From Gammaproteobacteria bacterium (GTDB taxonomy: Bacteria; Pseudomonadota; Gammaproteobacteria; Thiomicrospirales; Thiomicrospiraceae): a DNA stretch of 49,152 nucleotides. The position numbers were made by a program, and so were the translations under genes. Location of the stretch: positions 1-49,152 of the forward strand of contig JACXUY010000007.1 of assembly GCA_014763665.1 (NCBI GenBank). Reading direction: 5' to 3'. Within the stretch, counting starts at the first letter, position 1; each line of letters begins with the position of its first letter. Positions 1-49,152 of the stretch are shown piece after piece. The notes under the pieces were generated by a model. That model was not told the origin of the DNA. It was given only the letters and a program-made list of their open reading frames with translations, and ran no database searches.

Positions 1-1022
1 ATGTAATCAATGACCTCGCTAAAGTTTGGCATGTCGTTACTCAGTTGATCCAATGCCTGCATCGCCAAAGGCAATTGTGGCGTTAGCTTAACCATGGTTC
101 CCAAACCCTCTGACTTTTTCAGCACATCAAGCAAATCATCCGTGCGACCGTCTCTACTGGCAAAGCAGTCAAGGTTTTTAAGCTTTTGCTCAAAGGCAGC
201 TACATCACACACAGGATAAGCTTTTTCGTGACGATAAAAGGCGTCCGTATCAGAATACAATGGCTTAGGTGGAGTTTTTTCTGTTACCTCTTCATCAGCA
301 GACCCCACACGCGCCCCCCTCATTTTGGCTCTTCTGCCTTCAAGATATTCCAATTTGCTTTTCATCCATGCCGGTATAGGCTGAACATCCCTGTCGGCAT
401 CAGGTTTACTACCAGCACTTTTATTCTTTCTATGTCTCTCTATGATTGCCCTGCGTCTTTCCTCAATTTCACGATGGCGCTTCTGCTCTTCGCGTCTTTG
501 TTTGCTGGCTTCAAAAATATCACGAAATAACTCATGCTCTTGCGCCAATTCCAGCAAGAAATCCATTTCCGTGAAAGGGATAATGCGTACTAATTCACCC
601 GTCATCTCGCTAGCGATACCGATTAGATTATCTTGATCATCTTTCTCTATTACAGTCATCGGCTCAATATCCGTGGCGTCTAACAAATATTTTCTAGCTT
701 GCCAACAGAGTGAACTAAGTGAGATTGCAGCGCTAAAGAGTTTCGAATCCCATTGAGAAAAATTCTGATAATAATCGCTTAAGCGAGTCTCAAAACGAAC
801 AAAATCATGATCGACTTCCATCTCCAAAATGTAACGGCTATGTTCATCAGGGTACTGGTCGTCAGCTCGATAAAAGTTCAACCATTTTCCAAGCTTCCAT
901 TCATGCGTCTGATCAAATTGAACACTGCCATCATGACGCTTGCGATGATAAACCAAAAATTGATGATCTTTTTCAGGCGAAAAAAGTTGTAGTACCACCA
1001 TGTCGTAATTTTTAAGTTCCAT
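1..1022 (-). CDS. Unknown protein of the accessory island, C-terminus cut by the window edge
   Basis: The reading frame is open from an ATG at 1022 to the window edge, at least 340 codons, beginning MELKNYDMVVLQLF. I do not recognise the family. Residues about 1-120 look globular. Residues about 170-200 are a highly charged helix rich in Arg, Glu and Lys (RREEQKRHREIEERRR), probably a coiled coil, and a low-complexity linker follows. No ATPase, nuclease or helix-turn-helix motif is visible. A Shine-Dalgarno-like TGGAGTG stands just before the start. It lies downstream of, and on the same strand as, the methylase/specificity-like gene and shares an operator motif with it. This suggests one defence-type system, but that is inference. 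Confidence 0.6.
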   Translation of the reverse strand, partial: MELKNYDMVVLQLFSPEKDHQFLVYHRKRHDGSVQFDQTHEWKLGKWLNFYRADDQYPDEHSRYILEMEVDHDFVRFETRLSDYYQNFSQWDSKLFSAAISLSSLCWQARKYLLDATDIEPMTVIEKDDQDNLIGIASEMTGELVRIIPFTEMDFLLELAQEHELFRDIFEASKQRREEQKRHREIEERRRAIIERHRKNKSAGSKPDADRDVQPIPAWMKSKLEYLEGRRAKMRGARVGSADEEVTEKTPPKPLYSDTDAFYRHEKAYPVCDVAAFEQKLKNLDCFASRDGRTDDLLDVLKKSEGLGTMVKLTPQLPLAMQALDQLSNDMPNFSEVIDY

Positions 1023-1033
1023 TATTGCACTCC

Positions 1034-1072
1034 ATTATAATATTATTTATATATTGCTGTATTGCATACTAT
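1034..1072 (-). promoter_or_regulatory. Promoter with operator half shared with the upstream gene
   Basis: On the minus strand there is a perfect -10 TATAAT (1039-1034), a 17-bp spacer and a weak -35 ATACAG. The -35 is overlapped by ATAGTATGCAATAC (1072-1059). The same 14-mer is found in the palindrome at 2941-2957 before the neighbouring gene. The predicted transcription start falls only a few bases before the ATG at 1022. Confidence 0.5.
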
Positions 1073-1113
1073 ATTAAAACCAGCAACCAAGAACTTATCT
1101 TGGCAATGAAGAG

Positions 1114-2883
1114 CTATGCCTTCCCTTCTTGATACTCGGCTAAACGGCTAACAAAAGCCAATCCATCTGACAACAGGCCTTCAATACCCTCTTGCAGCTG
1201 ACTAGCCGCCGCGTTTAACTGTTGAACAATTTTCATGTTTTCCGCATGGCGACGTTCTATATCGACCAACTCGGCTTCGCTCGGTAGTAAAATTGGAATG
1301 AGCTTGGCGTCTTCCATGCGCAACAGCGGCAAGTTAGTACCTGTATTCTTTTGCTGAATATACTGTTGTACGATGGGCAGTCTCAGATAATGATACAAAT
1401 AGATTGGACTGATACCGCTATTTGGACGACAACGCATCACCAGTACTTGCATGCCGGGAATACAGTTGTCATCGATTTCATCTGGCATGAGCATCACCTT
1501 ACCAATCGAACTTTTAGCCGTCAATAAAACATCTCTTGGCCTTAATCCATAACGTTTTTTCAATCGGGCCGCATCTGCCTCGCTAAAATGCTGAGACTTG
1601 TTCAATTTCATTAACTGACCGTACTGATCAAAGTCACCCGATGCCACATCGAATAACTCAATCGTGCCACTTTCACTCATTTCCTTTTTCGAGCTAAATG
1701 AACGAGTGGGTAAAAAATCCACTAACTGTGAAAGACGATGCCCTCTTCCACTTTGCATCACATGACGTTCCCAAGCTTCTAGCCCTTCGGGTTTAATATG
1801 ATCCGTTGCTAACAGCATCAAGTCGGTTTCGTCTTGGTTGAATAAAGCATCGACACCCATGGCTTTGAATCGATCGCCTTCATTAGACAGAATATCAACT
1901 AGGATACCTCGGGATGAATCACTATTCTCTAAGAACCGTTCATCACTGTAATTCGCCAAGAGTACACCAGAGCTATCTTTTGCTTGCTTATCGATATAAA
2001 TCAATTGAAGCTCGACATTACTGGTAGTTAATGCGCCTTTAGGTAATGCAACTAGCACACTGAGCGGTGTGATGCGTTTGCCCTGTTCGTAACGTATAAA
2101 GGCAGCTAAACGCTCGCTGGCCAGATTGTTTTTCTTACCGATAAAGAAGCTTTTAGGGTGATAAGAAACAATAACGGGATATTTAGTAAGCAGGGTTTGA
2201 TAAATACTGGGCGAATCTAAGGGTCCATTGTTACCAAAATAAGGACACAACACTAAAGCATCTTTACTAGGTAATTGTGTCAACTCATCATTCCCTACCG
2301 ACAGCGCCTTTGGATGAAAGTTAGGCCATAGCTTATTGAGCCAATTGTAAAGCCATGTCAGGGTTAAATCTCGGTAAGCATAAGTCACTTCTACCTTGCG
2401 TTGACACAGCTTAATAGCGGCGAAAATACCGGCATCGGCATAAACAACGCAGCTATGTACATAAGGCAACACTCCATCATCCTTTTCCGAAACATTGAGA
2501 TCTTGGCGAAACATCAAAAAATCATTCATCAAACCGCTTAACCCTAATGAAGTCACTGGGTAATGACGGGATTTGAAGTAATGAAAAAGATTGGCCACCA
2601 ATGCTGGCTCCGAATCTTGCGTTTTGGACGTGAAAATCAAGCGCTCTAACGCTGTAATGTCTGAATGCTCTATACTGGGCAATGAAACCGAATAGTCAGT
2701 CTGTTCATTAAAAACATCAGCCACTGACTGCAAATATTTCAGAGCATCAGCACCCAAAGCAACCTGATGTTGAGATTTAGTCAACATGGCAATATTCCAA
2801 AGCAAAAACAGCTCAGTCGGCTTGATTTTACCTGCTTCTTCAAACACCTTTGCAAAAGTGAGTTTGTTTTCTAGATTCGACAT
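1114..2883 (-). CDS. Degenerate N6-methylase-like protein with a C-terminal HsdS-like specificity half
   Basis: 589 residues. Residues about 380-589 resemble one half of a type I restriction specificity subunit. They contain a target-recognition-like segment, LRPRDVLLTAKSSIGKV (447-463), YLYHYLRLP, and GTNLPLLRMEDAKLIPILLP (515-534) followed by the long helix typical of HsdS. Residues about 140-330 resemble an HsdM fold: VVYADAGIF near 147 in place of motif I, and VALPKGALTTSN (278-289) like the IALPKGxL strand of HsdM. The catalytic NPPF/NPPY motif is absent; the equivalent place reads LCPYFGNNG (212-220). The protein is therefore probably a DNA-recognition or catalytically dead methylase module. 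CAGGAG precedes the ATG. The next gene downstream is unknown and probably belongs to the same system. Confidence 0.55.
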   Translation of the reverse strand: MSNLENKLTFAKVFEEAGKIKPTELFLLWNIAMLTKSQHQVALGADALKYLQSVADVFNEQTDYSVSLPSIEHSDITALERLIFTSKTQDSEPALVANLFHYFKSRHYPVTSLGLSGLMNDFLMFRQDLNVSEKDDGVLPYVHSCVVYADAGIFAAIKLCQRKVEVTYAYRDLTLTWLYNWLNKLWPNFHPKALSVGNDELTQLPSKDALVLCPYFGNNGPLDSPSIYQTLLTKYPVIVSYHPKSFFIGKKNNLASERLAAFIRYEQGKRITPLSVLVALPKGALTTSNVELQLIYIDKQAKDSSGVLLANYSDERFLENSDSSRGILVDILSNEGDRFKAMGVDALFNQDETDLMLLATDHIKPEGLEAWERHVMQSGRGHRLSQLVDFLPTRSFSSKKEMSESGTIELFDVASGDFDQYGQLMKLNKSQHFSEADAARLKKRYGLRPRDVLLTAKSSIGKVMLMPDEIDDNCIPGMQVLVMRCRPNSGISPIYLYHYLRLPIVQQYIQQKNTGTNLPLLRMEDAKLIPILLPSEAELVDIERRHAENMKIVQQLNAAASQLQEGIEGLLSDGLAFVSRLAEYQEGKA

Positions 2884-2912
2884 ACGATAGCACTCCTGTT
2901 TACCTAGGAGCT

Positions 2913-2957
2913 ATATTACGACTTAGTCAGCATCAATTCAATAGTATGCAATACTAT
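2913..2957 (-). promoter_or_regulatory. Promoter with perfect palindromic operator
   Basis: The minus strand reads -35 TTGAAT (2941-2936), a 17-bp spacer and -10 TAATAT (2918-2913). A perfect inverted repeat, ATAGTAT-N3-ATACTAT (2941-2957), abuts the -35 on its upstream side. The core recurs before the downstream gene at 1059-1072, so one regulator probably acts on both. Confidence 0.55.
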
Positions 2958-3092
2958 ATTTTAGTTTATTTCGGTTTCAGCACTCATTCAGATAGTTGAT
3001 TGAAGGCTCACTACTTCCCCTACCCTGCCTATCCACAAGGTTACCAACAGAATTTGTGGAGAAGTCGTCATTAACTTAGCCGACTTGTCATG

Positions 3093-3500
3093 CTACTTAA
3101 CCATTATCCAGTTCTCAACACGCAGGCCATCAACTCGCTCAAACTCTCGCTCATTATTCGTGACCACAATCAATCCTTCTGAGCGCGCATGAGCAGCAAT
3201 ATGAATATCATTAACACCAATCGGAGTTCCTTTCTTATCTAATGCGGCGCGAATATCACCATAATGTGAAGCTGCAGCATCAGAATATGGCAGTACCTCT
3301 AAGCGGCTACAAAAGTCTTCAACTGCTTTAATGTTTTTAGCAATGTGTTGGCTTTTTTCAGCACCATGCAATAACTCCGCCAAGGTAATTGATGAAATCG
3401 CCATGCGATTTGCTGATTCGTTGAATTTACCAAGTACTTCTACCGGCCTGCGCTTAATAACGTGAATGCACATATTAGTATCGAGCAAAAATTTAAGCAT
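3093..3500 (-). CDS. vapC: VapC toxin, PIN-domain ribonuclease (pair 1)
   Basis: 135 residues, full length for VapC. PIN-domain acidic residues are visible: LLDTN at the N-terminus, AELLHGAE near residue 43, NDIHIAAHA near 98, and the C-terminal VVTNNEREF signature. VapC toxins are Mg-dependent RNases, usually cutting tRNA, held inactive by VapB. The ATG at 3500 lies inside the end of vapB (8-nt overlap), the usual translational coupling. An in-frame TTG one codon earlier is less likely. It is clearly paralogous to the VapC at 6107-6505. Confidence 0.9.
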   Translation of the reverse strand: MLKFLLDTNMCIHVIKRRPVEVLGKFNESANRMAISSITLAELLHGAEKSQHIAKNIKAVEDFCSRLEVLPYSDAAASHYGDIRAALDKKGTPIGVNDIHIAAHARSEGLIVVTNNEREFERVDGLRVENWIMVK

Positions 3501-3735
3501 CAAATGACTCTCTTACTGCTTCTAACTGTGTTGCTCGCTCTAGCATAAAATCTTCTGACACCTCGTTTTCTACAGATAGAAAGAAGCTATCCCATACATG
3601 ATCAATGGGAGATATAACACGATCATGCCCTAGGCTACGTATCAGCACTTTTTTTGTCGTACTGGGATAGCGAACGGATAAAGGCAATCTAACCGCCTGT
3701 GTTTTATTATTTTCGAAAACAGTCGAAGTAACCAT
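3493..3735 (-). CDS. vapB: VapB antitoxin, AbrB/SpoVT-like DNA-binding (pair 1)
   Basis: 80 residues. The N-terminal TSTVFENNKTQAVRLP is the swapped-hairpin AbrB-like DNA-binding motif of VapB antitoxins. The acidic C-terminal part (SEDFMLERATQ) would wrap the toxin. AGAGG stands 8 nt before the ATG. It overlaps vapC and is probably autoregulated through the palindrome at 3767-3787. It is a homologue of the antitoxin at 5877-6110. Confidence 0.88.
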   Translation of the reverse strand: MVTSTVFENNKTQAVRLPLSVRYPSTTKKVLIRSLGHDRVISPIDHVWDSFFLSVENEVSEDFMLERATQLEAVRESFDA

Positions 3736-3766
3736 TTAAATAACCTCTTTTTGTTTCATCGTACAA

Positions 3767-3787
3767 CTATATATATTAAGTATATAG
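3767..3787 (-). promoter_or_regulatory. Probable VapB operator
   Basis: A perfect inverted repeat, CTATATA-N7-TATATAG, lies about 35 nt upstream of vapB. On the minus strand it sits between a possible -35 TTGTGC and a -10 TATATA. This is the expected place for the autoregulatory VapBC site. Confidence 0.5.
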
Positions 3788-3796
3788 TAGCACAAA

Positions 3797-5062
3797 CTAA
3801 CGCACCACTGGCAACTCATCCCATCGTGTCGTGTAACGTGGTGATACCTTATCCCGTTTCATTGCCCAAGGTTTACTGATCCCTTCACATCCAAAGAACA
3901 CTTGTCCTTTATGTTGTTTGTTGAGCTGATCGACCAAACTCATTAAGCCTTTACGCTTGGACTCATCTTTTGGCTGTTCATCGAACAAACTCAACTGAAA
4001 GGTTCCTGGTGCGTAAAAGTTTGATAGCATCACCCCGGCTTTAGCATAACGAAACTGAGGTTTATAAATACGCTGAATCAGCTCATTGGCTTGGTGTAGA
4101 AAGACAGCTGTGTCGTCACTAGGATAGCTGAGTTGGCTACTGGCTTGATTACTGTAGTAAGGTTCTTTATCGGCAAAAGGACTGGTACGACAAAACACCG
4201 TAATGGATTGTGCGCTCATCGCTTCGCTTCTGAGTTTTTCACAGGCTCTGGCGGTATAAGTGGCAACCGCTTGCGCTAGGTGGTCTAATTGTGTAATGCG
4301 ATCACCAAATGAGCGAGAGCAGACAATTTGTTGTTTGGTGGCAGGTGTTTCATCTAGCCCAAAACAAGCTTGTCCTTTTAACTCTCGTTGCGTGCGTTCT
4401 AGCACCACTGAAAACTGTTTACGCAGGCTTCCCGTATCATGCTGGATAAAATCCCACACGGTTTGAATACCCATATCGGTTAATTGACGCGATAAGCGAC
4501 GACCCACACCCCATACTTCACCTACTTCGGTAATACGCATGAGCTTTTCAATGCGAGCTTTGTCGGTTAATACAACCACACCGCCGGTTTTCGGATACTG
4601 CTTGGCCGCATGATTGGCTAACTTAGCCAAAGTCTTGGTGGCACCAATCCCAACGCCAACGCTGATACCTGTGTGTTTAAATACCGTCGATTGAATAAGC
4701 TTACCCATCTGCGATAACGCATGATCATCACTAAAACCACGTAAATCGGCAAAAGCCTCATCTATGGAGTAAATCTCAATCGCTGGCACAACCGATTCAA
4801 TGGTTTCCATGACCCGACGGCTAATGTCGGCATACAATTCATAGTTACTGGAAAAGACCATCACGCCATTACGATCAATACGCTCTTTAGCCTGAAAGTA
4901 AGGCTCACCCATCTTAAAGCCTAATGCTTTGGCTTCTTTACTGCGTGCGACTATGCAACCATCATTATTACTCAGCACAACAACGGGAGTATGAGCTAGA
5001 TCAGGACGAAACAACTTCTCACAAGAAGCGTAGAAGTTATTGCAATCGATGAGTGCAAACAC
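3797..5062 (-). CDS. umuC: DNA polymerase V catalytic subunit UmuC
   Basis: 421 residues, the normal UmuC length. It is a Y-family translesion polymerase. It begins VFALIDCNNFYASCEKLF after a GTG start that overlaps the umuD stop (TAGTG). The catalytic acidic motif YSIDEAF is at about residues 98-104, with a helix-hairpin-helix region (ITEVGEVWGVGRRLSRQL) and a little-finger domain with QLSLFDEQ, resembling the beta-clamp-binding motif. UmuC pairs with two cleaved UmuD' for SOS mutagenesis. It is co-transcribed with umuD and lies between two VapBC pairs. Confidence 0.96.
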   Translation of the reverse strand: MFALIDCNNFYASCEKLFRPDLAHTPVVVLSNNDGCIVARSKEAKALGFKMGEPYFQAKERIDRNGVMVFSSNYELYADISRRVMETIESVVPAIEIYSIDEAFADLRGFSDDHALSQMGKLIQSTVFKHTGISVGVGIGATKTLAKLANHAAKQYPKTGGVVVLTDKARIEKLMRITEVGEVWGVGRRLSRQLTDMGIQTVWDFIQHDTGSLRKQFSVVLERTQRELKGQACFGLDETPATKQQIVCSRSFGDRITQLDHLAQAVATYTARACEKLRSEAMSAQSITVFCRTSPFADKEPYYSNQASSQLSYPSDDTAVFLHQANELIQRIYKPQFRYAKAGVMLSNFYAPGTFQLSLFDEQPKDESKRKGLMSLVDQLNKQHKGQVFFGCEGISKPWAMKRDKVSPRYTTRWDELPVVR

Positions 5063-5493
5063 TAGCTTGTCCGCTTAAACGAATGCAAGGTATGCACCAC
5101 CACACCCTGAATCAATAGCTCACTTTCATTAGGAACCTGAATAACTGGATAATCTGGATTCATCGGTGCTAATCTCACCCCTTTATCATCTACCTCTAAA
5201 CGCTTCACCGTCAGTTCACCATAGTAGCCAGCGATGACAATATCACCAGACTTAGGCTCAATCGAACGATCGACAATGAGCATATCGCCATCTTGTATGC
5301 CAGCGCCAATCATTGAATCTCCCGAAACCCGCACAAAGTAAGTGGCTGCAGGATGACGAATACACAGCTCATTCAAATCCAAACTCTGCTCAATGTAATC
5401 TGCTGCTGGTGACGGAAAGCCTGCAGGCACTAACGCCTCAACATAAGCACAAGGCATATAACTCATGGGTGAAGCAACGGAAAAATGAAGCAT
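5062..5493 (-). CDS. umuD: UmuD, self-cleaving accessory subunit of DNA polymerase V
   Basis: 143 residues from the ATG at 5493, which has a TGGAG ribosome site upstream. With this start the key residues fall exactly at the E. coli numbers: cleavage site Ala24-Gly25 (VPAGFP), nucleophile Ser60 (SGDSM) and Lys97 (ELTVKRL). This settles the start against a longer in-frame reading from 5586. It is a peptidase S24 fold without a DNA-binding domain. RecA-stimulated self-cleavage yields UmuD' for polymerase V. It overlaps umuC. Confidence 0.95.
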   Translation of the reverse strand: MLHFSVASPMSYMPCAYVEALVPAGFPSPAADYIEQSLDLNELCIRHPAATYFVRVSGDSMIGAGIQDGDMLIVDRSIEPKSGDIVIAGYYGELTVKRLEVDDKGVRLAPMNPDYPVIQVPNESELLIQGVVVHTLHSFKRTS

Positions 5494-5521
5494 GACAAAC
5501 TCCAGATGGTGTGGAGTTGCA

Positions 5522-5550
5522 ATTATAGAACGATTGTTCTTGTTAGACAA
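5522..5550 (-). promoter_or_regulatory. umuDC promoter with GAAC-N4-GTTC palindrome
   Basis: The minus strand reads -35 TTGTCT (5550-5545), an exact 17-bp spacer and -10 TATAAT (5527-5522). The perfect palindrome AGAAC-AATC-GTTCT (5540-5527; core 5528-5539) fills the 3' half of the spacer and touches the -10. It resembles the LexA/DinR box of Gram-positive bacteria rather than the CTGT-N8-ACAG box usual in enterobacteria. That it is a LexA site is inferred. Confidence 0.65.
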
Positions 5551-5837
5551 TTGATCAAATAAAGATATACATAAACACTCTGGCACTAACGAATCTTCAA
5601 TGGAGCACTAGCGGGACACTGCGTGAAAACACGAAAGACGAAAAAGACAACAAAAACACAAAATACATAACAACATGATAAATAAGCATTAATAGTGTTG
5701 TTTCAGCCACATCCCCACTATTCCCCCATTACAGCCAGAAACAAAAACTTAACGTATTTAAGTCATTTAATTATATGATTTAGTTAAATAAGTTGAGCTG
5801 AACAACAAAGATTGCACCTTGTTTAAATGAATGCTGA
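5551..5837. other. Intergenic stretch between umuD and the second vapB
   Basis: AT-rich DNA between divergent genes. I see no open frame with a ribosome site, no RNA gene and no strong terminator. The only structure is the pair of divergent promoters at its two ends. Confidence 0.5.
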
Positions 5838-5857
5838 CATATACATAAAACATATAC
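5838..5857 (+). promoter_or_regulatory. Direct repeat upstream of the second vapB, possible operator
   Basis: CATATAC occurs twice with a 6-bp spacer (5838-5844 and 5851-5857), just before the AAGGAG ribosome site of vapB. Position and AT-rich content suggest the autoregulatory site of this VapBC pair. Confidence 0.35.
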
Positions 5858-5876
5858 CTATTAAAGGAGCGTGATG

Positions 5877-6110
5877 ATGTTAGTGCAAGCTACTGTTTTC
5901 AAAAATAACCAATCACAGGCCATTCGCCTACCCAAGCTGGTGGCTTTAGATGAACACATTAAACAAGTCACCGTCATTGCTTTAGGTAAAACCCGTATCA
6001 TTACCCCTACTGATCACACATGGGATGATTGGTTTGATCAGAACAATACCACCAATGACTTCATGAATGAACGGTCACAAGAAGCCGATCAGGTTCGTGA
6101 ATCATTATGA
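5877..6110 (+). CDS. vapB: VapB antitoxin, AbrB-like (pair 2)
   Basis: 77 residues from the ATG at 5877, placed 7 nt after AAGGAG. GTG (5871) and ATG (5874) also lie in frame but are too near that site. The N-terminal QATVFKNNQSQAIRLP is the AbrB-like DNA-binding motif, and the acidic C-terminus should bind toxin. It overlaps vapC by ATGA. It matches the antitoxin at 3493-3735 along its length, so the two pairs are paralogous. Confidence 0.87.
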   Translation: MLVQATVFKNNQSQAIRLPKLVALDEHIKQVTVIALGKTRIITPTDHTWDDWFDQNNTTNDFMNERSQEADQVRESL

Positions 6111-6505
6111 TTAAGTATCTGCTCGATACGAACATCCTGATTTACACCATTAAAAATCGACCATCATCGGTGCGCGATAAATTCAACCAACACGTCGGTC
6201 AAATGGCTATTTCGACCATTACGATTGGAGAATTGGTTTATGGTGCTGAGCGCTCGTCTCATCCGCAGAAAAACCTGCTGGACATTGAAGGATTAATTGC
6301 ACGTTTAGAGGTCTTAGATTTTGACCAAACGGCTGCCGAACATTTCGGAGATATTAGAGCACATCTTTACCGTCAAGGCACGCCGATTGATCCTTACGAC
6401 ATGATGCTCGCCGGTCATGCTCGTGCGCATGGTCTTATCATGGTAACGAATAACATGAAAGAGTTTGATCGTGTGGAAGGACTGCGCTGTGAGAATTGGG
6501 TATAA
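6107..6505 (+). CDS. vapC: VapC toxin, PIN-domain ribonuclease (pair 2)
   Basis: 132 residues. PIN acidic positions are present: LLDTN, GELVYGAE, and DPYDMMLAGHA, followed by VTNNMKEFDRVEGL. The start overlaps the vapB stop as ATGA. Roughly half its residues match the VapC at 3093-3500, in the opposite orientation across umuDC. The toxin is expected to be an RNase neutralised by the upstream VapB. Confidence 0.9.
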   Translation: MIKYLLDTNILIYTIKNRPSSVRDKFNQHVGQMAISTITIGELVYGAERSSHPQKNLLDIEGLIARLEVLDFDQTAAEHFGDIRAHLYRQGTPIDPYDMMLAGHARAHGLIMVTNNMKEFDRVEGLRCENWV

Positions 6506-6508
6506 ATT

Positions 6509-6991
6509 ATGCCATCTGCCGTCAGTCACGAAACCCTCGTTCGTCAGTTGCAAGTGCTGCAATTTATCCCAAGATCACCCGCACAAATTACGGTTGCCGA
6601 CCTAAGGTGCTCATTAAGTGAATTGGGTTTCAGTGCACTAGTCGTACAGTTCAGCGGACTTGAACGATATTGCAACCGTGATGCCAAAGCACACTTGCCA
6701 ATGATGAGCCTTCGCGAGGCGATCACCTTGCATTTAGTTAGCAAGCCATTTATCGCATGTTTTGCCACCAAATATGTTAGAGGACTTATCTCCTCTGTTT
6801 ATTCAGGCTGAACAAACGTTCACGCATCTTGGCACAAAAAATCAGGTTGCACACTGGTTAGCTTGTATTGCCGTGGTATCGCCAACTTAACCGATGCTCG
6901 AGGAGCCAAAATACTTGTAAAGGCACCAGAAAAACTAAAAACCGCCATAAAAAATGAAATTAAGCTGATGTACCAGCACTATCAAAATTAA
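6509..6991 (+). pseudogene. Remnant of a WYL-domain transcriptional regulator
   Basis: Three pieces of a WYL regulator appear in order but in different frames. The N-terminal helix-turn-helix start (SHETLVRQLQVLQFIPRSP) leads to LPMMSLREAITLHLV in frame from 6509. LPPNMLEDLSPLFIQAEQ follows in another frame (from about 6762) and stops at TAA. The C-terminal WCX-like tail APEKLKTAIKNEIKLMYQH then resumes the first frame and ends at TAA 6989-6991. Intact relatives are about 300-340 residues; this stretch holds only about 160 codons, so most of the WYL domain is deleted. It starts 3 nt after vapC. WYL regulators are common in phage-defence islands, which fits the neighbourhood. Confidence 0.7.
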
Positions 6992-7019
6992 GAACATGAT
7001 TAATGAATCAATAAAAACC

Positions 7020-7814
7020 CTAAACCGCCTTTAAGGCCTCAACCCTAAACTCTCCTGCCCACAATTGACTGATGATCACTTGCACCAGTTCAACCGAACC
7101 AGTGGTGTAAAAACGAATATCGCCCACAGCTTCACCTTGTGCTAGTCCATCGTGTTCAGCTAATTTACGTTGCAGTTGTCGCGCAATGGCAGCGGAAGGA
7201 TCAATGATTGTTACCGCTTCGCCCGCCACCGCACGAATCGCATCACTTAAAAACGGGTAATGGGTACAGCCTAACACCAGCGTATCCGCACCCTGCGCTA
7301 ATAAGGGCTGAACTCGTTGAGTGACCAATTCAGCGACAGCTTCACCCTGCAACTGACCCAACTCAACCAATTCGACAAAACCCTTGCAAGGTTGCAACAA
7401 TACCTGAATATCTTTGCCATGCTCGGCGATTAACCGATTGACATTAGCACTACACAAGGTCTGCGTCGTTGCCAACACACCAACGACACCACTTTTAGTT
7501 TGCAATCGCGCTGGTTTAATGGCGGGTTCCATAGCAATAATCGGTACAGGACACCAATGCCTTAACCCATCGACCGCCACACTGGTTGCCGTATTACAGG
7601 CGACGACAATCGCTTTAACCGAATGCGTTAAAAAGAAGCGAGTGATCTGTTCGCAACGCTGTTGAATGTACTCACACGACTTATCGCCATAAGGCGCAAA
7701 GCCAGAATCGGCAACATACAGCAAGGATTCTTGCGGCAGTAATCGGTGAATTTCTTTCAGTACCGATAAGCCCCCCACACCCGAATCAAACACACCAATG
7801 GGCGCATTAACCAT
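7020..7814 (-). CDS. murI: Glutamate racemase
   Basis: 264 residues from the ATG at 7814. Makes D-glutamate for peptidoglycan in the cytoplasm. The start signature IGVFDSGVGGLSVLKE is intact. The two catalytic cysteines are visible as Cys73 (VVACNTATS) and in LGCTHYP. The start lies inside the last codons of dusA (8-nt overlap), with GAGG 9 nt upstream. A start five codons earlier is possible but has no better ribosome site. Confidence 0.96.
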   Translation of the reverse strand: MVNAPIGVFDSGVGGLSVLKEIHRLLPQESLLYVADSGFAPYGDKSCEYIQQRCEQITRFFLTHSVKAIVVACNTATSVAVDGLRHWCPVPIIAMEPAIKPARLQTKSGVVGVLATTQTLCSANVNRLIAEHGKDIQVLLQPCKGFVELVELGQLQGEAVAELVTQRVQPLLAQGADTLVLGCTHYPFLSDAIRAVAGEAVTIIDPSAAIARQLQRKLAEHDGLAQGEAVGDIRFYTTGSVELVQVIISQLWAGEFRVEALKAV

Positions 7815-8820
7815 GTGAAGCAACCTCAAACTGCACTAAATCCATCGCCTCACGAAGCACGGCTAAACTGGCATCGGGTTTATACATATTCGCACTTAAA
7901 TAACGACGCCACTGACGTGCGCCCTTTTGCCCGACAAACAATGCCAACATGTGCTGTAACATTAAGCCGATGGGTACACCCTCAGCAATGGCTTCAGCCA
8001 AATAATCTTCATAAACAGCCAGAGCCGCTTTAGGATCCATAAACGGGTTTTCCGCCCCATAATAAAGACGATCGGCATCATGCAATGCCCAAGCATCATC
8101 CATAATCAGACGACCCAGCATCACGCCGTCCACTGCGGGCAGCCCTTCATAATCTTCCAAGTGTAATAGCCCTTGTGATAAGGACTTAATATCGCCATTA
8201 ATAATGATTTCCAGCTGCGGAAACTGCGCTTTCAATTGATGCACCATACGCCAATTAATGGGGGGCTTATGACGATTTTCTTTTGGACTTAACCCTTTCA
8301 ACCAAGCCTTGCGTGCATGCACAATGAATGTGTGACAACCGGCATCCGCTACCGTTTCAACAAATTGGCAGAGTTGTTCAAAGCTCTCTTGCTCATCAAT
8401 GCCAATTCTGTGTTTGACAGTCACCGGAATCTTCACCGCCGACTGCATGGCATGAACCGCCTCAGCGACCACCTGTGGCGTAGCCATCAAACAGGCACCG
8501 ATGCCGCCATTCTGAACGCGATCCGAAGGACAACCAACGTTCAGGTTAACCTCGTCATATCCCCATTCTTCTGCCCAACGCGTACACTGAGCTAAACGCT
8601 GGGCATCATGCCCCCCCAGTTGCAACGCAATCGGATGCTCACAATCGGCATACTGCAAAAAGCGCTTTTTGTCGCCATGAATTAACGACTGATCCACCAC
8701 CATTTCGGTGTACAACCAAGTGTGTTTAGACAGTAAGCGGAGAAAGTAGCGATAATGTCGATCAGTAACCGCCATCATAGGGGCAACACTCAAACGACGA
8801 GCAGGCAGGGCAATCGACAT
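7807..8820 (-). CDS. dusA: tRNA-dihydrouridine(20/20a) synthase DusA
   Basis: 337 residues, the usual DusA length. An FMN TIM-barrel enzyme that reduces U20/U20a of tRNA using NADPH. LSVAPMMAVTDRHYR at the N-terminus and LNVGCPSDRVQNGGIGACLM with the catalytic Cys are diagnostic. IPVTVKHRIGID and IINGDI follow in barrel order. It is translationally coupled to murI. Confidence 0.95.
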   Translation of the reverse strand: MSIALPARRLSVAPMMAVTDRHYRYFLRLLSKHTWLYTEMVVDQSLIHGDKKRFLQYADCEHPIALQLGGHDAQRLAQCTRWAEEWGYDEVNLNVGCPSDRVQNGGIGACLMATPQVVAEAVHAMQSAVKIPVTVKHRIGIDEQESFEQLCQFVETVADAGCHTFIVHARKAWLKGLSPKENRHKPPINWRMVHQLKAQFPQLEIIINGDIKSLSQGLLHLEDYEGLPAVDGVMLGRLIMDDAWALHDADRLYYGAENPFMDPKAALAVYEDYLAEAIAEGVPIGLMLQHMLALFVGQKGARQWRRYLSANMYKPDASLAVLREAMDLVQFEVASHG

Positions 8821-8857
8821 AGTAGAAATCTTTGCTGTTTTAGAGAAGGATTGAAAT

Positions 8858-9196
8858 TTAACTTATTATAGCCGAATTGACGGTCATCATGGGCAATGCC
8901 ATGTAAGCGACTTCTTCGTAAGGATGCGCTGCTAACAAGGCCTGCACCACTGCTGGCAAAACATCAACCTGACAAACGGTTTCGACCTTAACCTCTTCAA
9001 CCTGCTCGATGCGATTAACCTCACCCAGAAAAGGATTAGCACCATCGAGCGGACGAAACTGCCCATGCCCTAAAGTTTGCCAACTACAGCAATCGTACTG
9101 ACCCACCCGACCTGCACCAGCGGCAAAAATCGCTGTTTTTACCGCTTCGGCATGCGTGGTCGGCACATAAAAAGCGAAATGAACGAGCTGACTCAT
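8858..9196 (-). CDS. NIF3/CutA-like protein (YqfO C-terminal domain type)
   Basis: 112 residues. It matches the stand-alone domain found inserted in NIF3/YqfO proteins: VHFAFYVPTTHAEAVKTAIFAAGAGRVGQYDCCSWQ and, near the end, AAHPYEEVAYMALP. The fold is CutA-like and probably binds metal or a small ligand; the role is unknown. Homologues are sometimes mislabelled as RtxA toxin. It lies 11 bp downstream of ftnA on the same strand, so the two may be co-transcribed. The ribosome site is weak. Confidence 0.75.
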   Translation of the reverse strand: MSQLVHFAFYVPTTHAEAVKTAIFAAGAGRVGQYDCCSWQTLGHGQFRPLDGANPFLGEVNRIEQVEEVKVETVCQVDVLPAVVQALLAAHPYEEVAYMALPMMTVNSAIIS

Positions 9197-9207
9197 TCAG
9201 TCAACAC

Positions 9208-9714
9208 TTAAAGCGTTTGCGCTAAACGCTGCAAATATTGATTAATATGGAACATGGCCTCACCCGACTGACCTTTGAAAGCAACCAAAGCAATCTGATC
9301 CAAAATACCCCGAAACAAGACTTCTTCTTCGCGTTGCTCGGCGATAAACCATTGCAACATATTAAAGGTATTAAAATCACGCTCGTCTAACGCTAAGTTA
9401 GCGATGTCATTAATCATGGCTGTTACCTTTTTTTCATGCGCATAAGCCGCTTCAATCACTTCAACCAAGTTGTTGTAATCAGCACGAGGCGCTTCTAAAG
9501 CACCAATACGAACCGACGCACCGCATTCAAATAAATAGTGAATAAACTTGTCACGATGTGCTAACTCTTCCGGCACATGCTTTTTAAAAAACTCAGCCGC
9601 ACCTGCCAGGCCTTTATCCTCAGACCAAGCCGACATTTGTAAGTACATATTAGACGAAAACATTTCTGCGTTCACTTGCGCATTGAGTTTTTCGATAATG
9701 TTGGCTTTTAGCAT
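9208..9714 (-). CDS. ftnA: Non-haem ferritin
   Basis: 168 residues from the ATG at 9714, which has GGAGG at good spacing. An upstream in-frame start lacks this. Ferroxidase ligands fall at E. coli FtnA positions: Glu17 (NAEMF), Glu50 and His53 (EELAH). The later acidic helix and WFIAEQREEE provide the remaining ligands. It forms a 24-subunit iron store. I found no clear Fur box upstream. Confidence 0.93.
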   Translation of the reverse strand: MLKANIIEKLNAQVNAEMFSSNMYLQMSAWSEDKGLAGAAEFFKKHVPEELAHRDKFIHYLFECGASVRIGALEAPRADYNNLVEVIEAAYAHEKKVTAMINDIANLALDERDFNTFNMLQWFIAEQREEEVLFRGILDQIALVAFKGQSGEAMFHINQYLQRLAQTL

Positions 9715-9889
9715 ATTTTCCTCCACCATTAGGTTATCAAAATGACGCTCACGTATTGACCCATTTTTACCGGGAAAATAATGTCAAATCAAGTATTAAT
9801 TTCAGTGTAACATAAGCCCATTAATTGTGCGATAATCGGCAAAACAATCGAAATAACCAATCGACGATAAATCCATTAGGAGCGAAACT

Positions 9890-10267
9890 GTGTTCAAGTA
9901 TTGTGTGATTGTGTTAATGCTCCTACTGAGTGCTTGTGGACGTACTGTTGCCTTCAAAGACGGCATGGTATCGGATCAACGCCAACACGACGCTGACTAC
10001 AATGTTTGTGTGCAGGAAGCTCGTCCCCTCTACCCCACCAAATGGATACAACAACCCTATTGGGTGCAAGTGCCGGTTTACGGTCGTCGTATTCACGATG
10101 GTCGCGAAATTTGGTATGTCAGTCATTATCAACCACGCATGCGCTTTGAAACCTTCGATGCCAACGAACTAGAACGCGAAGCCTATATCAATCGTTGCAT
10201 GTCTGCTAAAGGCTATACCTACCGCTATCTTTCTAAAGATGAATTAGAAGCGATGGGGTTGAATTGA
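9890..10267 (+). CDS. Small outer-membrane lipoprotein of unknown function
   Basis: 125 residues from a GTG start with AGGAG 7 nt upstream. It has a type II signal peptide ending at the lipobox LLSAC, so the mature protein begins at Cys16. The mature part is rich in Tyr, Trp and Arg (PYWVQVPVYGRR) with two further cysteines, in NVCVQEA and NRCMSA, which may form a disulphide. I do not recognise a family with certainty. It is convergent with tRNA-Arg. Confidence 0.7.
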   Translation: MFKYCVIVLMLLLSACGRTVAFKDGMVSDQRQHDADYNVCVQEARPLYPTKWIQQPYWVQVPVYGRRIHDGREIWYVSHYQPRMRFETFDANELEREAYINRCMSAKGYTYRYLSKDELEAMGLN

Positions 10268-10274
10268 ATTTTAT

Positions 10275-10351
10275 TGGCGCGCCCGAGACGATTCGAACGT
10301 CCGACCACCGCCTTCGGAGGGCGATACTCTATCCAGCTGAGCTACGGGCGC
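10275..10351 (-). tRNA. tRNA-Arg (anticodon CCG)
   Basis: The cloverleaf folds completely: 7-bp acceptor GCGCCCG/CGGGCGC, a D arm with AGCTGGATA, and anticodon stem TCGCC/GGCGG around loop CTCCGAA. The T arm carries TTCGAAT, the discriminator is G, and the CCA is encoded (10277-10275). Confidence 0.95.
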
Positions 10352-10397
10352 TTTAAAGACAAGAACATCATTTTAACACAGCAGCAGACCAAGCGTC

Positions 10398-10426
10398 TTA
10401 ACCATGTGCCTAGTTTGTGCTAAAAT
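10398..10426 (+). promoter_or_regulatory. Promoter of the cobalamin operon
   Basis: TTAACC (10398-10403), an exact 17-bp spacer, and TAAAAT (10421-10426) lie about 20 bp before the riboswitch. The -35 is weak. Confidence 0.5.
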
Positions 10427-10445
10427 TGCATCGTAAACATGATTA

Positions 10446-10620
10446 TTGGGTGCGTTTAGCTTAATCGTTAAACGTTAAACGGGAAGTTGGGTGAAATGCC
10501 CACACTGCCCCCGCAACAGTAATTGAGAAGACATTTCGCGTGACAAGGCGTCACAACCACTGGTCAGCAAGCTTACTGGGAAGGTGAAATGAAACTGCTC
10601 TTGAGTCTGGATACCGGCCT
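10446..10620 (+). promoter_or_regulatory. Cobalamin (B12) riboswitch
   Basis: The conserved blocks occur in order: GGTGCG, ACGGGAAGTTGGGTGAAAT, GCCCCCGCAACAGTAA, CCACTGG, CTGGGAAGG (B12 box), and the 3' closing GAGTCTGGATACCGGCC. It sits in the 5' leader of the B12 uptake operon and should lower expression when adenosylcobalamin is plentiful. It rules out translation of the longer in-frame reading from 10589, which would run through it. Confidence 0.95.
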
Positions 10621-10688
10621 AATAACGTCATTTACCGATTGCGGTGGGCAATACGGCAAAGCAGATGCGATGATATCTTTCTGTTTTA

Positions 10689-10703
10689 ACCAGATACTCT
10701 GGT
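10689..10703 (+). promoter_or_regulatory. Hairpin in the leader between riboswitch and btuB
   Basis: A perfect inverted repeat, ACCAGA-TAC-TCTGGT, is followed by a pyrimidine-rich run, 50 nt before the btuB start. It may belong to the expression platform. The T-run is too interrupted for a convincing terminator. Confidence 0.35.
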
Positions 10704-10753
10704 GTTTCCGTTTGTCTTTCGTGCCATTTAATATAATGACCGAAGGAAATGTT

Positions 10754-12652
10754 ATGAACCTTTATTTTTCTCGCACGGCGCTCAGTATAGCTGTGGCAAC
10801 CGCTTTTGTTACACCTGTTTGGGCAAATGCGACCAACCTAGACCAAGTCATTGTATCAGCCACAAGGGTAGAACAAGCCAAATCCGACTACACGGGCAAC
10901 ATTACCGTTATTACCAGTGAACAGCTAACTGAAAAAGCCATTCAAACCCTACCAGAAGCCTTGGACAAAATTGCAGGCATTCCTGTTTACAGCAATGGCG
11001 GACTGGGAACCTCAACCAGCGTCTTTTTACGCGGACACGACAGCAAGCGACTGTTATTGGTGGTCGATGGTATGCGTTTTAATGACCCTTCTGGTACGAG
11101 TGGTGCACAATGGCAACATCTATTGGTTAGCGACATTGAACGCATTGAAATATTACCGGGTGCACAAGCGGGTATTTGGGGCGCGGATGCTGCCGCGGGT
11201 GTCATTAACGTCATCACGAAAAAAGCAGAACAAGGGACACATGGCAGTATTGCTTATACCTTGGGTGATTTAGGTCAAAAACAAACGCAAGGCACGATTG
11301 GCTATGCTAATAAAAGGTTCGACGCACGCATTGGCTATACAGGATTGAGTAGTGATGAGTTTTCCTCCATTACCCCCATTGTTAATGGCGTTAAGCAAAA
11401 TCCTTTAGACTATGAAAAAGATGGCTACCGTAATGACACACTGAATGCCAAACTGGGTTGGAACATTGCCCACAACCAACGTCTCGAAATCAGCGCCTTC
11501 AAAGCCGATGCACGCGGTAATTATGATGGTTCTGCACCCAGCAACACCAACTATTTAACTTACCAACAGCAAACGCTAGGCGCAACCTATCGTTTTGCAC
11601 TTGCCGATTGGCAGCTTGCCCTTAATGCACAAAATGGCAGTATTGATCGAGATTTTAATGGCTCATTATTCAATGCCAAAACCAATCAGCAAGGCATTAC
11701 TGCTAATCGCAAGGACGATTTAGGTGGTTGGACGCTAGGTGCCGATAGCTCAGAACAATCAAGCGATACCATGAGCAACGCAGGCATTGGTAAAAATCAA
11801 CGCCAACAAGGCGTATTCGTTGCCAGAACACAAAGTTTTCATTTACCTAATGCCCAACAGCCTAGCATCGTCAATTTAAGCCTTCGTAACGATGACTTTA
11901 ATGATTATAAGAGTTACATTGGCAAGCGTTTGGGCATTAAGCAAATGCTGACCAAAGATGCCTACTTTGCCATCAATATGGCAGATAGTCGTCGTATGCC
12001 TAATTTATTTGAACGCTTCATTCAGTACGATGCCGCATTTAAGGCAAGAGTGCGTTCCGATGTTGGCGCATTACGCCCAGAAACAGTCGAGAGCAAAGAA
12101 ATTAGCCTTGGCTGGAAGGGGTATAGCCTTTCTCGCTTTGAAGATAAAGTGACTGATTTAATTGACTATGATAGAACCAATCGCAACTACTTCAATCGCT
12201 CAGGTGAATCTCAACTCAACGGCTGGGAATGGAAAGCGTCTGAAAGTCTTCCTTCGATTTCATCTGAAGTCAGCGCCAGCTACACAGTCCTCGATGCCAA
12301 AACACAAACGGGCATCCCCCTCGCCCGTCGTCCCGAAACCAGTGGAAGTTTAGGTTGGACTTATCTGGGACTCAGTAAAACAGTGTTAAACTTACAATCG
12401 CAATTTGTTGGCACGCGCTTAGACTATACCAGTAGTAGCGCTGGCAAAGTCAACCCCGACACAGGCAACTATTGGTTATGGCATGCGAATGTAAGCTATC
12501 AACTGAATAAAGAAGTACGATTATTTGCAAAAGCAATCAACCTAAGCGATGAGCGCATTGCACAAGCCTACGGTAAGACCACACTGTCAACCGCTACTTA
12601 TTACGCTTACTCGCCACGCACCTTCCTAGCAGGTGTTGAGTACAAGTTTTAA
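10754..12652 (+). CDS. btuB: BtuB-type TonB-dependent cobalamin receptor
   Basis: 632 residues from the ATG at 10754 (AAGGA 6 nt upstream), followed by a signal peptide ending near VWANA. The TonB box DQVIVSATR comes directly after the signal. The plug domain (ITSEQLTEKAIQTLPEAL, VFLRGHDSKRLLLVVDGMR, IEILPGAQAGIWGADAAAG) precedes a 22-strand barrel that ends with an aromatic C-terminus, VEYKF. It imports cobalamin across the outer membrane using TonB. Riboswitch control and B12 genes downstream support the substrate. Its stop overlaps the bluB start by 1 nt. Confidence 0.92.
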   Translation: MNLYFSRTALSIAVATAFVTPVWANATNLDQVIVSATRVEQAKSDYTGNITVITSEQLTEKAIQTLPEALDKIAGIPVYSNGGLGTSTSVFLRGHDSKRLLLVVDGMRFNDPSGTSGAQWQHLLVSDIERIEILPGAQAGIWGADAAAGVINVITKKAEQGTHGSIAYTLGDLGQKQTQGTIGYANKRFDARIGYTGLSSDEFSSITPIVNGVKQNPLDYEKDGYRNDTLNAKLGWNIAHNQRLEISAFKADARGNYDGSAPSNTNYLTYQQQTLGATYRFALADWQLALNAQNGSIDRDFNGSLFNAKTNQQGITANRKDDLGGWTLGADSSEQSSDTMSNAGIGKNQRQQGVFVARTQSFHLPNAQQPSIVNLSLRNDDFNDYKSYIGKRLGIKQMLTKDAYFAINMADSRRMPNLFERFIQYDAAFKARVRSDVGALRPETVESKEISLGWKGYSLSRFEDKVTDLIDYDRTNRNYFNRSGESQLNGWEWKASESLPSISSEVSASYTVLDAKTQTGIPLARRPETSGSLGWTYLGLSKTVLNLQSQFVGTRLDYTSSSAGKVNPDTGNYWLWHANVSYQLNKEVRLFAKAINLSDERIAQAYGKTTLSTATYYAYSPRTFLAGVEYKF

Positions 12653-13296
12653 TGCGTAACGCGTTTAAAGAATCGGAAAAAGCAGTGATTTATCGCACTA
12701 TTCATGAGCGTCGTGATGTGCGTTCTCAGTTTTTGCCAGACCCGATTCCCAATGAAGTGCTAACTCGATTGTTGGCGGCGGCTCATGCCGCCCCTTCAGT
12801 CGGGTTTATGCAGCCTTGGGACTTTATTATCATTGACGATTTAACTATTCGTCAGCGCATTAAGGCAAATTTTGATAGCGAAAATAGCAAAGCTGCCTGC
12901 AACTATTCAGACAACCAAAAAAACCTTTATCAACAACTCAAACTCGAAGGGATCTTAGAAAGCCCCATTAATATTTGTATCACTTGTGATCGAGCGCGTG
13001 GCGGCAAACACGTTTTAGGGCGCAACTCTGTTATCGACATGGACTTATTTAGCACCTGCTTGGCAGTGCAAAACTTCTGGTTAGCAGCAAGAGCCGAAGG
13101 GGTTGGTGTCGGTTGGGTGAGCATTCTCGACCACGACTTACTCAGCCAACAGCTTAATTTACCAGAAAATGTATATCCCTTAGCCTATTTGTGTGTTGGC
13201 TATGTCAGTGAGTTTTTAACCGAACCCGAACTGGCAACCAAAGGTTGGCGACAACGCTTACCACTCGAACAACTTATTCACTATAATCAGTGGTAG
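12652..13296 (+). CDS. bluB: 5,6-dimethylbenzimidazole synthase BluB
   Basis: 214 residues. A nitroreductase-fold flavoenzyme that breaks down FMNH2 to make DMB, the lower ligand of B12. ERRDVRSQFLPDPIP and AAAHAAPSVGFMQPWDF are the N-terminal BluB signatures. GVGVGWVSILD near residue 160 is also typical. The start overlaps the btuB stop (TAATG). Its presence implies aerobic lower-ligand synthesis. Confidence 0.93.
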   Translation: MRNAFKESEKAVIYRTIHERRDVRSQFLPDPIPNEVLTRLLAAAHAAPSVGFMQPWDFIIIDDLTIRQRIKANFDSENSKAACNYSDNQKNLYQQLKLEGILESPINICITCDRARGGKHVLGRNSVIDMDLFSTCLAVQNFWLAARAEGVGVGWVSILDHDLLSQQLNLPENVYPLAYLCVGYVSEFLTEPELATKGWRQRLPLEQLIHYNQW

Positions 13297-13300
13297 TATT

Positions 13301-14101
13301 ATGAAAGTATTTATTTATCTCCTCGTACTGCTTCAGATGTTTATTCAGTCAGCTCTGGCCGACTGCCCACGCATCATCAGTCAGTCGCCTTATATTACCC
13401 TTCAGCTCGAATATTTAGGTTTGAAAAACTGCATCGTCGGTACCAGTCGCTACGATGACCTTAAAGATATTCCCAACACAGGTGGCATTATCGACCCAGA
13501 CGCTTCAGCGATTGCTCAACTTAAACCTGACTTATGGATTACCTCTGTGTGGACAAAGTCAGACATATTCCAACAAACATTGCCCCCAACTAGCCAAGGA
13601 CTTCGTTTAGACAGTTTTCAAGGCATGGCGCAAATTAGTCAAAACTTAATCGACATTGCCAAGATTGTTAAGCAACCTGAAGCCATGCACAAAGCACAAC
13701 AATTTTCCGCTCAATGGCAAAGCAAAATTCAGCAAGTAAAAGGGAATGGTAAAAAAGTGCTCTTGCTTTCTAGTTGTACTGGCCAGCCTTATTCTTTTGG
13801 CAATAAAACTTGGCTTGCTGAACTATTTACTCAAGCAGGCTTTAAACTGGTTGACAACACCGAAGGTGTCAGGCATCTTTCTAAAGATAGAACCCCAGAA
13901 GAAACTCAAGCCTTAATTGCCGCCTTAAAACCCGATTTGATTTTTGTCTTTACCCGTCAAGTCGCTGATGCTTGTTCACTGATTGAACTGCCAAAAATTA
14001 GCCAACTGCTAGTTTTGAACGGCGACAATTTTTTACATCCAGCACCTGTTCTGCTCAAAGGAATAGATGAGCTAATTGAGAAACAGGCTATTTGGCAATA
14101 A
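13301..14101 (+). CDS. btuF: Periplasmic cobalamin-binding protein BtuF-like
   Basis: 266 residues with a signal peptide (FIYLLVLLQMFIQSALA). The class III binding-protein fold is shown by RIISQSPYITLQLEYLGL, VGTSRYDD, PDLWITS and ALKPDLIFVF. It should hold corrinoids in the periplasm. BtuC and BtuD, its normal partners, are absent from this operon, whereas a BtuM lies two genes on. Other class III ligands are possible, but position within the B12 operon favours cobalamin. Confidence 0.82.
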   Translation: MKVFIYLLVLLQMFIQSALADCPRIISQSPYITLQLEYLGLKNCIVGTSRYDDLKDIPNTGGIIDPDASAIAQLKPDLWITSVWTKSDIFQQTLPPTSQGLRLDSFQGMAQISQNLIDIAKIVKQPEAMHKAQQFSAQWQSKIQQVKGNGKKVLLLSSCTGQPYSFGNKTWLAELFTQAGFKLVDNTEGVRHLSKDRTPEETQALIAALKPDLIFVFTRQVADACSLIELPKISQLLVLNGDNFLHPAPVLLKGIDELIEKQAIWQ

Positions 14102-14118
14102 CCTTAAGGAAAGCCTCT

Positions 14119-14721
14119 ATGAACATCAATCCCGAAAATCATGCTAAGCGCATGAAAAAACACAAAGCCATTGTTGACGCTGGCATAGCACGCGCTACCA
14201 ATGAAAAGGGCTTAATATTAGTAATGACAGGCGATGGCAAAGGTAAGTCATCATCGGGTTTTGGCATGGTTGCACGTGCTTTAGGTCACGGCATGAAAGT
14301 GGGCGTGGTACAATTTATTAAAGGTAGTTATAGCACGGGAGAAGAAGCCTTTTTCCGTCGTTTTCCCGAAGAAGTCAGCTACCATGTGATGGGTGATGGT
14401 TTTACCTGGGAAACGCAAAATATCGAAAAGGATATTGCCAGCGCACAAAAAGCATGGGAACAAGTGAAACTGTTTTTAGCCGATGACAGCTACGATATGA
14501 TTCTGCTCGATGAATTGAATATTGTGTTGCGTATGCGTTATTTAGAAACCGAGCAAGTATTAGCCGACTTAGCTACTCGCCCCTTCATGCAACACGTCAT
14601 TATCACAGGTCGCGGTGCACCGCAAGCGTTAATCGATGTTGCAGATACAGTCAGCGACGTGAAAGAGATTAAACACGCCTACAAAGCAGGCATTAAAGCC
14701 CAACATGGTATTGAACTTTAA
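14119..14721 (+). CDS. cobO: Corrinoid adenosyltransferase (CobA/CobO type)
   Basis: 200 residues from the ATG at 14119, with AAGGAAA upstream. The P-loop is TGDGKGKSSSGFG near residues 36-48. VGVVQFIKG, LLDELNIVL and IITGRGAP are family motifs. It transfers adenosyl from ATP to Co(I) corrinoid. It is equivalent to E. coli BtuR. An in-frame start nine codons earlier lies inside btuF and lacks a ribosome site. Confidence 0.95.
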   Translation: MNINPENHAKRMKKHKAIVDAGIARATNEKGLILVMTGDGKGKSSSGFGMVARALGHGMKVGVVQFIKGSYSTGEEAFFRRFPEEVSYHVMGDGFTWETQNIEKDIASAQKAWEQVKLFLADDSYDMILLDELNIVLRMRYLETEQVLADLATRPFMQHVIITGRGAPQALIDVADTVSDVKEIKHAYKAGIKAQHGIEL

Positions 14722-14731
14722 GGAGAAAAAG

Positions 14732-15310
14732 ATGCCCAATTTATCAATTCGCAACCAACTACTCTTAGGTGCCTTTTTAATTTTATTACTGGTGACTACT
14801 CGTGGACACAGCGTCATGACGTGGGAGGTGATTCCTGCCTCAACCATGGGACTATTCTTTTTACTGGGCGTTTACTTTCGTCAAGTATGGGTGCTTACAC
14901 TTGCTTTCGCCATTATCTGGACAATGGATATTACTGGCTTAACCTGGTCAGGCAATACCGATTTTTGTTTAAGCAATAGCTATCTATTCCTGCTCTTTTC
15001 ATACGCTATTTACTGGGCAGGTGGTCAACTCTTTGCTCGCTTATATGCTGGCGAGTCGCTGAAAAGCGTGGCAACATTAATAGTGATTGCGCCTATTGCA
15101 GGTGCTTTGGGGTATTTCATTTCAGCTTCTAGCTTTCACTATCTATCGGGCAAATTTGCCGAACCCAACTTTTCTGCTATGTTCAATGACTACTTAATGC
15201 GCTTACCAGGTCATTTAGAAGGACTTGCCGTTTATTTGGTTATTGCCACTATTGTTCACATGGCGTTCAGCACATGGGCAAAAGGTCGTAGCCACGCTCA
15301 AGCTGCCTAA
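14732..15310 (+). CDS. btuM: Solitary ECF-type cobalamin transporter BtuM
   Basis: 192 residues with about six hydrophobic helices. The start at 14732 has AAGGAG upstream. The family is recognised from TRGH (23-26), MGLFFLLGVYFR (39-50) and DITGLTWSG-N3-FC (66-79). Cys79 matches the conserved cysteine that coordinates cobalt in the characterised Thiobacillus denitrificans BtuM (Cys80), and His26 lies close to its conserved His. BtuM is an S-component that moves cobalamin without an ECF module and can remove its upper ligand. The stop abuts the cobB start. Family assignment is from memory of the motif, not a search. Confidence 0.78.
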   Translation: MPNLSIRNQLLLGAFLILLLVTTRGHSVMTWEVIPASTMGLFFLLGVYFRQVWVLTLAFAIIWTMDITGLTWSGNTDFCLSNSYLFLLFSYAIYWAGGQLFARLYAGESLKSVATLIVIAPIAGALGYFISASSFHYLSGKFAEPNFSAMFNDYLMRLPGHLEGLAVYLVIATIVHMAFSTWAKGRSHAQAA

Positions 15311-16597
15311 ATGACACAGGCTCTATTTATTGTCGCACCTGCATCGGGACAAGGAAAAACCACCATTACCGCTGGCTTGGCGTGGCGCTATCGTCAGCAA
15401 GGCAAGCGAGTTCGTATTTTCAAAACAGGTCCCGACTTCATTGATCCTATGATCCACGAGGTGGCCACTGGTCAGCCGGTGTATCAATTAGATATGTGGA
15501 TGGGCGGTGAAGCGCATGTTCGCGCACTTTTGGCCGAAGCAGCACAAACCGCTGACATTATCCTCATCGAAGGTGTTATGGGGCTATTCGATGGCACCCC
15601 TTCCTCTGCTGAGTTAGCCGAGGCTTTGGGTGTGCCTGTATTAGCAGTCATTGATGCTTCCTCGATGGCACAAACTTTCGGAGCTTTAGCGCATGGGCTA
15701 GCCACCTACCGCACGAGCCTGCCCTTGTTTGGTATCCTAGCCAATCGGGTTGCCAGCGACTTACATGCCGACTTAATCGCTAGCAGTGTGCGTGAAGACA
15801 CGCCACTAAAAGGCATTATTCGTCGCAACCCCGATGCTAGCTTGCCAGAGCGTCATTTAGGGCTGGTGCAAGCGAGTGAGTTGTCCGATTTGACGCAACG
15901 TATCACACAAATGGCCAATCAGTTGGCACAAACAGCCTTGGTTGATGCAACACAATTGCCGCAGGTTGATTTTGGTTACCCCTATTCTAATGTGAAAATA
16001 GTGCCGTTGTTAATGGGTAAAAGGATTGCCATATCGAAAGACAAAGCCTTTTCTTTTTTGTATCAGGCGAATACGGATACGTTAACAGCCTTGGGTGCAA
16101 AAATTGTTTACTTCTCGCCACTTGCCAATGAGCCAATACCTGAGTGTGATGCCGTTTACCTCACAGGTGGCTATCCCGAACTCTATCTCGACAACCTGGC
16201 CAATGCCCAGCAAACGGCCGATTCATTGCGGGAGCATCACACTCAAGGTAAACCCATATTGGCAGAATGTGGAGGAATGCTAGCGTTGCTCAATCAACTG
16301 ACTGATAAAACAGGTAACACGGCTAGCATGTGGGGCATGTTAGACGGCCAAGCTGTCATGCAAAACCGGTTGGTTGCTTTGGGAATGCAAGCAGTTAACT
16401 TTCCTGAAGGTGAATTGCGCGGTCATACCTTCCATCATAGCAGTCTCACCACGCAGCTTGAACCCTTAACGCAAGGCGTTAATCCGCACGGCAAAGGCGT
16501 GAGCGAAAAGGTTTATCGAGTCGGAAAACTGACGGCAAGCTATATCCATTTGTATTTCCCCAGCAACGCCAAAGCGACTGCTGCTCTGTTCGTTTAA
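15311..16597 (+). CDS. cobB: Cobyrinate a,c-diamide synthase
   Basis: 428 residues. Amidates carboxylates a and c of the corrin ring using glutamine and ATP. The P-loop region is VAPASGQGKTTITAGLAW at the N-terminus, with KTGPDFIDP and EGVMGLFDG. The C-terminal class I glutaminase domain has VYLTGGYPELY and the nucleophile Cys in LAECGGMLAL, with a late histidine region. The ATG directly follows the btuM stop. Its presence suggests that ring precursors are either made or salvaged. Confidence 0.94.
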   Translation: MTQALFIVAPASGQGKTTITAGLAWRYRQQGKRVRIFKTGPDFIDPMIHEVATGQPVYQLDMWMGGEAHVRALLAEAAQTADIILIEGVMGLFDGTPSSAELAEALGVPVLAVIDASSMAQTFGALAHGLATYRTSLPLFGILANRVASDLHADLIASSVREDTPLKGIIRRNPDASLPERHLGLVQASELSDLTQRITQMANQLAQTALVDATQLPQVDFGYPYSNVKIVPLLMGKRIAISKDKAFSFLYQANTDTLTALGAKIVYFSPLANEPIPECDAVYLTGGYPELYLDNLANAQQTADSLREHHTQGKPILAECGGMLALLNQLTDKTGNTASMWGMLDGQAVMQNRLVALGMQAVNFPEGELRGHTFHHSSLTTQLEPLTQGVNPHGKGVSEKVYRVGKLTASYIHLYFPSNAKATAALFV

Positions 16598-16620
16598 TGT
16601 CATTTGACGGAAACTTAGTC

Positions 16621-16734
16621 ATGTCCTCCTCACCTTTCACGGCTATCCATATTCAGTCTGTTATTGCTATTGAAGCAACGAGCGAACAAGCGCTCAGTCC
16701 CGCGCAGCGCAAATACAACGCCGCTCTTGATTAA
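16621..16734 (+). CDS. Possible small protein between cobB and cbiB
   Basis: A 37-codon frame running from an ATG at 16621, beginning MSSSPFTAIHIQ and ending QRKYNAALD. It sits on the operon strand in an otherwise empty 168-bp gap. The ribosome site is weak (GACGGAAA) and I recognise no family. It could be a gene remnant or untranslated spacer. Confidence 0.25.
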   Translation: MSSSPFTAIHIQSVIAIEATSEQALSPAQRKYNAALD

Positions 16735-16765
16735 CATTGATGATGACTAGTATTAAGTAGTATCC

Positions 16766-17683
16766 ATGACCTTGTTAATCGCAATTAGCGCCTTATTTCT
16801 TGACAGACTATTGGGTGAGCCAAGCAATCGATGGCACCCACTGGTGGGGTTTGGCTGGCTGGCACACTGGCTAGAAAAACGACTGAATAACGCACATCAT
16901 CATCCGTTACTCAACTTTTGCCTTGGCTTGCTGAGCTTACTGCTTCTGGTCGGACTGCCTATTGCGTTGTTAACTGGCTTGCTGATGTTACTACCCCTTT
17001 GGGCAAGCTTTCTGGTACAAACCTTAGTACTGATGTTCTGCCTTGGTTTGCAAAGTCTGCGCGAGCATGCCTTAGCCATCGCCCAACCACTTACCCAGGG
17101 CGATTTAAAACAAGCTCGGCAAGCCCTAGCCATGATTGTCAGTCGAGATACACAAACACTCAAAGAAACAGCCATGGCTAAAGCCACCTGTGAGTCGGTT
17201 TTGGAAAATGGACATGACGCAGTGTTCGCCAGTTTGTTCTGGTTTATATTATTGGGCGCTCCCGCTGCTTTAGCGCATCGGCTCATCAACACCCTAGATG
17301 GCATGTGGGGCTATCGAAATGTCCGTTTTGAATATTTTGGTAAATCTGCAGCACGCATCGATGATCTACTCGGTTATATCCCCGCCCGACTGACAGCGTT
17401 GACTTACGCCATCGTCGGAAAGAACACACGACACGCATTGAGCTGCGCTTGGAGACAAGGACGACGACACAACAGCCCCAATGCTGGCTTAGTCATGGCC
17501 ACTGGCGCAGGGGCTTTAGGCATTCGACTGGGTGGTTGTGCGACCTATCAAGGCGTGCGCGAAAACCGTCCCTACTTCGGTTGCGGAAAACTCTGTCAAG
17601 CCAAACATATTCAAGCCTGCTTATCATTAATCGATAAATCTGTCATGGCTTGGTTGCTTGTCATTGCTGTGTTAAGCTTATGA
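16766..17683 (+). CDS. cbiB: Adenosylcobinamide-phosphate synthase CbiB/CobD
   Basis: 305 residues, a polytopic membrane protein. FLDRLLGEPSNRWHPLVGFGWL at the start is the family hallmark. RDTQTLKET, LENGHDAVFASLFWF, LINTLDGMWGYRN and a C-terminal NSPNAGLVMATGAGALGIRL follow. It joins aminopropanol (phosphate) to adenosylcobyric acid. It overlaps the next gene by ATGA. No clear ribosome site is seen, so translation may be coupled. Confidence 0.94.
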   Translation: MTLLIAISALFLDRLLGEPSNRWHPLVGFGWLAHWLEKRLNNAHHHPLLNFCLGLLSLLLLVGLPIALLTGLLMLLPLWASFLVQTLVLMFCLGLQSLREHALAIAQPLTQGDLKQARQALAMIVSRDTQTLKETAMAKATCESVLENGHDAVFASLFWFILLGAPAALAHRLINTLDGMWGYRNVRFEYFGKSAARIDDLLGYIPARLTALTYAIVGKNTRHALSCAWRQGRRHNSPNAGLVMATGAGALGIRLGGCATYQGVRENRPYFGCGKLCQAKHIQACLSLIDKSVMAWLLVIAVLSL

Positions 17684-18669
17684 GATACCAGCACGGAGGT
17701 CGATTACACGCCGCTTGCCAAAGCTATGGCGGCACGCCAGAACAATGGGTTGACTTATCTACCGGTATAGCGCCTTGGGCTTATCCTTTACCAAGGGTTC
17801 CTGAAAGCGTCTGGCAGCGCCTACCCGAAACGGAAGATGGACTCATTGACGTCGCTGCTCGCTATTATGGCGTATGCCCTACAGAATGCCTTGCAATTCC
17901 AGGGAGTCAATGGGCGATTGAACAAATACCTTATTGTTATTCCAACCGACTGGTCGTGCTCATGCTAGCAAACGGGTACAGCGAACACCCTCGCGCTTGG
18001 CGCAACGCTGGTCATCATATCATCGAAGTGACTGATATCAATGAATTAATAGCGCAATCACCCAACTGCGATGCTTGCGTCCTGATTCAACCGCATAATC
18101 CACTAGGAATTGTGCTAAACGAAATGCAATTACAGCAGATTAAACATAATCTGCGTCAAGGTATTATAGTCATAGATGAAGCCTTTGCTGATAGTCGCCC
18201 TAACCCAACGCTACCGCTCGCCATGAATACGTGGAAATTGCGTTCCGTCGGTAAGTTTTTCGGCTTAGCGGGGATTCGCTTGGGATTTGTGCTTGCAACA
18301 CGCGCGCAAATTAAGCAACTAAGCCTGCGACAATCACCTTGGTCAGTAAGCAACCTAGCACGTTGGGCGGGAAAATTAGCGTTAAACGATACAGCTTGGC
18401 AAGCTCAACAAGCATCTCGACTTCAACAGCAGAGTCAATGCTTAACGACATCATTAGCAGATCATGGCATAACACCTACAATTCAAACGGATTATTTTGT
18501 CACAATAGTGTCTGAACAGCATCGAGAATGGGAGGAAATGGCCGCTCACTCTCAGCTATTGCTCAGGCACCTTCCCGCTATTCATAGTCTTCGCTTGGGC
18601 TTGCCGGCGCAAGAGAAAGAATGGAATCGATTAAGACAGTGGTTGTCTCAACTAAAACAGGTTAGCTAA
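17680..18669 (+). CDS. cobC: L-threonine-O-3-phosphate decarboxylase (CobC/CobD family)
   Basis: 329 residues from the ATG at 17680 overlapping cbiB. A PLP class I/II aminotransferase fold. HGGRLHAACQSYGG at the start and WVDLSTGIAPWAYP are typical of the cobalamin branch. VLIQPHNPLG and IVIDEAFAD are cofactor-binding motifs, and RSVGKFFGLAGIRLGF holds the Schiff-base lysine. It makes aminopropanol phosphate for CbiB. It is the last gene of the riboswitch operon; no terminator is seen directly after it on this strand. Confidence 0.9.
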   Translation: MRYQHGGRLHAACQSYGGTPEQWVDLSTGIAPWAYPLPRVPESVWQRLPETEDGLIDVAARYYGVCPTECLAIPGSQWAIEQIPYCYSNRLVVLMLANGYSEHPRAWRNAGHHIIEVTDINELIAQSPNCDACVLIQPHNPLGIVLNEMQLQQIKHNLRQGIIVIDEAFADSRPNPTLPLAMNTWKLRSVGKFFGLAGIRLGFVLATRAQIKQLSLRQSPWSVSNLARWAGKLALNDTAWQAQQASRLQQQSQCLTTSLADHGITPTIQTDYFVTIVSEQHREWEEMAAHSQLLLRHLPAIHSLRLGLPAQEKEWNRLRQWLSQLKQVS

Positions 18670-18688
18670 CTACTCAATTCCCAAAACG

Positions 18689-18727
18689 AAAAAAAGCTAT
18701 GCTCTTCCTTATGGAAAAGCATAGCTT
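18689..18727 (-). terminator. Rho-independent terminator of the envelope operon
   Basis: On the minus strand AAGCTATGCT (18727-18718) pairs perfectly with AGCATAGCTT (18703-18694) and runs into seven T. The stem overlaps the last codons and stop of the gene ending at 18709. Confidence 0.85.
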
Positions 18728-19083
18728 GCAGGATCACTGTGTAACTGTATCGGCGGTTTGGTCTTAACTTCAGCAACCACTTTTTGAGCTTTCGCTGGTT
18801 TTGGACGTTGCTTAATGATTGCCTTAGCTTGTGCAGCTTGCTTATCTGCTTCAGCTTTTGCCGCCATCGCTTTTTCCGCCTCCATTCTTGCCAACTGCAA
18901 CTGCGCGATTTGTTTATTGGTCAACTCTTGTTGAGCGGACAATTCGCGCAATTTTTTGTCATGCAACCGAACCTTCTCTTCAACCACTTTAACGCGAGTT
19001 GAAATGCTCGATGAAGCCAATACCTGTTGTGCCGACAACCCCACACCGACCAATAATATCACGGTAAAACCGAGTGTTTTCAT
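18709..19083 (-). CDS. Periplasmic coiled-coil protein of unknown function
   Basis: 124 residues with a signal peptide (VILLVGVGLSAQQVLA). A heptad-rich helix covers residues about 30-95 (VKVVEEKVRLHDKKLREL, QIAQLQLARMEAEKAMAA), then a Lys/Pro-rich tail. I recognise no family. It is the last gene of a three-gene minus-strand set with an LPP20-like lipoprotein and a membrane coiled-coil protein, which suggests a shared envelope complex. The terminator overlaps its stop. Confidence 0.6.
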   Translation of the reverse strand: MKTLGFTVILLVGVGLSAQQVLASSSISTRVKVVEEKVRLHDKKLRELSAQQELTNKQIAQLQLARMEAEKAMAAKAEADKQAAQAKAIIKQRPKPAKAQKVVAEVKTKPPIQLHSDPASYAFP

Positions 19084-19127
19084 AACGATTCCTCCCTTGA
19101 TAACTGCGGTGATCTTGGCACTTGCAC

Positions 19128-19667
19128 TTATCGAGGTGCTAAATCGTCCGGATCAAAACAGTTAGTACCACAACTTGATTTGACAGGTGAGTTCAAGGCT
19201 TGATCACTATAAGACAAGTAGTTGTCGAAGAAATCACGGTCAACAAATACTTCAATCACGGTTTCATAGTTGTTATCTGCCATGGGCGTTACGCTAGTAA
19301 CACGTGCACCTCGGACCATTGCGTTCACTTTAGCACGGAATGAATCGCTTTTAAGTGCCAACGCACCCACTGTTGTGTTACCTTCGATTTTAACACCGTT
19401 GATTTGTTCTGCCAACGAACGGTAAGCGTCTAATTTAGAAGCACGAATCGCCATCAAACGACGCTGACCTGGTGTATAAGCTTCGTATAAACTTTCGGTA
19501 CCATAACCGACTGCTGAAATACGCACTCGTTCTTTGGGTGCAACAGGCTTGGCAACTGTCACTTCCGGTTTTGTTGCCTGAATGCTGCTACCATTGTTGT
19601 TCACACAACCAAGCAACAGCATCGAACTAGCAACAGCAATACTCATAATTGACATTATCGGTTTCAT
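19128..19667 (-). CDS. LPP20-family lipoprotein
   Basis: 179 residues. The lipobox is LLLGC (Cys21). The mature region contains VRISAVGYGTES and RRLMAIRASKLDAYRSLAEQ, the LPP20/FlgP-type core. ITSV-like strands and FVDRDFFDNYL follow. Relatives include flagellar basal lipoprotein FlgP and general outer-membrane lipoproteins; no flagellar gene lies nearby, so the role is open. AAGGAAC precedes the start, inside a tiny upstream frame whose stop overlaps this ATG. Confidence 0.72.
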   Translation of the reverse strand: MKPIMSIMSIAVASSMLLLGCVNNNGSSIQATKPEVTVAKPVAPKERVRISAVGYGTESLYEAYTPGQRRLMAIRASKLDAYRSLAEQINGVKIEGNTTVGALALKSDSFRAKVNAMVRGARVTSVTPMADNNYETVIEVFVDRDFFDNYLSYSDQALNSPVKSSCGTNCFDPDDLAPR

Positions 19668-19774
19668 GATAAGAGTTCCTTATTGGGCTGTTTCATTGAT
19701 TTCTCACTCCCATTGCCGAATTCGGTCAATGTCTGTTGCTGTTTGCAACTATTATTATCAATCATGGTTTCCAT
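19664..19774 (-). CDS. Possible 36-residue leader peptide coupled to the lipoprotein gene
   Basis: An ATG at 19774 lies 1 nt after the stop of the upstream gene, and the frame ends in ATGA overlapping the lipoprotein start at 19667. The peptide is polar (TMIDNNSCKQQQTLTEFG). It may serve translational coupling only. No independent evidence of a stable product. Confidence 0.3.
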   Translation of the reverse strand: METMIDNNSCKQQQTLTEFGNGSEKSMKQPNKELLS

Positions 19775-19775
19775 C

Positions 19776-20948
19776 CTAAGGAAATCCGTCAGACCTGCCC
19801 ATTTGTTGACTCCAACGAGCTCGCCATTCAGGGTCATCAGCCGGCTTTATTGGTTTCACCTCAGCTTTTGGTGCAACCTCTTTCGCTTTGACTTTTTTCA
19901 CAACGGGCGCTTTTGGCGCACTATTCACTTTCGCAACAGGCTTAAGTGCCTTAACGTCTGTCTCAACTGACTTTAAGGTATCTGTTACTAATTGTGATTG
20001 TTGTTGCAAAGTTTCCGATTGTTTCTGCAAGTTTTCGAGCACCTTTTGAGTGGCGACTAACCGCTTCTTCATATCAGCTATGTCGGCAACAAGCTGCTCA
20101 GCTTGAGCTGAATTAACAACTTTTTCACTTTTGGGGGTTGCAACAACTTCAGTATCAGCTGCTTTATCACCTTCGGCATCACCATTAGCAAGTTTGTGTT
20201 GAATCTCTTCGCGCAAAGCAGCTTTGCGTTCTGCTGCTGTCATTGGCTTACCACTCGCTGCCGCTGGTGTTGGTGCAGCACTCACCGTTTTGGTCTTTAA
20301 TATCTCAATCGCTTCGGCAATTTCTGCTAACTGCGTTGCTACATCTGACAACTGACCTGACATGGTTTTCGTCTTTTTGCCCGAATCCTCTAAAATCAAA
20401 TAAGATTGACCCACCTCATTCTTAATGGCTTCAACCTGTTCCATCAATTTAGCATCTGTTTTGGGTGAAGCAAATAAACCACCCGCCGCTAAGCCGATCG
20501 CCGTCAGTACTAATACAATTAAAATACTGCCAAAAATAATAATCAATTTTTTAAGTGAGTCCATTTCTGCGTCCTTCCACTGTGCTGTTGATTTACCGGC
20601 TTTAAGACTGGGAGGTGCTTTAGCAGGCGTCGGTGATTCGTTAAGTTCTGATTTAAGTGGCATCTCTGGCTTAGCCGAAGGCGGAGCCATGGCCGACAGG
20701 TCATCATCTGCCGAAACAGAAGGCGCAGCATCCACTACTTCTGGAGCGGAGGCCAACTCAGCTGTATCTGGTGGAACCGTTAGCTCTGGAGCAATAGCTT
20801 GGGTATCGCCTACTGCTAGATCAAGCAACGGGTCTGGTGGTGGTTCGTTGTTGATCTTGGTAGCCGCATCTGCAGATTCTGGCGTAACATCCGCCGCATC
20901 CAGTAATGCATCTAAGCTATCTAAATCTAATGTGTTAAAATCTGACAC
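19776..20948 (-). CDS. Single-pass membrane protein with periplasmic coiled coil, unknown
   Basis: 390 residues. Residues 1-120 are acidic and rich in Pro and Ala (FNTLDLDSLDALLDAADVTP at the start). One transmembrane helix is at about 136-160 (LIIIFGSILIVLVLTAIGL). After it come two coiled-coil stretches (VEAIKNEVGQSYLILED; LVADIADMKKRLVATQKVLE) and a Lys/Pro/Ala tail ending with WRARWSQQMGRSDGF. No family recognised. It is the first gene of the set with the LPP20-like lipoprotein. The topology resembles a link between the inner membrane and the cell wall, which is inference. Confidence 0.6.
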   Translation of the reverse strand: MSDFNTLDLDSLDALLDAADVTPESADAATKINNEPPPDPLLDLAVGDTQAIAPELTVPPDTAELASAPEVVDAAPSVSADDDLSAMAPPSAKPEMPLKSELNESPTPAKAPPSLKAGKSTAQWKDAEMDSLKKLIIIFGSILIVLVLTAIGLAAGGLFASPKTDAKLMEQVEAIKNEVGQSYLILEDSGKKTKTMSGQLSDVATQLAEIAEAIEILKTKTVSAAPTPAAASGKPMTAAERKAALREEIQHKLANGDAEGDKAADTEVVATPKSEKVVNSAQAEQLVADIADMKKRLVATQKVLENLQKQSETLQQQSQLVTDTLKSVETDVKALKPVAKVNSAPKAPVVKKVKAKEVAPKAEVKPIKPADDPEWRARWSQQMGRSDGFP

Positions 20949-21108
20949 AGATTAACCCTACTTAAGGAAGTGCTCAATAATGAAATATGATTGAAGCAGG
21001 CTTCCGACTGTTACCAATTTAAAGACATGTGAAGCTTATCGACCAACGACAGAATTTCTGAACGATAAATTTCAATGAAGATTAAGCAAGATTAATACCA
21101 ATGTGAAC

Positions 21109-22224
21109 TCATTCAGCGACACTCATGTCATCAACGATCTCGATTTGACCATCGCCTAACCAGACTAATGGCAAACGTACTTGAATACGCTGCTCATCAT
21201 CGAGCGTTAGATAACCCGTGGCACCCTTAAAAGACGTCTTGGGTAAGGCATGGGGATGAGACAATCGCATTAACGCCAAACGCATCGCATCTTCACCTAA
21301 CGCAGTAAAAAAACTATCCTGTTTAGCGCGTTGCTGTTGCATGGCTTCAATTTGATAAAAAGGCATAAAACTCTTCATCCGACCCCAATTGGCTGTACTA
21401 CGCACATAATCGCTCATCGCATTTGCTCCCGTATCCACCCAATACAAACTGAATGACTGTCCCCAAGCATAATCCACCCGATGCGATACTTCTAATGCAT
21501 CGGCTAAGGGTGCAAACAACACTAACGCCTCGACATCTTGACGTAACCAAGGCATAGACACTAGAGGTTCCTGTAACAGCTTTTCCAACTGCGTTATACG
21601 ACGACGACTTTTATGGTAACCGGTAATGGCATAAAGAGCGGCCAATAACTGCTCGCTTTCTTGATACACCAAACGTTCTTTAATTTGCGCATCCTGAACG
21701 GATAAAAAGCTGTGCGACAAACGATTTGCATGAGGTGAATTGACTTCTAACATCAATAATTCAGTCATGGATTTTTCGGCTAAATGCATGGCCAATTGGT
21801 AAACAGGTTGTTCTGCCGACGCGGCAAATTGCCAAACCTGTGGATGCACTAAAGCGCTTTGATTAAGAGCAATCACAGGTATCTTAGGCGAAACCTGGAT
21901 CAGTTGTTGCACATCTCCTTTGTGCAATGGACCGATGACTATTTTAGGATTTAACTGGACTGTCGCTCGCCAAGCCGCTTGAAAGTGGTCAAAATCATCC
22001 AAGCGCACTACCTTAAGCGTCTGATCAGCAGGCAAATAACGTCTTGCGCCCATCAACAATTGATCGTTGGCCGCTCGTCCTACCTGTTCTGCAGAGCTTA
22101 GCAGCACCACAATGGGCTGTTGCTCTGCCCAAGTCGTCAAAGGCAAAGCAAACAGCAAATAGCTGAACTGTGCCAAGCGCTGCAATGAGCGCAAAATGGC
22201 ATCGCTCGACTTAAACGCTTGCAT
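21109..22224 (-). CDS. LpoA/LppC-like periplasmic protein
   Basis: 371 residues with an N-terminal signal-like segment (FSYLLFALPLTTWA). The type I periplasmic-binding-protein fold resembles the C-terminal half of LpoA, the activator of penicillin-binding protein 1A: IVVLLSSAEQVGRAANDQLLMGA, PKIVIGPLHKGDVQQL, and VEALVLFAPLADAL. The N-terminal TPR domain of full LpoA is missing and no lipobox is evident. The start overlaps the pepN stop by 14 nt, so the two are coupled. Confidence 0.6.
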   Translation of the reverse strand: MQAFKSSDAILRSLQRLAQFSYLLFALPLTTWAEQQPIVVLLSSAEQVGRAANDQLLMGARRYLPADQTLKVVRLDDFDHFQAAWRATVQLNPKIVIGPLHKGDVQQLIQVSPKIPVIALNQSALVHPQVWQFAASAEQPVYQLAMHLAEKSMTELLMLEVNSPHANRLSHSFLSVQDAQIKERLVYQESEQLLAALYAITGYHKSRRRITQLEKLLQEPLVSMPWLRQDVEALVLFAPLADALEVSHRVDYAWGQSFSLYWVDTGANAMSDYVRSTANWGRMKSFMPFYQIEAMQQQRAKQDSFFTALGEDAMRLALMRLSHPHALPKTSFKGATGYLTLDDEQRIQVRLPLVWLGDGQIEIVDDMSVAE

Positions 22225-24847
22225 ACCCCAAATTGCCTAGCACTTCGCGTAAATCTTTCGACAAATGCGCTCTAGCTGCCAAACTAGCCAGTGCCGCTCC
22301 TGCCAAATCTCGTTGCATGGGAACCAACTTTTGCCAAGCATTAAAAGCTTGAATAAGCCGAGCGGCAATTTGTGGATTAATAGCGTCAATTTCTGCCACC
22401 TGCTCCACTAACAAACGATAACCCGCACCATCCGCTTGATGAAAAACGCGCGGATTAGCACGTCCAAACACCCCTAAGACACTACGAACACGATTGGGAG
22501 TCGTGCGTACAAAGCGTTCATGCTGACACAAAGATTCAATCTGCTCAATACTGGCTTGAGGATTACCCGCTTGAACACTAAACCATTTATCTAGCACCAA
22601 ACCCACACCCTGCCAGCGCTCATAAAACTGAGCTAAAGCATCCTGCGCTTGTGGTGCCTGATGATGAACCAATAGCGTTAAGGCGGCTTGGCTATTGGTC
22701 ATATTATTCGCTAACAGGACTTGATCATAAGCCCAGGCAAAAGCGCGCTCATCTGCCACACTGGCTAAATAGCTCAACAATAAATGACACCAGTTACGAT
22801 TGGCAATCACATCCGCCGAGAAAGCAAACTGCTGAATCGTCGCTAAACGCGCATCCAATAGCTGCCACATTACATCACCCAACTCATATGCCAGCCAACG
22901 CTTTAATTGCTGCATTGCATCTAATATCGACTGTGGTGATAAAGTTGATACTTGCTGCGCCAAATAATCAAAACTGGGTAAACGCAAGGCTTCAGCTAGC
23001 CAAGCGGCAGGGAGCTCATCGTTCAACAACATCGCCTTGACTAATGGCAACAGAGTGGATGGCAAAGACATCTCACCTCCTTGCGCTAAGGCTTGCTGAC
23101 CCGACAAGATCAACGAAACCCAAACCTGTTGCCAAGCTTCCCAGCGATTAAATAAATCATCATCATGTGCTGCTTGCCACAACCAATCATCGAGCCTTCG
23201 CTCCATCTGCAAAATCACCGGTGCAGAGAAATTACGCAATAATGATAAGCGAGGCGATTCGACAACCTGAGTAAACAGCAAGGTTTCTTCCACTTGTGTT
23301 AACCAAATTATGCCCTCACTGCCTTGCCAATCGCCTTTACCTCGCTGCAGTAGGACTGATTGACGACAACCTGACTCATTAAAAATCGCCATGGAGAACG
23401 GAATCAGCAAAGGTTGGAAGTTGGCCACTTCTGGCAAAGACTGTGTGACTTTCAATTGCAAGGTTTGCGTTGCTGCATGCCACTCGGACACCACTGAAAG
23501 TGTCGGCGTACCCGCTTGTGTATACCAAGCATGCATCTGCGATAAATCAACGCCATTGGCGTCGGCCATCGCTTGACGAAACTCCTCTACTCTTACCGCT
23601 TGACCATCATGACGATCAAAGTACAAGTCCATGCCTTTACGAAAACCCGCTTTGCCTAGCAAGCTTTCATAAATGCGAACCACTTCAGCCCCTTTTTCAT
23701 AAACGGTTGCTGTATAAAAATTATTCATTTCCACATAAGACGATGGTTGAATGGGATGGCGAAGCGGACTAGCGTCTTCCGCAAACTGAATACTCCTTAA
23801 CCCACGCACATCCTCAATACGCTTCACCTTACCCAACAAGGTTTGCTCGGTATAAAGCTGATCACGATAAACCGTTAAGCCTTCTTTTAACGTCAGCTGA
23901 AACCAATCACGACAGGTAATTCGATTACCTGTCCAATTATGAAAGTACTCATGCGCAATGACGCTATCAATATTAATGTAATCCGTATCGGTTGCGGTTT
24001 GCGGGTCAGCCAAAACAAAACGGGCATTAAACACGTTTAAGCCTTTGTTTTCCATAGCCCCCATATTGAAATCATCAACAGCGACAATCATATAGCGATC
24101 AAGATCATAACAACGACCAAAAGTTTGCTCATCCCAACGCATGGCCTTTTCCAGTGACACCAATGCATGTTCGCAACGACTAGCGTGATGTTGCTTAACA
24201 TAAACTTCCAACGAAACAGATTTACCTTCCGCTGTAATATAAGGGCGTTGTTGACAAACCAAATCACCTGCCACAAGAGCGAACAAATAACTGGGTTTTG
24301 GAAAAGGATCCTGCCAAACAGCATAGTGCCAACCCTCTGCCAAGTTGCCCGATTCCACTAAATTACCATTAGATAATAATACGGGGGCTAAGGACACTGG
24401 AGATTCAATTCGCGTGGTGTAAACCGCCATCACATCGGGGCGATCTAAATAATAGGTAATGCGTCTAAAGCCTTCAGCTTCGCATTGAGTACAAAAAACA
24501 CCATCAGATAAATAAAGCCCCTCTAAACGAGAGTTGGCTTGTGGATTAACTTCCGTTTGAATTTCAACCCGTGCCTCACTGCCAGAAATCGTTAACAGCA
24601 AGGCTTCTTCTGTGAGCACATAATCAGATTCTGAAAGCTTTTGACCGTTAACACTAACAGAAATAAGTTTAAGGTCTTCACCCTGTAATGCCAGAACTTG
24701 AGAGTCATCATCATGATTCGCGCAAATCGACAGCACACTAGTCACTTGAGTCACCGTCGGATGTAAACGAACGGTTAATTCCACACGCTCAATTAAAAAA
24801 TTAGAAGGCCGATAATCCGACAGATACTTACGTTGTAACTCAGACAT
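22211..24847 (-). CDS. pepN: Aminopeptidase N (M1 family)
   Basis: 878 residues, normal length. Zinc site HEYFHNW plus the downstream glutamate in LKEGLTVYRDQ. The exopeptidase motif GAMENKGLN lies about 25 residues before the HExxH, which is near residue 300. YLDRPDVMAVYTTRIE is typical of the proteobacterial PepN group. It removes N-terminal residues from peptides in the cytoplasm. A terminator precedes it at 24900-24935. Confidence 0.97.
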   Translation of the reverse strand: MSELQRKYLSDYRPSNFLIERVELTVRLHPTVTQVTSVLSICANHDDDSQVLALQGEDLKLISVSVNGQKLSESDYVLTEEALLLTISGSEARVEIQTEVNPQANSRLEGLYLSDGVFCTQCEAEGFRRITYYLDRPDVMAVYTTRIESPVSLAPVLLSNGNLVESGNLAEGWHYAVWQDPFPKPSYLFALVAGDLVCQQRPYITAEGKSVSLEVYVKQHHASRCEHALVSLEKAMRWDEQTFGRCYDLDRYMIVAVDDFNMGAMENKGLNVFNARFVLADPQTATDTDYINIDSVIAHEYFHNWTGNRITCRDWFQLTLKEGLTVYRDQLYTEQTLLGKVKRIEDVRGLRSIQFAEDASPLRHPIQPSSYVEMNNFYTATVYEKGAEVVRIYESLLGKAGFRKGMDLYFDRHDGQAVRVEEFRQAMADANGVDLSQMHAWYTQAGTPTLSVVSEWHAATQTLQLKVTQSLPEVANFQPLLIPFSMAIFNESGCRQSVLLQRGKGDWQGSEGIIWLTQVEETLLFTQVVESPRLSLLRNFSAPVILQMERRLDDWLWQAAHDDDLFNRWEAWQQVWVSLILSGQQALAQGGEMSLPSTLLPLVKAMLLNDELPAAWLAEALRLPSFDYLAQQVSTLSPQSILDAMQQLKRWLAYELGDVMWQLLDARLATIQQFAFSADVIANRNWCHLLLSYLASVADERAFAWAYDQVLLANNMTNSQAALTLLVHHQAPQAQDALAQFYERWQGVGLVLDKWFSVQAGNPQASIEQIESLCQHERFVRTTPNRVRSVLGVFGRANPRVFHQADGAGYRLLVEQVAEIDAINPQIAARLIQAFNAWQKLVPMQRDLAGAALASLAARAHLSKDLREVLGNLGYASV

Positions 24848-24899
24848 GATGTAAACACTAATCCAAAAGAAATAAACTCGATTTTAACAGACTAAAAAC

Positions 24900-24935
24900 A
24901 AAAAAGCCCCCTTGGAAATCCAAGGAGGCTTTTTT
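24900..24935. terminator. Bidirectional terminator between the Pal-like gene and pepN
   Basis: A-rich and T-rich runs flank a GC-rich stem, GCCCCCTTGGA / TCCAAGGAGGC with one mismatch and a 2-nt loop core. It ends the Pal-like gene on the minus strand. Confidence 0.85.
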
Positions 24936-24955
24936 AGTTCAAATCAGTAAGGCAA

Positions 24956-25444
24956 TTACTGAGCAACGAACTCTACGCGACGGTTTTTAGACCATGCAGA
25001 CTCGTCATGGCCTTCTACCGCTGGACGGTCTTCACCGAAGCTAACCATTTTGATACGGTCAGCAGTAATACCGTTTGCTTTCAACACTTCAGCGACAGAC
25101 TTAGCACGACGCTCGCCCAAACCTAGGTTGTACTCACGAGTACCACGCTCGTCAGCATGACCTTCTAAAGTTACTTTCTTAGCGTTACCTGCTAGTCTAG
25201 CAGCCTGAGCTTTGATAACAGCCATGTACTCTGGCTTAACTTCGGCACGGTCAAAATCGAAATAAACCACTGAACCAGCAGTAGCAGCAGGAGCAGCAGG
25301 AGCAGCAGCAGAAGCAGCCGTAGCACCCACAACTGGAGTTGCTGGAGCAGCAGTTGTCTTAGTACCTTCTTCAGTTGGTGTAGAAGAGCAACCAGCCAAC
25401 ACTAAACCAGCAGCAGCCATTGCAAACAAATTAAACTTAGTCAT
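24956..25444 (-). CDS. Second Pal/OmpA-like peptidoglycan-associated lipoprotein
   Basis: 162 residues from the ATG at 25444 (GGGG 7 nt upstream). Lipobox LVLAGC. A long Ala/Pro/Thr linker spans about 25-60. The OmpA-like domain has VYFDFDRAEVKP, VTLEGHADERGTREYN, LGERRAKSV and SWSKNRRVEF. It binds peptidoglycan from the outer membrane. The pal of the tol operon at 27489-28037 is a separate gene, so this is an extra, monocistronic copy. Confidence 0.85.
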   Translation of the reverse strand: MTKFNLFAMAAAGLVLAGCSSTPTEEGTKTTAAPATPVVGATAASAAAPAAPAATAGSVVYFDFDRAEVKPEYMAVIKAQAARLAGNAKKVTLEGHADERGTREYNLGLGERRAKSVAEVLKANGITADRIKMVSFGEDRPAVEGHDESAWSKNRRVEFVAQ

Positions 25445-25558
25445 CATAAGACCCCTTAAATAATCAAAAAAACCAACAATACAATTCAGTAGCTATAGCA
25501 TACTTAAAATGTTGCAAAAAAACAACAAGGAAATAAACTATTTTTTATCATGCATAAA

Positions 25559-25584
25559 AAAACCTAGCTAATTAGCTAGGTTTT
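25559..25584 (-). terminator. Terminator after tRNA-Lys
   Basis: A perfect 22-bp palindrome, AACCTAGCTAA/TTAGCTAGGTT (25561-25582), runs into a T tract on the minus strand a few bases after the tRNA 3' end. Confidence 0.85.
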
Positions 25585-25590
25585 GGTATT

Positions 25591-25666
25591 TGGTGGGTTG
25601 TGCTGGATTCGAACCAGCGACCAACTGATTAAAAGTCAGCTGCTCTACCGACTGAGCTAACAACCC
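25591..25666 (-). tRNA. tRNA-Lys (anticodon TTT)
   Basis: Complete cloverleaf: acceptor GGGTTGT/ACAACCC, D loop AGTCGGTA, anticodon loop CTTTTAA between CTGA stems, T loop TTCGAAT, and encoded CCA (25593-25591). A terminator follows it. Confidence 0.96.
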
Positions 25667-25719
25667 GCTCGATATGAATAATTATAGCAGAGACTGTTTA
25701 TATTGCAAGCCCCCTGTCA

Positions 25720-26427
25720 TTATTTTGTCACATTTTTTGCAGCAGTGTAATGCGTTGGATCTGCTACGCCCGCTTGCACAAATCCCTCATGGCGCAAACG
25801 ACAAGCATCACATACACCACACGCCTTTCCCTCCTCATCGGCTTGATAGCAAGATACCGTTTGAGAGAAATCGACACCTAAACGCATTCCAGTTTGAATG
25901 ATTTCAGCTTTCGACATAAACTGCAAAGGCGCATGTATCTTGACGGACTGACCCTCAACACCCGCTTTGGTTGCTAAGTTTGCCATTTTTTCAAATGCCT
26001 CAATAAACTCAGGACGACAGTCAGGATAGCCCGAATAATCCACTGCGTTAACACCAATAAAAATATGTCGCGCTGTTAATACTTCAGCCAAAGCTAAGGA
26101 ATAGGATAAAAAAACCGTATTACGTGCTGGCACATAAGTAAGCGGAATACCCGACGATTCTATTTCTGGCACAGGAATAGAAGCATCCGTTAAGGCAGAA
26201 CCACCCATCTGCGCCAAATCAATTGTTACCACTCGATGTGTCAATGCCCCCAAACGACGTGAGAGACGCTCAGCTGCCAGCAACTCAGCGGCATGTCGTT
26301 GACCATAATTAAAGCTAATGGTATGACACTCATAACCTTGTGCAATTGCCCAAGCGAGCGTAGTGGCTGAATCTAGCCCACCCGATAAAAGTACTACCGC
26401 TAATCGCGGTTCATTATTTAACTGCAT
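25720..26427 (-). CDS. queC: 7-cyano-7-deazaguanine synthase QueC
   Basis: 235 residues from the ATG at 26427, which gives the usual QueC length. A PP-loop ATPase: [17 protein letters not shown] at the N-terminus, SFNYGQRH, and the zinc cysteines in [22 protein letters not shown]. It makes preQ0 for queuosine. The frame stays open to a TTG at 26493 with AGAGG about 10 nt before it, adding 22 residues. Neither start has a perfect site. The upstream leader holds the unusual folded element at 26508-26615. Confidence 0.92.
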
Positions 26428-26507
26428 CGACCAAAACCCAAACGAAGGGGCATCACTAAAAACCTCGCCTTGCTCGATTTTCAGCGTTCCCAAGATTGTT
26501 TTACCTC

Positions 26508-26615
26508 TGGTGGAAGGGATTAAATCAATTGGTTACATGCCTTTTGAGTTCATCCCTTCCCCCACACTTTAGTGCACCGCAAGGTGAAGCCCCCAAACCG
26601 CTAGGGTTTTTAGAG
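26508..26615 (-). repeat. Folded element, copy A (upstream of queC)
   Basis: Homologous to 37099-37207. On the minus strand the order is CCTCT-AAAAA, a G-run, hairpin CACC-TTGC-GGTG (26586-26575), CACTAAAGTGTGGGG, a perfect 9-bp stem GGAAGGGAT/ATCCCTTCC (26560-26552 with 26520-26512), and CCACCA. The loop carries TAACCA and TGATTTAAT. The family is unknown to me. Its stem bases differ from copy B by compensating changes. Confidence 0.65.
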
Positions 26616-26649
26616 GTCACTAAAGGTTAACTTGTTTCAAGTCATGTTA

Positions 26650-26687
26650 TAAAAAAGAAAGGGACAGGAAGCATAACCTCCTATCCC
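26650..26687 (-). terminator. Terminator of the tol-pal operon
   Basis: On the minus strand GGGATAGGA pairs with TCCTGTCCC (one G-T pair) and is followed by TTTCTTTTTT. It lies about 35 bp after the cpoB stop. Confidence 0.88.
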
Positions 26688-26723
26688 GTTCACAGCATAC
26701 AAAACTAATCCAAACTGAAACAC

Positions 26724-27461
26724 TTATTTTTTTAGTGTTGCCAATAGCTTATCTGCCTGTTTGGCCGCTGTTGATTCTGGGAAGCGTTTTTTAACTTCTT
26801 CAAAACTGGCTTTAGCTTCTTTTGGCTTCTTCAACTCAAGGTAACACTCGCCTTGTTTCAATAACGCATCCGCTTGTTTGGGACCGCCCGCTTGCACCGA
26901 GGCGGTGTAGGCGTTCAGAGCAAGCTCATATTTACGAGCCACAAACTGCGTTTCGCCATACCAGTAATGCGCATTCCCCAGTTGGTCTGAGTACGGAAAC
27001 TTATTAACAAATTCCTTAAACAACTTACCCGCTTCAGAATATTTTCCAGCCATTAACTGATCAAAAGCTTTTTTGTAAGCTTGCTGCGCTTGCTCCACTT
27101 CAGCTGGCGTCATGCTTGGTTTAGCTGCAGTATTAGCCTCATTGGGCGCAACCACGGGAGCTGCTTTAAGTGCGGCAACCTGTTTTTCTAAGGCTTCAAT
27201 TTTGGCTTCTAACTGCTTAATCTTAGCCAAATCACGTTCAAGACGATCAAGACGGTCTGCATTTTCTAACGAATTTTTCTCGATGCGATTGAACTTGTCA
27301 TTAACATAGCCCATCATACCAACATCAGCTTCCATCACCTTTGGCGGCTGTGTACGAACACTAGGATCATACTCCACCACTTCGGCAGGATTAGCTGAGG
27401 ATTGTCCCGTAATCAGTAATACACCAACAGCAACGACTAATACATACTTGGATGACAACAT
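26724..27461 (-). CDS. cpoB: Cell division coordinator CpoB (YbgF)
   Basis: 245 residues from the ATG at 27461; a GTG three codons earlier is also possible. It has a signal peptide ending near SSANP. The N-terminal coiled-coil trimerisation region (LDRLERDLAKIKQLEAKIEA) is followed by TPR repeats (AYKKAFDQLMAGKYSEAGKL, NAHYWYGETQFVARKYELAL, DALLKQGECYLELKKPKEA). It links the Tol machine to PBP1B during septation. It is the last gene of the tol operon, before a clear terminator. Confidence 0.93.
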   Translation of the reverse strand: MLSSKYVLVVAVGVLLITGQSSANPAEVVEYDPSVRTQPPKVMEADVGMMGYVNDKFNRIEKNSLENADRLDRLERDLAKIKQLEAKIEALEKQVAALKAAPVVAPNEANTAAKPSMTPAEVEQAQQAYKKAFDQLMAGKYSEAGKLFKEFVNKFPYSDQLGNAHYWYGETQFVARKYELALNAYTASVQAGGPKQADALLKQGECYLELKKPKEAKASFEEVKKRFPESTAAKQADKLLATLKK

Positions 27462-27488
27462 ATCAAACACACCCCTAAATGGCTTTAA

Positions 27489-28037
27489 TTACTGAGGGAA
27501 CTTCATCTCGACACGACGATTTAACGCCCAAGATGCTTCATCATGCCCTTCAGCCGCTGGCTTTTCTTCACCGAAACTGACCACACGGATGCGTGAACTT
27601 GGAATACCCGCAACCGTTAAGGCATCACGCACCGCTTTTGCACGACGCTCGCCCAATGCCATATTGTACTCGCTACTACCACGTTCATCACAATGTCCTT
27701 CTAAGACAATATTCAATGTTGGTTTTGACTGCAAATAACGTACATAATGATTGATCACAGCCTGACCTTTACCATCAATCGAATACTGATCAAAACCAAA
27801 ATAAATGGTCGGCTGAACATCGCCTACAGCATAATTCTTTTCATCTTCCATCGCAGCCATGGCGCCCAAGGTATTTAAGTCAATTCCTTTTAGATCACTA
27901 CTGCTCATACCGTTACCGACTGTACTATCAACCACAACTGGTTTATTAACATTGCTGTCATCAACGGGCGGATCAGAACAGGCTGCCAACAATACCGATA
28001 AACTTGAAACCAACGCAATACGCATAACTTGGCGCAT
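27489..28037 (-). CDS. pal: Peptidoglycan-associated lipoprotein Pal of the Tol-Pal system
   Basis: 182 residues from the ATG at 28037 (AGAGGGG 8 nt upstream), chosen over an earlier in-frame start at 28070. Lipobox LLAAC. OmpA-like domain: IYFGFDQYSIDGKG, IVLEGHCDERGSSEYN, LGERRAKAVRDAL and SWALNRRVEMKFP. Anchors the outer membrane to the wall and binds TolB. Order tolB-pal-cpoB is canonical. Confidence 0.94.
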   Translation of the reverse strand: MRQVMRIALVSSLSVLLAACSDPPVDDSNVNKPVVVDSTVGNGMSSSDLKGIDLNTLGAMAAMEDEKNYAVGDVQPTIYFGFDQYSIDGKGQAVINHYVRYLQSKPTLNIVLEGHCDERGSSEYNMALGERRAKAVRDALTVAGIPSSRIRVVSFGEEKPAAEGHDEASWALNRRVEMKFPQ

Positions 28038-28097
28038 TTTACAAACCCCTCTGCTCATTTGTTCAATCATAAAACATTCAATCCATTCGGTACAGCA

Positions 28098-29435
28098 TTA
28101 CTGGCTACTGTTGAGTGGTCCCCATGCTGGATCACGCACATCACCTGCAATATTCAGCTTGGTAAAGGAACGACCATTACGAGATAAGACAGCGATAACA
28201 CCGCCGCGATAATCATTGTAAGAGTAAGCAATCATATCACCATTAGGCGCAAAGCTGGGAGACTCGTCCGTACCGGTGGTCGAAATCACTTTCGATGTGC
28301 CACTCACTAAATCCTGCGTTGTGACTTTAAAGCCACCAATATCTTGACGAATATAGGCTAAATAACGACCATCTGGTGAAGCCGTAGGACGCGCATTATA
28401 TTTTCCTTCAAAGGTAATACGTTTCACGTCTCTCGGATTGGCTAAACTCGCTTGAAAAATCTGCGGTTGACCACGACGATCTGAGTTAAAGAATATCGAC
28501 TGACCATTTGCAGACCATACTGCTTCTGTTTCAATTGCGGCATCGAAAGTCAACTGAGTTAGCCGCTTCGTTGCCACATCCATGACATAAATATCTGGAT
28601 TACCGCCTTTAGAGAGTGTCATCAGTAAACCACGACCATCAGGTGACCATGCGGGCGCACTGTTAATACCTTCATAAGCAGCAATACTATAACGACTGCG
28701 ACCATCTAAGCTTTGTACGATAATTTCAGGACGACGATTTTCAAAAGACACATAAGCCAACTTGGAACCATCTGGAGACCAGCTGACCGACATCAACGGC
28801 ATATACGAGCGTAAAATTGTGCGCGGACCGTAACCGTCAGAATCCGCCACTTCAAGTAAAAACATTTTACGCTTGCCCTTTGCATGTTCAACGCGTACAT
28901 AAGCCATACGAGAATCGAAAGCACCGCCACGACCCGTTACCGCCGTGTAAATCGCATCGGACATTTGATGTGCTGCGGTACGCAATAATGGTGCAGAAAC
29001 ACCGTTCCAGCGACGTGCTACCATTTCTTGATTATTCAAGGTGTTAATAAGACGCATATCGACCTGATACATATCACCACCTTGCGAACGGACTTCGCCA
29101 ATGACCAAGTAGTCTTGCATCATTTTGCGCCAGTAATCCAAGTTCAATTCGCTCGCTAACACAGCGGCTGACATATCGCTTTCACGCATCGGCGTAAAAC
29201 TACCTGAACGCGCTAAATCATCACGAATAATTTGAGCAATATTGTAGTCAGGGTTAACAATGCTCATCTGATTCTTGAATGGCGTCACAGCAATCGGCAA
29301 TGCCTGCTCAGTACCACCAGTAATTTCGACTCTAACCGCTTCTTGCGCCATGGCTTGAGCACTCATCCACAGACTAATACAAATCAACCATACTTTCACT
29401 AATTGGTTAACACGGATTCCACTGAGTTGCATCAT
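28098..29435 (-). CDS. tolB: Tol-Pal periplasmic beta-propeller protein TolB
   Basis: 445 residues. A signal peptide (LVKVWLICISLWMSAQAMA) precedes the N-terminal alpha/beta domain (VRVEITGGTEQALPIAVTPF). A six-bladed WD40-like propeller follows, with repeated SPDGxxLAYVS, WSPDGRGLLMT, SPDGRYLAYI and FAPNGDMIAYS. It binds Pal and TolA. The ATG at 29435 has GGGG 5 nt upstream; starts at 29441 and 29432 are also in frame. Confidence 0.96.
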   Translation of the reverse strand: MMQLSGIRVNQLVKVWLICISLWMSAQAMAQEAVRVEITGGTEQALPIAVTPFKNQMSIVNPDYNIAQIIRDDLARSGSFTPMRESDMSAAVLASELNLDYWRKMMQDYLVIGEVRSQGGDMYQVDMRLINTLNNQEMVARRWNGVSAPLLRTAAHQMSDAIYTAVTGRGGAFDSRMAYVRVEHAKGKRKMFLLEVADSDGYGPRTILRSYMPLMSVSWSPDGSKLAYVSFENRRPEIIVQSLDGRSRYSIAAYEGINSAPAWSPDGRGLLMTLSKGGNPDIYVMDVATKRLTQLTFDAAIETEAVWSANGQSIFFNSDRRGQPQIFQASLANPRDVKRITFEGKYNARPTASPDGRYLAYIRQDIGGFKVTTQDLVSGTSKVISTTGTDESPSFAPNGDMIAYSYNDYRGGVIAVLSRNGRSFTKLNIAGDVRDPAWGPLNSSQ

Positions 29436-29446
29436 AAACACCCCGA

Positions 29447-30556
29447 TTATTGTGGTTTGAAAATAAAAATAATTTCTTCTTTGAATACTTCATCCGAAGG
29501 TGCTCTGGGTAAAGGAGATGCGCGACGGACAGCTAAATCAACCGAACGCTTGTATGCATCACTCGCCTCACCCTGACAAGATTTCACGCGTACTTCTTTC
29601 ACTTCGCCTTCTCGTGTTTGACGCATGTAAACATCGCACACCACATTTTCGCTAGATTCTTTAATCCATGCGCGACGCACTTTAGCACTAATCGCACTAA
29701 TCCAAGTCGCTGTTTCTTGCTTCACCAGAGCAGCATTGGCAGCTTTGGCTTCCGCCTCACGTTCTGCTTGCATGGCTTTACGCATGGCTTCTTCTCGCTT
29801 CGCCTGCACTTTAATGTCATTTTTACGCCATTCCGCTTCGGCTTTTTCTTTCACTTCCTGCTCAGCTTTTTTCTTTAATTCAGCTTCTTGCTTCTGCTTC
29901 TCTGCTACTTGTTTTTTTTTCAATGCTTCTTGTTTCTTTAACTCTTCTTGTTTCTTTAACTCTTCTTGTTTCTTTAGCTCTTCTTGTTTCTTTAGCTCTT
30001 CTTGTTTCTTTAGCTCTTCTTGTTTCTGCATTTCCTGCTTTTGTTTTTCCGCATCTTGTTGCTTTTTCAGTGCTTCGGCCTGCTTCTGTTTCTCGGCTTC
30101 CTTTTCTTTGGCTAATGCTTGTTCCGCAGCGACACGCCTAGCCTCTTCTGCTTGTTTTTTCTGTGCTTCTTGTTTCTTTAACTCTTCTTGTTTCTTTAGC
30201 TCTTCTTGTTTTTTTAGCTCTTCTTGCTGTTTCTGCATTTCCTGCTTTTGTTTTTCCGCTTGCGCTTGCGCCAATTGCTCAGTACTGGGTTGAGGCGGCA
30301 CTGTCGGTAATGGCTCTGGTTTAGCAGGCTTTACTGGCTTTTCCACAACTGGCGTTGGTCGCTGTGTTAAAGCTTGAGAAACACGCGAATCAACCACATC
30401 GGCTTGTACTAAGTCTACTTCGGAAATTTCTGCCAAAACATCATTCATCTGTTGTTTATGTTGCAAGAACCCATAAACGATGAAGTAAAGCAAGACACCA
30501 TGTACAATCAAGGCCAACAAAGTCGCTAAAGGATGGTGTCGTAAAAATGCCAACAC
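29447..30556 (-). CDS. tolA: TolA, inner-membrane energy-transducing protein
   Basis: 369 residues from GTG. Domain I has one transmembrane helix (PLATLLALIVHGVLLYFIVYGF). Domain II is a very long Lys/Gln/Glu helix with two KKQEEL tandem arrays. Domain III holds TWISAISAKVRRAWI, CDVYMRQTREGEVKEVRVKS and SPLPRAPSDEVF, the globular Pal/TolB-contacting fold. It works with TolQR to span the periplasm. The repeat number may vary between strains. Confidence 0.95.
   Translation of the reverse strand: MLAFLRHHPLATLLALIVHGVLLYFIVYGFLQHKQQMNDVLAEISEVDLVQADVVDSRVSQALTQRPTPVVEKPVKPAKPEPLPTVPPQPSTEQLAQAQAEKQKQEMQKQQEELKKQEELKKQEELKKQEAQKKQAEEARRVAAEQALAKEKEAEKQKQAEALKKQQDAEKQKQEMQKQEELKKQEELKKQEELKKQEELKKQEELKKQEALKKKQVAEKQKQEAELKKKAEQEVKEKAEAEWRKNDIKVQAKREEAMRKAMQAEREAEAKAANAALVKQETATWISAISAKVRRAWIKESSENVVCDVYMRQTREGEVKEVRVKSCQGEASDAYKRSVDLAVRRASPLPRAPSDEVFKEEIIFIFKPQ
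29925..30026 (-). repeat. 18-bp tandem repeat inside tolA (array 1)
   Basis: Five full copies and a partial one of TCTTCTTGTTTCTTTARC on the plus strand, coding KKQEEL on the minus strand. Copies are nearly identical, so slippage is likely. Confidence 0.85.
30165..30229 (-). repeat. 18-bp tandem repeat inside tolA (array 2)
   Basis: Three copies plus a partial of the same 18-bp unit, 140 bp from array 1. The near identity suggests duplication of one array into the other. Confidence 0.8.
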
Positions 30557-30559
30557 GGT

Positions 30560-31060
30560 TTATTTACCCTGTGACTTAGCTGGCTGAGTTGCCAGTTTAA
30601 CGCTCTTGATATTTTCACCTTTCAAGCGCAAAAACAAACCAACCACATCACCGTATTCCGCTGCTTTATCGCCAAAAACCACAATGGCACTTTCATCATC
30701 ACTTTTTCCTGCACGCAACAAAGCAATATAACTGGTTAACTCCCGAATACTGGCATCATCTTGCGCAAACAACTTAGGCTCAAGCTGACCTGTTTGTACA
30801 CTATAGAGCAAACCATTTTCAGCTTTGGCTTTGGGCAATACCTGAATGACAATTTCGTTCGCTTTATCTCCGCGCGCTTTCGGCTTATCTTTTTGTTGCA
30901 CTTCTTCGGGCAAATCCACTTTAACTGAATGATGAATCACCGGAACGGTAATCATAAAAATCACCAACAACACCAACATGATGTCGATAAAGGGAACGAC
31001 GTTAATTTCTGCTTTCAGTTTGTGTTTGCGCTGACTGCGAAACGAAGAATCTGCGCTCAT
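30560..31060 (-). CDS. tolR: TolR proton-channel protein (ExbD family)
   Basis: 166 residues. One transmembrane helix contains the conserved aspartate in INVVPFIDIMLVLLVIFMIT. The periplasmic domain has an extra stretch of about 20 residues (QQKDKPKARGDKANEIVIQV and following) compared with E. coli TolR (142 residues). It starts directly at the tolQ stop. It forms the TolQ-TolR motor. Confidence 0.94.
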   Translation of the reverse strand: MSADSSFRSQRKHKLKAEINVVPFIDIMLVLLVIFMITVPVIHHSVKVDLPEEVQQKDKPKARGDKANEIVIQVLPKAKAENGLLYSVQTGQLEPKLFAQDDASIRELTSYIALLRAGKSDDESAIVVFGDKAAEYGDVVGLFLRLKGENIKSVKLATQPAKSQGK

Positions 31061-31762
31061 TTAAACTGTCTCAGCCTTGTCACTTTTGTAGGCTTGACGT
31101 TGCAGAATGGTCAAAAACTCTTGCGAAAAGTTTTCATACTGATTGAGCAAGCGATCTGACTTAACACTCAGGCGGTTATAAGCTATCACCGCAGGAATAG
31201 CGGCAAATAAGCCCATTGCTGTTGCTACCAAGGCTTCCGCAATGCCAGGTGCCACTTGAGCCAGTGTCACTTGCTCAGCCGATGCAAAGGCAACGAACGA
31301 AATCATGATGCCCCAAACGGTACCAAATAGACCGATATAAGGACTCACTGAAGCGACTGTCGCCAAGAAGGGTAAGCGTGTTTCCAACTGATCTAATTCA
31401 CGACCAAAAGCCACTTTCATCGCGCGTTGAGCGCCACCAATAATTTCAGAAGCTTCAATTCCTGCTTGTTTTTTCAAACGCACAAACTCTTTGAATCCCA
31501 CCGTAAAAATCGCATTCATGCCACGAGGCTCTAAATTCAATGAAGCGGTATAGGTGTAAAACCCTGACAAATCATGACTTGACCAAAAAGCAGTTTCGAA
31601 AGTCTTACTTTGTCGTTCCGCCACATTAAACTCCCATGACTTGGCAAAAATAACCGCCCACGAAGCAACGGATAAGAAGACCAAAATTGCCATCACAATT
31701 TGCACCACCAAACTGGCATCGCTCACCAACTGAACAATCGATAATTCCGTACCTGCACTCAC
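31061..31762 (-). CDS. tolQ: TolQ proton-channel protein (ExbB family)
   Basis: 233 residues from a GTG overlapping the ybgC stop. It has three membrane helices: VVQIVMAILVFLSVASWAVI, a second at VASVSPYIGLFGTVWGIM (proton-channel signature), and a third at IAEALVATAMGLFAAIPAV. It works with TolR and TolA to drive outer-membrane constriction. Confidence 0.95.
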   Translation of the reverse strand: MSAGTELSIVQLVSDASLVVQIVMAILVFLSVASWAVIFAKSWEFNVAERQSKTFETAFWSSHDLSGFYTYTASLNLEPRGMNAIFTVGFKEFVRLKKQAGIEASEIIGGAQRAMKVAFGRELDQLETRLPFLATVASVSPYIGLFGTVWGIMISFVAFASAEQVTLAQVAPGIAEALVATAMGLFAAIPAVIAYNRLSVKSDRLLNQYENFSQEFLTILQRQAYKSDKAETV

Positions 31763-32169
31763 CTGACTAGCACTCCCTGAAAGGCTTCTTTTAATTTGGT
31801 TGGAAACGCCATTGGCTTACCATTAATCTCACTTACACACGCAATCGTCACTTCACCTTGGCAAAGCAACTGATCATCACACAAAATACCTTGTCGAAAA
31901 TCAACTTTTGCACGTCCCAAATGATTCACTTCAACAGTCACCGACAACTGTTGATTAAACTTCGCAGGACGTAAATACTTTACGCTTAAGCTATGAACCA
32001 TCAGCAATGCACCGGCTTCGACACGAAGCTGATCTTGTTCAACACCTAAAGCCCGTAACCATTCGCTACGAGCTCGTTCCATAAACTTGAGGTAATTGGC
32101 GTAATAAACGACACCGCCAGCGTCAGTGTCTTCGTAATACACCCTAACTGGCCAACGATAGTCGCTCAT
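31759..32169 (-). CDS. ybgC: Acyl-CoA thioesterase YbgC
   Basis: 136 residues, hot-dog fold. [28 protein letters not shown] contains the catalytic aspartate and the family signature. It is always the first gene of tol operons. Overlaps ruvB upstream and tolQ downstream by 4 nt each. Confidence 0.94.
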
Positions 32170-33179
32170 TTTAGCACCTCTGGCACATCAATACCAAGGT
32201 GAGAATAAGCAATTGCATTAACAACACGTCCTCGCGTGGTACGCTGAATGAACCCTTGTTGAATTAAGTAAGGCTCTAGCACATCTTCCAGTGTTCCCTT
32301 ATCTTCACCTAAGGCAGTCGCGAGGGAGTCAACACCCGCTGGCCCGCCTGAAAAATGCTCAATTAAGGTTTGCAAATAGCGGATGTCCATCTTATCTAAA
32401 CCCGTGTCGTCAATTTGCAACAAGTCCAAAGCAGCGCCCGCCAATGCCTGTGTGATAACTCCATCGGCATGAACTTGCGCGTAATCACGCACCCGCTTCA
32501 GCAGACGATTAGCAATGCGAGGCGTTCCGCGAGAACGACGTGCGATTTCGACTGCACCTAAAGCCTCCATAGGCACAACCAAGCGTTCAGCATTGCGCTG
32601 CACAATCGTTGTTAGGTCTTCGACAGAATAAAACTCAAGTCGCTGCACAATACCAAAACGATCACGCAAAGGCGCTGTTAGCATACCAGCACGCGTCGTC
32701 GCACCCACCAGCGTAAAAGGCGGCAAATCAATTTTAACACTCTGAGCAGCTGGCCCTTCACCAATCATAATGTCGATGTGATAGTCTTCCATCGCCGGAT
32801 AAAGCACTTCTTCGATAACTGGGTTAAGACGATGAATTTCATCGACAAACAACACATCGTAAGGCTCTAAACGCGTGAGCATGGCCGCCAAATCACCTGG
32901 CTTTTCCAGCACGGGACCGGATGTTTGACGCAAATTAGCGCCCATTTCATTCGCCAAGACTTGCGCCAAGGTGGTTTTACCCAAACCCGGTGGCCCATAA
33001 AGGAGCACATGGTCCATCGCTTCACGACGTCCCTGAGCCGCTTTAACAAAGGTGGTTAATTGTTCACAAACCGAACGCTGACCAATATACTCATTGAAAC
33101 GTTGCGGACGCAATGAAGTGACAGCCGTGAAATCTTCCTGCTGTTGCTGATTACCGACAATGCGATCCAGTTCTATCAC
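32166..33179 (-). CDS. ruvB: Holliday junction helicase motor RuvB
   Basis: 337 residues. Walker [10 protein letters not shown] and Walker B DEIH (FVDEIHRL), arginine-finger region [18 protein letters not shown], and the C-terminal winged helix ([16 protein letters not shown]). Hexameric AAA+ motor pumping DNA through RuvA tetramers. Coupled to ruvA and ybgC by 4-nt overlaps. Confidence 0.97.
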
Positions 33180-33781
33180 AAGGTCACCTGAAGCGCATAT
33201 TTAATTTGGTCGCTTAATACGGCATTATCTTGCCAAGCCTTATCCACACGCTGCGTTGCTTCGGCATTTTTATAGCCCAAGGCTTCTAGCGCCTGAATCG
33301 CTTGTTGTCTCATCATGCTATCTGCGTTATTAAGCGATAAGGGAGCCACAGCGCCGTTCAATACAAAAGTGCCAACAATGGAATCAACCGCTGTTGCCAA
33401 TTCGAGCACCATGCGCTCTGCCGTTTTCTTACCAACACCGGGGATTTTCGTTAACAAAGCAGTGTTCTTTTCTCTAACCGCTTGCACAAAGGCATCTACC
33501 GACAGGGATGACAATACCGCTAATGCCAACTTAGGACCAATACCATTCACTTTCACTAACAGACGAAACAAGGACTTCTCTTTTTCCGTGGCGAAACCGT
33601 AAAGCAACATCGCATCTTCGCGCACCAGCATTTCGATCAGCAAACTACTTTGCTCACCTAAAGCGGGCAACACCTCAAAGGTAGATAAGGGTACTTCAAC
33701 TTGATAGCCCACCCCGGCAACATCCAAGACGACCCAAGACGGCAATTTTTCAATCAATTGACCTCGAAGACGAGCGATCAT
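33176..33781 (-). CDS. ruvA: Holliday junction-binding protein RuvA
   Basis: 201 residues. OB-fold domain at the start ([20 protein letters not shown]), two helix-hairpin-helix motifs ([36 protein letters not shown]) and the RuvB-binding domain III at the C-terminus. Coupled to ruvC and ruvB. Confidence 0.97.
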
Positions 33782-34263
33782 CGCTGAACCTTGTGTATAA
33801 AAGCAGCTATTTTAGCATGAGTTAAGGCGCATGCGAGGGCATCGGCAGCATCTTCTGAAGGTGGTTCGGACAAGCCTAATAATTGACTAACCATATATTG
33901 CACCTGCGACTTATTGGCATGACCTTTACCGACAATCGAACTTTTAATTTGTGTCGGTGAGTATTCTGCGATGGGCAAGGCTCGACTGGCAGCCGACAAC
34001 ATTACCACCCCACGTGCCATACCCAGCTTAATCGCCGTTTGTGGGTTTTTATAAATAAACGGACTTTCAATGGCCACACTAGCAGGCAAAAATTGTTCGA
34101 TCAGCGATTGCATACTTTCATGCAGCTTAACCAAACGTTCCCCCTCCGACAAATGCCCAACTTTAATGCTACCCGATGCAATATAACGTGGCGTAAAACG
34201 GGTTAGCTCAATCACACCGAAACCCGAAACACGAAACGCAGGGTCGATGCCCAGAATAATCAC
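33778..34263 (-). CDS. ruvC: Holliday junction endonuclease RuvC
   Basis: 161 residues. Catalytic Asp7 (ILGIDPAFRVSGFG), Glu in VAIESPF, and the C-terminal acidic pair in EDAADALACALTH. Resolves junctions after RuvAB migration. Starts 2 bp after yebC and overlaps ruvA. Confidence 0.96.
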   Translation of the reverse strand: MIILGIDPAFRVSGFGVIELTRFTPRYIASGSIKVGHLSEGERLVKLHESMQSLIEQFLPASVAIESPFIYKNPQTAIKLGMARGVVMLSAASRALPIAEYSPTQIKSSIVGKGHANKSQVQYMVSQLLGLSEPPSEDAADALACALTHAKIAAFIHKVQR

Positions 34264-34264
34264 C

Positions 34265-35011
34265 CTAGTCGCCCAGCTGCGCCATGACTTCTTCCGATAT
34301 TTCTAGATTGTGATACACTTCTTGAACATCGTCTAAGTCTTCCATCATATCAATCAAATCCAGTACTTTTTGTGTTTCTTCAGCATTGAGTGAGACTTTA
34401 ACATCCGCTTCCATCACCACGTCAGCATGTTCTGCCACCAATCCAGACGCTTCAAGCGCTGTTTTCACATCCATAAAGGCTTCGGGTGTGGTGATCACAT
34501 CCATACTACCATCTTCATGCGTCACCACATCATCCGCACCCGCTTCTAGCGCAGCATTCATGACCGTATCTTCATCCACACCAGCGGCGAAGCTAATTAT
34601 GCCTTGTTTTTTGAACATATAGGAAACCGATCCATCGGTTCCCATATTGCCGCCTTTTTTCGAGAAGGCGTGGCGAACCTCGGCAACAGTGCGTTGCTTG
34701 TTATCGGTCATGGTTTCAACAATCACTGCCACACCAAAGGGTGCATAACCTTCGTAACGCAACTCTTCGTAGTTTTCCCCTTCCGCTGTACCTGCCGCAC
34801 GGGCAATGGTTTTTTCGATGGTATCACGCTTCATATTATTAACCAGCGCTTTATCAACGGCCGCTCTTAAACGCGGGTTTAACGAAGCATCAGGATTTAT
34901 TTTTGCAGCAACCAAAATTTCTCGCAATAAACGCGTAAAAATTTTGCCTTTTTTAACATCTTGACGTGCTTTACGATGTTTAATATTGGCCCATTTACTG
35001 TGTCCTGCCAC
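34265..35011 (-). CDS. yebC: YebC/PmpR family transcription or translation factor
   Basis: 248 residues. The N-terminal [17 protein letters not shown] is diagnostic of the TACO1/YebC family. [20 protein letters not shown] and [16 protein letters not shown] are further hallmarks. Recent work links the family to relief of ribosome stalling, and older work to DNA binding. First gene before ruvCAB, as in many gammaproteobacteria. Confidence 0.96.
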
Positions 35012-35035
35012 AGCCTACTCCTTTTTAGATGTGTT

Positions 35036-36127
35036 TTAGGTATCTTTACGGCCAGCAACGACTAACCCTTGTTGGCGTGAAAAATCCAACATACGATTGA
35101 GCGAGTTGACGGCACCTTGTCTAATGCTTTCTTCAATCATAATTTCGTTTGCGCCTGTTGCTAACACCTGCGCTAAATTTTGCAAGCCGTTCAACGCCAT
35201 CCAAGGACAATGTGCACAACTCTGGCAGGTAGCGCCCTCGCCACTCGTCGGTGCAACCAATAGAGTTTTGTGCGGTGCGAGTTGCTGCATTTTCCAGAAA
35301 ATACCCGCATCCGTGGCGATAATGAACTTCTCATCGGGTAAATTTTGCACGGCATTAATCAGTATCTTGGTAGAACCCACCACATGCGCCAATTTCACGA
35401 CCGATTCAGGCGATTCAGGGTGAACCAGCACCTTAGCATCGGGATGTTTAGCGATCAGGTCGATTAAGGCTTGCGTTTTAAACTCGTCATGCACTAAACA
35501 ATGGCCCTGCCAACGAATCATATCGGCACCTGTTTCACGCGCAATCCAATTGCCTAAATGACGATCGGGCGCCCAGAGCAGTTTTTTTCCTTGAGCATGC
35601 AAGTGGCGCACGATTTGTAAGGCATTACCCGAGGTAACGACCCAATCGGCCAGTGCTTTGACTTGCGCACTGGTATTGGCATAAACCAAGGCAACCCGAT
35701 CGGGATACTGCGCACGCCAAGCAGCAAAATCAGCCGCTGGACAGCCTTCATCTAGTGAGCAGGTAGCGCCTAAGTCTGGCATCAGCACGCGTTTTTCGGG
35801 ATTGAGAATCTTGGCCGTCTCGCCCATAAAACGCACACCCACCACAACCAGCGTTTTCGCGGGATGCTGATTGCCAAAATTCGCCATTTCTAACGAATCG
35901 GCGACGCAACCACCCGTTTCTTCGGCCAAGGCTTGCAGGTCAGCATCGACATAATAGTGCGCTACCAACACCGCATCTTTTTCAATCAGCAGTGCTTTAA
36001 TACGTTCACGCAATGCCTGTTTGTCTGCGTCAGACAACCAAGGCGTAGTTGGTACCGCCGAGGCTAAGGCTTGAATACCTTGTGCCAGCGCAATCGGAAT
36101 ATCAGTGTGTTGAGTGTTTGTTGTCAT
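35036..36127 (-). CDS. nadA: Quinolinate synthase
   Basis: 363 residues. Condenses iminoaspartate with dihydroxyacetone phosphate for NAD. The three [4Fe-4S] cysteines are visible in [24 protein letters not shown] and [29 protein letters not shown] is the substrate loop. The start has no ribosome site; a -10 TAAAAT ends 6 nt before the ATG, so the mRNA may be leaderless. Confidence 0.96.
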
Positions 36128-36133
36128 ATGAGT

Positions 36134-36139
36134 ATTTTA
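36134..36139 (-). promoter_or_regulatory. -10 box of nadA, predicted leaderless start
   Basis: TAAAAT (36139-36134) lies so that the expected transcription start is the A of the nadA ATG at 36127. No good -35 is seen at 16-18 bp. Confidence 0.4.
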
Positions 36140-36287
36140 CACTGAGAAGGTGGGGTTCTGATAGAGAAATAGTGTAGCCGCTCCACTTTGCAGGATTAGG
36201 TCATCCCTATTGGGGACTCACACTGATGATTGTCGTCATTTTTATGATCAGTATCATTTATCGTCATAATACAGAGGAAAACACATC

Positions 36288-36536
36288 ATGTCATGGCTAA
36301 CACGATTATTTGGCGGCACTGCAACCCATGAATATACTAACTCAACCCTGTTCGAGGAAAATTGTCCCCGCATTAACCCTGCAAACGGCTTACCAATGGT
36401 TAACTGCGCTATCGACATAGAAGGCAATCCATACGGCACCGATTCAAGCAGCGATGATACTTTTATCAATGACAGTATGAGTACTAGTATAGATAGCAAC
36501 GATGATAATTGGAGTAGTAACAGTTGGGATGATTAG
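36288..36536 (+). CDS. Small acidic protein, conserved-looking hypothetical
   Basis: 82 residues with AGAGGA 9 nt before the ATG. The N-terminus is short and basic/hydrophobic (SWLTRLFGG). The centre is NCPRINPANGLPMVNCAIDIEGNPYG, which I recall as a recurring motif in uncharacterised gammaproteobacterial proteins. The tail is Ser/Asp rich (SIDSNDDNWSSNSWDD). No signal peptide or membrane helix. Function unknown. Confidence 0.6.
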   Translation: MSWLTRLFGGTATHEYTNSTLFEENCPRINPANGLPMVNCAIDIEGNPYGTDSSSDDTFINDSMSTSIDSNDDNWSSNSWDD

Positions 36537-36555
36537 AATTAGCAAAGACAACTGC

Positions 36556-36573
36556 TGCTGGTCATTACCAGCA
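36556..36573. other. Stem-loop between convergent genes
   Basis: TGCTGGT-CATT-ACCAGCA is a perfect 7-bp stem with a 4-nt loop, between the small acidic gene and the FKBP gene. No T tract follows on either strand, so it is not a standard terminator. Confidence 0.35.
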
Positions 36574-36593
36574 ACAGCGTCATGAATGGTTAA

Positions 36594-37046
36594 TTAAGAA
36601 CCACTTTCACCCATTAACGCACTATCTTGCACGTCCAGCACTTCGACATCAAAATGCAGTGTCTGCCCAGCTAAAGGATGATTCGCATCTAGCTTGATGC
36701 CATTGTCATTCATTTCAGTGACACGGAACAAGGCGACACCATCAGGCAATTCAGTCTGAACTTGCATGCCGATTTCCAGCTCCATATCTTCGGGAAAATT
36801 TTCACGTTGCGCTAGCAACAACAAGCCGTGGTTGTACTCACCATAAGCATCCTCTGGGGCAATAGCCACTTTACCAGTGAAACCAACATCTTCACCTTCA
36901 AGAAATGCTTCTAAACCAGGAATGATGTCTCCATTACCATGAACGTATTCTAATGGCTCGTAGCCGACTGAGGTGTCTATCACTTCACCCGCATCATTTG
37001 TAAGCGTGTAATGCATCAAGACGACACAACCATGACGAATTTTCAT
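36594..37046 (-). CDS. FKBP-type peptidyl-prolyl isomerase (SlyD/FkpB-like)
   Basis: 150 residues from an ATG with AAGGA 6 nt upstream. FKBP core: VVLMHYTLTNDAGEVIDTS, EYVHGNGDIIPGLEAFLEG, and the insert-in-flap segment (IAPEDAYGEYNHGLL). The C-terminal NHPLAGQTLHFDVEVLDV is shared with SlyD and FkpB. It lacks the metal-binding His/Cys tail of SlyD. A -10 TATAAT stands at 37089-37084 on the minus strand. Confidence 0.88.
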   Translation of the reverse strand: MKIRHGCVVLMHYTLTNDAGEVIDTSVGYEPLEYVHGNGDIIPGLEAFLEGEDVGFTGKVAIAPEDAYGEYNHGLLLLAQRENFPEDMELEIGMQVQTELPDGVALFRVTEMNDNGIKLDANHPLAGQTLHFDVEVLDVQDSALMGESGS

Positions 37047-37098
37047 GAACTTTCCTTATTAATGCCTTAAAATAAAGCTTACATTATACCGAATGAAT

Positions 37099-37207
37099 CT
37101 CTGAAAAATACAAAAGGGATGGGGTGTCACCTTAAGGTGCGCTAAAGTGTAGGGTAAGGACTGCATTTTAGTAACAGCTAACCACGTGATTTAATGTCCT
37201 TCCACCA
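37099..37207 (+). repeat. Folded element, copy B (upstream of dnaQ)
   Basis: Homologous to copy A at 26508-26615. Order: CTCTGAAAAA, GGGG, hairpin CACC-TTAA-GGTG (37128-37139), CGCTAAAGTGTAGGG, stem AAGGAC/GTCCTT (37156-37161 with 37196-37201), and CCACCA. The loop holds TAACCA and TGATTTAAT as in copy A. It points toward dnaQ as copy A points toward queC. Confidence 0.65.
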
Positions 37208-37223
37208 ACCAAAAAATGAGAAT

Positions 37224-37287
37224 GGAAAGTCTGAATGAGAAGCGACGCTTTAGCGCTGCGAAGCAGAAGCCATTATTCAGACCTTCC
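37224..37287 (+). repeat. Long imperfect hairpin just upstream of dnaQ
   Basis: GGAAAGTCTGAAT (37224-37236) and ATTCAGACCTTCC (37275-37287) are inverted repeats with 12 of 13 matches. They enclose a smaller CGC-TTTA-GCG hairpin. No T tract follows; it ends 18 nt before the dnaQ ATG and could mask translation or be the trace of a small mobile repeat. Confidence 0.5.
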
Positions 37288-37305
37288 CTAGGTTGAAAAG
37301 ATTAC

Positions 37306-38022
37306 ATGAGACAGATTGTTTTAGATACCGAAACAACGGGCATTGATCCCAAAGATGGTCACCGTATTATTGAAATCGGAGCGGTCGAATTAAAAAATCG
37401 CCAAATGACTGGTCGCACTTATCACCAATATATCAATCCTGAGCGACTAATGGATGAAGAAGTGATGCGCGTGCATGGCATAAGCAACGAACGCGTCGCC
37501 AATGAACCTAAATTCGCTGAAGTGGTGCATGAGTTTATGCAGTTCGTGCAAGGTGCTGAACTGCTGATTCATAACGCCCCATTCGACGTCGGACACATTA
37601 ACGCAGAGTTATCGCGCTTAAGCAACAACCCTTGGGGTAAGCTAGAAGATCACGTTACGATTACAGACACCTTGGCGTTAGCCAAAAAAACCTATCCCGG
37701 ACAGCGCAACTCATTAGATGCCCTCTGTAAACGACTGTTTATCGACAACAGTGCTCGAACCTTTCATGGTGCCTTACTCGATAGCCAAATTCTAGCCGAT
37801 GTTTACTTGGCCATGACGGGTGGACAAACGGGGTTAGGTTTGTTTAATGAACATGCTAGCGCCGATACGGCATTAGGTTATGAAGCGATTGAAACGACAA
37901 TCGCTCAAGCATTACCCGCCTTTGAACTCAACGAAGCCTATCTAGCCGCTCATCAAGCCATGCTAGCTAACATGAGTAAAAAGTCGTGTGTCTGGACGGA
38001 AAAGTACCCAAACCAGCTTTAG
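37306..38022 (+). CDS. dnaQ: DNA polymerase III epsilon subunit, 3'-5' proofreading exonuclease
   Basis: 238 residues. The DEDDh exonuclease motifs are complete: LDTETTGID near the N-terminus, [14 protein letters not shown], and [15 protein letters not shown] with catalytic His and Asp. The C-terminus (after about 185) is the alpha-binding tail. The leader is long and holds two folded elements. The stop overlaps the rnhA stop by 4 nt, tail to tail. Confidence 0.95.
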
Positions 38023-38453
38023 TTTGGTCGATAACCGAAGGGTTCAGCGGCCTTCCTCGCCGCCTCATCCACCCGCTCATTTTCAGCATGACCATTGTGT
38101 CCCCTCACCCATTGCCAATTGATGCGATGAGGCTGCGCTGCGGCAAGCAATGACTTCCATAAGTCTGGATTCTTAACATCTTTGAACTGCTTACGTTGCC
38201 AACTGGGCATCCATTCAGTCATTCCTTTTTGCACATATTGAGAGTCGGTATAAAGTGTGACCTGACAAGGCATTTTTAACGAACTCAATCCCTCAATAGC
38301 TGCTTTCAACTCCATACGATTATTGGTCGTATTGGCTGAACCACCACTAATCATTTTTTCGACATCGCCAAAACGCAGCAATGCCGCCCATCCACCCGGC
38401 CCAGGATTACCCGAACAGGCGCCATCGGTAAAAATTTCTACAGTTTTCATCAT
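38019..38453 (-). CDS. rnhA: Ribonuclease HI
   Basis: 144 residues. Active-site carboxylates are visible in [19 protein letters not shown] (Asp), [13 protein letters not shown] (Glu) and YTDSQYV (Asp); the late Asp/His sit in [16 protein letters not shown]. Removes RNA from RNA-DNA hybrids. Convergent with dnaQ, a common gammaproteobacterial layout. ATGATG at the start leaves one-residue ambiguity. Confidence 0.96.
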
Positions 38454-38459
38454 GCGATT

Positions 38460-39173
38460 TTATTCTTTTGATTTACGATGCGTCACAGACCCATCTAATT
38501 GCTGACGTTTGGCTAATTGCGGCAACAATGATTGCCAACGCCAACCGTCTCGAAGACCGATCAGTTTAACACGAGACGTTTTTTTATGCGCAACCAAGCC
38601 GTAGCCTTGTGAGAAAGGCGTCGCCAACCAAGGCAACCAACGCCGCCAACCCGATGCTGGATAAAAATCGACTTGTTGAATTTCGTAACCCAAGGTTTGC
38701 AAGGCATCTACCAAACGCCCAGCGCCCAATAAAGACAATCCTGAAGCGGCCTGACGGTGTGCGCCCCACATCTGACCACGCCAGGCATTAAGCGGATGAA
38801 ATCCCATCACCACCACACGACCATCATTAATCAGTACCCTGTCCACCTCTCGTAACACGGCGTAAGGATCATGCGAGAGTTCTAGCGTAAAGGACATGAC
38901 AACGAGATCAATACTTTGGTTAGCAATCGGTAAGTCCTCAAAATCAACCAAGGCTTGAGTGTTGGTAAAGCGACTATCAGTTAACACAAAATGCTCACGA
39001 ATCGGACAGCTACGCCACGCCTCGCCGTAATCGGTTGCCATTCCGAGCTGTAATCCATAGTAGCCAAACTGTTTTTTTAACACGCTGGTTAACCAAGCAC
39101 TTTGATGGGCCATGAGCGCATCACAGGCATCGGTGGCACAAAAGGCTTTTAAAAAATGACTGAGATGGCGCAT
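38460..39173 (-). CDS. SAM-dependent methyltransferase, YafS-like
   Basis: 237 residues from the ATG at 39173, with AAGGAG 5 nt upstream; a longer frame from 39203 lacks a site. Class I methyltransferase-11 type: LQLGMATDYGEA in place of the glycine-rich motif, DFEDLPIANQSIDLVVMSFTLELSHDPYAVLREVDRVL around the SAM site, and VVVMGFHPLNAWRG. Homologues always lie between rnhA and gloB. The substrate is unknown. Coupled to rnhA. Confidence 0.82.
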   Translation of the reverse strand: MRHLSHFLKAFCATDACDALMAHQSAWLTSVLKKQFGYYGLQLGMATDYGEAWRSCPIREHFVLTDSRFTNTQALVDFEDLPIANQSIDLVVMSFTLELSHDPYAVLREVDRVLINDGRVVVMGFHPLNAWRGQMWGAHRQAASGLSLLGAGRLVDALQTLGYEIQQVDFYPASGWRRWLPWLATPFSQGYGLVAHKKTSRVKLIGLRDGWRWQSLLPQLAKRQQLDGSVTHRKSKE

Positions 39174-39190
39174 CTTAGCTCCTTTTGCCA

Positions 39191-39219
39191 TTGACCATTT
39201 CATCTGGCTTGACTATTAT
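39191..39219 (+). promoter_or_regulatory. gloB promoter predicting a leaderless mRNA
   Basis: TTGACC (39191-39196), exact 17-bp spacer, TATTAT (39214-39219). The usual 6-nt discriminator puts the transcription start at 39226, the A of the gloB ATG. No ribosome site precedes that ATG. Confidence 0.6.
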
Positions 39220-39225
39220 GTTGAT

Positions 39226-40050
39226 ATGACTAACCCAACCATTACCCAAGCCAAGATTGTCGGACTTCCCGCTCTTGATGACAATTATATCTGGATATTA
39301 ATTCAGGGAAAGCATACGCTGGTTATTGATCCGGGCGCAAGTGCTCCTGTCATTAACTGGTGTCGCGCCAATAACCGACAACCCACTGCTATTTTACTGA
39401 CGCACACTCATCACGATCACATTGATGGCATTGCTGATTTGCTGGAAACTTATGGCAACACCTTACCCATCTATGCGCATAGCGAAGCCCAACTTAATTT
39501 TGCGTTCAATGCCATTTCACCAGAACAAACACTGACATTCGACGACATTAATCTATCAGTCATCTTGTTAGCAGGGCATACCCCAGACCATATTGGTTTT
39601 TACTGGGCATCAGAGCAAGCACTTTTTTGTGGCGACAGCCTGTTTACGGGCGGATGTGGTCGTTTGTTTAACGGTGGCACGGCAGCACAAATGACGGAAA
39701 CCCTAGCAAAAATCGCTGCGCTTCCGCTCACAACAGCCATCTACTGCGCTCACGAATACACACTTGCCAATTTACGATTTGCGTTAAGAGTCGAGCCTGA
39801 TAATACAGACACTCAACAACGTTTAACGACAGCAAAAGCATTAAGAGCAGCCGGAATCGCTACCGTTCCCTCTTTGTTAAGTGAAGAATGTGCCACTAAC
39901 CCCTTCTTACGCACACACCTGCCAGCAGTAGCGGTTGCCATCGAGCACTGGTGGAAAGCACAAACCGATAATCCGATAGAACGCTTTGCCCAATTACGTG
40001 CTTGGAAAAATCAACTCGACGCCACAGGTGTGCTAGAGCAAGACGAATGA
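39226..40050 (+). CDS. gloB: Hydroxyacylglutathione hydrolase (glyoxalase II)
   Basis: 274 residues. The binuclear metal motif THTHHDHIDG is at about 61-70, with GHTPDHIGFY, FCGDSLFTGGCGRLF and CAHEYTLANLRFA supplying further ligands and substrate contacts. Completes methylglyoxal detoxification. ATGA overlap with mltD. The promoter predicts translation of a leaderless message. Confidence 0.95.
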   Translation: MTNPTITQAKIVGLPALDDNYIWILIQGKHTLVIDPGASAPVINWCRANNRQPTAILLTHTHHDHIDGIADLLETYGNTLPIYAHSEAQLNFAFNAISPEQTLTFDDINLSVILLAGHTPDHIGFYWASEQALFCGDSLFTGGCGRLFNGGTAAQMTETLAKIAALPLTTAIYCAHEYTLANLRFALRVEPDNTDTQQRLTTAKALRAAGIATVPSLLSEECATNPFLRTHLPAVAVAIEHWWKAQTDNPIERFAQLRAWKNQLDATGVLEQDE

Positions 40051-41645
40051 GCACAGCCCGTTATTCTTTGCTCGCATTATGTATCGGCACCCTGCTGCTT
40101 ACTGGTTGCAGCCAAGGAATCAAAGATGAAGTTGATCTGTCGAGCAAAACCGCAACCTCGGGTAAACACTCTGGTGCCATGCTCAATTACAGTCTGCACG
40201 AACTGAAAGAAATCGACTTAACCAATCGTCAAGCTGATGAAGAAGAGAGCAATATTGATATTTGGCAAAAAATTACTGATGGCTACCAATTTAATCAGCC
40301 AATAAATCGTCGAATTCAAAACGAAATTAACTTCTATCGTGCTCGTCCTAAAACCATTCCTGAAGCCTTGCGTCGCGCCTCTCCTTATCTGTACATGATT
40401 ACGCATGAAATTCAACAGCGTAATATGCCGATGGAAATTGCTTTTTTACCTATTATCGAAAGCTCTTTTAATACCAAAGCCTTATCTAGTGCCAATGCCT
40501 CGGGCATGTGGCAGTTCACTCCCGATACCGCACAGGCGCGGGGGCTAAAAAACGACTGGTGGTACGACGGACGTCGTGATGTATATGAATCGACTGTGGC
40601 AGCATTAGATCTACTTAAAAGTCTTTATGAGCGTTTAGACAATGACTGGATGCTTGCCTTAGCTGCCTACAATTGGGGCGCACTCAACGTCAAGGCAGCA
40701 GTAGCTAAAAATAAGACTAAAGGCTTACCAACTGACTATTGGAACTTAAAAATGCCGGCCGAAACCATGCGCTATGTGCCAAAGCTCTTAGCCGTAGCGG
40801 AAATGATTAAATCGGCACCTCATTACAAAATTGATTTGCCTAATATTCCCAATACCCCATTGTTAATGCGAATTCAAATCGACCAACAAATTGATTTATC
40901 AACTGCTGCGCAAATGGCAGACATGTCATGGGATGATTTCCATCGCATTAATGCAGGACACAAGCGTATTACCACCAATCCTAACGAACCCACCCATGTG
41001 GTCGTACCCGTGGATAAACTCAGCACCTTTGCCATTAACTTAACGCGTTTTGCACCACAAACCAATGGTAAATGGATTTCCTATACTTTAACTACGAACG
41101 ATACGCTAGAAGATATCGCCAAGCGTCACAACACCACACCAGAAATATTAGCACGGGTGAATCAACTGAGCTACACGCCCAAGGCAGGCCAGATACTGCT
41201 CATTCCAATCGATCAACAACAGCTGGATGAAAATGTGGCTCGTGCCGCAGATACCAGTCTGAAAACCACCCTTGCCTTAGAAAGTCGTGAAATGGCCAAT
41301 GCACGTGCCATAGCTGAACGCAAGAAAGCGCTAAAAAAGCAAAAATTAACGCATAAGTTGCGCAACAATCAATCTTTAGCCAAAGTAGCTAAATATTATG
41401 GTGTTTCATTACGTGCCTTGGCTTTAGTTAATAATTTAACGCCACAATCGAAACTTAAAGTGGGTCAAAAGTTGATTATTCCCGTGAAAAAAGTGATTTC
41501 TGTTACCGCTAAAAAAGGCGATACCTGGCAATCCATCGCTAAGCACAACCGTGTTCCAGCACATGTACTATTAAGTTTCAATAACGCTAAAGAAAAAGAC
41601 CCGCTTAAACCGGGTCAAGCCATTAAAGTCCCGAAAATGGGTTAA
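40047..41645 (+). CDS. mltD: Membrane-bound lytic murein transglycosylase D
   Basis: 532 residues from the ATG at 40047 that overlaps the gloB stop. Lipoprotein signal LCIGTLLLTGC. The SLT domain at about 100-260 has IIESSFNTKALSSANASGMW with the catalytic Glu and MLALAAYNWG. Three LysM-type modules follow (YTLTTNDTLEDIAKRHNTTP; LRNNQSLAKVAKYYGVSL; KKGDTWQSIAKHNRVP). Cleaves peptidoglycan at the outer membrane. The gloB-mltD order is typical. Confidence 0.93.
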   Translation: MSTARYSLLALCIGTLLLTGCSQGIKDEVDLSSKTATSGKHSGAMLNYSLHELKEIDLTNRQADEEESNIDIWQKITDGYQFNQPINRRIQNEINFYRARPKTIPEALRRASPYLYMITHEIQQRNMPMEIAFLPIIESSFNTKALSSANASGMWQFTPDTAQARGLKNDWWYDGRRDVYESTVAALDLLKSLYERLDNDWMLALAAYNWGALNVKAAVAKNKTKGLPTDYWNLKMPAETMRYVPKLLAVAEMIKSAPHYKIDLPNIPNTPLLMRIQIDQQIDLSTAAQMADMSWDDFHRINAGHKRITTNPNEPTHVVVPVDKLSTFAINLTRFAPQTNGKWISYTLTTNDTLEDIAKRHNTTPEILARVNQLSYTPKAGQILLIPIDQQQLDENVARAADTSLKTTLALESREMANARAIAERKKALKKQKLTHKLRNNQSLAKVAKYYGVSLRALALVNNLTPQSKLKVGQKLIIPVKKVISVTAKKGDTWQSIAKHNRVPAHVLLSFNNAKEKDPLKPGQAIKVPKMG

Positions 41646-41661
41646 GGGTCAGCTCAATTTC

Positions 41662-43269
41662 CTATGCTAACCGCTGTTGCAAATAGCGATGGGGCGCACT
41701 AGCCAGTAAGCGTTGGGTATAAGCTTCTTTGGGTGCGGTTAGTACCTGTTCTGTTGTGCCTGTTTCCACAATCTTGCCCGCCTGCATCACCGCTACACGG
41801 TGCGCAATGCGCGGCACAATCGACAAATCGTGGGTAATGAATAAATAAGACACACCCATACGTTGTTGCAACTCATCTAGCAAAGTTAATATCTGTCCAC
41901 GTACCGTCACATCCAAAGCACTAGTGGGTTCATCACAAATAATCAAACTTGGCTCGACTGCTAAAGCTCTGGCAATACCAATACGTTGCCGCTGACCTCC
42001 AGAAAACTCATGCGGATAACGCCCAGCATGGGCTGGCTCTAGCCCAACTAAACTGAGTAATTCAGCCACACGTGCATCACGATTACTTGGCTCGCCCACG
42101 TTCAAGCTATCCATACCTTCACGAATAATCTTACCTACCGTCATACGCGGATTAAAGGCACCATAAGGGTCTTGAAACACCACTTGTAAGTGCTTTCTAA
42201 ACGGTCGCATTTCGCGCTCACTCATGTCCACTAAGGCATGACTCAAAAAGGTTATACGTCCCCTAGCAGGAACTAACTTGAGCAGTGCCTGCGCCAAGGT
42301 GGTTTTACCACAGCCCGACTCACCAACCAAAGCCAGCGTTTCACCTTTATTCACGTGCAAGTGAATGCTATCAACGGCGATGGTATCGGGCTGCTTACGC
42401 AATAGCCAGCCTTTGCGACGACCAGCAAAACTGACGGTTAAGGCTTCTGTTGAAAGTACCCTTTCGCTGTGCGCAACGGGAGAGCGAAACTCTGTTACCG
42501 GCAAGGCATTGGCAATTAAACGACGCGTGTAGGGGTGATGTGCTGACTTAAAAAACTGTTCAACCGGCAGCACTTCAATCAACTTGCCCTTATACATCAC
42601 ACCCACGCGGTGTGCTAACTGTGCCACTAAGCCCATATCATGCGTAATAAACAAAATCGTTAAGCCACGCTTTTGTTGTAAGGATAATAACAACTCTAAG
42701 ACTTGAGCTTGAATGGTCACATCCAAAGCGGTCGTCGGCTCATCGGCAATCAAGAGTTCTGGTTCTCCAGCCAAGGCCATGGCAATCATAATGCGTTGTT
42801 TTTGCCCACCAGAAAGCTGATGCGGGTACCAATTATAACGCTCGGTGACATCGGGAATACCCACCTCTTCCATCAACTCAATAACGCGTTGACGCTGAGC
42901 ACTACCCCGTAAGGACGTTTGTAATTGCAACACCTCGGCGATCTGATCGCCCACGCGCATCAGTGGATTGAGGGCGGTCATGGGTTCTTGAAAAATCATA
43001 CCGATACGACCACCCCGAACCTGCCGCATCTGCGCCTCGGAGAGGGACAATAAATCACTCTCAGCCAGAGAGACCCGTCCCAACAACTGCATGTTGCCTG
43101 GTAATAAACGCATTAATGCCAAGGCCGTTAACGACTTACCCGAACCCGACTCTCCTACCAAAGCAAAGACTTCACCTTTACGCATGGTAAAAGAAACCTC
43201 ATCGACCAGCTTGCGCTCATCGGCTAATTGAACGCTGAGTTTTTCAACCGCTAATAAACTTGTTGGCAT
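41662..43269 (-). CDS. yejF: Peptide ABC transporter ATP-binding protein, fused dual ATPase (YejF type)
   Basis: 535 residues with two complete ATPase domains: Walker A GESGSGKSLTALALM and GESGCGKTTLAQALL, signatures LSGGQKQRI and FSGGQRQRIGIARAL, Walker B LLIADEPTTALDVT and LIICDEPTSALDVT. Drives the YejABE oligopeptide/antibiotic-peptide importer. The ATG overlaps the DUF2442 stop (TAATG), so two foreign-looking genes now lie between yejE and yejF. Confidence 0.93.
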   Translation of the reverse strand: MPTSLLAVEKLSVQLADERKLVDEVSFTMRKGEVFALVGESGSGKSLTALALMRLLPGNMQLLGRVSLAESDLLSLSEAQMRQVRGGRIGMIFQEPMTALNPLMRVGDQIAEVLQLQTSLRGSAQRQRVIELMEEVGIPDVTERYNWYPHQLSGGQKQRIMIAMALAGEPELLIADEPTTALDVTIQAQVLELLLSLQQKRGLTILFITHDMGLVAQLAHRVGVMYKGKLIEVLPVEQFFKSAHHPYTRRLIANALPVTEFRSPVAHSERVLSTEALTVSFAGRRKGWLLRKQPDTIAVDSIHLHVNKGETLALVGESGCGKTTLAQALLKLVPARGRITFLSHALVDMSEREMRPFRKHLQVVFQDPYGAFNPRMTVGKIIREGMDSLNVGEPSNRDARVAELLSLVGLEPAHAGRYPHEFSGGQRQRIGIARALAVEPSLIICDEPTSALDVTVRGQILTLLDELQQRMGVSYLFITHDLSIVPRIAHRVAVMQAGKIVETGTTEQVLTAPKEAYTQRLLASAPHRYLQQRLA

Positions 43270-43523
43270 TAGTATTCCTTGATGCTATGTTGAATATCCC
43301 AAATGATGGTATCCGCACTAAAGTCTTGTTCATTTGGCCAAGCAATGCCATGATGAGCGGGCTTAACTAAAGCAAAATAGCGCTCATCAACAAGCTCTCG
43401 AAAGGCGCTTCCAGTCATATAAGGCTTAACATCAAAAATCCCCTCAACGCCACTGCTAGTCTGTATCTGAATTAAGTAATCTTTAAGCGGAGTCGCTTTA
43501 ATGATTTTATCCATCGGCTTCAT
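43269..43523 (-). CDS. DUF2442 family protein
   Basis: 84 residues. The pattern KATPLKDYLIQIQTSSGVEGIFDVKPYM followed by AWPNEQDFSADTIIWDI is the DUF2442 fold. These proteins commonly pair with DUF4160, as here, and the pair behaves like a toxin-antitoxin-like cassette, though function is unproven. The start is 1 nt after the DUF4160 stop, and the stop overlaps yejF. Confidence 0.85.
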   Translation of the reverse strand: MKPMDKIIKATPLKDYLIQIQTSSGVEGIFDVKPYMTGSAFRELVDERYFALVKPAHHGIAWPNEQDFSADTIIWDIQHSIKEY

Positions 43524-43524
43524 C

Positions 43525-43770
43525 CTAACGTAGTGGATCTATTTTATGTACAGGTTCCCCATTAATGACCAACTTCCAATTTGCCATTAAACTATCACGA
43601 TGGATCTCAATCCAGGCTTGGACTAACCTAGTTTGTGAGTTAGGTAAACTGCCTCTCAATACAGAGCCGTCATCAATGGCAAACGAAGCTTCATGCTCGC
43701 CATATTCAGCATGAATATGAGGACGATTGTGCTGTTTGTTATCATAAAAATACATCAATAACAATGCCAT
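43525..43770 (-). CDS. DUF4160 family protein with N-terminal frameshift
   Basis: 81 residues in the open frame (MYFYDNKQHNRPHIHAEYGE, LVQAWIEIHRDSLMANWKL). Full family members start MPTISxxYGIIIxMYF. Here that beginning (MPTISLCYGIVI) is present from an ATG at 43792, one base after the yejE stop, but in a different frame. Only one base stands where a codon is expected at 43756. Read from 43792, translation stops after 16 codons. The remaining frame lacks a ribosome site. It is either a decayed gene or a sequencing error. Confidence 0.7.
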   Translation of the reverse strand: MALLLMYFYDNKQHNRPHIHAEYGEHEASFAIDDGSVLRGSLPNSQTRLVQAWIEIHRDSLMANWKLVINGEPVHKIDPLR

Positions 43771-43793
43771 AACACAATGATATAGTTGGCATA

Positions 43794-45119
43794 TTAACTT
43801 CTTCCTTGTGCTCTTGGATTAAATACCTGCTGAATGCGGTCGGCCAATAAATTAGCCGATAGTACCAGCGTAAACATACCGACAAATGCGCCAAACAAAT
43901 TCCACCAAACGACTGGCTCACGATTGAGCTCTTGCCTTGCTAGATTAATCATATTGCCCCAACTCGGCATGGTCGGATCGACACCAATACCCACATAAGA
44001 TAAAACCGCTTCCGCCAAAACCAAGCCACTAAAATCCAGCACCACGGCAATCAACACCAAATGACCCACATTCGGTAATAAGTGTCTGCCAATGATTTTA
44101 CCATCAGAAACACCAAATGCCTTAGCGGCTTTGACATATTCCATTTCGCGTAGCTTTAAGGATTCCGCACGCAAAAGTCGTGCTAGCCCAGTCCAGCCGG
44201 TCAACCCCAACACTAAACAGACCAGCAGTAAGCGTACATCTGCCCGCTCCTGTTCACTGGCAAAGAGTTCGGCATGTTGTGCTAAGTAAAGCTGTGCCAA
44301 CAGCATGGCACTGGCAATCAGCAACGCCCCAGGAACGGCATTGAGCGTGGTGTAAGTATATTGCACCGCATCATCCACCCAGCCTTTGAAATAGCCGGCA
44401 GCAATGCCTAAGCTAATGGCAAAAGGAAGTGTTAGCAAGGTGGTGAGTCCACCAATCAACATACCTGTGCGCACCCCTTTTAAGGTTTCATAGAGTACAT
44501 CTTGCCCAACCTTGCCGGTACCCAACACATGATAAGACTGACCCATGCCCCACAACCAAGCCGATAAAGCCGATAAAGTGATTAAAGTATAGGCCGCCGT
44601 TCGCCAAGGTAGGTCACTTGTCTTAAAGAGGCGCAACCTTGCTAGTAACATAATCAGAATAGTCGCCAAGCCCGCACCGACGACTAACCAAAAAAGGGAT
44701 TGTTGCACCATATCCGTGGCCTGTTCCGATGCATTATTAAGATGCATGCCAGCATGTTTCAAGGCGACAGGCACACGAATCACCGAGCCATCATCTAACT
44801 GACGCGTTTCTTTCCAAAGACTTTCTATGGCAAAAGGGGCGGAATAGCTTTTTTCTTGTCCCGTTGCCATCTCAGTCAAAGCAACGTCTAAGGCACTGAC
44901 GACTGGACGATAAGGATCATCGGTACGCCAATGAATCGAGTCAGCTAAAGCAATAAACACAAACCACAATAAAATAACCGATGAGGCCAAGGCACTATGA
45001 CTCTGCGCCACCAAACGCCAACGCTCACGAGCCAGCGCATCCCTTTTTAGTTGCCAGCCAAAACCCACTAAACTGAGCACCAGCAACCATACCACCACAT
45101 CTGACCAGAGCACTAACAT
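43794..45119 (-). CDS. yejE: Peptide ABC transporter permease (YejE type)
   Basis: 441 residues, several helices. The C-terminal permease half carries the inner-membrane loop EYVKAAKAFGVSDGKIIGRHLLPN, which docks to the ATPase. The N-terminal part adds a helix and a long periplasmic segment (DDPYRPVVSALDVALTEMAT), longer than in DppC-type permeases. Coupled to yejB by TAATG. Confidence 0.9.
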   Translation of the reverse strand: MLVLWSDVVVWLLVLSLVGFGWQLKRDALARERWRLVAQSHSALASSVILLWFVFIALADSIHWRTDDPYRPVVSALDVALTEMATGQEKSYSAPFAIESLWKETRQLDDGSVIRVPVALKHAGMHLNNASEQATDMVQQSLFWLVVGAGLATILIMLLARLRLFKTSDLPWRTAAYTLITLSALSAWLWGMGQSYHVLGTGKVGQDVLYETLKGVRTGMLIGGLTTLLTLPFAISLGIAAGYFKGWVDDAVQYTYTTLNAVPGALLIASAMLLAQLYLAQHAELFASEQERADVRLLLVCLVLGLTGWTGLARLLRAESLKLREMEYVKAAKAFGVSDGKIIGRHLLPNVGHLVLIAVVLDFSGLVLAEAVLSYVGIGVDPTMPSWGNMINLARQELNREPVVWWNLFGAFVGMFTLVLSANLLADRIQQVFNPRAQGRS

Positions 45120-46102
45120 TAATCATCCCCCAAACGAACGCGAGGATCCGCCCACGCATAGGCAATGTCAGTCAAGATCAGACCAAACACATACAAAACT
45201 GCCCCCAAGTAAACCATCGCACGCACAATGGCAAAATCCTGACTATTAATGGCATCAATGGTATAACTACCCAACCCAGGAATACCGAAAAACGATTCCA
45301 TAATTAAGCTACCCATAAACAGTAAGGGTAACACAGCCACCACCCCAGTTAGAATGGGTAACATACCATTAGGCAACACGTGTTTTCGCATCACCTGCCA
45401 TTGGCTCATGCCCTTGGCTCTGGCCGTTCGGGCAAAGTCTTTATCCGCTTCTTCTAACAAAATACTGCGATACCAGCGCACACCCGACCCAACCCCAGCA
45501 ATCACACCTAACATAATGGGCAACAGTAAAAACCGCCATAAATCACCATCGGGTTCATAGCCAGAAATGGGAAACCAGTGCCAGAGTTTCGCCATCACAT
45601 ACTGACCACCAATGATAAAAAACAGACCCGAAATCGACATAATAATCACGGAAATGACCAAGCCCAACTTATCTAACCATTGACCACGAAACATCACCAA
45701 CAACAAAGCCAAGGTAATATTAACGACTAATCCCAGCACAAAACTCGGTAAAGCCAGCCACAAAGATGGCCAAGCACGTTGCGCCAAATCTGCACCAATG
45801 GCACGCCCCGCATCTGACACACCAAAGTCAAACAGCATCAACTGCACCGATTTCTGCCAAAAAATGGTTTGCGATAGCATCGACCAGCCAGAAGCCTCGC
45901 TATTCCATAACAGGGGTAAATCGTAACCTCGTGCCGCTTTCCAAGCCGCAATAGCCGCATCAGTGACGTGCTTATTACCCAGTTGCGCACGCGCCATATC
46001 ATCAGGTGAGTTCACGACAAAAAACAAGATAAAAGTGAGCAGATTCACCATCAATAAAATAGGCAATAACCAGAGTAAACGACGGATAATATAGGTGGTC
46101 AT
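45119..46102 (-). CDS. yejB: Peptide ABC transporter permease (YejB type)
   Basis: 327 residues. Begins IIRRLLWLLPILLMVNLLTF, and contains the EAA-type loop DFARTARAKGMSQWQVMRKHVLPN and MESFFGIPGLGSYTIDAI. Six helices. Pairs with YejE to form the channel. Lies between yejA and yejE. Confidence 0.92.
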   Translation of the reverse strand: MTTYIIRRLLWLLPILLMVNLLTFILFFVVNSPDDMARAQLGNKHVTDAAIAAWKAARGYDLPLLWNSEASGWSMLSQTIFWQKSVQLMLFDFGVSDAGRAIGADLAQRAWPSLWLALPSFVLGLVVNITLALLLVMFRGQWLDKLGLVISVIIMSISGLFFIIGGQYVMAKLWHWFPISGYEPDGDLWRFLLLPIMLGVIAGVGSGVRWYRSILLEEADKDFARTARAKGMSQWQVMRKHVLPNGMLPILTGVVAVLPLLFMGSLIMESFFGIPGLGSYTIDAINSQDFAIVRAMVYLGAVLYVFGLILTDIAYAWADPRVRLGDD

Positions 46103-46119
46103 CGGCTATGCTCCATCCT

Positions 46120-48087
46120 TTACTTTCGCCACACCAACCCAACCAGCCCAATTAACAGCAAAGCACCGACCGCAAACGGCCACAACACGGGCTGATTCCA
46201 GCGCTCTTGCGCCTGTTCGCGTTGTGTCACGTCAATACGACGATACTTTAAGGTATTGTTAGCCATCAGGTTAGGATAGACATTATTCACCCAACCATGA
46301 AATAGGCTAACGCTTTGCGGATGCAGTCCAAACACCCAAGGCGCATCTTCTCGCACTATGGCAACCGCTTGTTGAATTAAGGCACGACGTTCACTGGAAT
46401 CTTCCATACGTGCAATCTGCTCATAAAGGGCATCAAACTGGGGATTTTTGTAATTGCTGGCATTTTCACCACCTGCATCCATTTTGGCGTTACCACCCGC
46501 TAACAAAAACAAGAAGTTTTCGGCATCGGGGTAATCCGCATTCCAGCCCCAACTAAAAATCTGTGCATTACCTGCCAACATTTTTTCTTGAAAGCGATTG
46601 TAATCCGTTGATCGAATCACCAACTGAATACCCAGCTTAGCGAACTGTTTACGCATCCAATCCAGCTGCGCTTTATCATCTGCTCCCGTACTGACCGTAT
46701 CATAATAAAGCACCAACGCTTTGCCAGTCGCGGGATCGATACCATCAGCATAACCCGCTTTTGCCATCAAGGCTTTCGCGTCAGCTAATGAGCGACGCTG
46801 ACACTGACCCGCTTCACCAACATGGGTAATGGGGTTGCAGTCCGCACTGGCACCAGCAATACCGGGTGGAATGATTCCTTGCGCCACCACGCCACGCCCA
46901 TTCAAAAAAATGGCAATTTGTTCTTCATAATCAATGGCGATACTGATCGCTTGGCGTAAGTATTTTGCTTTGTCATTACCCTGCCCAATGACAGGGTCAC
47001 GCATATTAAAACCCATATACGAAGAGCTGGTTGCGACGCTAGAAACCAATTGCATATTTTTAGCACGCATTTCAGCCGTTAACGAAAGCTTACCTTGTTC
47101 ATTTAATTGAATCGCTTGATCAAACACCTCACTGGAAACCCCCGAAGCATCGTAATAACCTTGCAAAAACTTCGTCCAATAAGGTACAGCTTCTTTTTCT
47201 AAAGCAAAGACCACGCGGTCAATAAACGGTAGCGGTTTACCTGCATCAGCCAAAAGTGATTTAGGCACAGTAGAACCAGCTTCATGCGGATAAGTTTCGC
47301 TGTGAAAGTTAGGGTTACGTTGTAACACCATGCGATGATTGGGGTTGTTTTCGGCTAAATAGTAAGCTCCCGATCCAACAGGTAACCAAGACCAGCTTTG
47401 ATTCGCTGCTTTCATGCCTGGCTGGGCATAATAGGCATCGACTTCCCATGGAATGGGTGCAAAAAACGGCATTGCCAGCCAATAAATAAACGGCGGATAC
47501 TGACCTTTAATCCGAATAACCAAGGTTCTTTCATCAACAACTTCAACGCCCTGCGGGTTAAACTGACGATAATCCCTCCACTCACTTGATTTGGGCAACT
47601 TGGCAAGCGTGGCTACCTGAGCTTCTAATCCGACAATCAAGGGCATCATCATGTCTAAAATAGGTGAACCATTGCGTCTATCACTCATACGCGCAATGGC
47701 ATAGGCTAAATCTGTGGCGGTGACTTTGCGCTTTTTACCCGCAAACGCAGGATGAGGCGCATAAACCACATCATCACGCAAATGCAAGGTGTAGCTACTG
47801 GTATCACTGGTAGCATCATAATGCACAGTGGGCATTTGCGTTAAGATGAGTGGCTCTAACTGATAAGGACGCTTGAGATAATGATACTGTAACGGCGGCT
47901 CAACGATATTCGCTAAAAACACCCACTCATTGCTGCTGTAAGACCTAACGGGATCGAGGGTTTTCGGTGGTGCAGAAAAAGCGGAAAACAAGGTATTTTC
48001 ATGCACCCAACCGCGCGGGTAAGGATTATTCCAGGTTGCATGAGCGCTCAGACTAACGATGCAGCTTAATAGTAACCACCACTTCAT
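46120..48087 (-). CDS. yejA: Periplasmic peptide-binding protein (YejA type) with C-terminal membrane anchor
   Basis: 655 residues. A signal peptide (WWLLLSCIVSLSAHA) precedes the family 5 solute-binding core: SAPPKTLDPVRSYSSNEW, LEPLILTQMP, RDDVVYAPHPAF, and YADGIDPATGKALVLYYDTV. Unusually the C-terminus ends in a hydrophobic helix, LWPFAVGALLLIGLVGLVW, followed by Arg-Lys. This would tether it to the inner membrane. The ATG overlaps the ygjP stop (ATGA). Confidence 0.9.
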   Translation of the reverse strand: MKWWLLLSCIVSLSAHATWNNPYPRGWVHENTLFSAFSAPPKTLDPVRSYSSNEWVFLANIVEPPLQYHYLKRPYQLEPLILTQMPTVHYDATSDTSSYTLHLRDDVVYAPHPAFAGKKRKVTATDLAYAIARMSDRRNGSPILDMMMPLIVGLEAQVATLAKLPKSSEWRDYRQFNPQGVEVVDERTLVIRIKGQYPPFIYWLAMPFFAPIPWEVDAYYAQPGMKAANQSWSWLPVGSGAYYLAENNPNHRMVLQRNPNFHSETYPHEAGSTVPKSLLADAGKPLPFIDRVVFALEKEAVPYWTKFLQGYYDASGVSSEVFDQAIQLNEQGKLSLTAEMRAKNMQLVSSVATSSSYMGFNMRDPVIGQGNDKAKYLRQAISIAIDYEEQIAIFLNGRGVVAQGIIPPGIAGASADCNPITHVGEAGQCQRRSLADAKALMAKAGYADGIDPATGKALVLYYDTVSTGADDKAQLDWMRKQFAKLGIQLVIRSTDYNRFQEKMLAGNAQIFSWGWNADYPDAENFLFLLAGGNAKMDAGGENASNYKNPQFDALYEQIARMEDSSERRALIQQAVAIVREDAPWVFGLHPQSVSLFHGWVNNVYPNLMANNTLKYRRIDVTQREQAQERWNQPVLWPFAVGALLLIGLVGLVWRK

Positions 48088-48860
48088 AGGCTTAACTCGT
48101 TCCTTGCCGATTGATTTAATTGTTGTTGTAACGCGGGCCAGTTGGGTAAAAACTGGGTCATCAGGGCATGAAAACGCGGTGTATGATTGCGCTCTAACAA
48201 ATGCACCAATTCATGCACCATGACATATTCGATACATTCTACGGGCATTTTCGCCAACATTAAACTCAGCCAAACACGTTTATCGCGTGTATTACAAGTT
48301 CCCCAACGCGTTCTCATATCTTTAACGCCCCAATCTAAGGCTTCTACACCCATTATCGGTTGCCATTTTGCTAATAGTTTAGGGATGTATTGCTTCAAGG
48401 TTGCACGATAAAAATGCGCCATGACCCTCGCTTTATACTCATTACTCGCCCCTTTAGGAACTTGCATAACCAATTGTTGCAGTGCCTCATCCATCGTCAC
48501 ACTGGAACGGCTACGTTCAGACTCGACCACTACTAAGCGGTAAGACTTACCCAAATAAGCATGTAGCTCACCGCTGATCCAGCTTTTTTCCTGAGCGACA
48601 GGACTCTGTGCAAAAGCGGCCTGTTTGGCTCGAATCCAATCCAACCTCGGTTGTAAACTGCATTTAATTTGCGCATCGGTTAGGTGCATGGGGGCAGACA
48701 CTTGTACCTTGCCTGATGGTGGTCGTAAACGCAGATGCAGATGCTTAATCGGTTTTCGTGTGACTTCGATAGAGATACCCTCAACATCTAATAACGACTG
48801 ATGTGCTAAAGTCGATGACTCAAGAGAAATAACAGTTATTAGGCGATGAAACAGAGACAC
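48084..48860 (-). CDS. ygjP: YgjP-like zinc metallopeptidase-fold protein
   Basis: 258 residues from GTG with AAGG upstream. The zinc motif is VHELVHLLERNHTPRFH near residue 220, preceded by MRTRWGTCNTRDKRVWLSLMLA, typical of the YgjP/DUF45 (WLM-related) family. E. coli YgjP is described as a UTP pyrophosphatase; I cannot tell whether this copy is. It is the first gene of the yej operon by overlap. Confidence 0.88.
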   Translation of the reverse strand: MSLFHRLITVISLESSTLAHQSLLDVEGISIEVTRKPIKHLHLRLRPPSGKVQVSAPMHLTDAQIKCSLQPRLDWIRAKQAAFAQSPVAQEKSWISGELHAYLGKSYRLVVVESERSRSSVTMDEALQQLVMQVPKGASNEYKARVMAHFYRATLKQYIPKLLAKWQPIMGVEALDWGVKDMRTRWGTCNTRDKRVWLSLMLAKMPVECIEYVMVHELVHLLERNHTPRFHALMTQFLPNWPALQQQLNQSARNELSL

Positions 48861-48899
48861 GCATTAAACCTTTGCTATGCTGACGGTGGGCTAAAAAGC

Positions 48900-48905
48900 T
48901 ATAAT
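48900..48905 (+). promoter_or_regulatory. -10 box of fabI
   Basis: A perfect TATAAT 32 bp before the ATG; no strong -35 stands at the right distance. Confidence 0.4.
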
Positions 48906-48937
48906 ACATCAAAATGTCATCACTAAAGGAGTTCCTC

Positions 48938-49152
48938 ATGGGTTTTCTAGCCAACAAACGCGCCCTCGTTATCGGTGTTGCCAATGATCGTTCGATTGCT
49001 TGGGGCATTGCCAAACAATTACACGCTCAGGGCGCAGAAGTGATTTTGACCTATCAAACCGATAAATTGAAAAGTCGTGTTGAGGCTGCTGCGGCTGAAT
49101 TGAATAGTCCAGCCATTTTCCCACTTGATGCTACCAGTGATGAGCAAATCGC
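48938..49152 (+). CDS. fabI: Enoyl-[acyl-carrier-protein] reductase FabI, cut by the window end
   Basis: The first 71 codons are present. AAGGAG stands 7 nt before the ATG. MGFLANKRALVIGVANDRSI is the FabI start, with the glycine-poor NAD-binding GVANDRSIAWGIA and later LDATSDEQI. It reduces enoyl-ACP in fatty-acid elongation and is the usual triclosan target. The C-terminal YxxxxxxK active site lies outside the window. Confidence 0.95.
   Translation, partial: MGFLANKRALVIGVANDRSIAWGIAKQLHAQGAEVILTYQTDKLKSRVEAAAAELNSPAIFPLDATSDEQI

Follow-up and report, generated by a model that had tools for sequence, protein, structure and literature searches.

A GAAC-N4-GTTC box in the umuDC promoter of a Thiomicrospira-related bacterium appears to be the operator of an unusual LexA

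The window (the whole stretch of DNA analysed, 49,152 nucleotides) is contig C191 of a draft genome in 238 contigs, here called G000. It carries a umuDC operon whose umuD gene is likely to start at the ATG at 5493, with GGAG ahead of it; a longer GTG open reading frame, from 5586, would begin upstream of the promoter. The operon and its promoter comprise the following features.

3797 to 5062, minus strand: umuC, Y-family polymerase, the catalytic subunit of pol V (NF002955, 563.3 bits, cut-off 431)
5062 to 5493, minus strand: umuD, autoproteolytic subunit of pol V, 143 codons from the ATG (NF007621, 159.5 bits, cut-off 110; Peptidase_S24)
5522 to 5527, minus strand: -10 element TATAAT (promoter scan)
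5527 to 5540, minus strand: putative LexA operator AGAACAATCGTTCT, with a core identical to that of the middle lexA operator
5545 to 5550, minus strand: -35 element TTGTCT (promoter scan)

The umuDC promoter, TTGTCT-17-TATAAT (5550-5522, minus strand), agrees with the consensus at 10 of 12 positions in the promoter scan. The box forms the 3′ end of the spacer between the two elements and has one base in common with the -10. Its core, GAACGATTGTTC at 5528-5539, is an exact GAAC-N4-GTTC; one pair wider, it reads AGAACGATTGTTCT at 5527-5540, with perfect 5-bp arms around a GATT centre that is not palindromic. The first-pass annotation had described a perfect 14-bp palindrome between a -35 and a TATAAT spaced by 17 bp, and the box and its promoter were indeed found there, the symmetry being confined to the two arms. 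The umuDC promoter contains no CTGT-N8-ACAG, and the sole copy of that motif within the window lies about 29 kb from umuDC.

In passages of PMC3323433 and in Table 1 of PMC9578287, GAAC-N4-GTTC is given as the LexA motif of Gram-positive bacteria, and passages of the former give CTGT-N8-ACAG as that of most beta- and gammaproteobacteria. The putative operator of the present genus is unusual for a gammaproteobacterium. From the umuDC promoter it had been suggested that the genome has an unusual LexA or another SOS repressor, and that the same palindrome should be looked for at lexA and recA. G000 encodes one protein with a LexA DNA-binding domain and one RecA. Directly upstream of its lexA gene are three exact GAAC-N4-GTTC boxes, with starts spaced by 23 and 29 bp. 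In coding-strand orientation, TTGACA has one box upstream of it and one between it and CATAAT, and the remaining box is just past the -10. The 12-bp core of the middle box is identical to that at umuDC, and the lexA locus (L054) is devoid of CTGT-N8-ACAG.

The genus has three other genomes, all MAGs: Thiotrichales bacterium 35-46-9 (G001), Thiomicrospira cyclica SulCav_PC08_3_44_41 (G002) and Thiotrichales bacterium 2016_B01_C_3 (G003), with LexA proteins respectively 97%, 67% and 82% identical to that of G000. Three exact boxes are found at lexA in G001 and G003, and one in G002. The expectation was therefore strongly borne out at lexA. It failed at recA, normally a core SOS gene, for which no exact box was present in the stretch examined in G000, G001 and G003. 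A one-mismatch site before cinA, the gene upstream of recA, is present in G000 and G001; it is absent from G003 and we do not claim it as a recA operator. The opposite pattern, a classical box and no GAAC-N4-GTTC at lexA and recA, did not occur.

Two further promoters carry the box. The nadK-recN box, GAACATTCGTTC, is present in all four genomes of the genus, and the parE box in three of them (G000, G001 and G003); none turned up at parE in G002, a genome that is 81% complete. The parE promoter, TTGTAT-17-TATTAT, has its box abutting the -10, the same layout as at umuDC. This box falls inside the longest open reading frame only through an early start codon, as the topoisomerase frame (from 1555 of locus L013) starts after it. 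All three genes were identified by NCBIfam, although the partial frames of recN and parE score below the full-length cut-offs (169 versus 418 bits and 554.3 versus 723.35 bits). The parE layout is seen at 1432-1555 of L013 and also at L138 and L145, and this topoisomerase IV subunit may be under SOS control; in a passage of PMC3323433, SOS control of parE is reported for Sinorhizobium meliloti.

Three S24 proteins are encoded in G000, namely UmuD, LexA and a CI-like repressor. The DNA-binding domain of LexA (PF01726) scores 26.5 bits against a cut-off of 23.7 in G000; in G002 and G003 its score does not reach that cut-off. Its Peptidase_S24 domain is recognised with an E value of 1.4e-23. The NCBIfam lexA model, TIGR00498, gives 99.4 bits against 110.95, which is a threshold for naming and not a biochemical feature. 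Residues A78-G79, S114 and K151 are invariant among 11 aligned LexAs; from established knowledge of LexA, we take the first two to be the cleavage site and the others to be the Ser/Lys pair. An AlphaFold model built with 11 sequences (pLDDT 77.2, pTM 0.50; a first model, with pLDDT 44.5, was left out) has helices at 2-18, 24-31 and 36-48 and strands at 52-54 and 60-62, which make a winged helix-turn-helix. In structural comparison, nearly the whole model could be aligned to Thermotoga LexA (3k2z: Z 16.1, rmsd 3.6, 178 residues) and to DNA-bound E. coli LexA (3jso: Z 13.7, rmsd 6.9, 173 residues). The recognition helix presumably lies within SKSAVHALIKRLVQAG, and a comparable S-x-V-H stretch probably occurs at this place in the LexA of Bacillus.

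The search for relatives covered family and class genomes and plasmids, and genome contigs were scanned once for close ones. PF01726 was found in 4 of 58 genomes of the family, which are the four of the genus (two of them over the cut-off), and in 0 of the 54 others. When the first 81 residues of LexA were compared with 369 genomes of the class, 18 matched, 6 of them strongly (E <1e-10, G000 included). An exact box stands just upstream of lexA in four of the five other strong-match genomes, and the fifth has GAACGTTCGTAC, with one mismatch, at that place; at the loci of the weak matches, exact boxes were found in 0 of 12. In an unrooted tree of 23 proteins, the genus, the strong matches and a Comamonas plasmid protein are split from 14 standard LexAs with 100/100 support. 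The tree covers four of the five strong matches, L058 being left out as an incomplete protein; L063, a candidate standard LexA, was left out as no open reading frame was picked there. The Comamonas plasmid S24 protein (H1) sits on a long branch, and its locus lacks an exact box. The box thus occurs together with this LexA branch. The label "Bacillus-type" holds for the operator only; the nearest relatives found for the repressor belong to its own class. As to the hosts, 16S was found in one of nine genomes searched; the partial 16S of G370 is 85.5% identical to Methylomagnum and 84.9% to Cupriavidus. Boxes away from lexA in the other class genomes, part of which were examined, are mostly in open reading frames; two, at L148 and L154, are intergenic with no clear sense, and no regulon is claimed there.

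Could the palindrome have arisen by chance within an ordinary sigma-70 promoter and be without a regulatory role? The genome-wide counts can be read that way: exact boxes number 20 in 2.17 Mb, fewer than the 48 of the reversed control pattern, and 13 of the 20 lie inside open reading frames and look like chance. The remaining seven are the three at lexA, those of umuDC, nadK-recN and parE, and one at 6810-6821 of the window. The last overlaps the end of a short open reading frame (6509-6811), has no recognisable promoter and was put down to chance; the region 6509-6990 (plus strand) in which it lies consists of that short frame followed by an apparent frame-broken remnant. In the window as a whole, two exact boxes were observed for 0.54 expected. 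With few real sites, however, no genome-wide over-representation of the box is expected. At the density of 20 in 2.17 Mb, approximately 0.001 exact boxes are expected per 100-bp promoter, and when the 200 bp surrounding the umuDC box were dinucleotide-shuffled 20000 times, 45 of the shuffles contained one. Moreover, the identity of its 12-bp core with that of a lexA operator makes the umuDC box more than chance, and it takes the same position in its promoter as the parE box. We consider a chance origin highly improbable. Allowing up to one mismatch gave 52 sites, exact ones included, on the forward strand of the genome. Among 34 one-mismatch regions examined, 33 are in open reading frames and none was added to the regulon; the site at L124 is intergenic, near a contig end, and that at L103 is at a probable gene start. 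This classification leaves out, for example, C156:2611, C192:8044, and 8530 and 47516 of the window.

The box could alternatively be bound by another S24 repressor, for which the genome offers a candidate in the CI-like protein, 215 aa long, encoded on contig C147 and carrying an HTH_3/phage CI domain. Its locus, however, is without GAAC-N4-GTTC whereas lexA has three, the protein has a Cro/CI-type helix-turn-helix, and across genomes it is LexA that the box tracks. Such a repressor is extremely improbable as the owner of the site. The suggestion of an unusual LexA is thus supported, by the three exact boxes at lexA and by the separate branch of the tree. On sequence grounds, the umuDC palindrome is very probably the operator of the genome's own noncanonical LexA, which would recognise GAAC-N4-GTTC. 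Because it carries this version of LexA, the bacterium appears to control its error-prone repair polymerase through an SOS operator of the Bacillus kind.

From this arrangement we infer LexA binding, repression, RecA-dependent cleavage and induction. A LexA dimer on the box would occlude the spacer and the -10 and keep the umuDC promoter off. Upon DNA damage, RecA filaments would trigger self-cleavage of LexA at Ala78-Gly79, the box would be vacated, and UmuD and UmuC would be made. LexA would also control its own gene, via the three operators, as well as nadK-recN, and parE is probably under the same repressor.

A umuC match was found in G000 only among the four genomes of the genus, so that the umuDC box has no counterpart in the genus by which to judge conservation. 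Compared with plasmid proteins, UmuC is approximately 54% identical to the best among the matches listed. Three plasmid umuD promoters were examined, out of 15 records listed, and all three have CTGT-N8-ACAG and no GAAC-N4-GTTC; the box at umuDC therefore fits the local LexA and not the plasmid relatives. It may have evolved in this genus or have arrived with the operon. Scans of viral contigs revealed no relatives of UmuC or of the genus LexA. The operon is flanked on both sides by toxin-antitoxin-like pairs with PIN-domain proteins (3093-3735, minus strand, and 5871-6505, plus strand), which are VapBC-like, a name given by resemblance. Near the PIN pair, a 589-aa open reading frame (1114-2883, minus strand) has no Pfam match at E 0.01, and its C-terminal part gives the impression of a type I restriction specificity segment.

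Where did the LexA come from? Lateral acquisition by the genus is likely, and it possibly rebuilt a small SOS regulon around the gene. A fuller scenario, which we put forward tentatively and with somewhat less than even confidence, is that a family that had lost LexA regained an SOS response in one genus via a noncanonical LexA from elsewhere, with a compact regulon (lexA, nadK-recN, parE) that leaves out recA, and that a horizontally acquired umuDC was then captured through its matching operator, the whole being at an early stage of re-assembly. Alternatively, LexA descended vertically in this genus and the other family members lost it, a history that is also compatible with the umuDC box being a LexA operator. 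One or a few losses would account for the absence of LexA in 54 family genomes, the tree is unrooted, and no close sister was found outside the class genomes sampled. Vertical descent nevertheless seems unlikely to us, as genomes with a relative of this LexA are dispersed through the class (the 18 of 369 above) and the other family members examined have a different S24 protein, which adjoins umuC in several loci.

Passages of PMC8565304 report that LexA motifs change and that S24 repressors can replace LexA. No paper that combines LexA and the SOS response with Thiomicrospira came up in our literature search, and among the matches listed for the Hydrogenovibrio, Thiomicrorhabdus and Thiomicrospira literature none was on LexA. 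In E. coli, the LexA regulon includes umuDC, lexA and recN. The genus LexA resembles the classical protein in domain layout, cleavage site, catalytic residues and predicted control of these three, but its operator is not CTGT-N8-ACAG, it falls on a separate branch, and recA has no exact box. With Bacillus subtilis LexA/DinR it shares, at the operator level, GAAC-N4-GTTC; the host phylum is different, and the closest relatives that the search revealed come from the proteobacterial class of the genus itself. A 2015 paper in J Bacteriol (197:2622) reportedly describes a noncanonical LexA motif in Betaproteobacteria (Sideroxydans lithotrophicus), where the LexA is said to be unrelated to the standard one, to have a Bacillus-like motif, GAACGaaCGTTC, and to show signs of lateral spread. 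What the two cases would have in common is a nonstandard LexA branch with a Bacillus-like box in a proteobacterial host. The difference lies in the host, here a Thiomicrospira-like gammaproteobacterium of a family whose other sampled genomes showed no LexA domain. The present case fits among the known noncanonical proteobacterial LexAs, with a new host group.

LexA operators are among the clearest cases of the co-evolution of a regulator and its motif. In this genus a Bacillus-type box would serve a nonstandard LexA where the sampled relatives have no LexA; the regulon common to the four genomes is small, and umuDC, in one genome only, appears to be already wired in. This makes it a compact system for asking how SOS networks get rebuilt, and whether recA must belong to them.

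Other members of the family have a UmuD-like S24 protein of 197-240 aa whose gene adjoins umuC, divergently in several loci (L025-L042 and related loci; examples are L032:1492-2112 and L038:1168-1890). Passages of PMC8565304 describe a comparable situation in Moraxellaceae, a gammaproteobacterial family without LexA in which a longer UmuD-like protein, UmuDAb, adjoins umuC. The present genus differs in having a LexA-type repressor, and the other family members differ in their N-terminal extension, which has no Pfam domain in the one protein scanned. No operator common across loci emerged from the palindromes upstream of these genes. The family protein may be a UmuDAb-like stand-in repressor, and its N-terminus has the conserved stretch HGGxRxGAGRKxGSGxxxEPTKVxRVP.

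Follow-up and report, generated by a model that had tools for sequence, protein, structure and literature searches.

A foldable intergenic repeat next to queC and dnaQ: evidence for a non-coding IS5-type MITE family with an optional 23-bp tandem module

A stretch of 49,152 nucleotides of contig JACXUY010000007.1, from a gammaproteobacterium of the Thiomicrospiraceae and hereafter called the window, carries a foldable repeat twice, at 26508-26615 on the minus strand and at 37099-37207 on the plus strand. An earlier note, made from the sequence alone, had described it as a 108-bp element which might be a structured RNA leader, a small RNA or a folded mobile repeat, and the question raised by this locus is which of these it is.

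Extent and anatomy of the repeat

The places, the strands and the similarity of the two copies were confirmed by blastn within the window (73.6% identity over 87 bp, E 4e-9), and the sequence blocks listed as shared are present in both. The sequence repeat is therefore real but its extent had been underestimated, since the 108 bp are only the inner portion of longer elements, at 26449-26622 and 37094-37287, whose complete lengths are 174 bp (copy 1) and 194 bp (copy 2). No open reading frame of 80 aa or more lies inside either window copy, and the element is too short for a transposase gene. When copies are oriented and aligned, terminal inverted repeats (TIRs) are present and the parts follow each other in the order 5' TIR, G-rich arm, optional 23-bp module, core hairpin, A-rich stretch and 3' arm, the last being made up of two TIR-like sequences in inverted orientation. 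Two groups of copies, A with ends GGGNANCTCTAAAAAC and B with ends GGAAGGTCTGAATAA or GGAATCTCTGAAAA, can be aligned over their whole length and so look like subfamilies rather than recombinants. The features of the two window copies are listed below with the scores of R1, a covariance model built from 31 subfamily-A copies; G000 is the genome of the window (2.17 Mb, 238 contigs), and G001, G002 and G003 are the other three genomes of the genus.

26449..26622, minus strand: MITE copy 1, subfamily A, complete, 174 bp, with one 23-bp module (R1 120 bits; exact empty site in G001)
26445..26448, no strand: target-site duplication AAGG, left (AAGG on both element flanks, once in the empty G001 site)
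26623..26626, no strand: target-site duplication AAGG, right (same AAGG flank comparison with G001)
26605..26622, minus strand: 5' TIR of copy 1, TAGTGACCTCTAAAAACC
26565..26587, minus strand: 23-bp module of copy 1, TCACCTTGCGGTGCACTAAAGTG, single (module scan; other elements have 0-4 in tandem)
26508..26563, minus strand: conserved core hairpin of copy 1, GGGGGAAGGGAT ... GTAACC ... TTGATTTAATCCCTTCCACCA (alignment of 62 copies)
26449..26494, minus strand: 3' arm of copy 1, an internal TIR-like copy plus the 3' TIR, folding as a hairpin
37094..37287, plus strand: MITE copy 2, subfamily B, 194 bp (R1 49.9 bits; site empty in G002 and G003)
37127..37149, plus strand: 23-bp module of copy 2, TCACCTTAAGGTGCGCTAAAGTG
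37150..37207, plus strand: core hairpin of copy 2
37223..37287, plus strand: hairpin of the 3' arm of copy 2, whose loop carries a module-like insert, GCTTTAGCGCTGCGAAGCAG

The left end of copy 2 is decayed, and its target duplication is not recognisable. The module TCACCTTGCGGTGCACTAAAGTG consists of two adjacent palindromes placed between the 5' arm and the core hairpin, and is present 0 to 4 times per element; three or four tandem modules are found in the elements L011, L084 and L085, and the 23-bp unit is missing from most copies. Growth to as many as four tandem copies would probably have occurred via replication slippage. A related double palindrome is seen in the loop of many subfamily B 3' arms, and a diverged 23-bp double palindrome (e.g. 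CTTCTGCTCCGCAGCACTAAAGTG) in the 5' arms of L006, L056 and L039; this diverged form occupies a second position in the element as well, from which it appears that the module may spread within it. The core, on the other side of the module from the 5' arm, is strongly conserved between A and B, and mobility through the ends alone does not explain this conservation.

Dispersal and insertion sites

The earlier note had proposed a covariance search of related genomes, in which many copies at unrelated loci would point to a mobile repeat, and this is the outcome that was obtained. With one copy as query, 49 places were found in G000, a number which includes separate pieces of one element. R1 matched at least 49 places in G000, at least 49 in G001, 21 in G002 and 26 in G003, nearly all of them at full length, and a further 17 subfamily-B places in G000 lie outside the R1 list; consequently, G000 holds at least 66 copies at dispersed places, mostly of 146-250 bp, and these copy counts are to be read as lower bounds. 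The repeat is present in all four genomes of the genus. At the nucleotide level it was not found in other genera among the 39 relatives searched, and in 59 genomes of the family outside the genus R1 gave only a single marginal match (G057, E 6e-4), which was taken as chance. The core pattern was found in only two GTDB genomes, the 'Thiomicrospira cyclica' MAG and 'Thiotrichales bacterium 35-46-9', and in none of the IMG/VR sequences.

The flanks of the elements were compared after the element ends had been fixed by sequence. An exact 4-bp flank match was observed in 16 of the 41 subfamily-A copies (with shuffled flanks, 0.8 on average and at most 6 in 5000 trials) and in 9 of the 17 subfamily-B copies (shuffled flanks, 2.2 on average and at most 8), and exact matches of length 2, 3, 5 or 6 are far fewer. 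The other 25 of the 41 A copies have an imperfect duplication or none, which decay would account for. Most targets of subfamily B conform to YTAR, 12 of 17 right flanks being CTAG, TTAG, CTAA or TTAA; subfamily A has no strict target and does not follow YTAR. A TA-dinucleotide target of the IS630 type was also considered and dropped, since a 4-bp duplication fits better.

Comparison with the relatives gave the same picture from the side of the insertion sites. Around queC, the near relative G001 agrees with the window at 98% identity but has no copy 1: where the window reads ACG-AAGG-(element)-AAGG-TTAACTT, G001 reads ACG-AAGG-TTAACTT. Conversely, near queC, G001 has a B copy at a place which is bare in the window. 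Joined flanks of 18 of the 28 prepared G000 sites were searched against the other three genomes of the genus, and in G001 10 of these 18 sites were contiguous (empty) and 2 were split by about 150 bp (filled), while the site of copy 2, at 37 kb of the window, is contiguous in both G002 and G003. Since empty and filled sites occur across relatives, the element is mobile, and recently so, having transposed after these species parted.

RNA readings and the queC insertion

The distance from the end of copy 1 to the likely start of queC, an ATG at 26427 on the minus strand, is 21 bp, and the mechanically longest queC ORF (window 25720-26493) starts inside the MITE. Given this position, an effect of copy 1 on queC is possible. 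In pneumococcus, boxB modules have been reported to tune neighbouring expression (PMC3049150), and by analogy some copies might have been co-opted as regulatory leaders, with copy 1 in the 5' untranslated region of queC and the number of modules tuning the expression of the neighbour; we regard this as improbable.

Considerably less probable, to the point of being very unlikely, is a cis-regulatory leader of structured RNA, conserved upstream of particular genes such as queC and dnaQ. The core does fold as a strong hairpin, copy 1 sits 21 bp ahead of queC, and each window copy lies upstream of a gene toward which it points. However, what had been noted for these two does not hold as a general rule, since the neighbours are unrelated and the gene orientation is mixed: among intergenic copies with both neighbours resolved, both genes run with the element in 14 cases and against it in 22, and the genes are convergent in 10 and divergent in 6, these ORF-based counts being approximate. 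The proposal of a covarying stem was likewise borne out only in part, in that the stem reads GGGAT/ATCCC in one window copy and GGAC/GTCC in the other, but over 60 distinct copies the covariation amounts essentially to one pair. In fact, a nine-pair stem is 97% paired over these copies, yet nearly invariant, and one stem pair, changed from G-C to A-U in 8 copies and to U-A in 1, holds 9 of the 10 two-sided changes, its A-U form tracking subfamily B. Covariation across several independent pairs was not seen, and RNAalifold assigns the core a covariation term of -0.1 kcal/mol and the full element one of +0.02. A search of the Rfam covariance models at the gathering threshold and with E up to 10 returned no relevant family for either copy, only evident chance matches, in agreement with the previous statement that no known riboswitch family matches. 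Elsewhere in the window, at 10431-10636, a Cobalamin riboswitch (RF00174, 86.8 bits) lies at the start of a long ORF. Moreover, the queC site is empty in the near relative G001 and insertions are polymorphic between close relatives, and a polymorphic insertion already contradicts the reading as a conserved leader.

A family of free-standing small RNA genes would account for the many copies and for the conserved hairpin core, but the 4-bp target duplications, the TIRs and the empty sites are transposon features, and we give this explanation next to no credence. From the three possibilities first considered, the mobile repeat is retained, on account of its scattered copies, TIRs, 4-bp duplications and empty sites, and the leader and the small RNA are set aside: the repeat is an ordinary kind of element and not a regulatory RNA. 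A foldable intergenic repeat which occurs twice in one window can thus pass for regulatory RNA.

An IS5-family partner and comparison with known systems

A protein search for transposase fragments identified five in G000 and one in G003. Three fragments of PF05598 are found in G000, and transposases of PF01609 and PF13586 are absent in the four genomes of the genus. A transposase fragment scored above the cut-off for DUF772 in Pfam and had its best NCBIfam score with transpos_IS5_4, under the full-length cut-off, as expected of a fragment. The DUF772/IS5-type N-terminal fragments in G000 are preceded by GGGCACCTCTAAAAAC, which fits the end pattern of subfamily A at 16 of 16 positions, the A ends being identical to those of the IS5-family element of the same genome. 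An IS5-family element of full length is present in G076, which belongs to a different genus of the family; its ends, GGGAACCTCGAATAACC, differ by one base from the 5' end GGGAACCTCTAATAACC carried by some MITE copies. The fit of GGGCACCTCTAAAAAC together with the G076 ends supports a putative mobilisation in trans by an IS5-family transposase.

In the genus this IS5-family element is known from truncated or contig-edge copies only, and several contigs break inside the transposase, as is the usual effect of multi-copy elements in draft assemblies; among the fragments and contig-edge copies of the four draft genomes no intact transposase is assembled. At L141:1389-1859 (contig C76 of G000), one of the places with GGGCACCTCTAAAAAC, lies a 470-bp IS5-family element with an internal deletion; it is bounded by inverted repeats on both sides, its transposase start is truncated, and it is possibly an intermediate between an IS and a MITE. 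In another species of the genus, a truncated IS5-family start at L145 (contig C40, G003) has the end GGGCACCTCTAAAAGC. Between the MITE and the IS5 remnant there is no visible match outside the inverted repeat, so that an origin by direct deletion is unsupported. For subfamily B, no IS with matching ends was found in the genus, and the link to IS5 is weaker, being suggested by the YTAR targets and by ends which resemble those of E. coli IS5, GGAAGGTGCGAATAAG. In related genera, PF01609 loci were rejected as partners, as every match to the ends had 3 mismatches, was unpaired or was implausible. A family of REP-type palindromes, mobilised by a Y1 (RAYT) and not by a DDE transposase, would also consist of dispersed intergenic palindromic repeats and agrees with a 3' arm which alone forms a hairpin, but is extremely unlikely, since DDE transposition typically goes with TIRs and direct duplications of 4 bp, and since the ends agree with those of an IS5-family element in G000.

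We therefore consider it very probable that the repeat is a family of non-coding IS5-type MITEs, moved in trans and sometimes carrying the 23-bp tandem module. The elements have no coding content; in the mechanism that we hypothesize, an IS5-family transposase would recognise their terminal inverted repeats and move them in trans, with 4 bp of target duplicated at insertion. The IS5 transposase of G000 is likely to move subfamily A and a related IS5 transposase subfamily B, and the elements themselves would be without host function. With insertions that are recent and polymorphic, one of which lies shortly before queC, the genus can serve for studying how modular MITEs acquire tandem units and whether neighbouring genes are affected.

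No description joining Thiomicrospira with such elements was found among the papers searched, and we regard the family as a new one of an already known kind of MITE. With E. coli IS5, whose target is YTAR (PMC10359306), it shares the 4-bp duplication and, in subfamily B, the YTAR target and ends that resemble GGAAGGTGCGAATAAG; unlike members of the IS5 family, it has no transposase gene, and only the ends are in common. The closest known systems are BrickBuilt and BOX. BOX of Streptococcus pneumoniae, in which tandem boxB modules, variable in number, stand between two end parts, is likewise a composite repeat, dispersed and foldable (PMC3049150), but its sequence is different, and the present family has ends matching those of an IS5-family element as well as an observed 4-bp duplication. 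BrickBuilt is an intergenic MITE of Porphyromonas gingivalis with IS5-like ends and an internal tandem 23-nt unit (a minisatellite) between two flanking parts, one copy having a 4-bp duplication, GAAA, backed by a filled/empty comparison (PMC4596501). It reaches 22.8 repeats and 991 nt in 19 copies, with ends GAGACCTTCGCA (PMC4596501), whereas the present elements, from another phylum, have 0-4 repeats and about 150-250 bp in at least 66 copies, most of them without the 23-bp unit, and are set apart by ends which differ from GAGACCTTCGCA. The common unit length of 23 may be a coincidence. Nevertheless, with IS5-like ends around an optional internal 23-bp tandem module and an intergenic location, the family closely parallels BrickBuilt across unrelated phyla.
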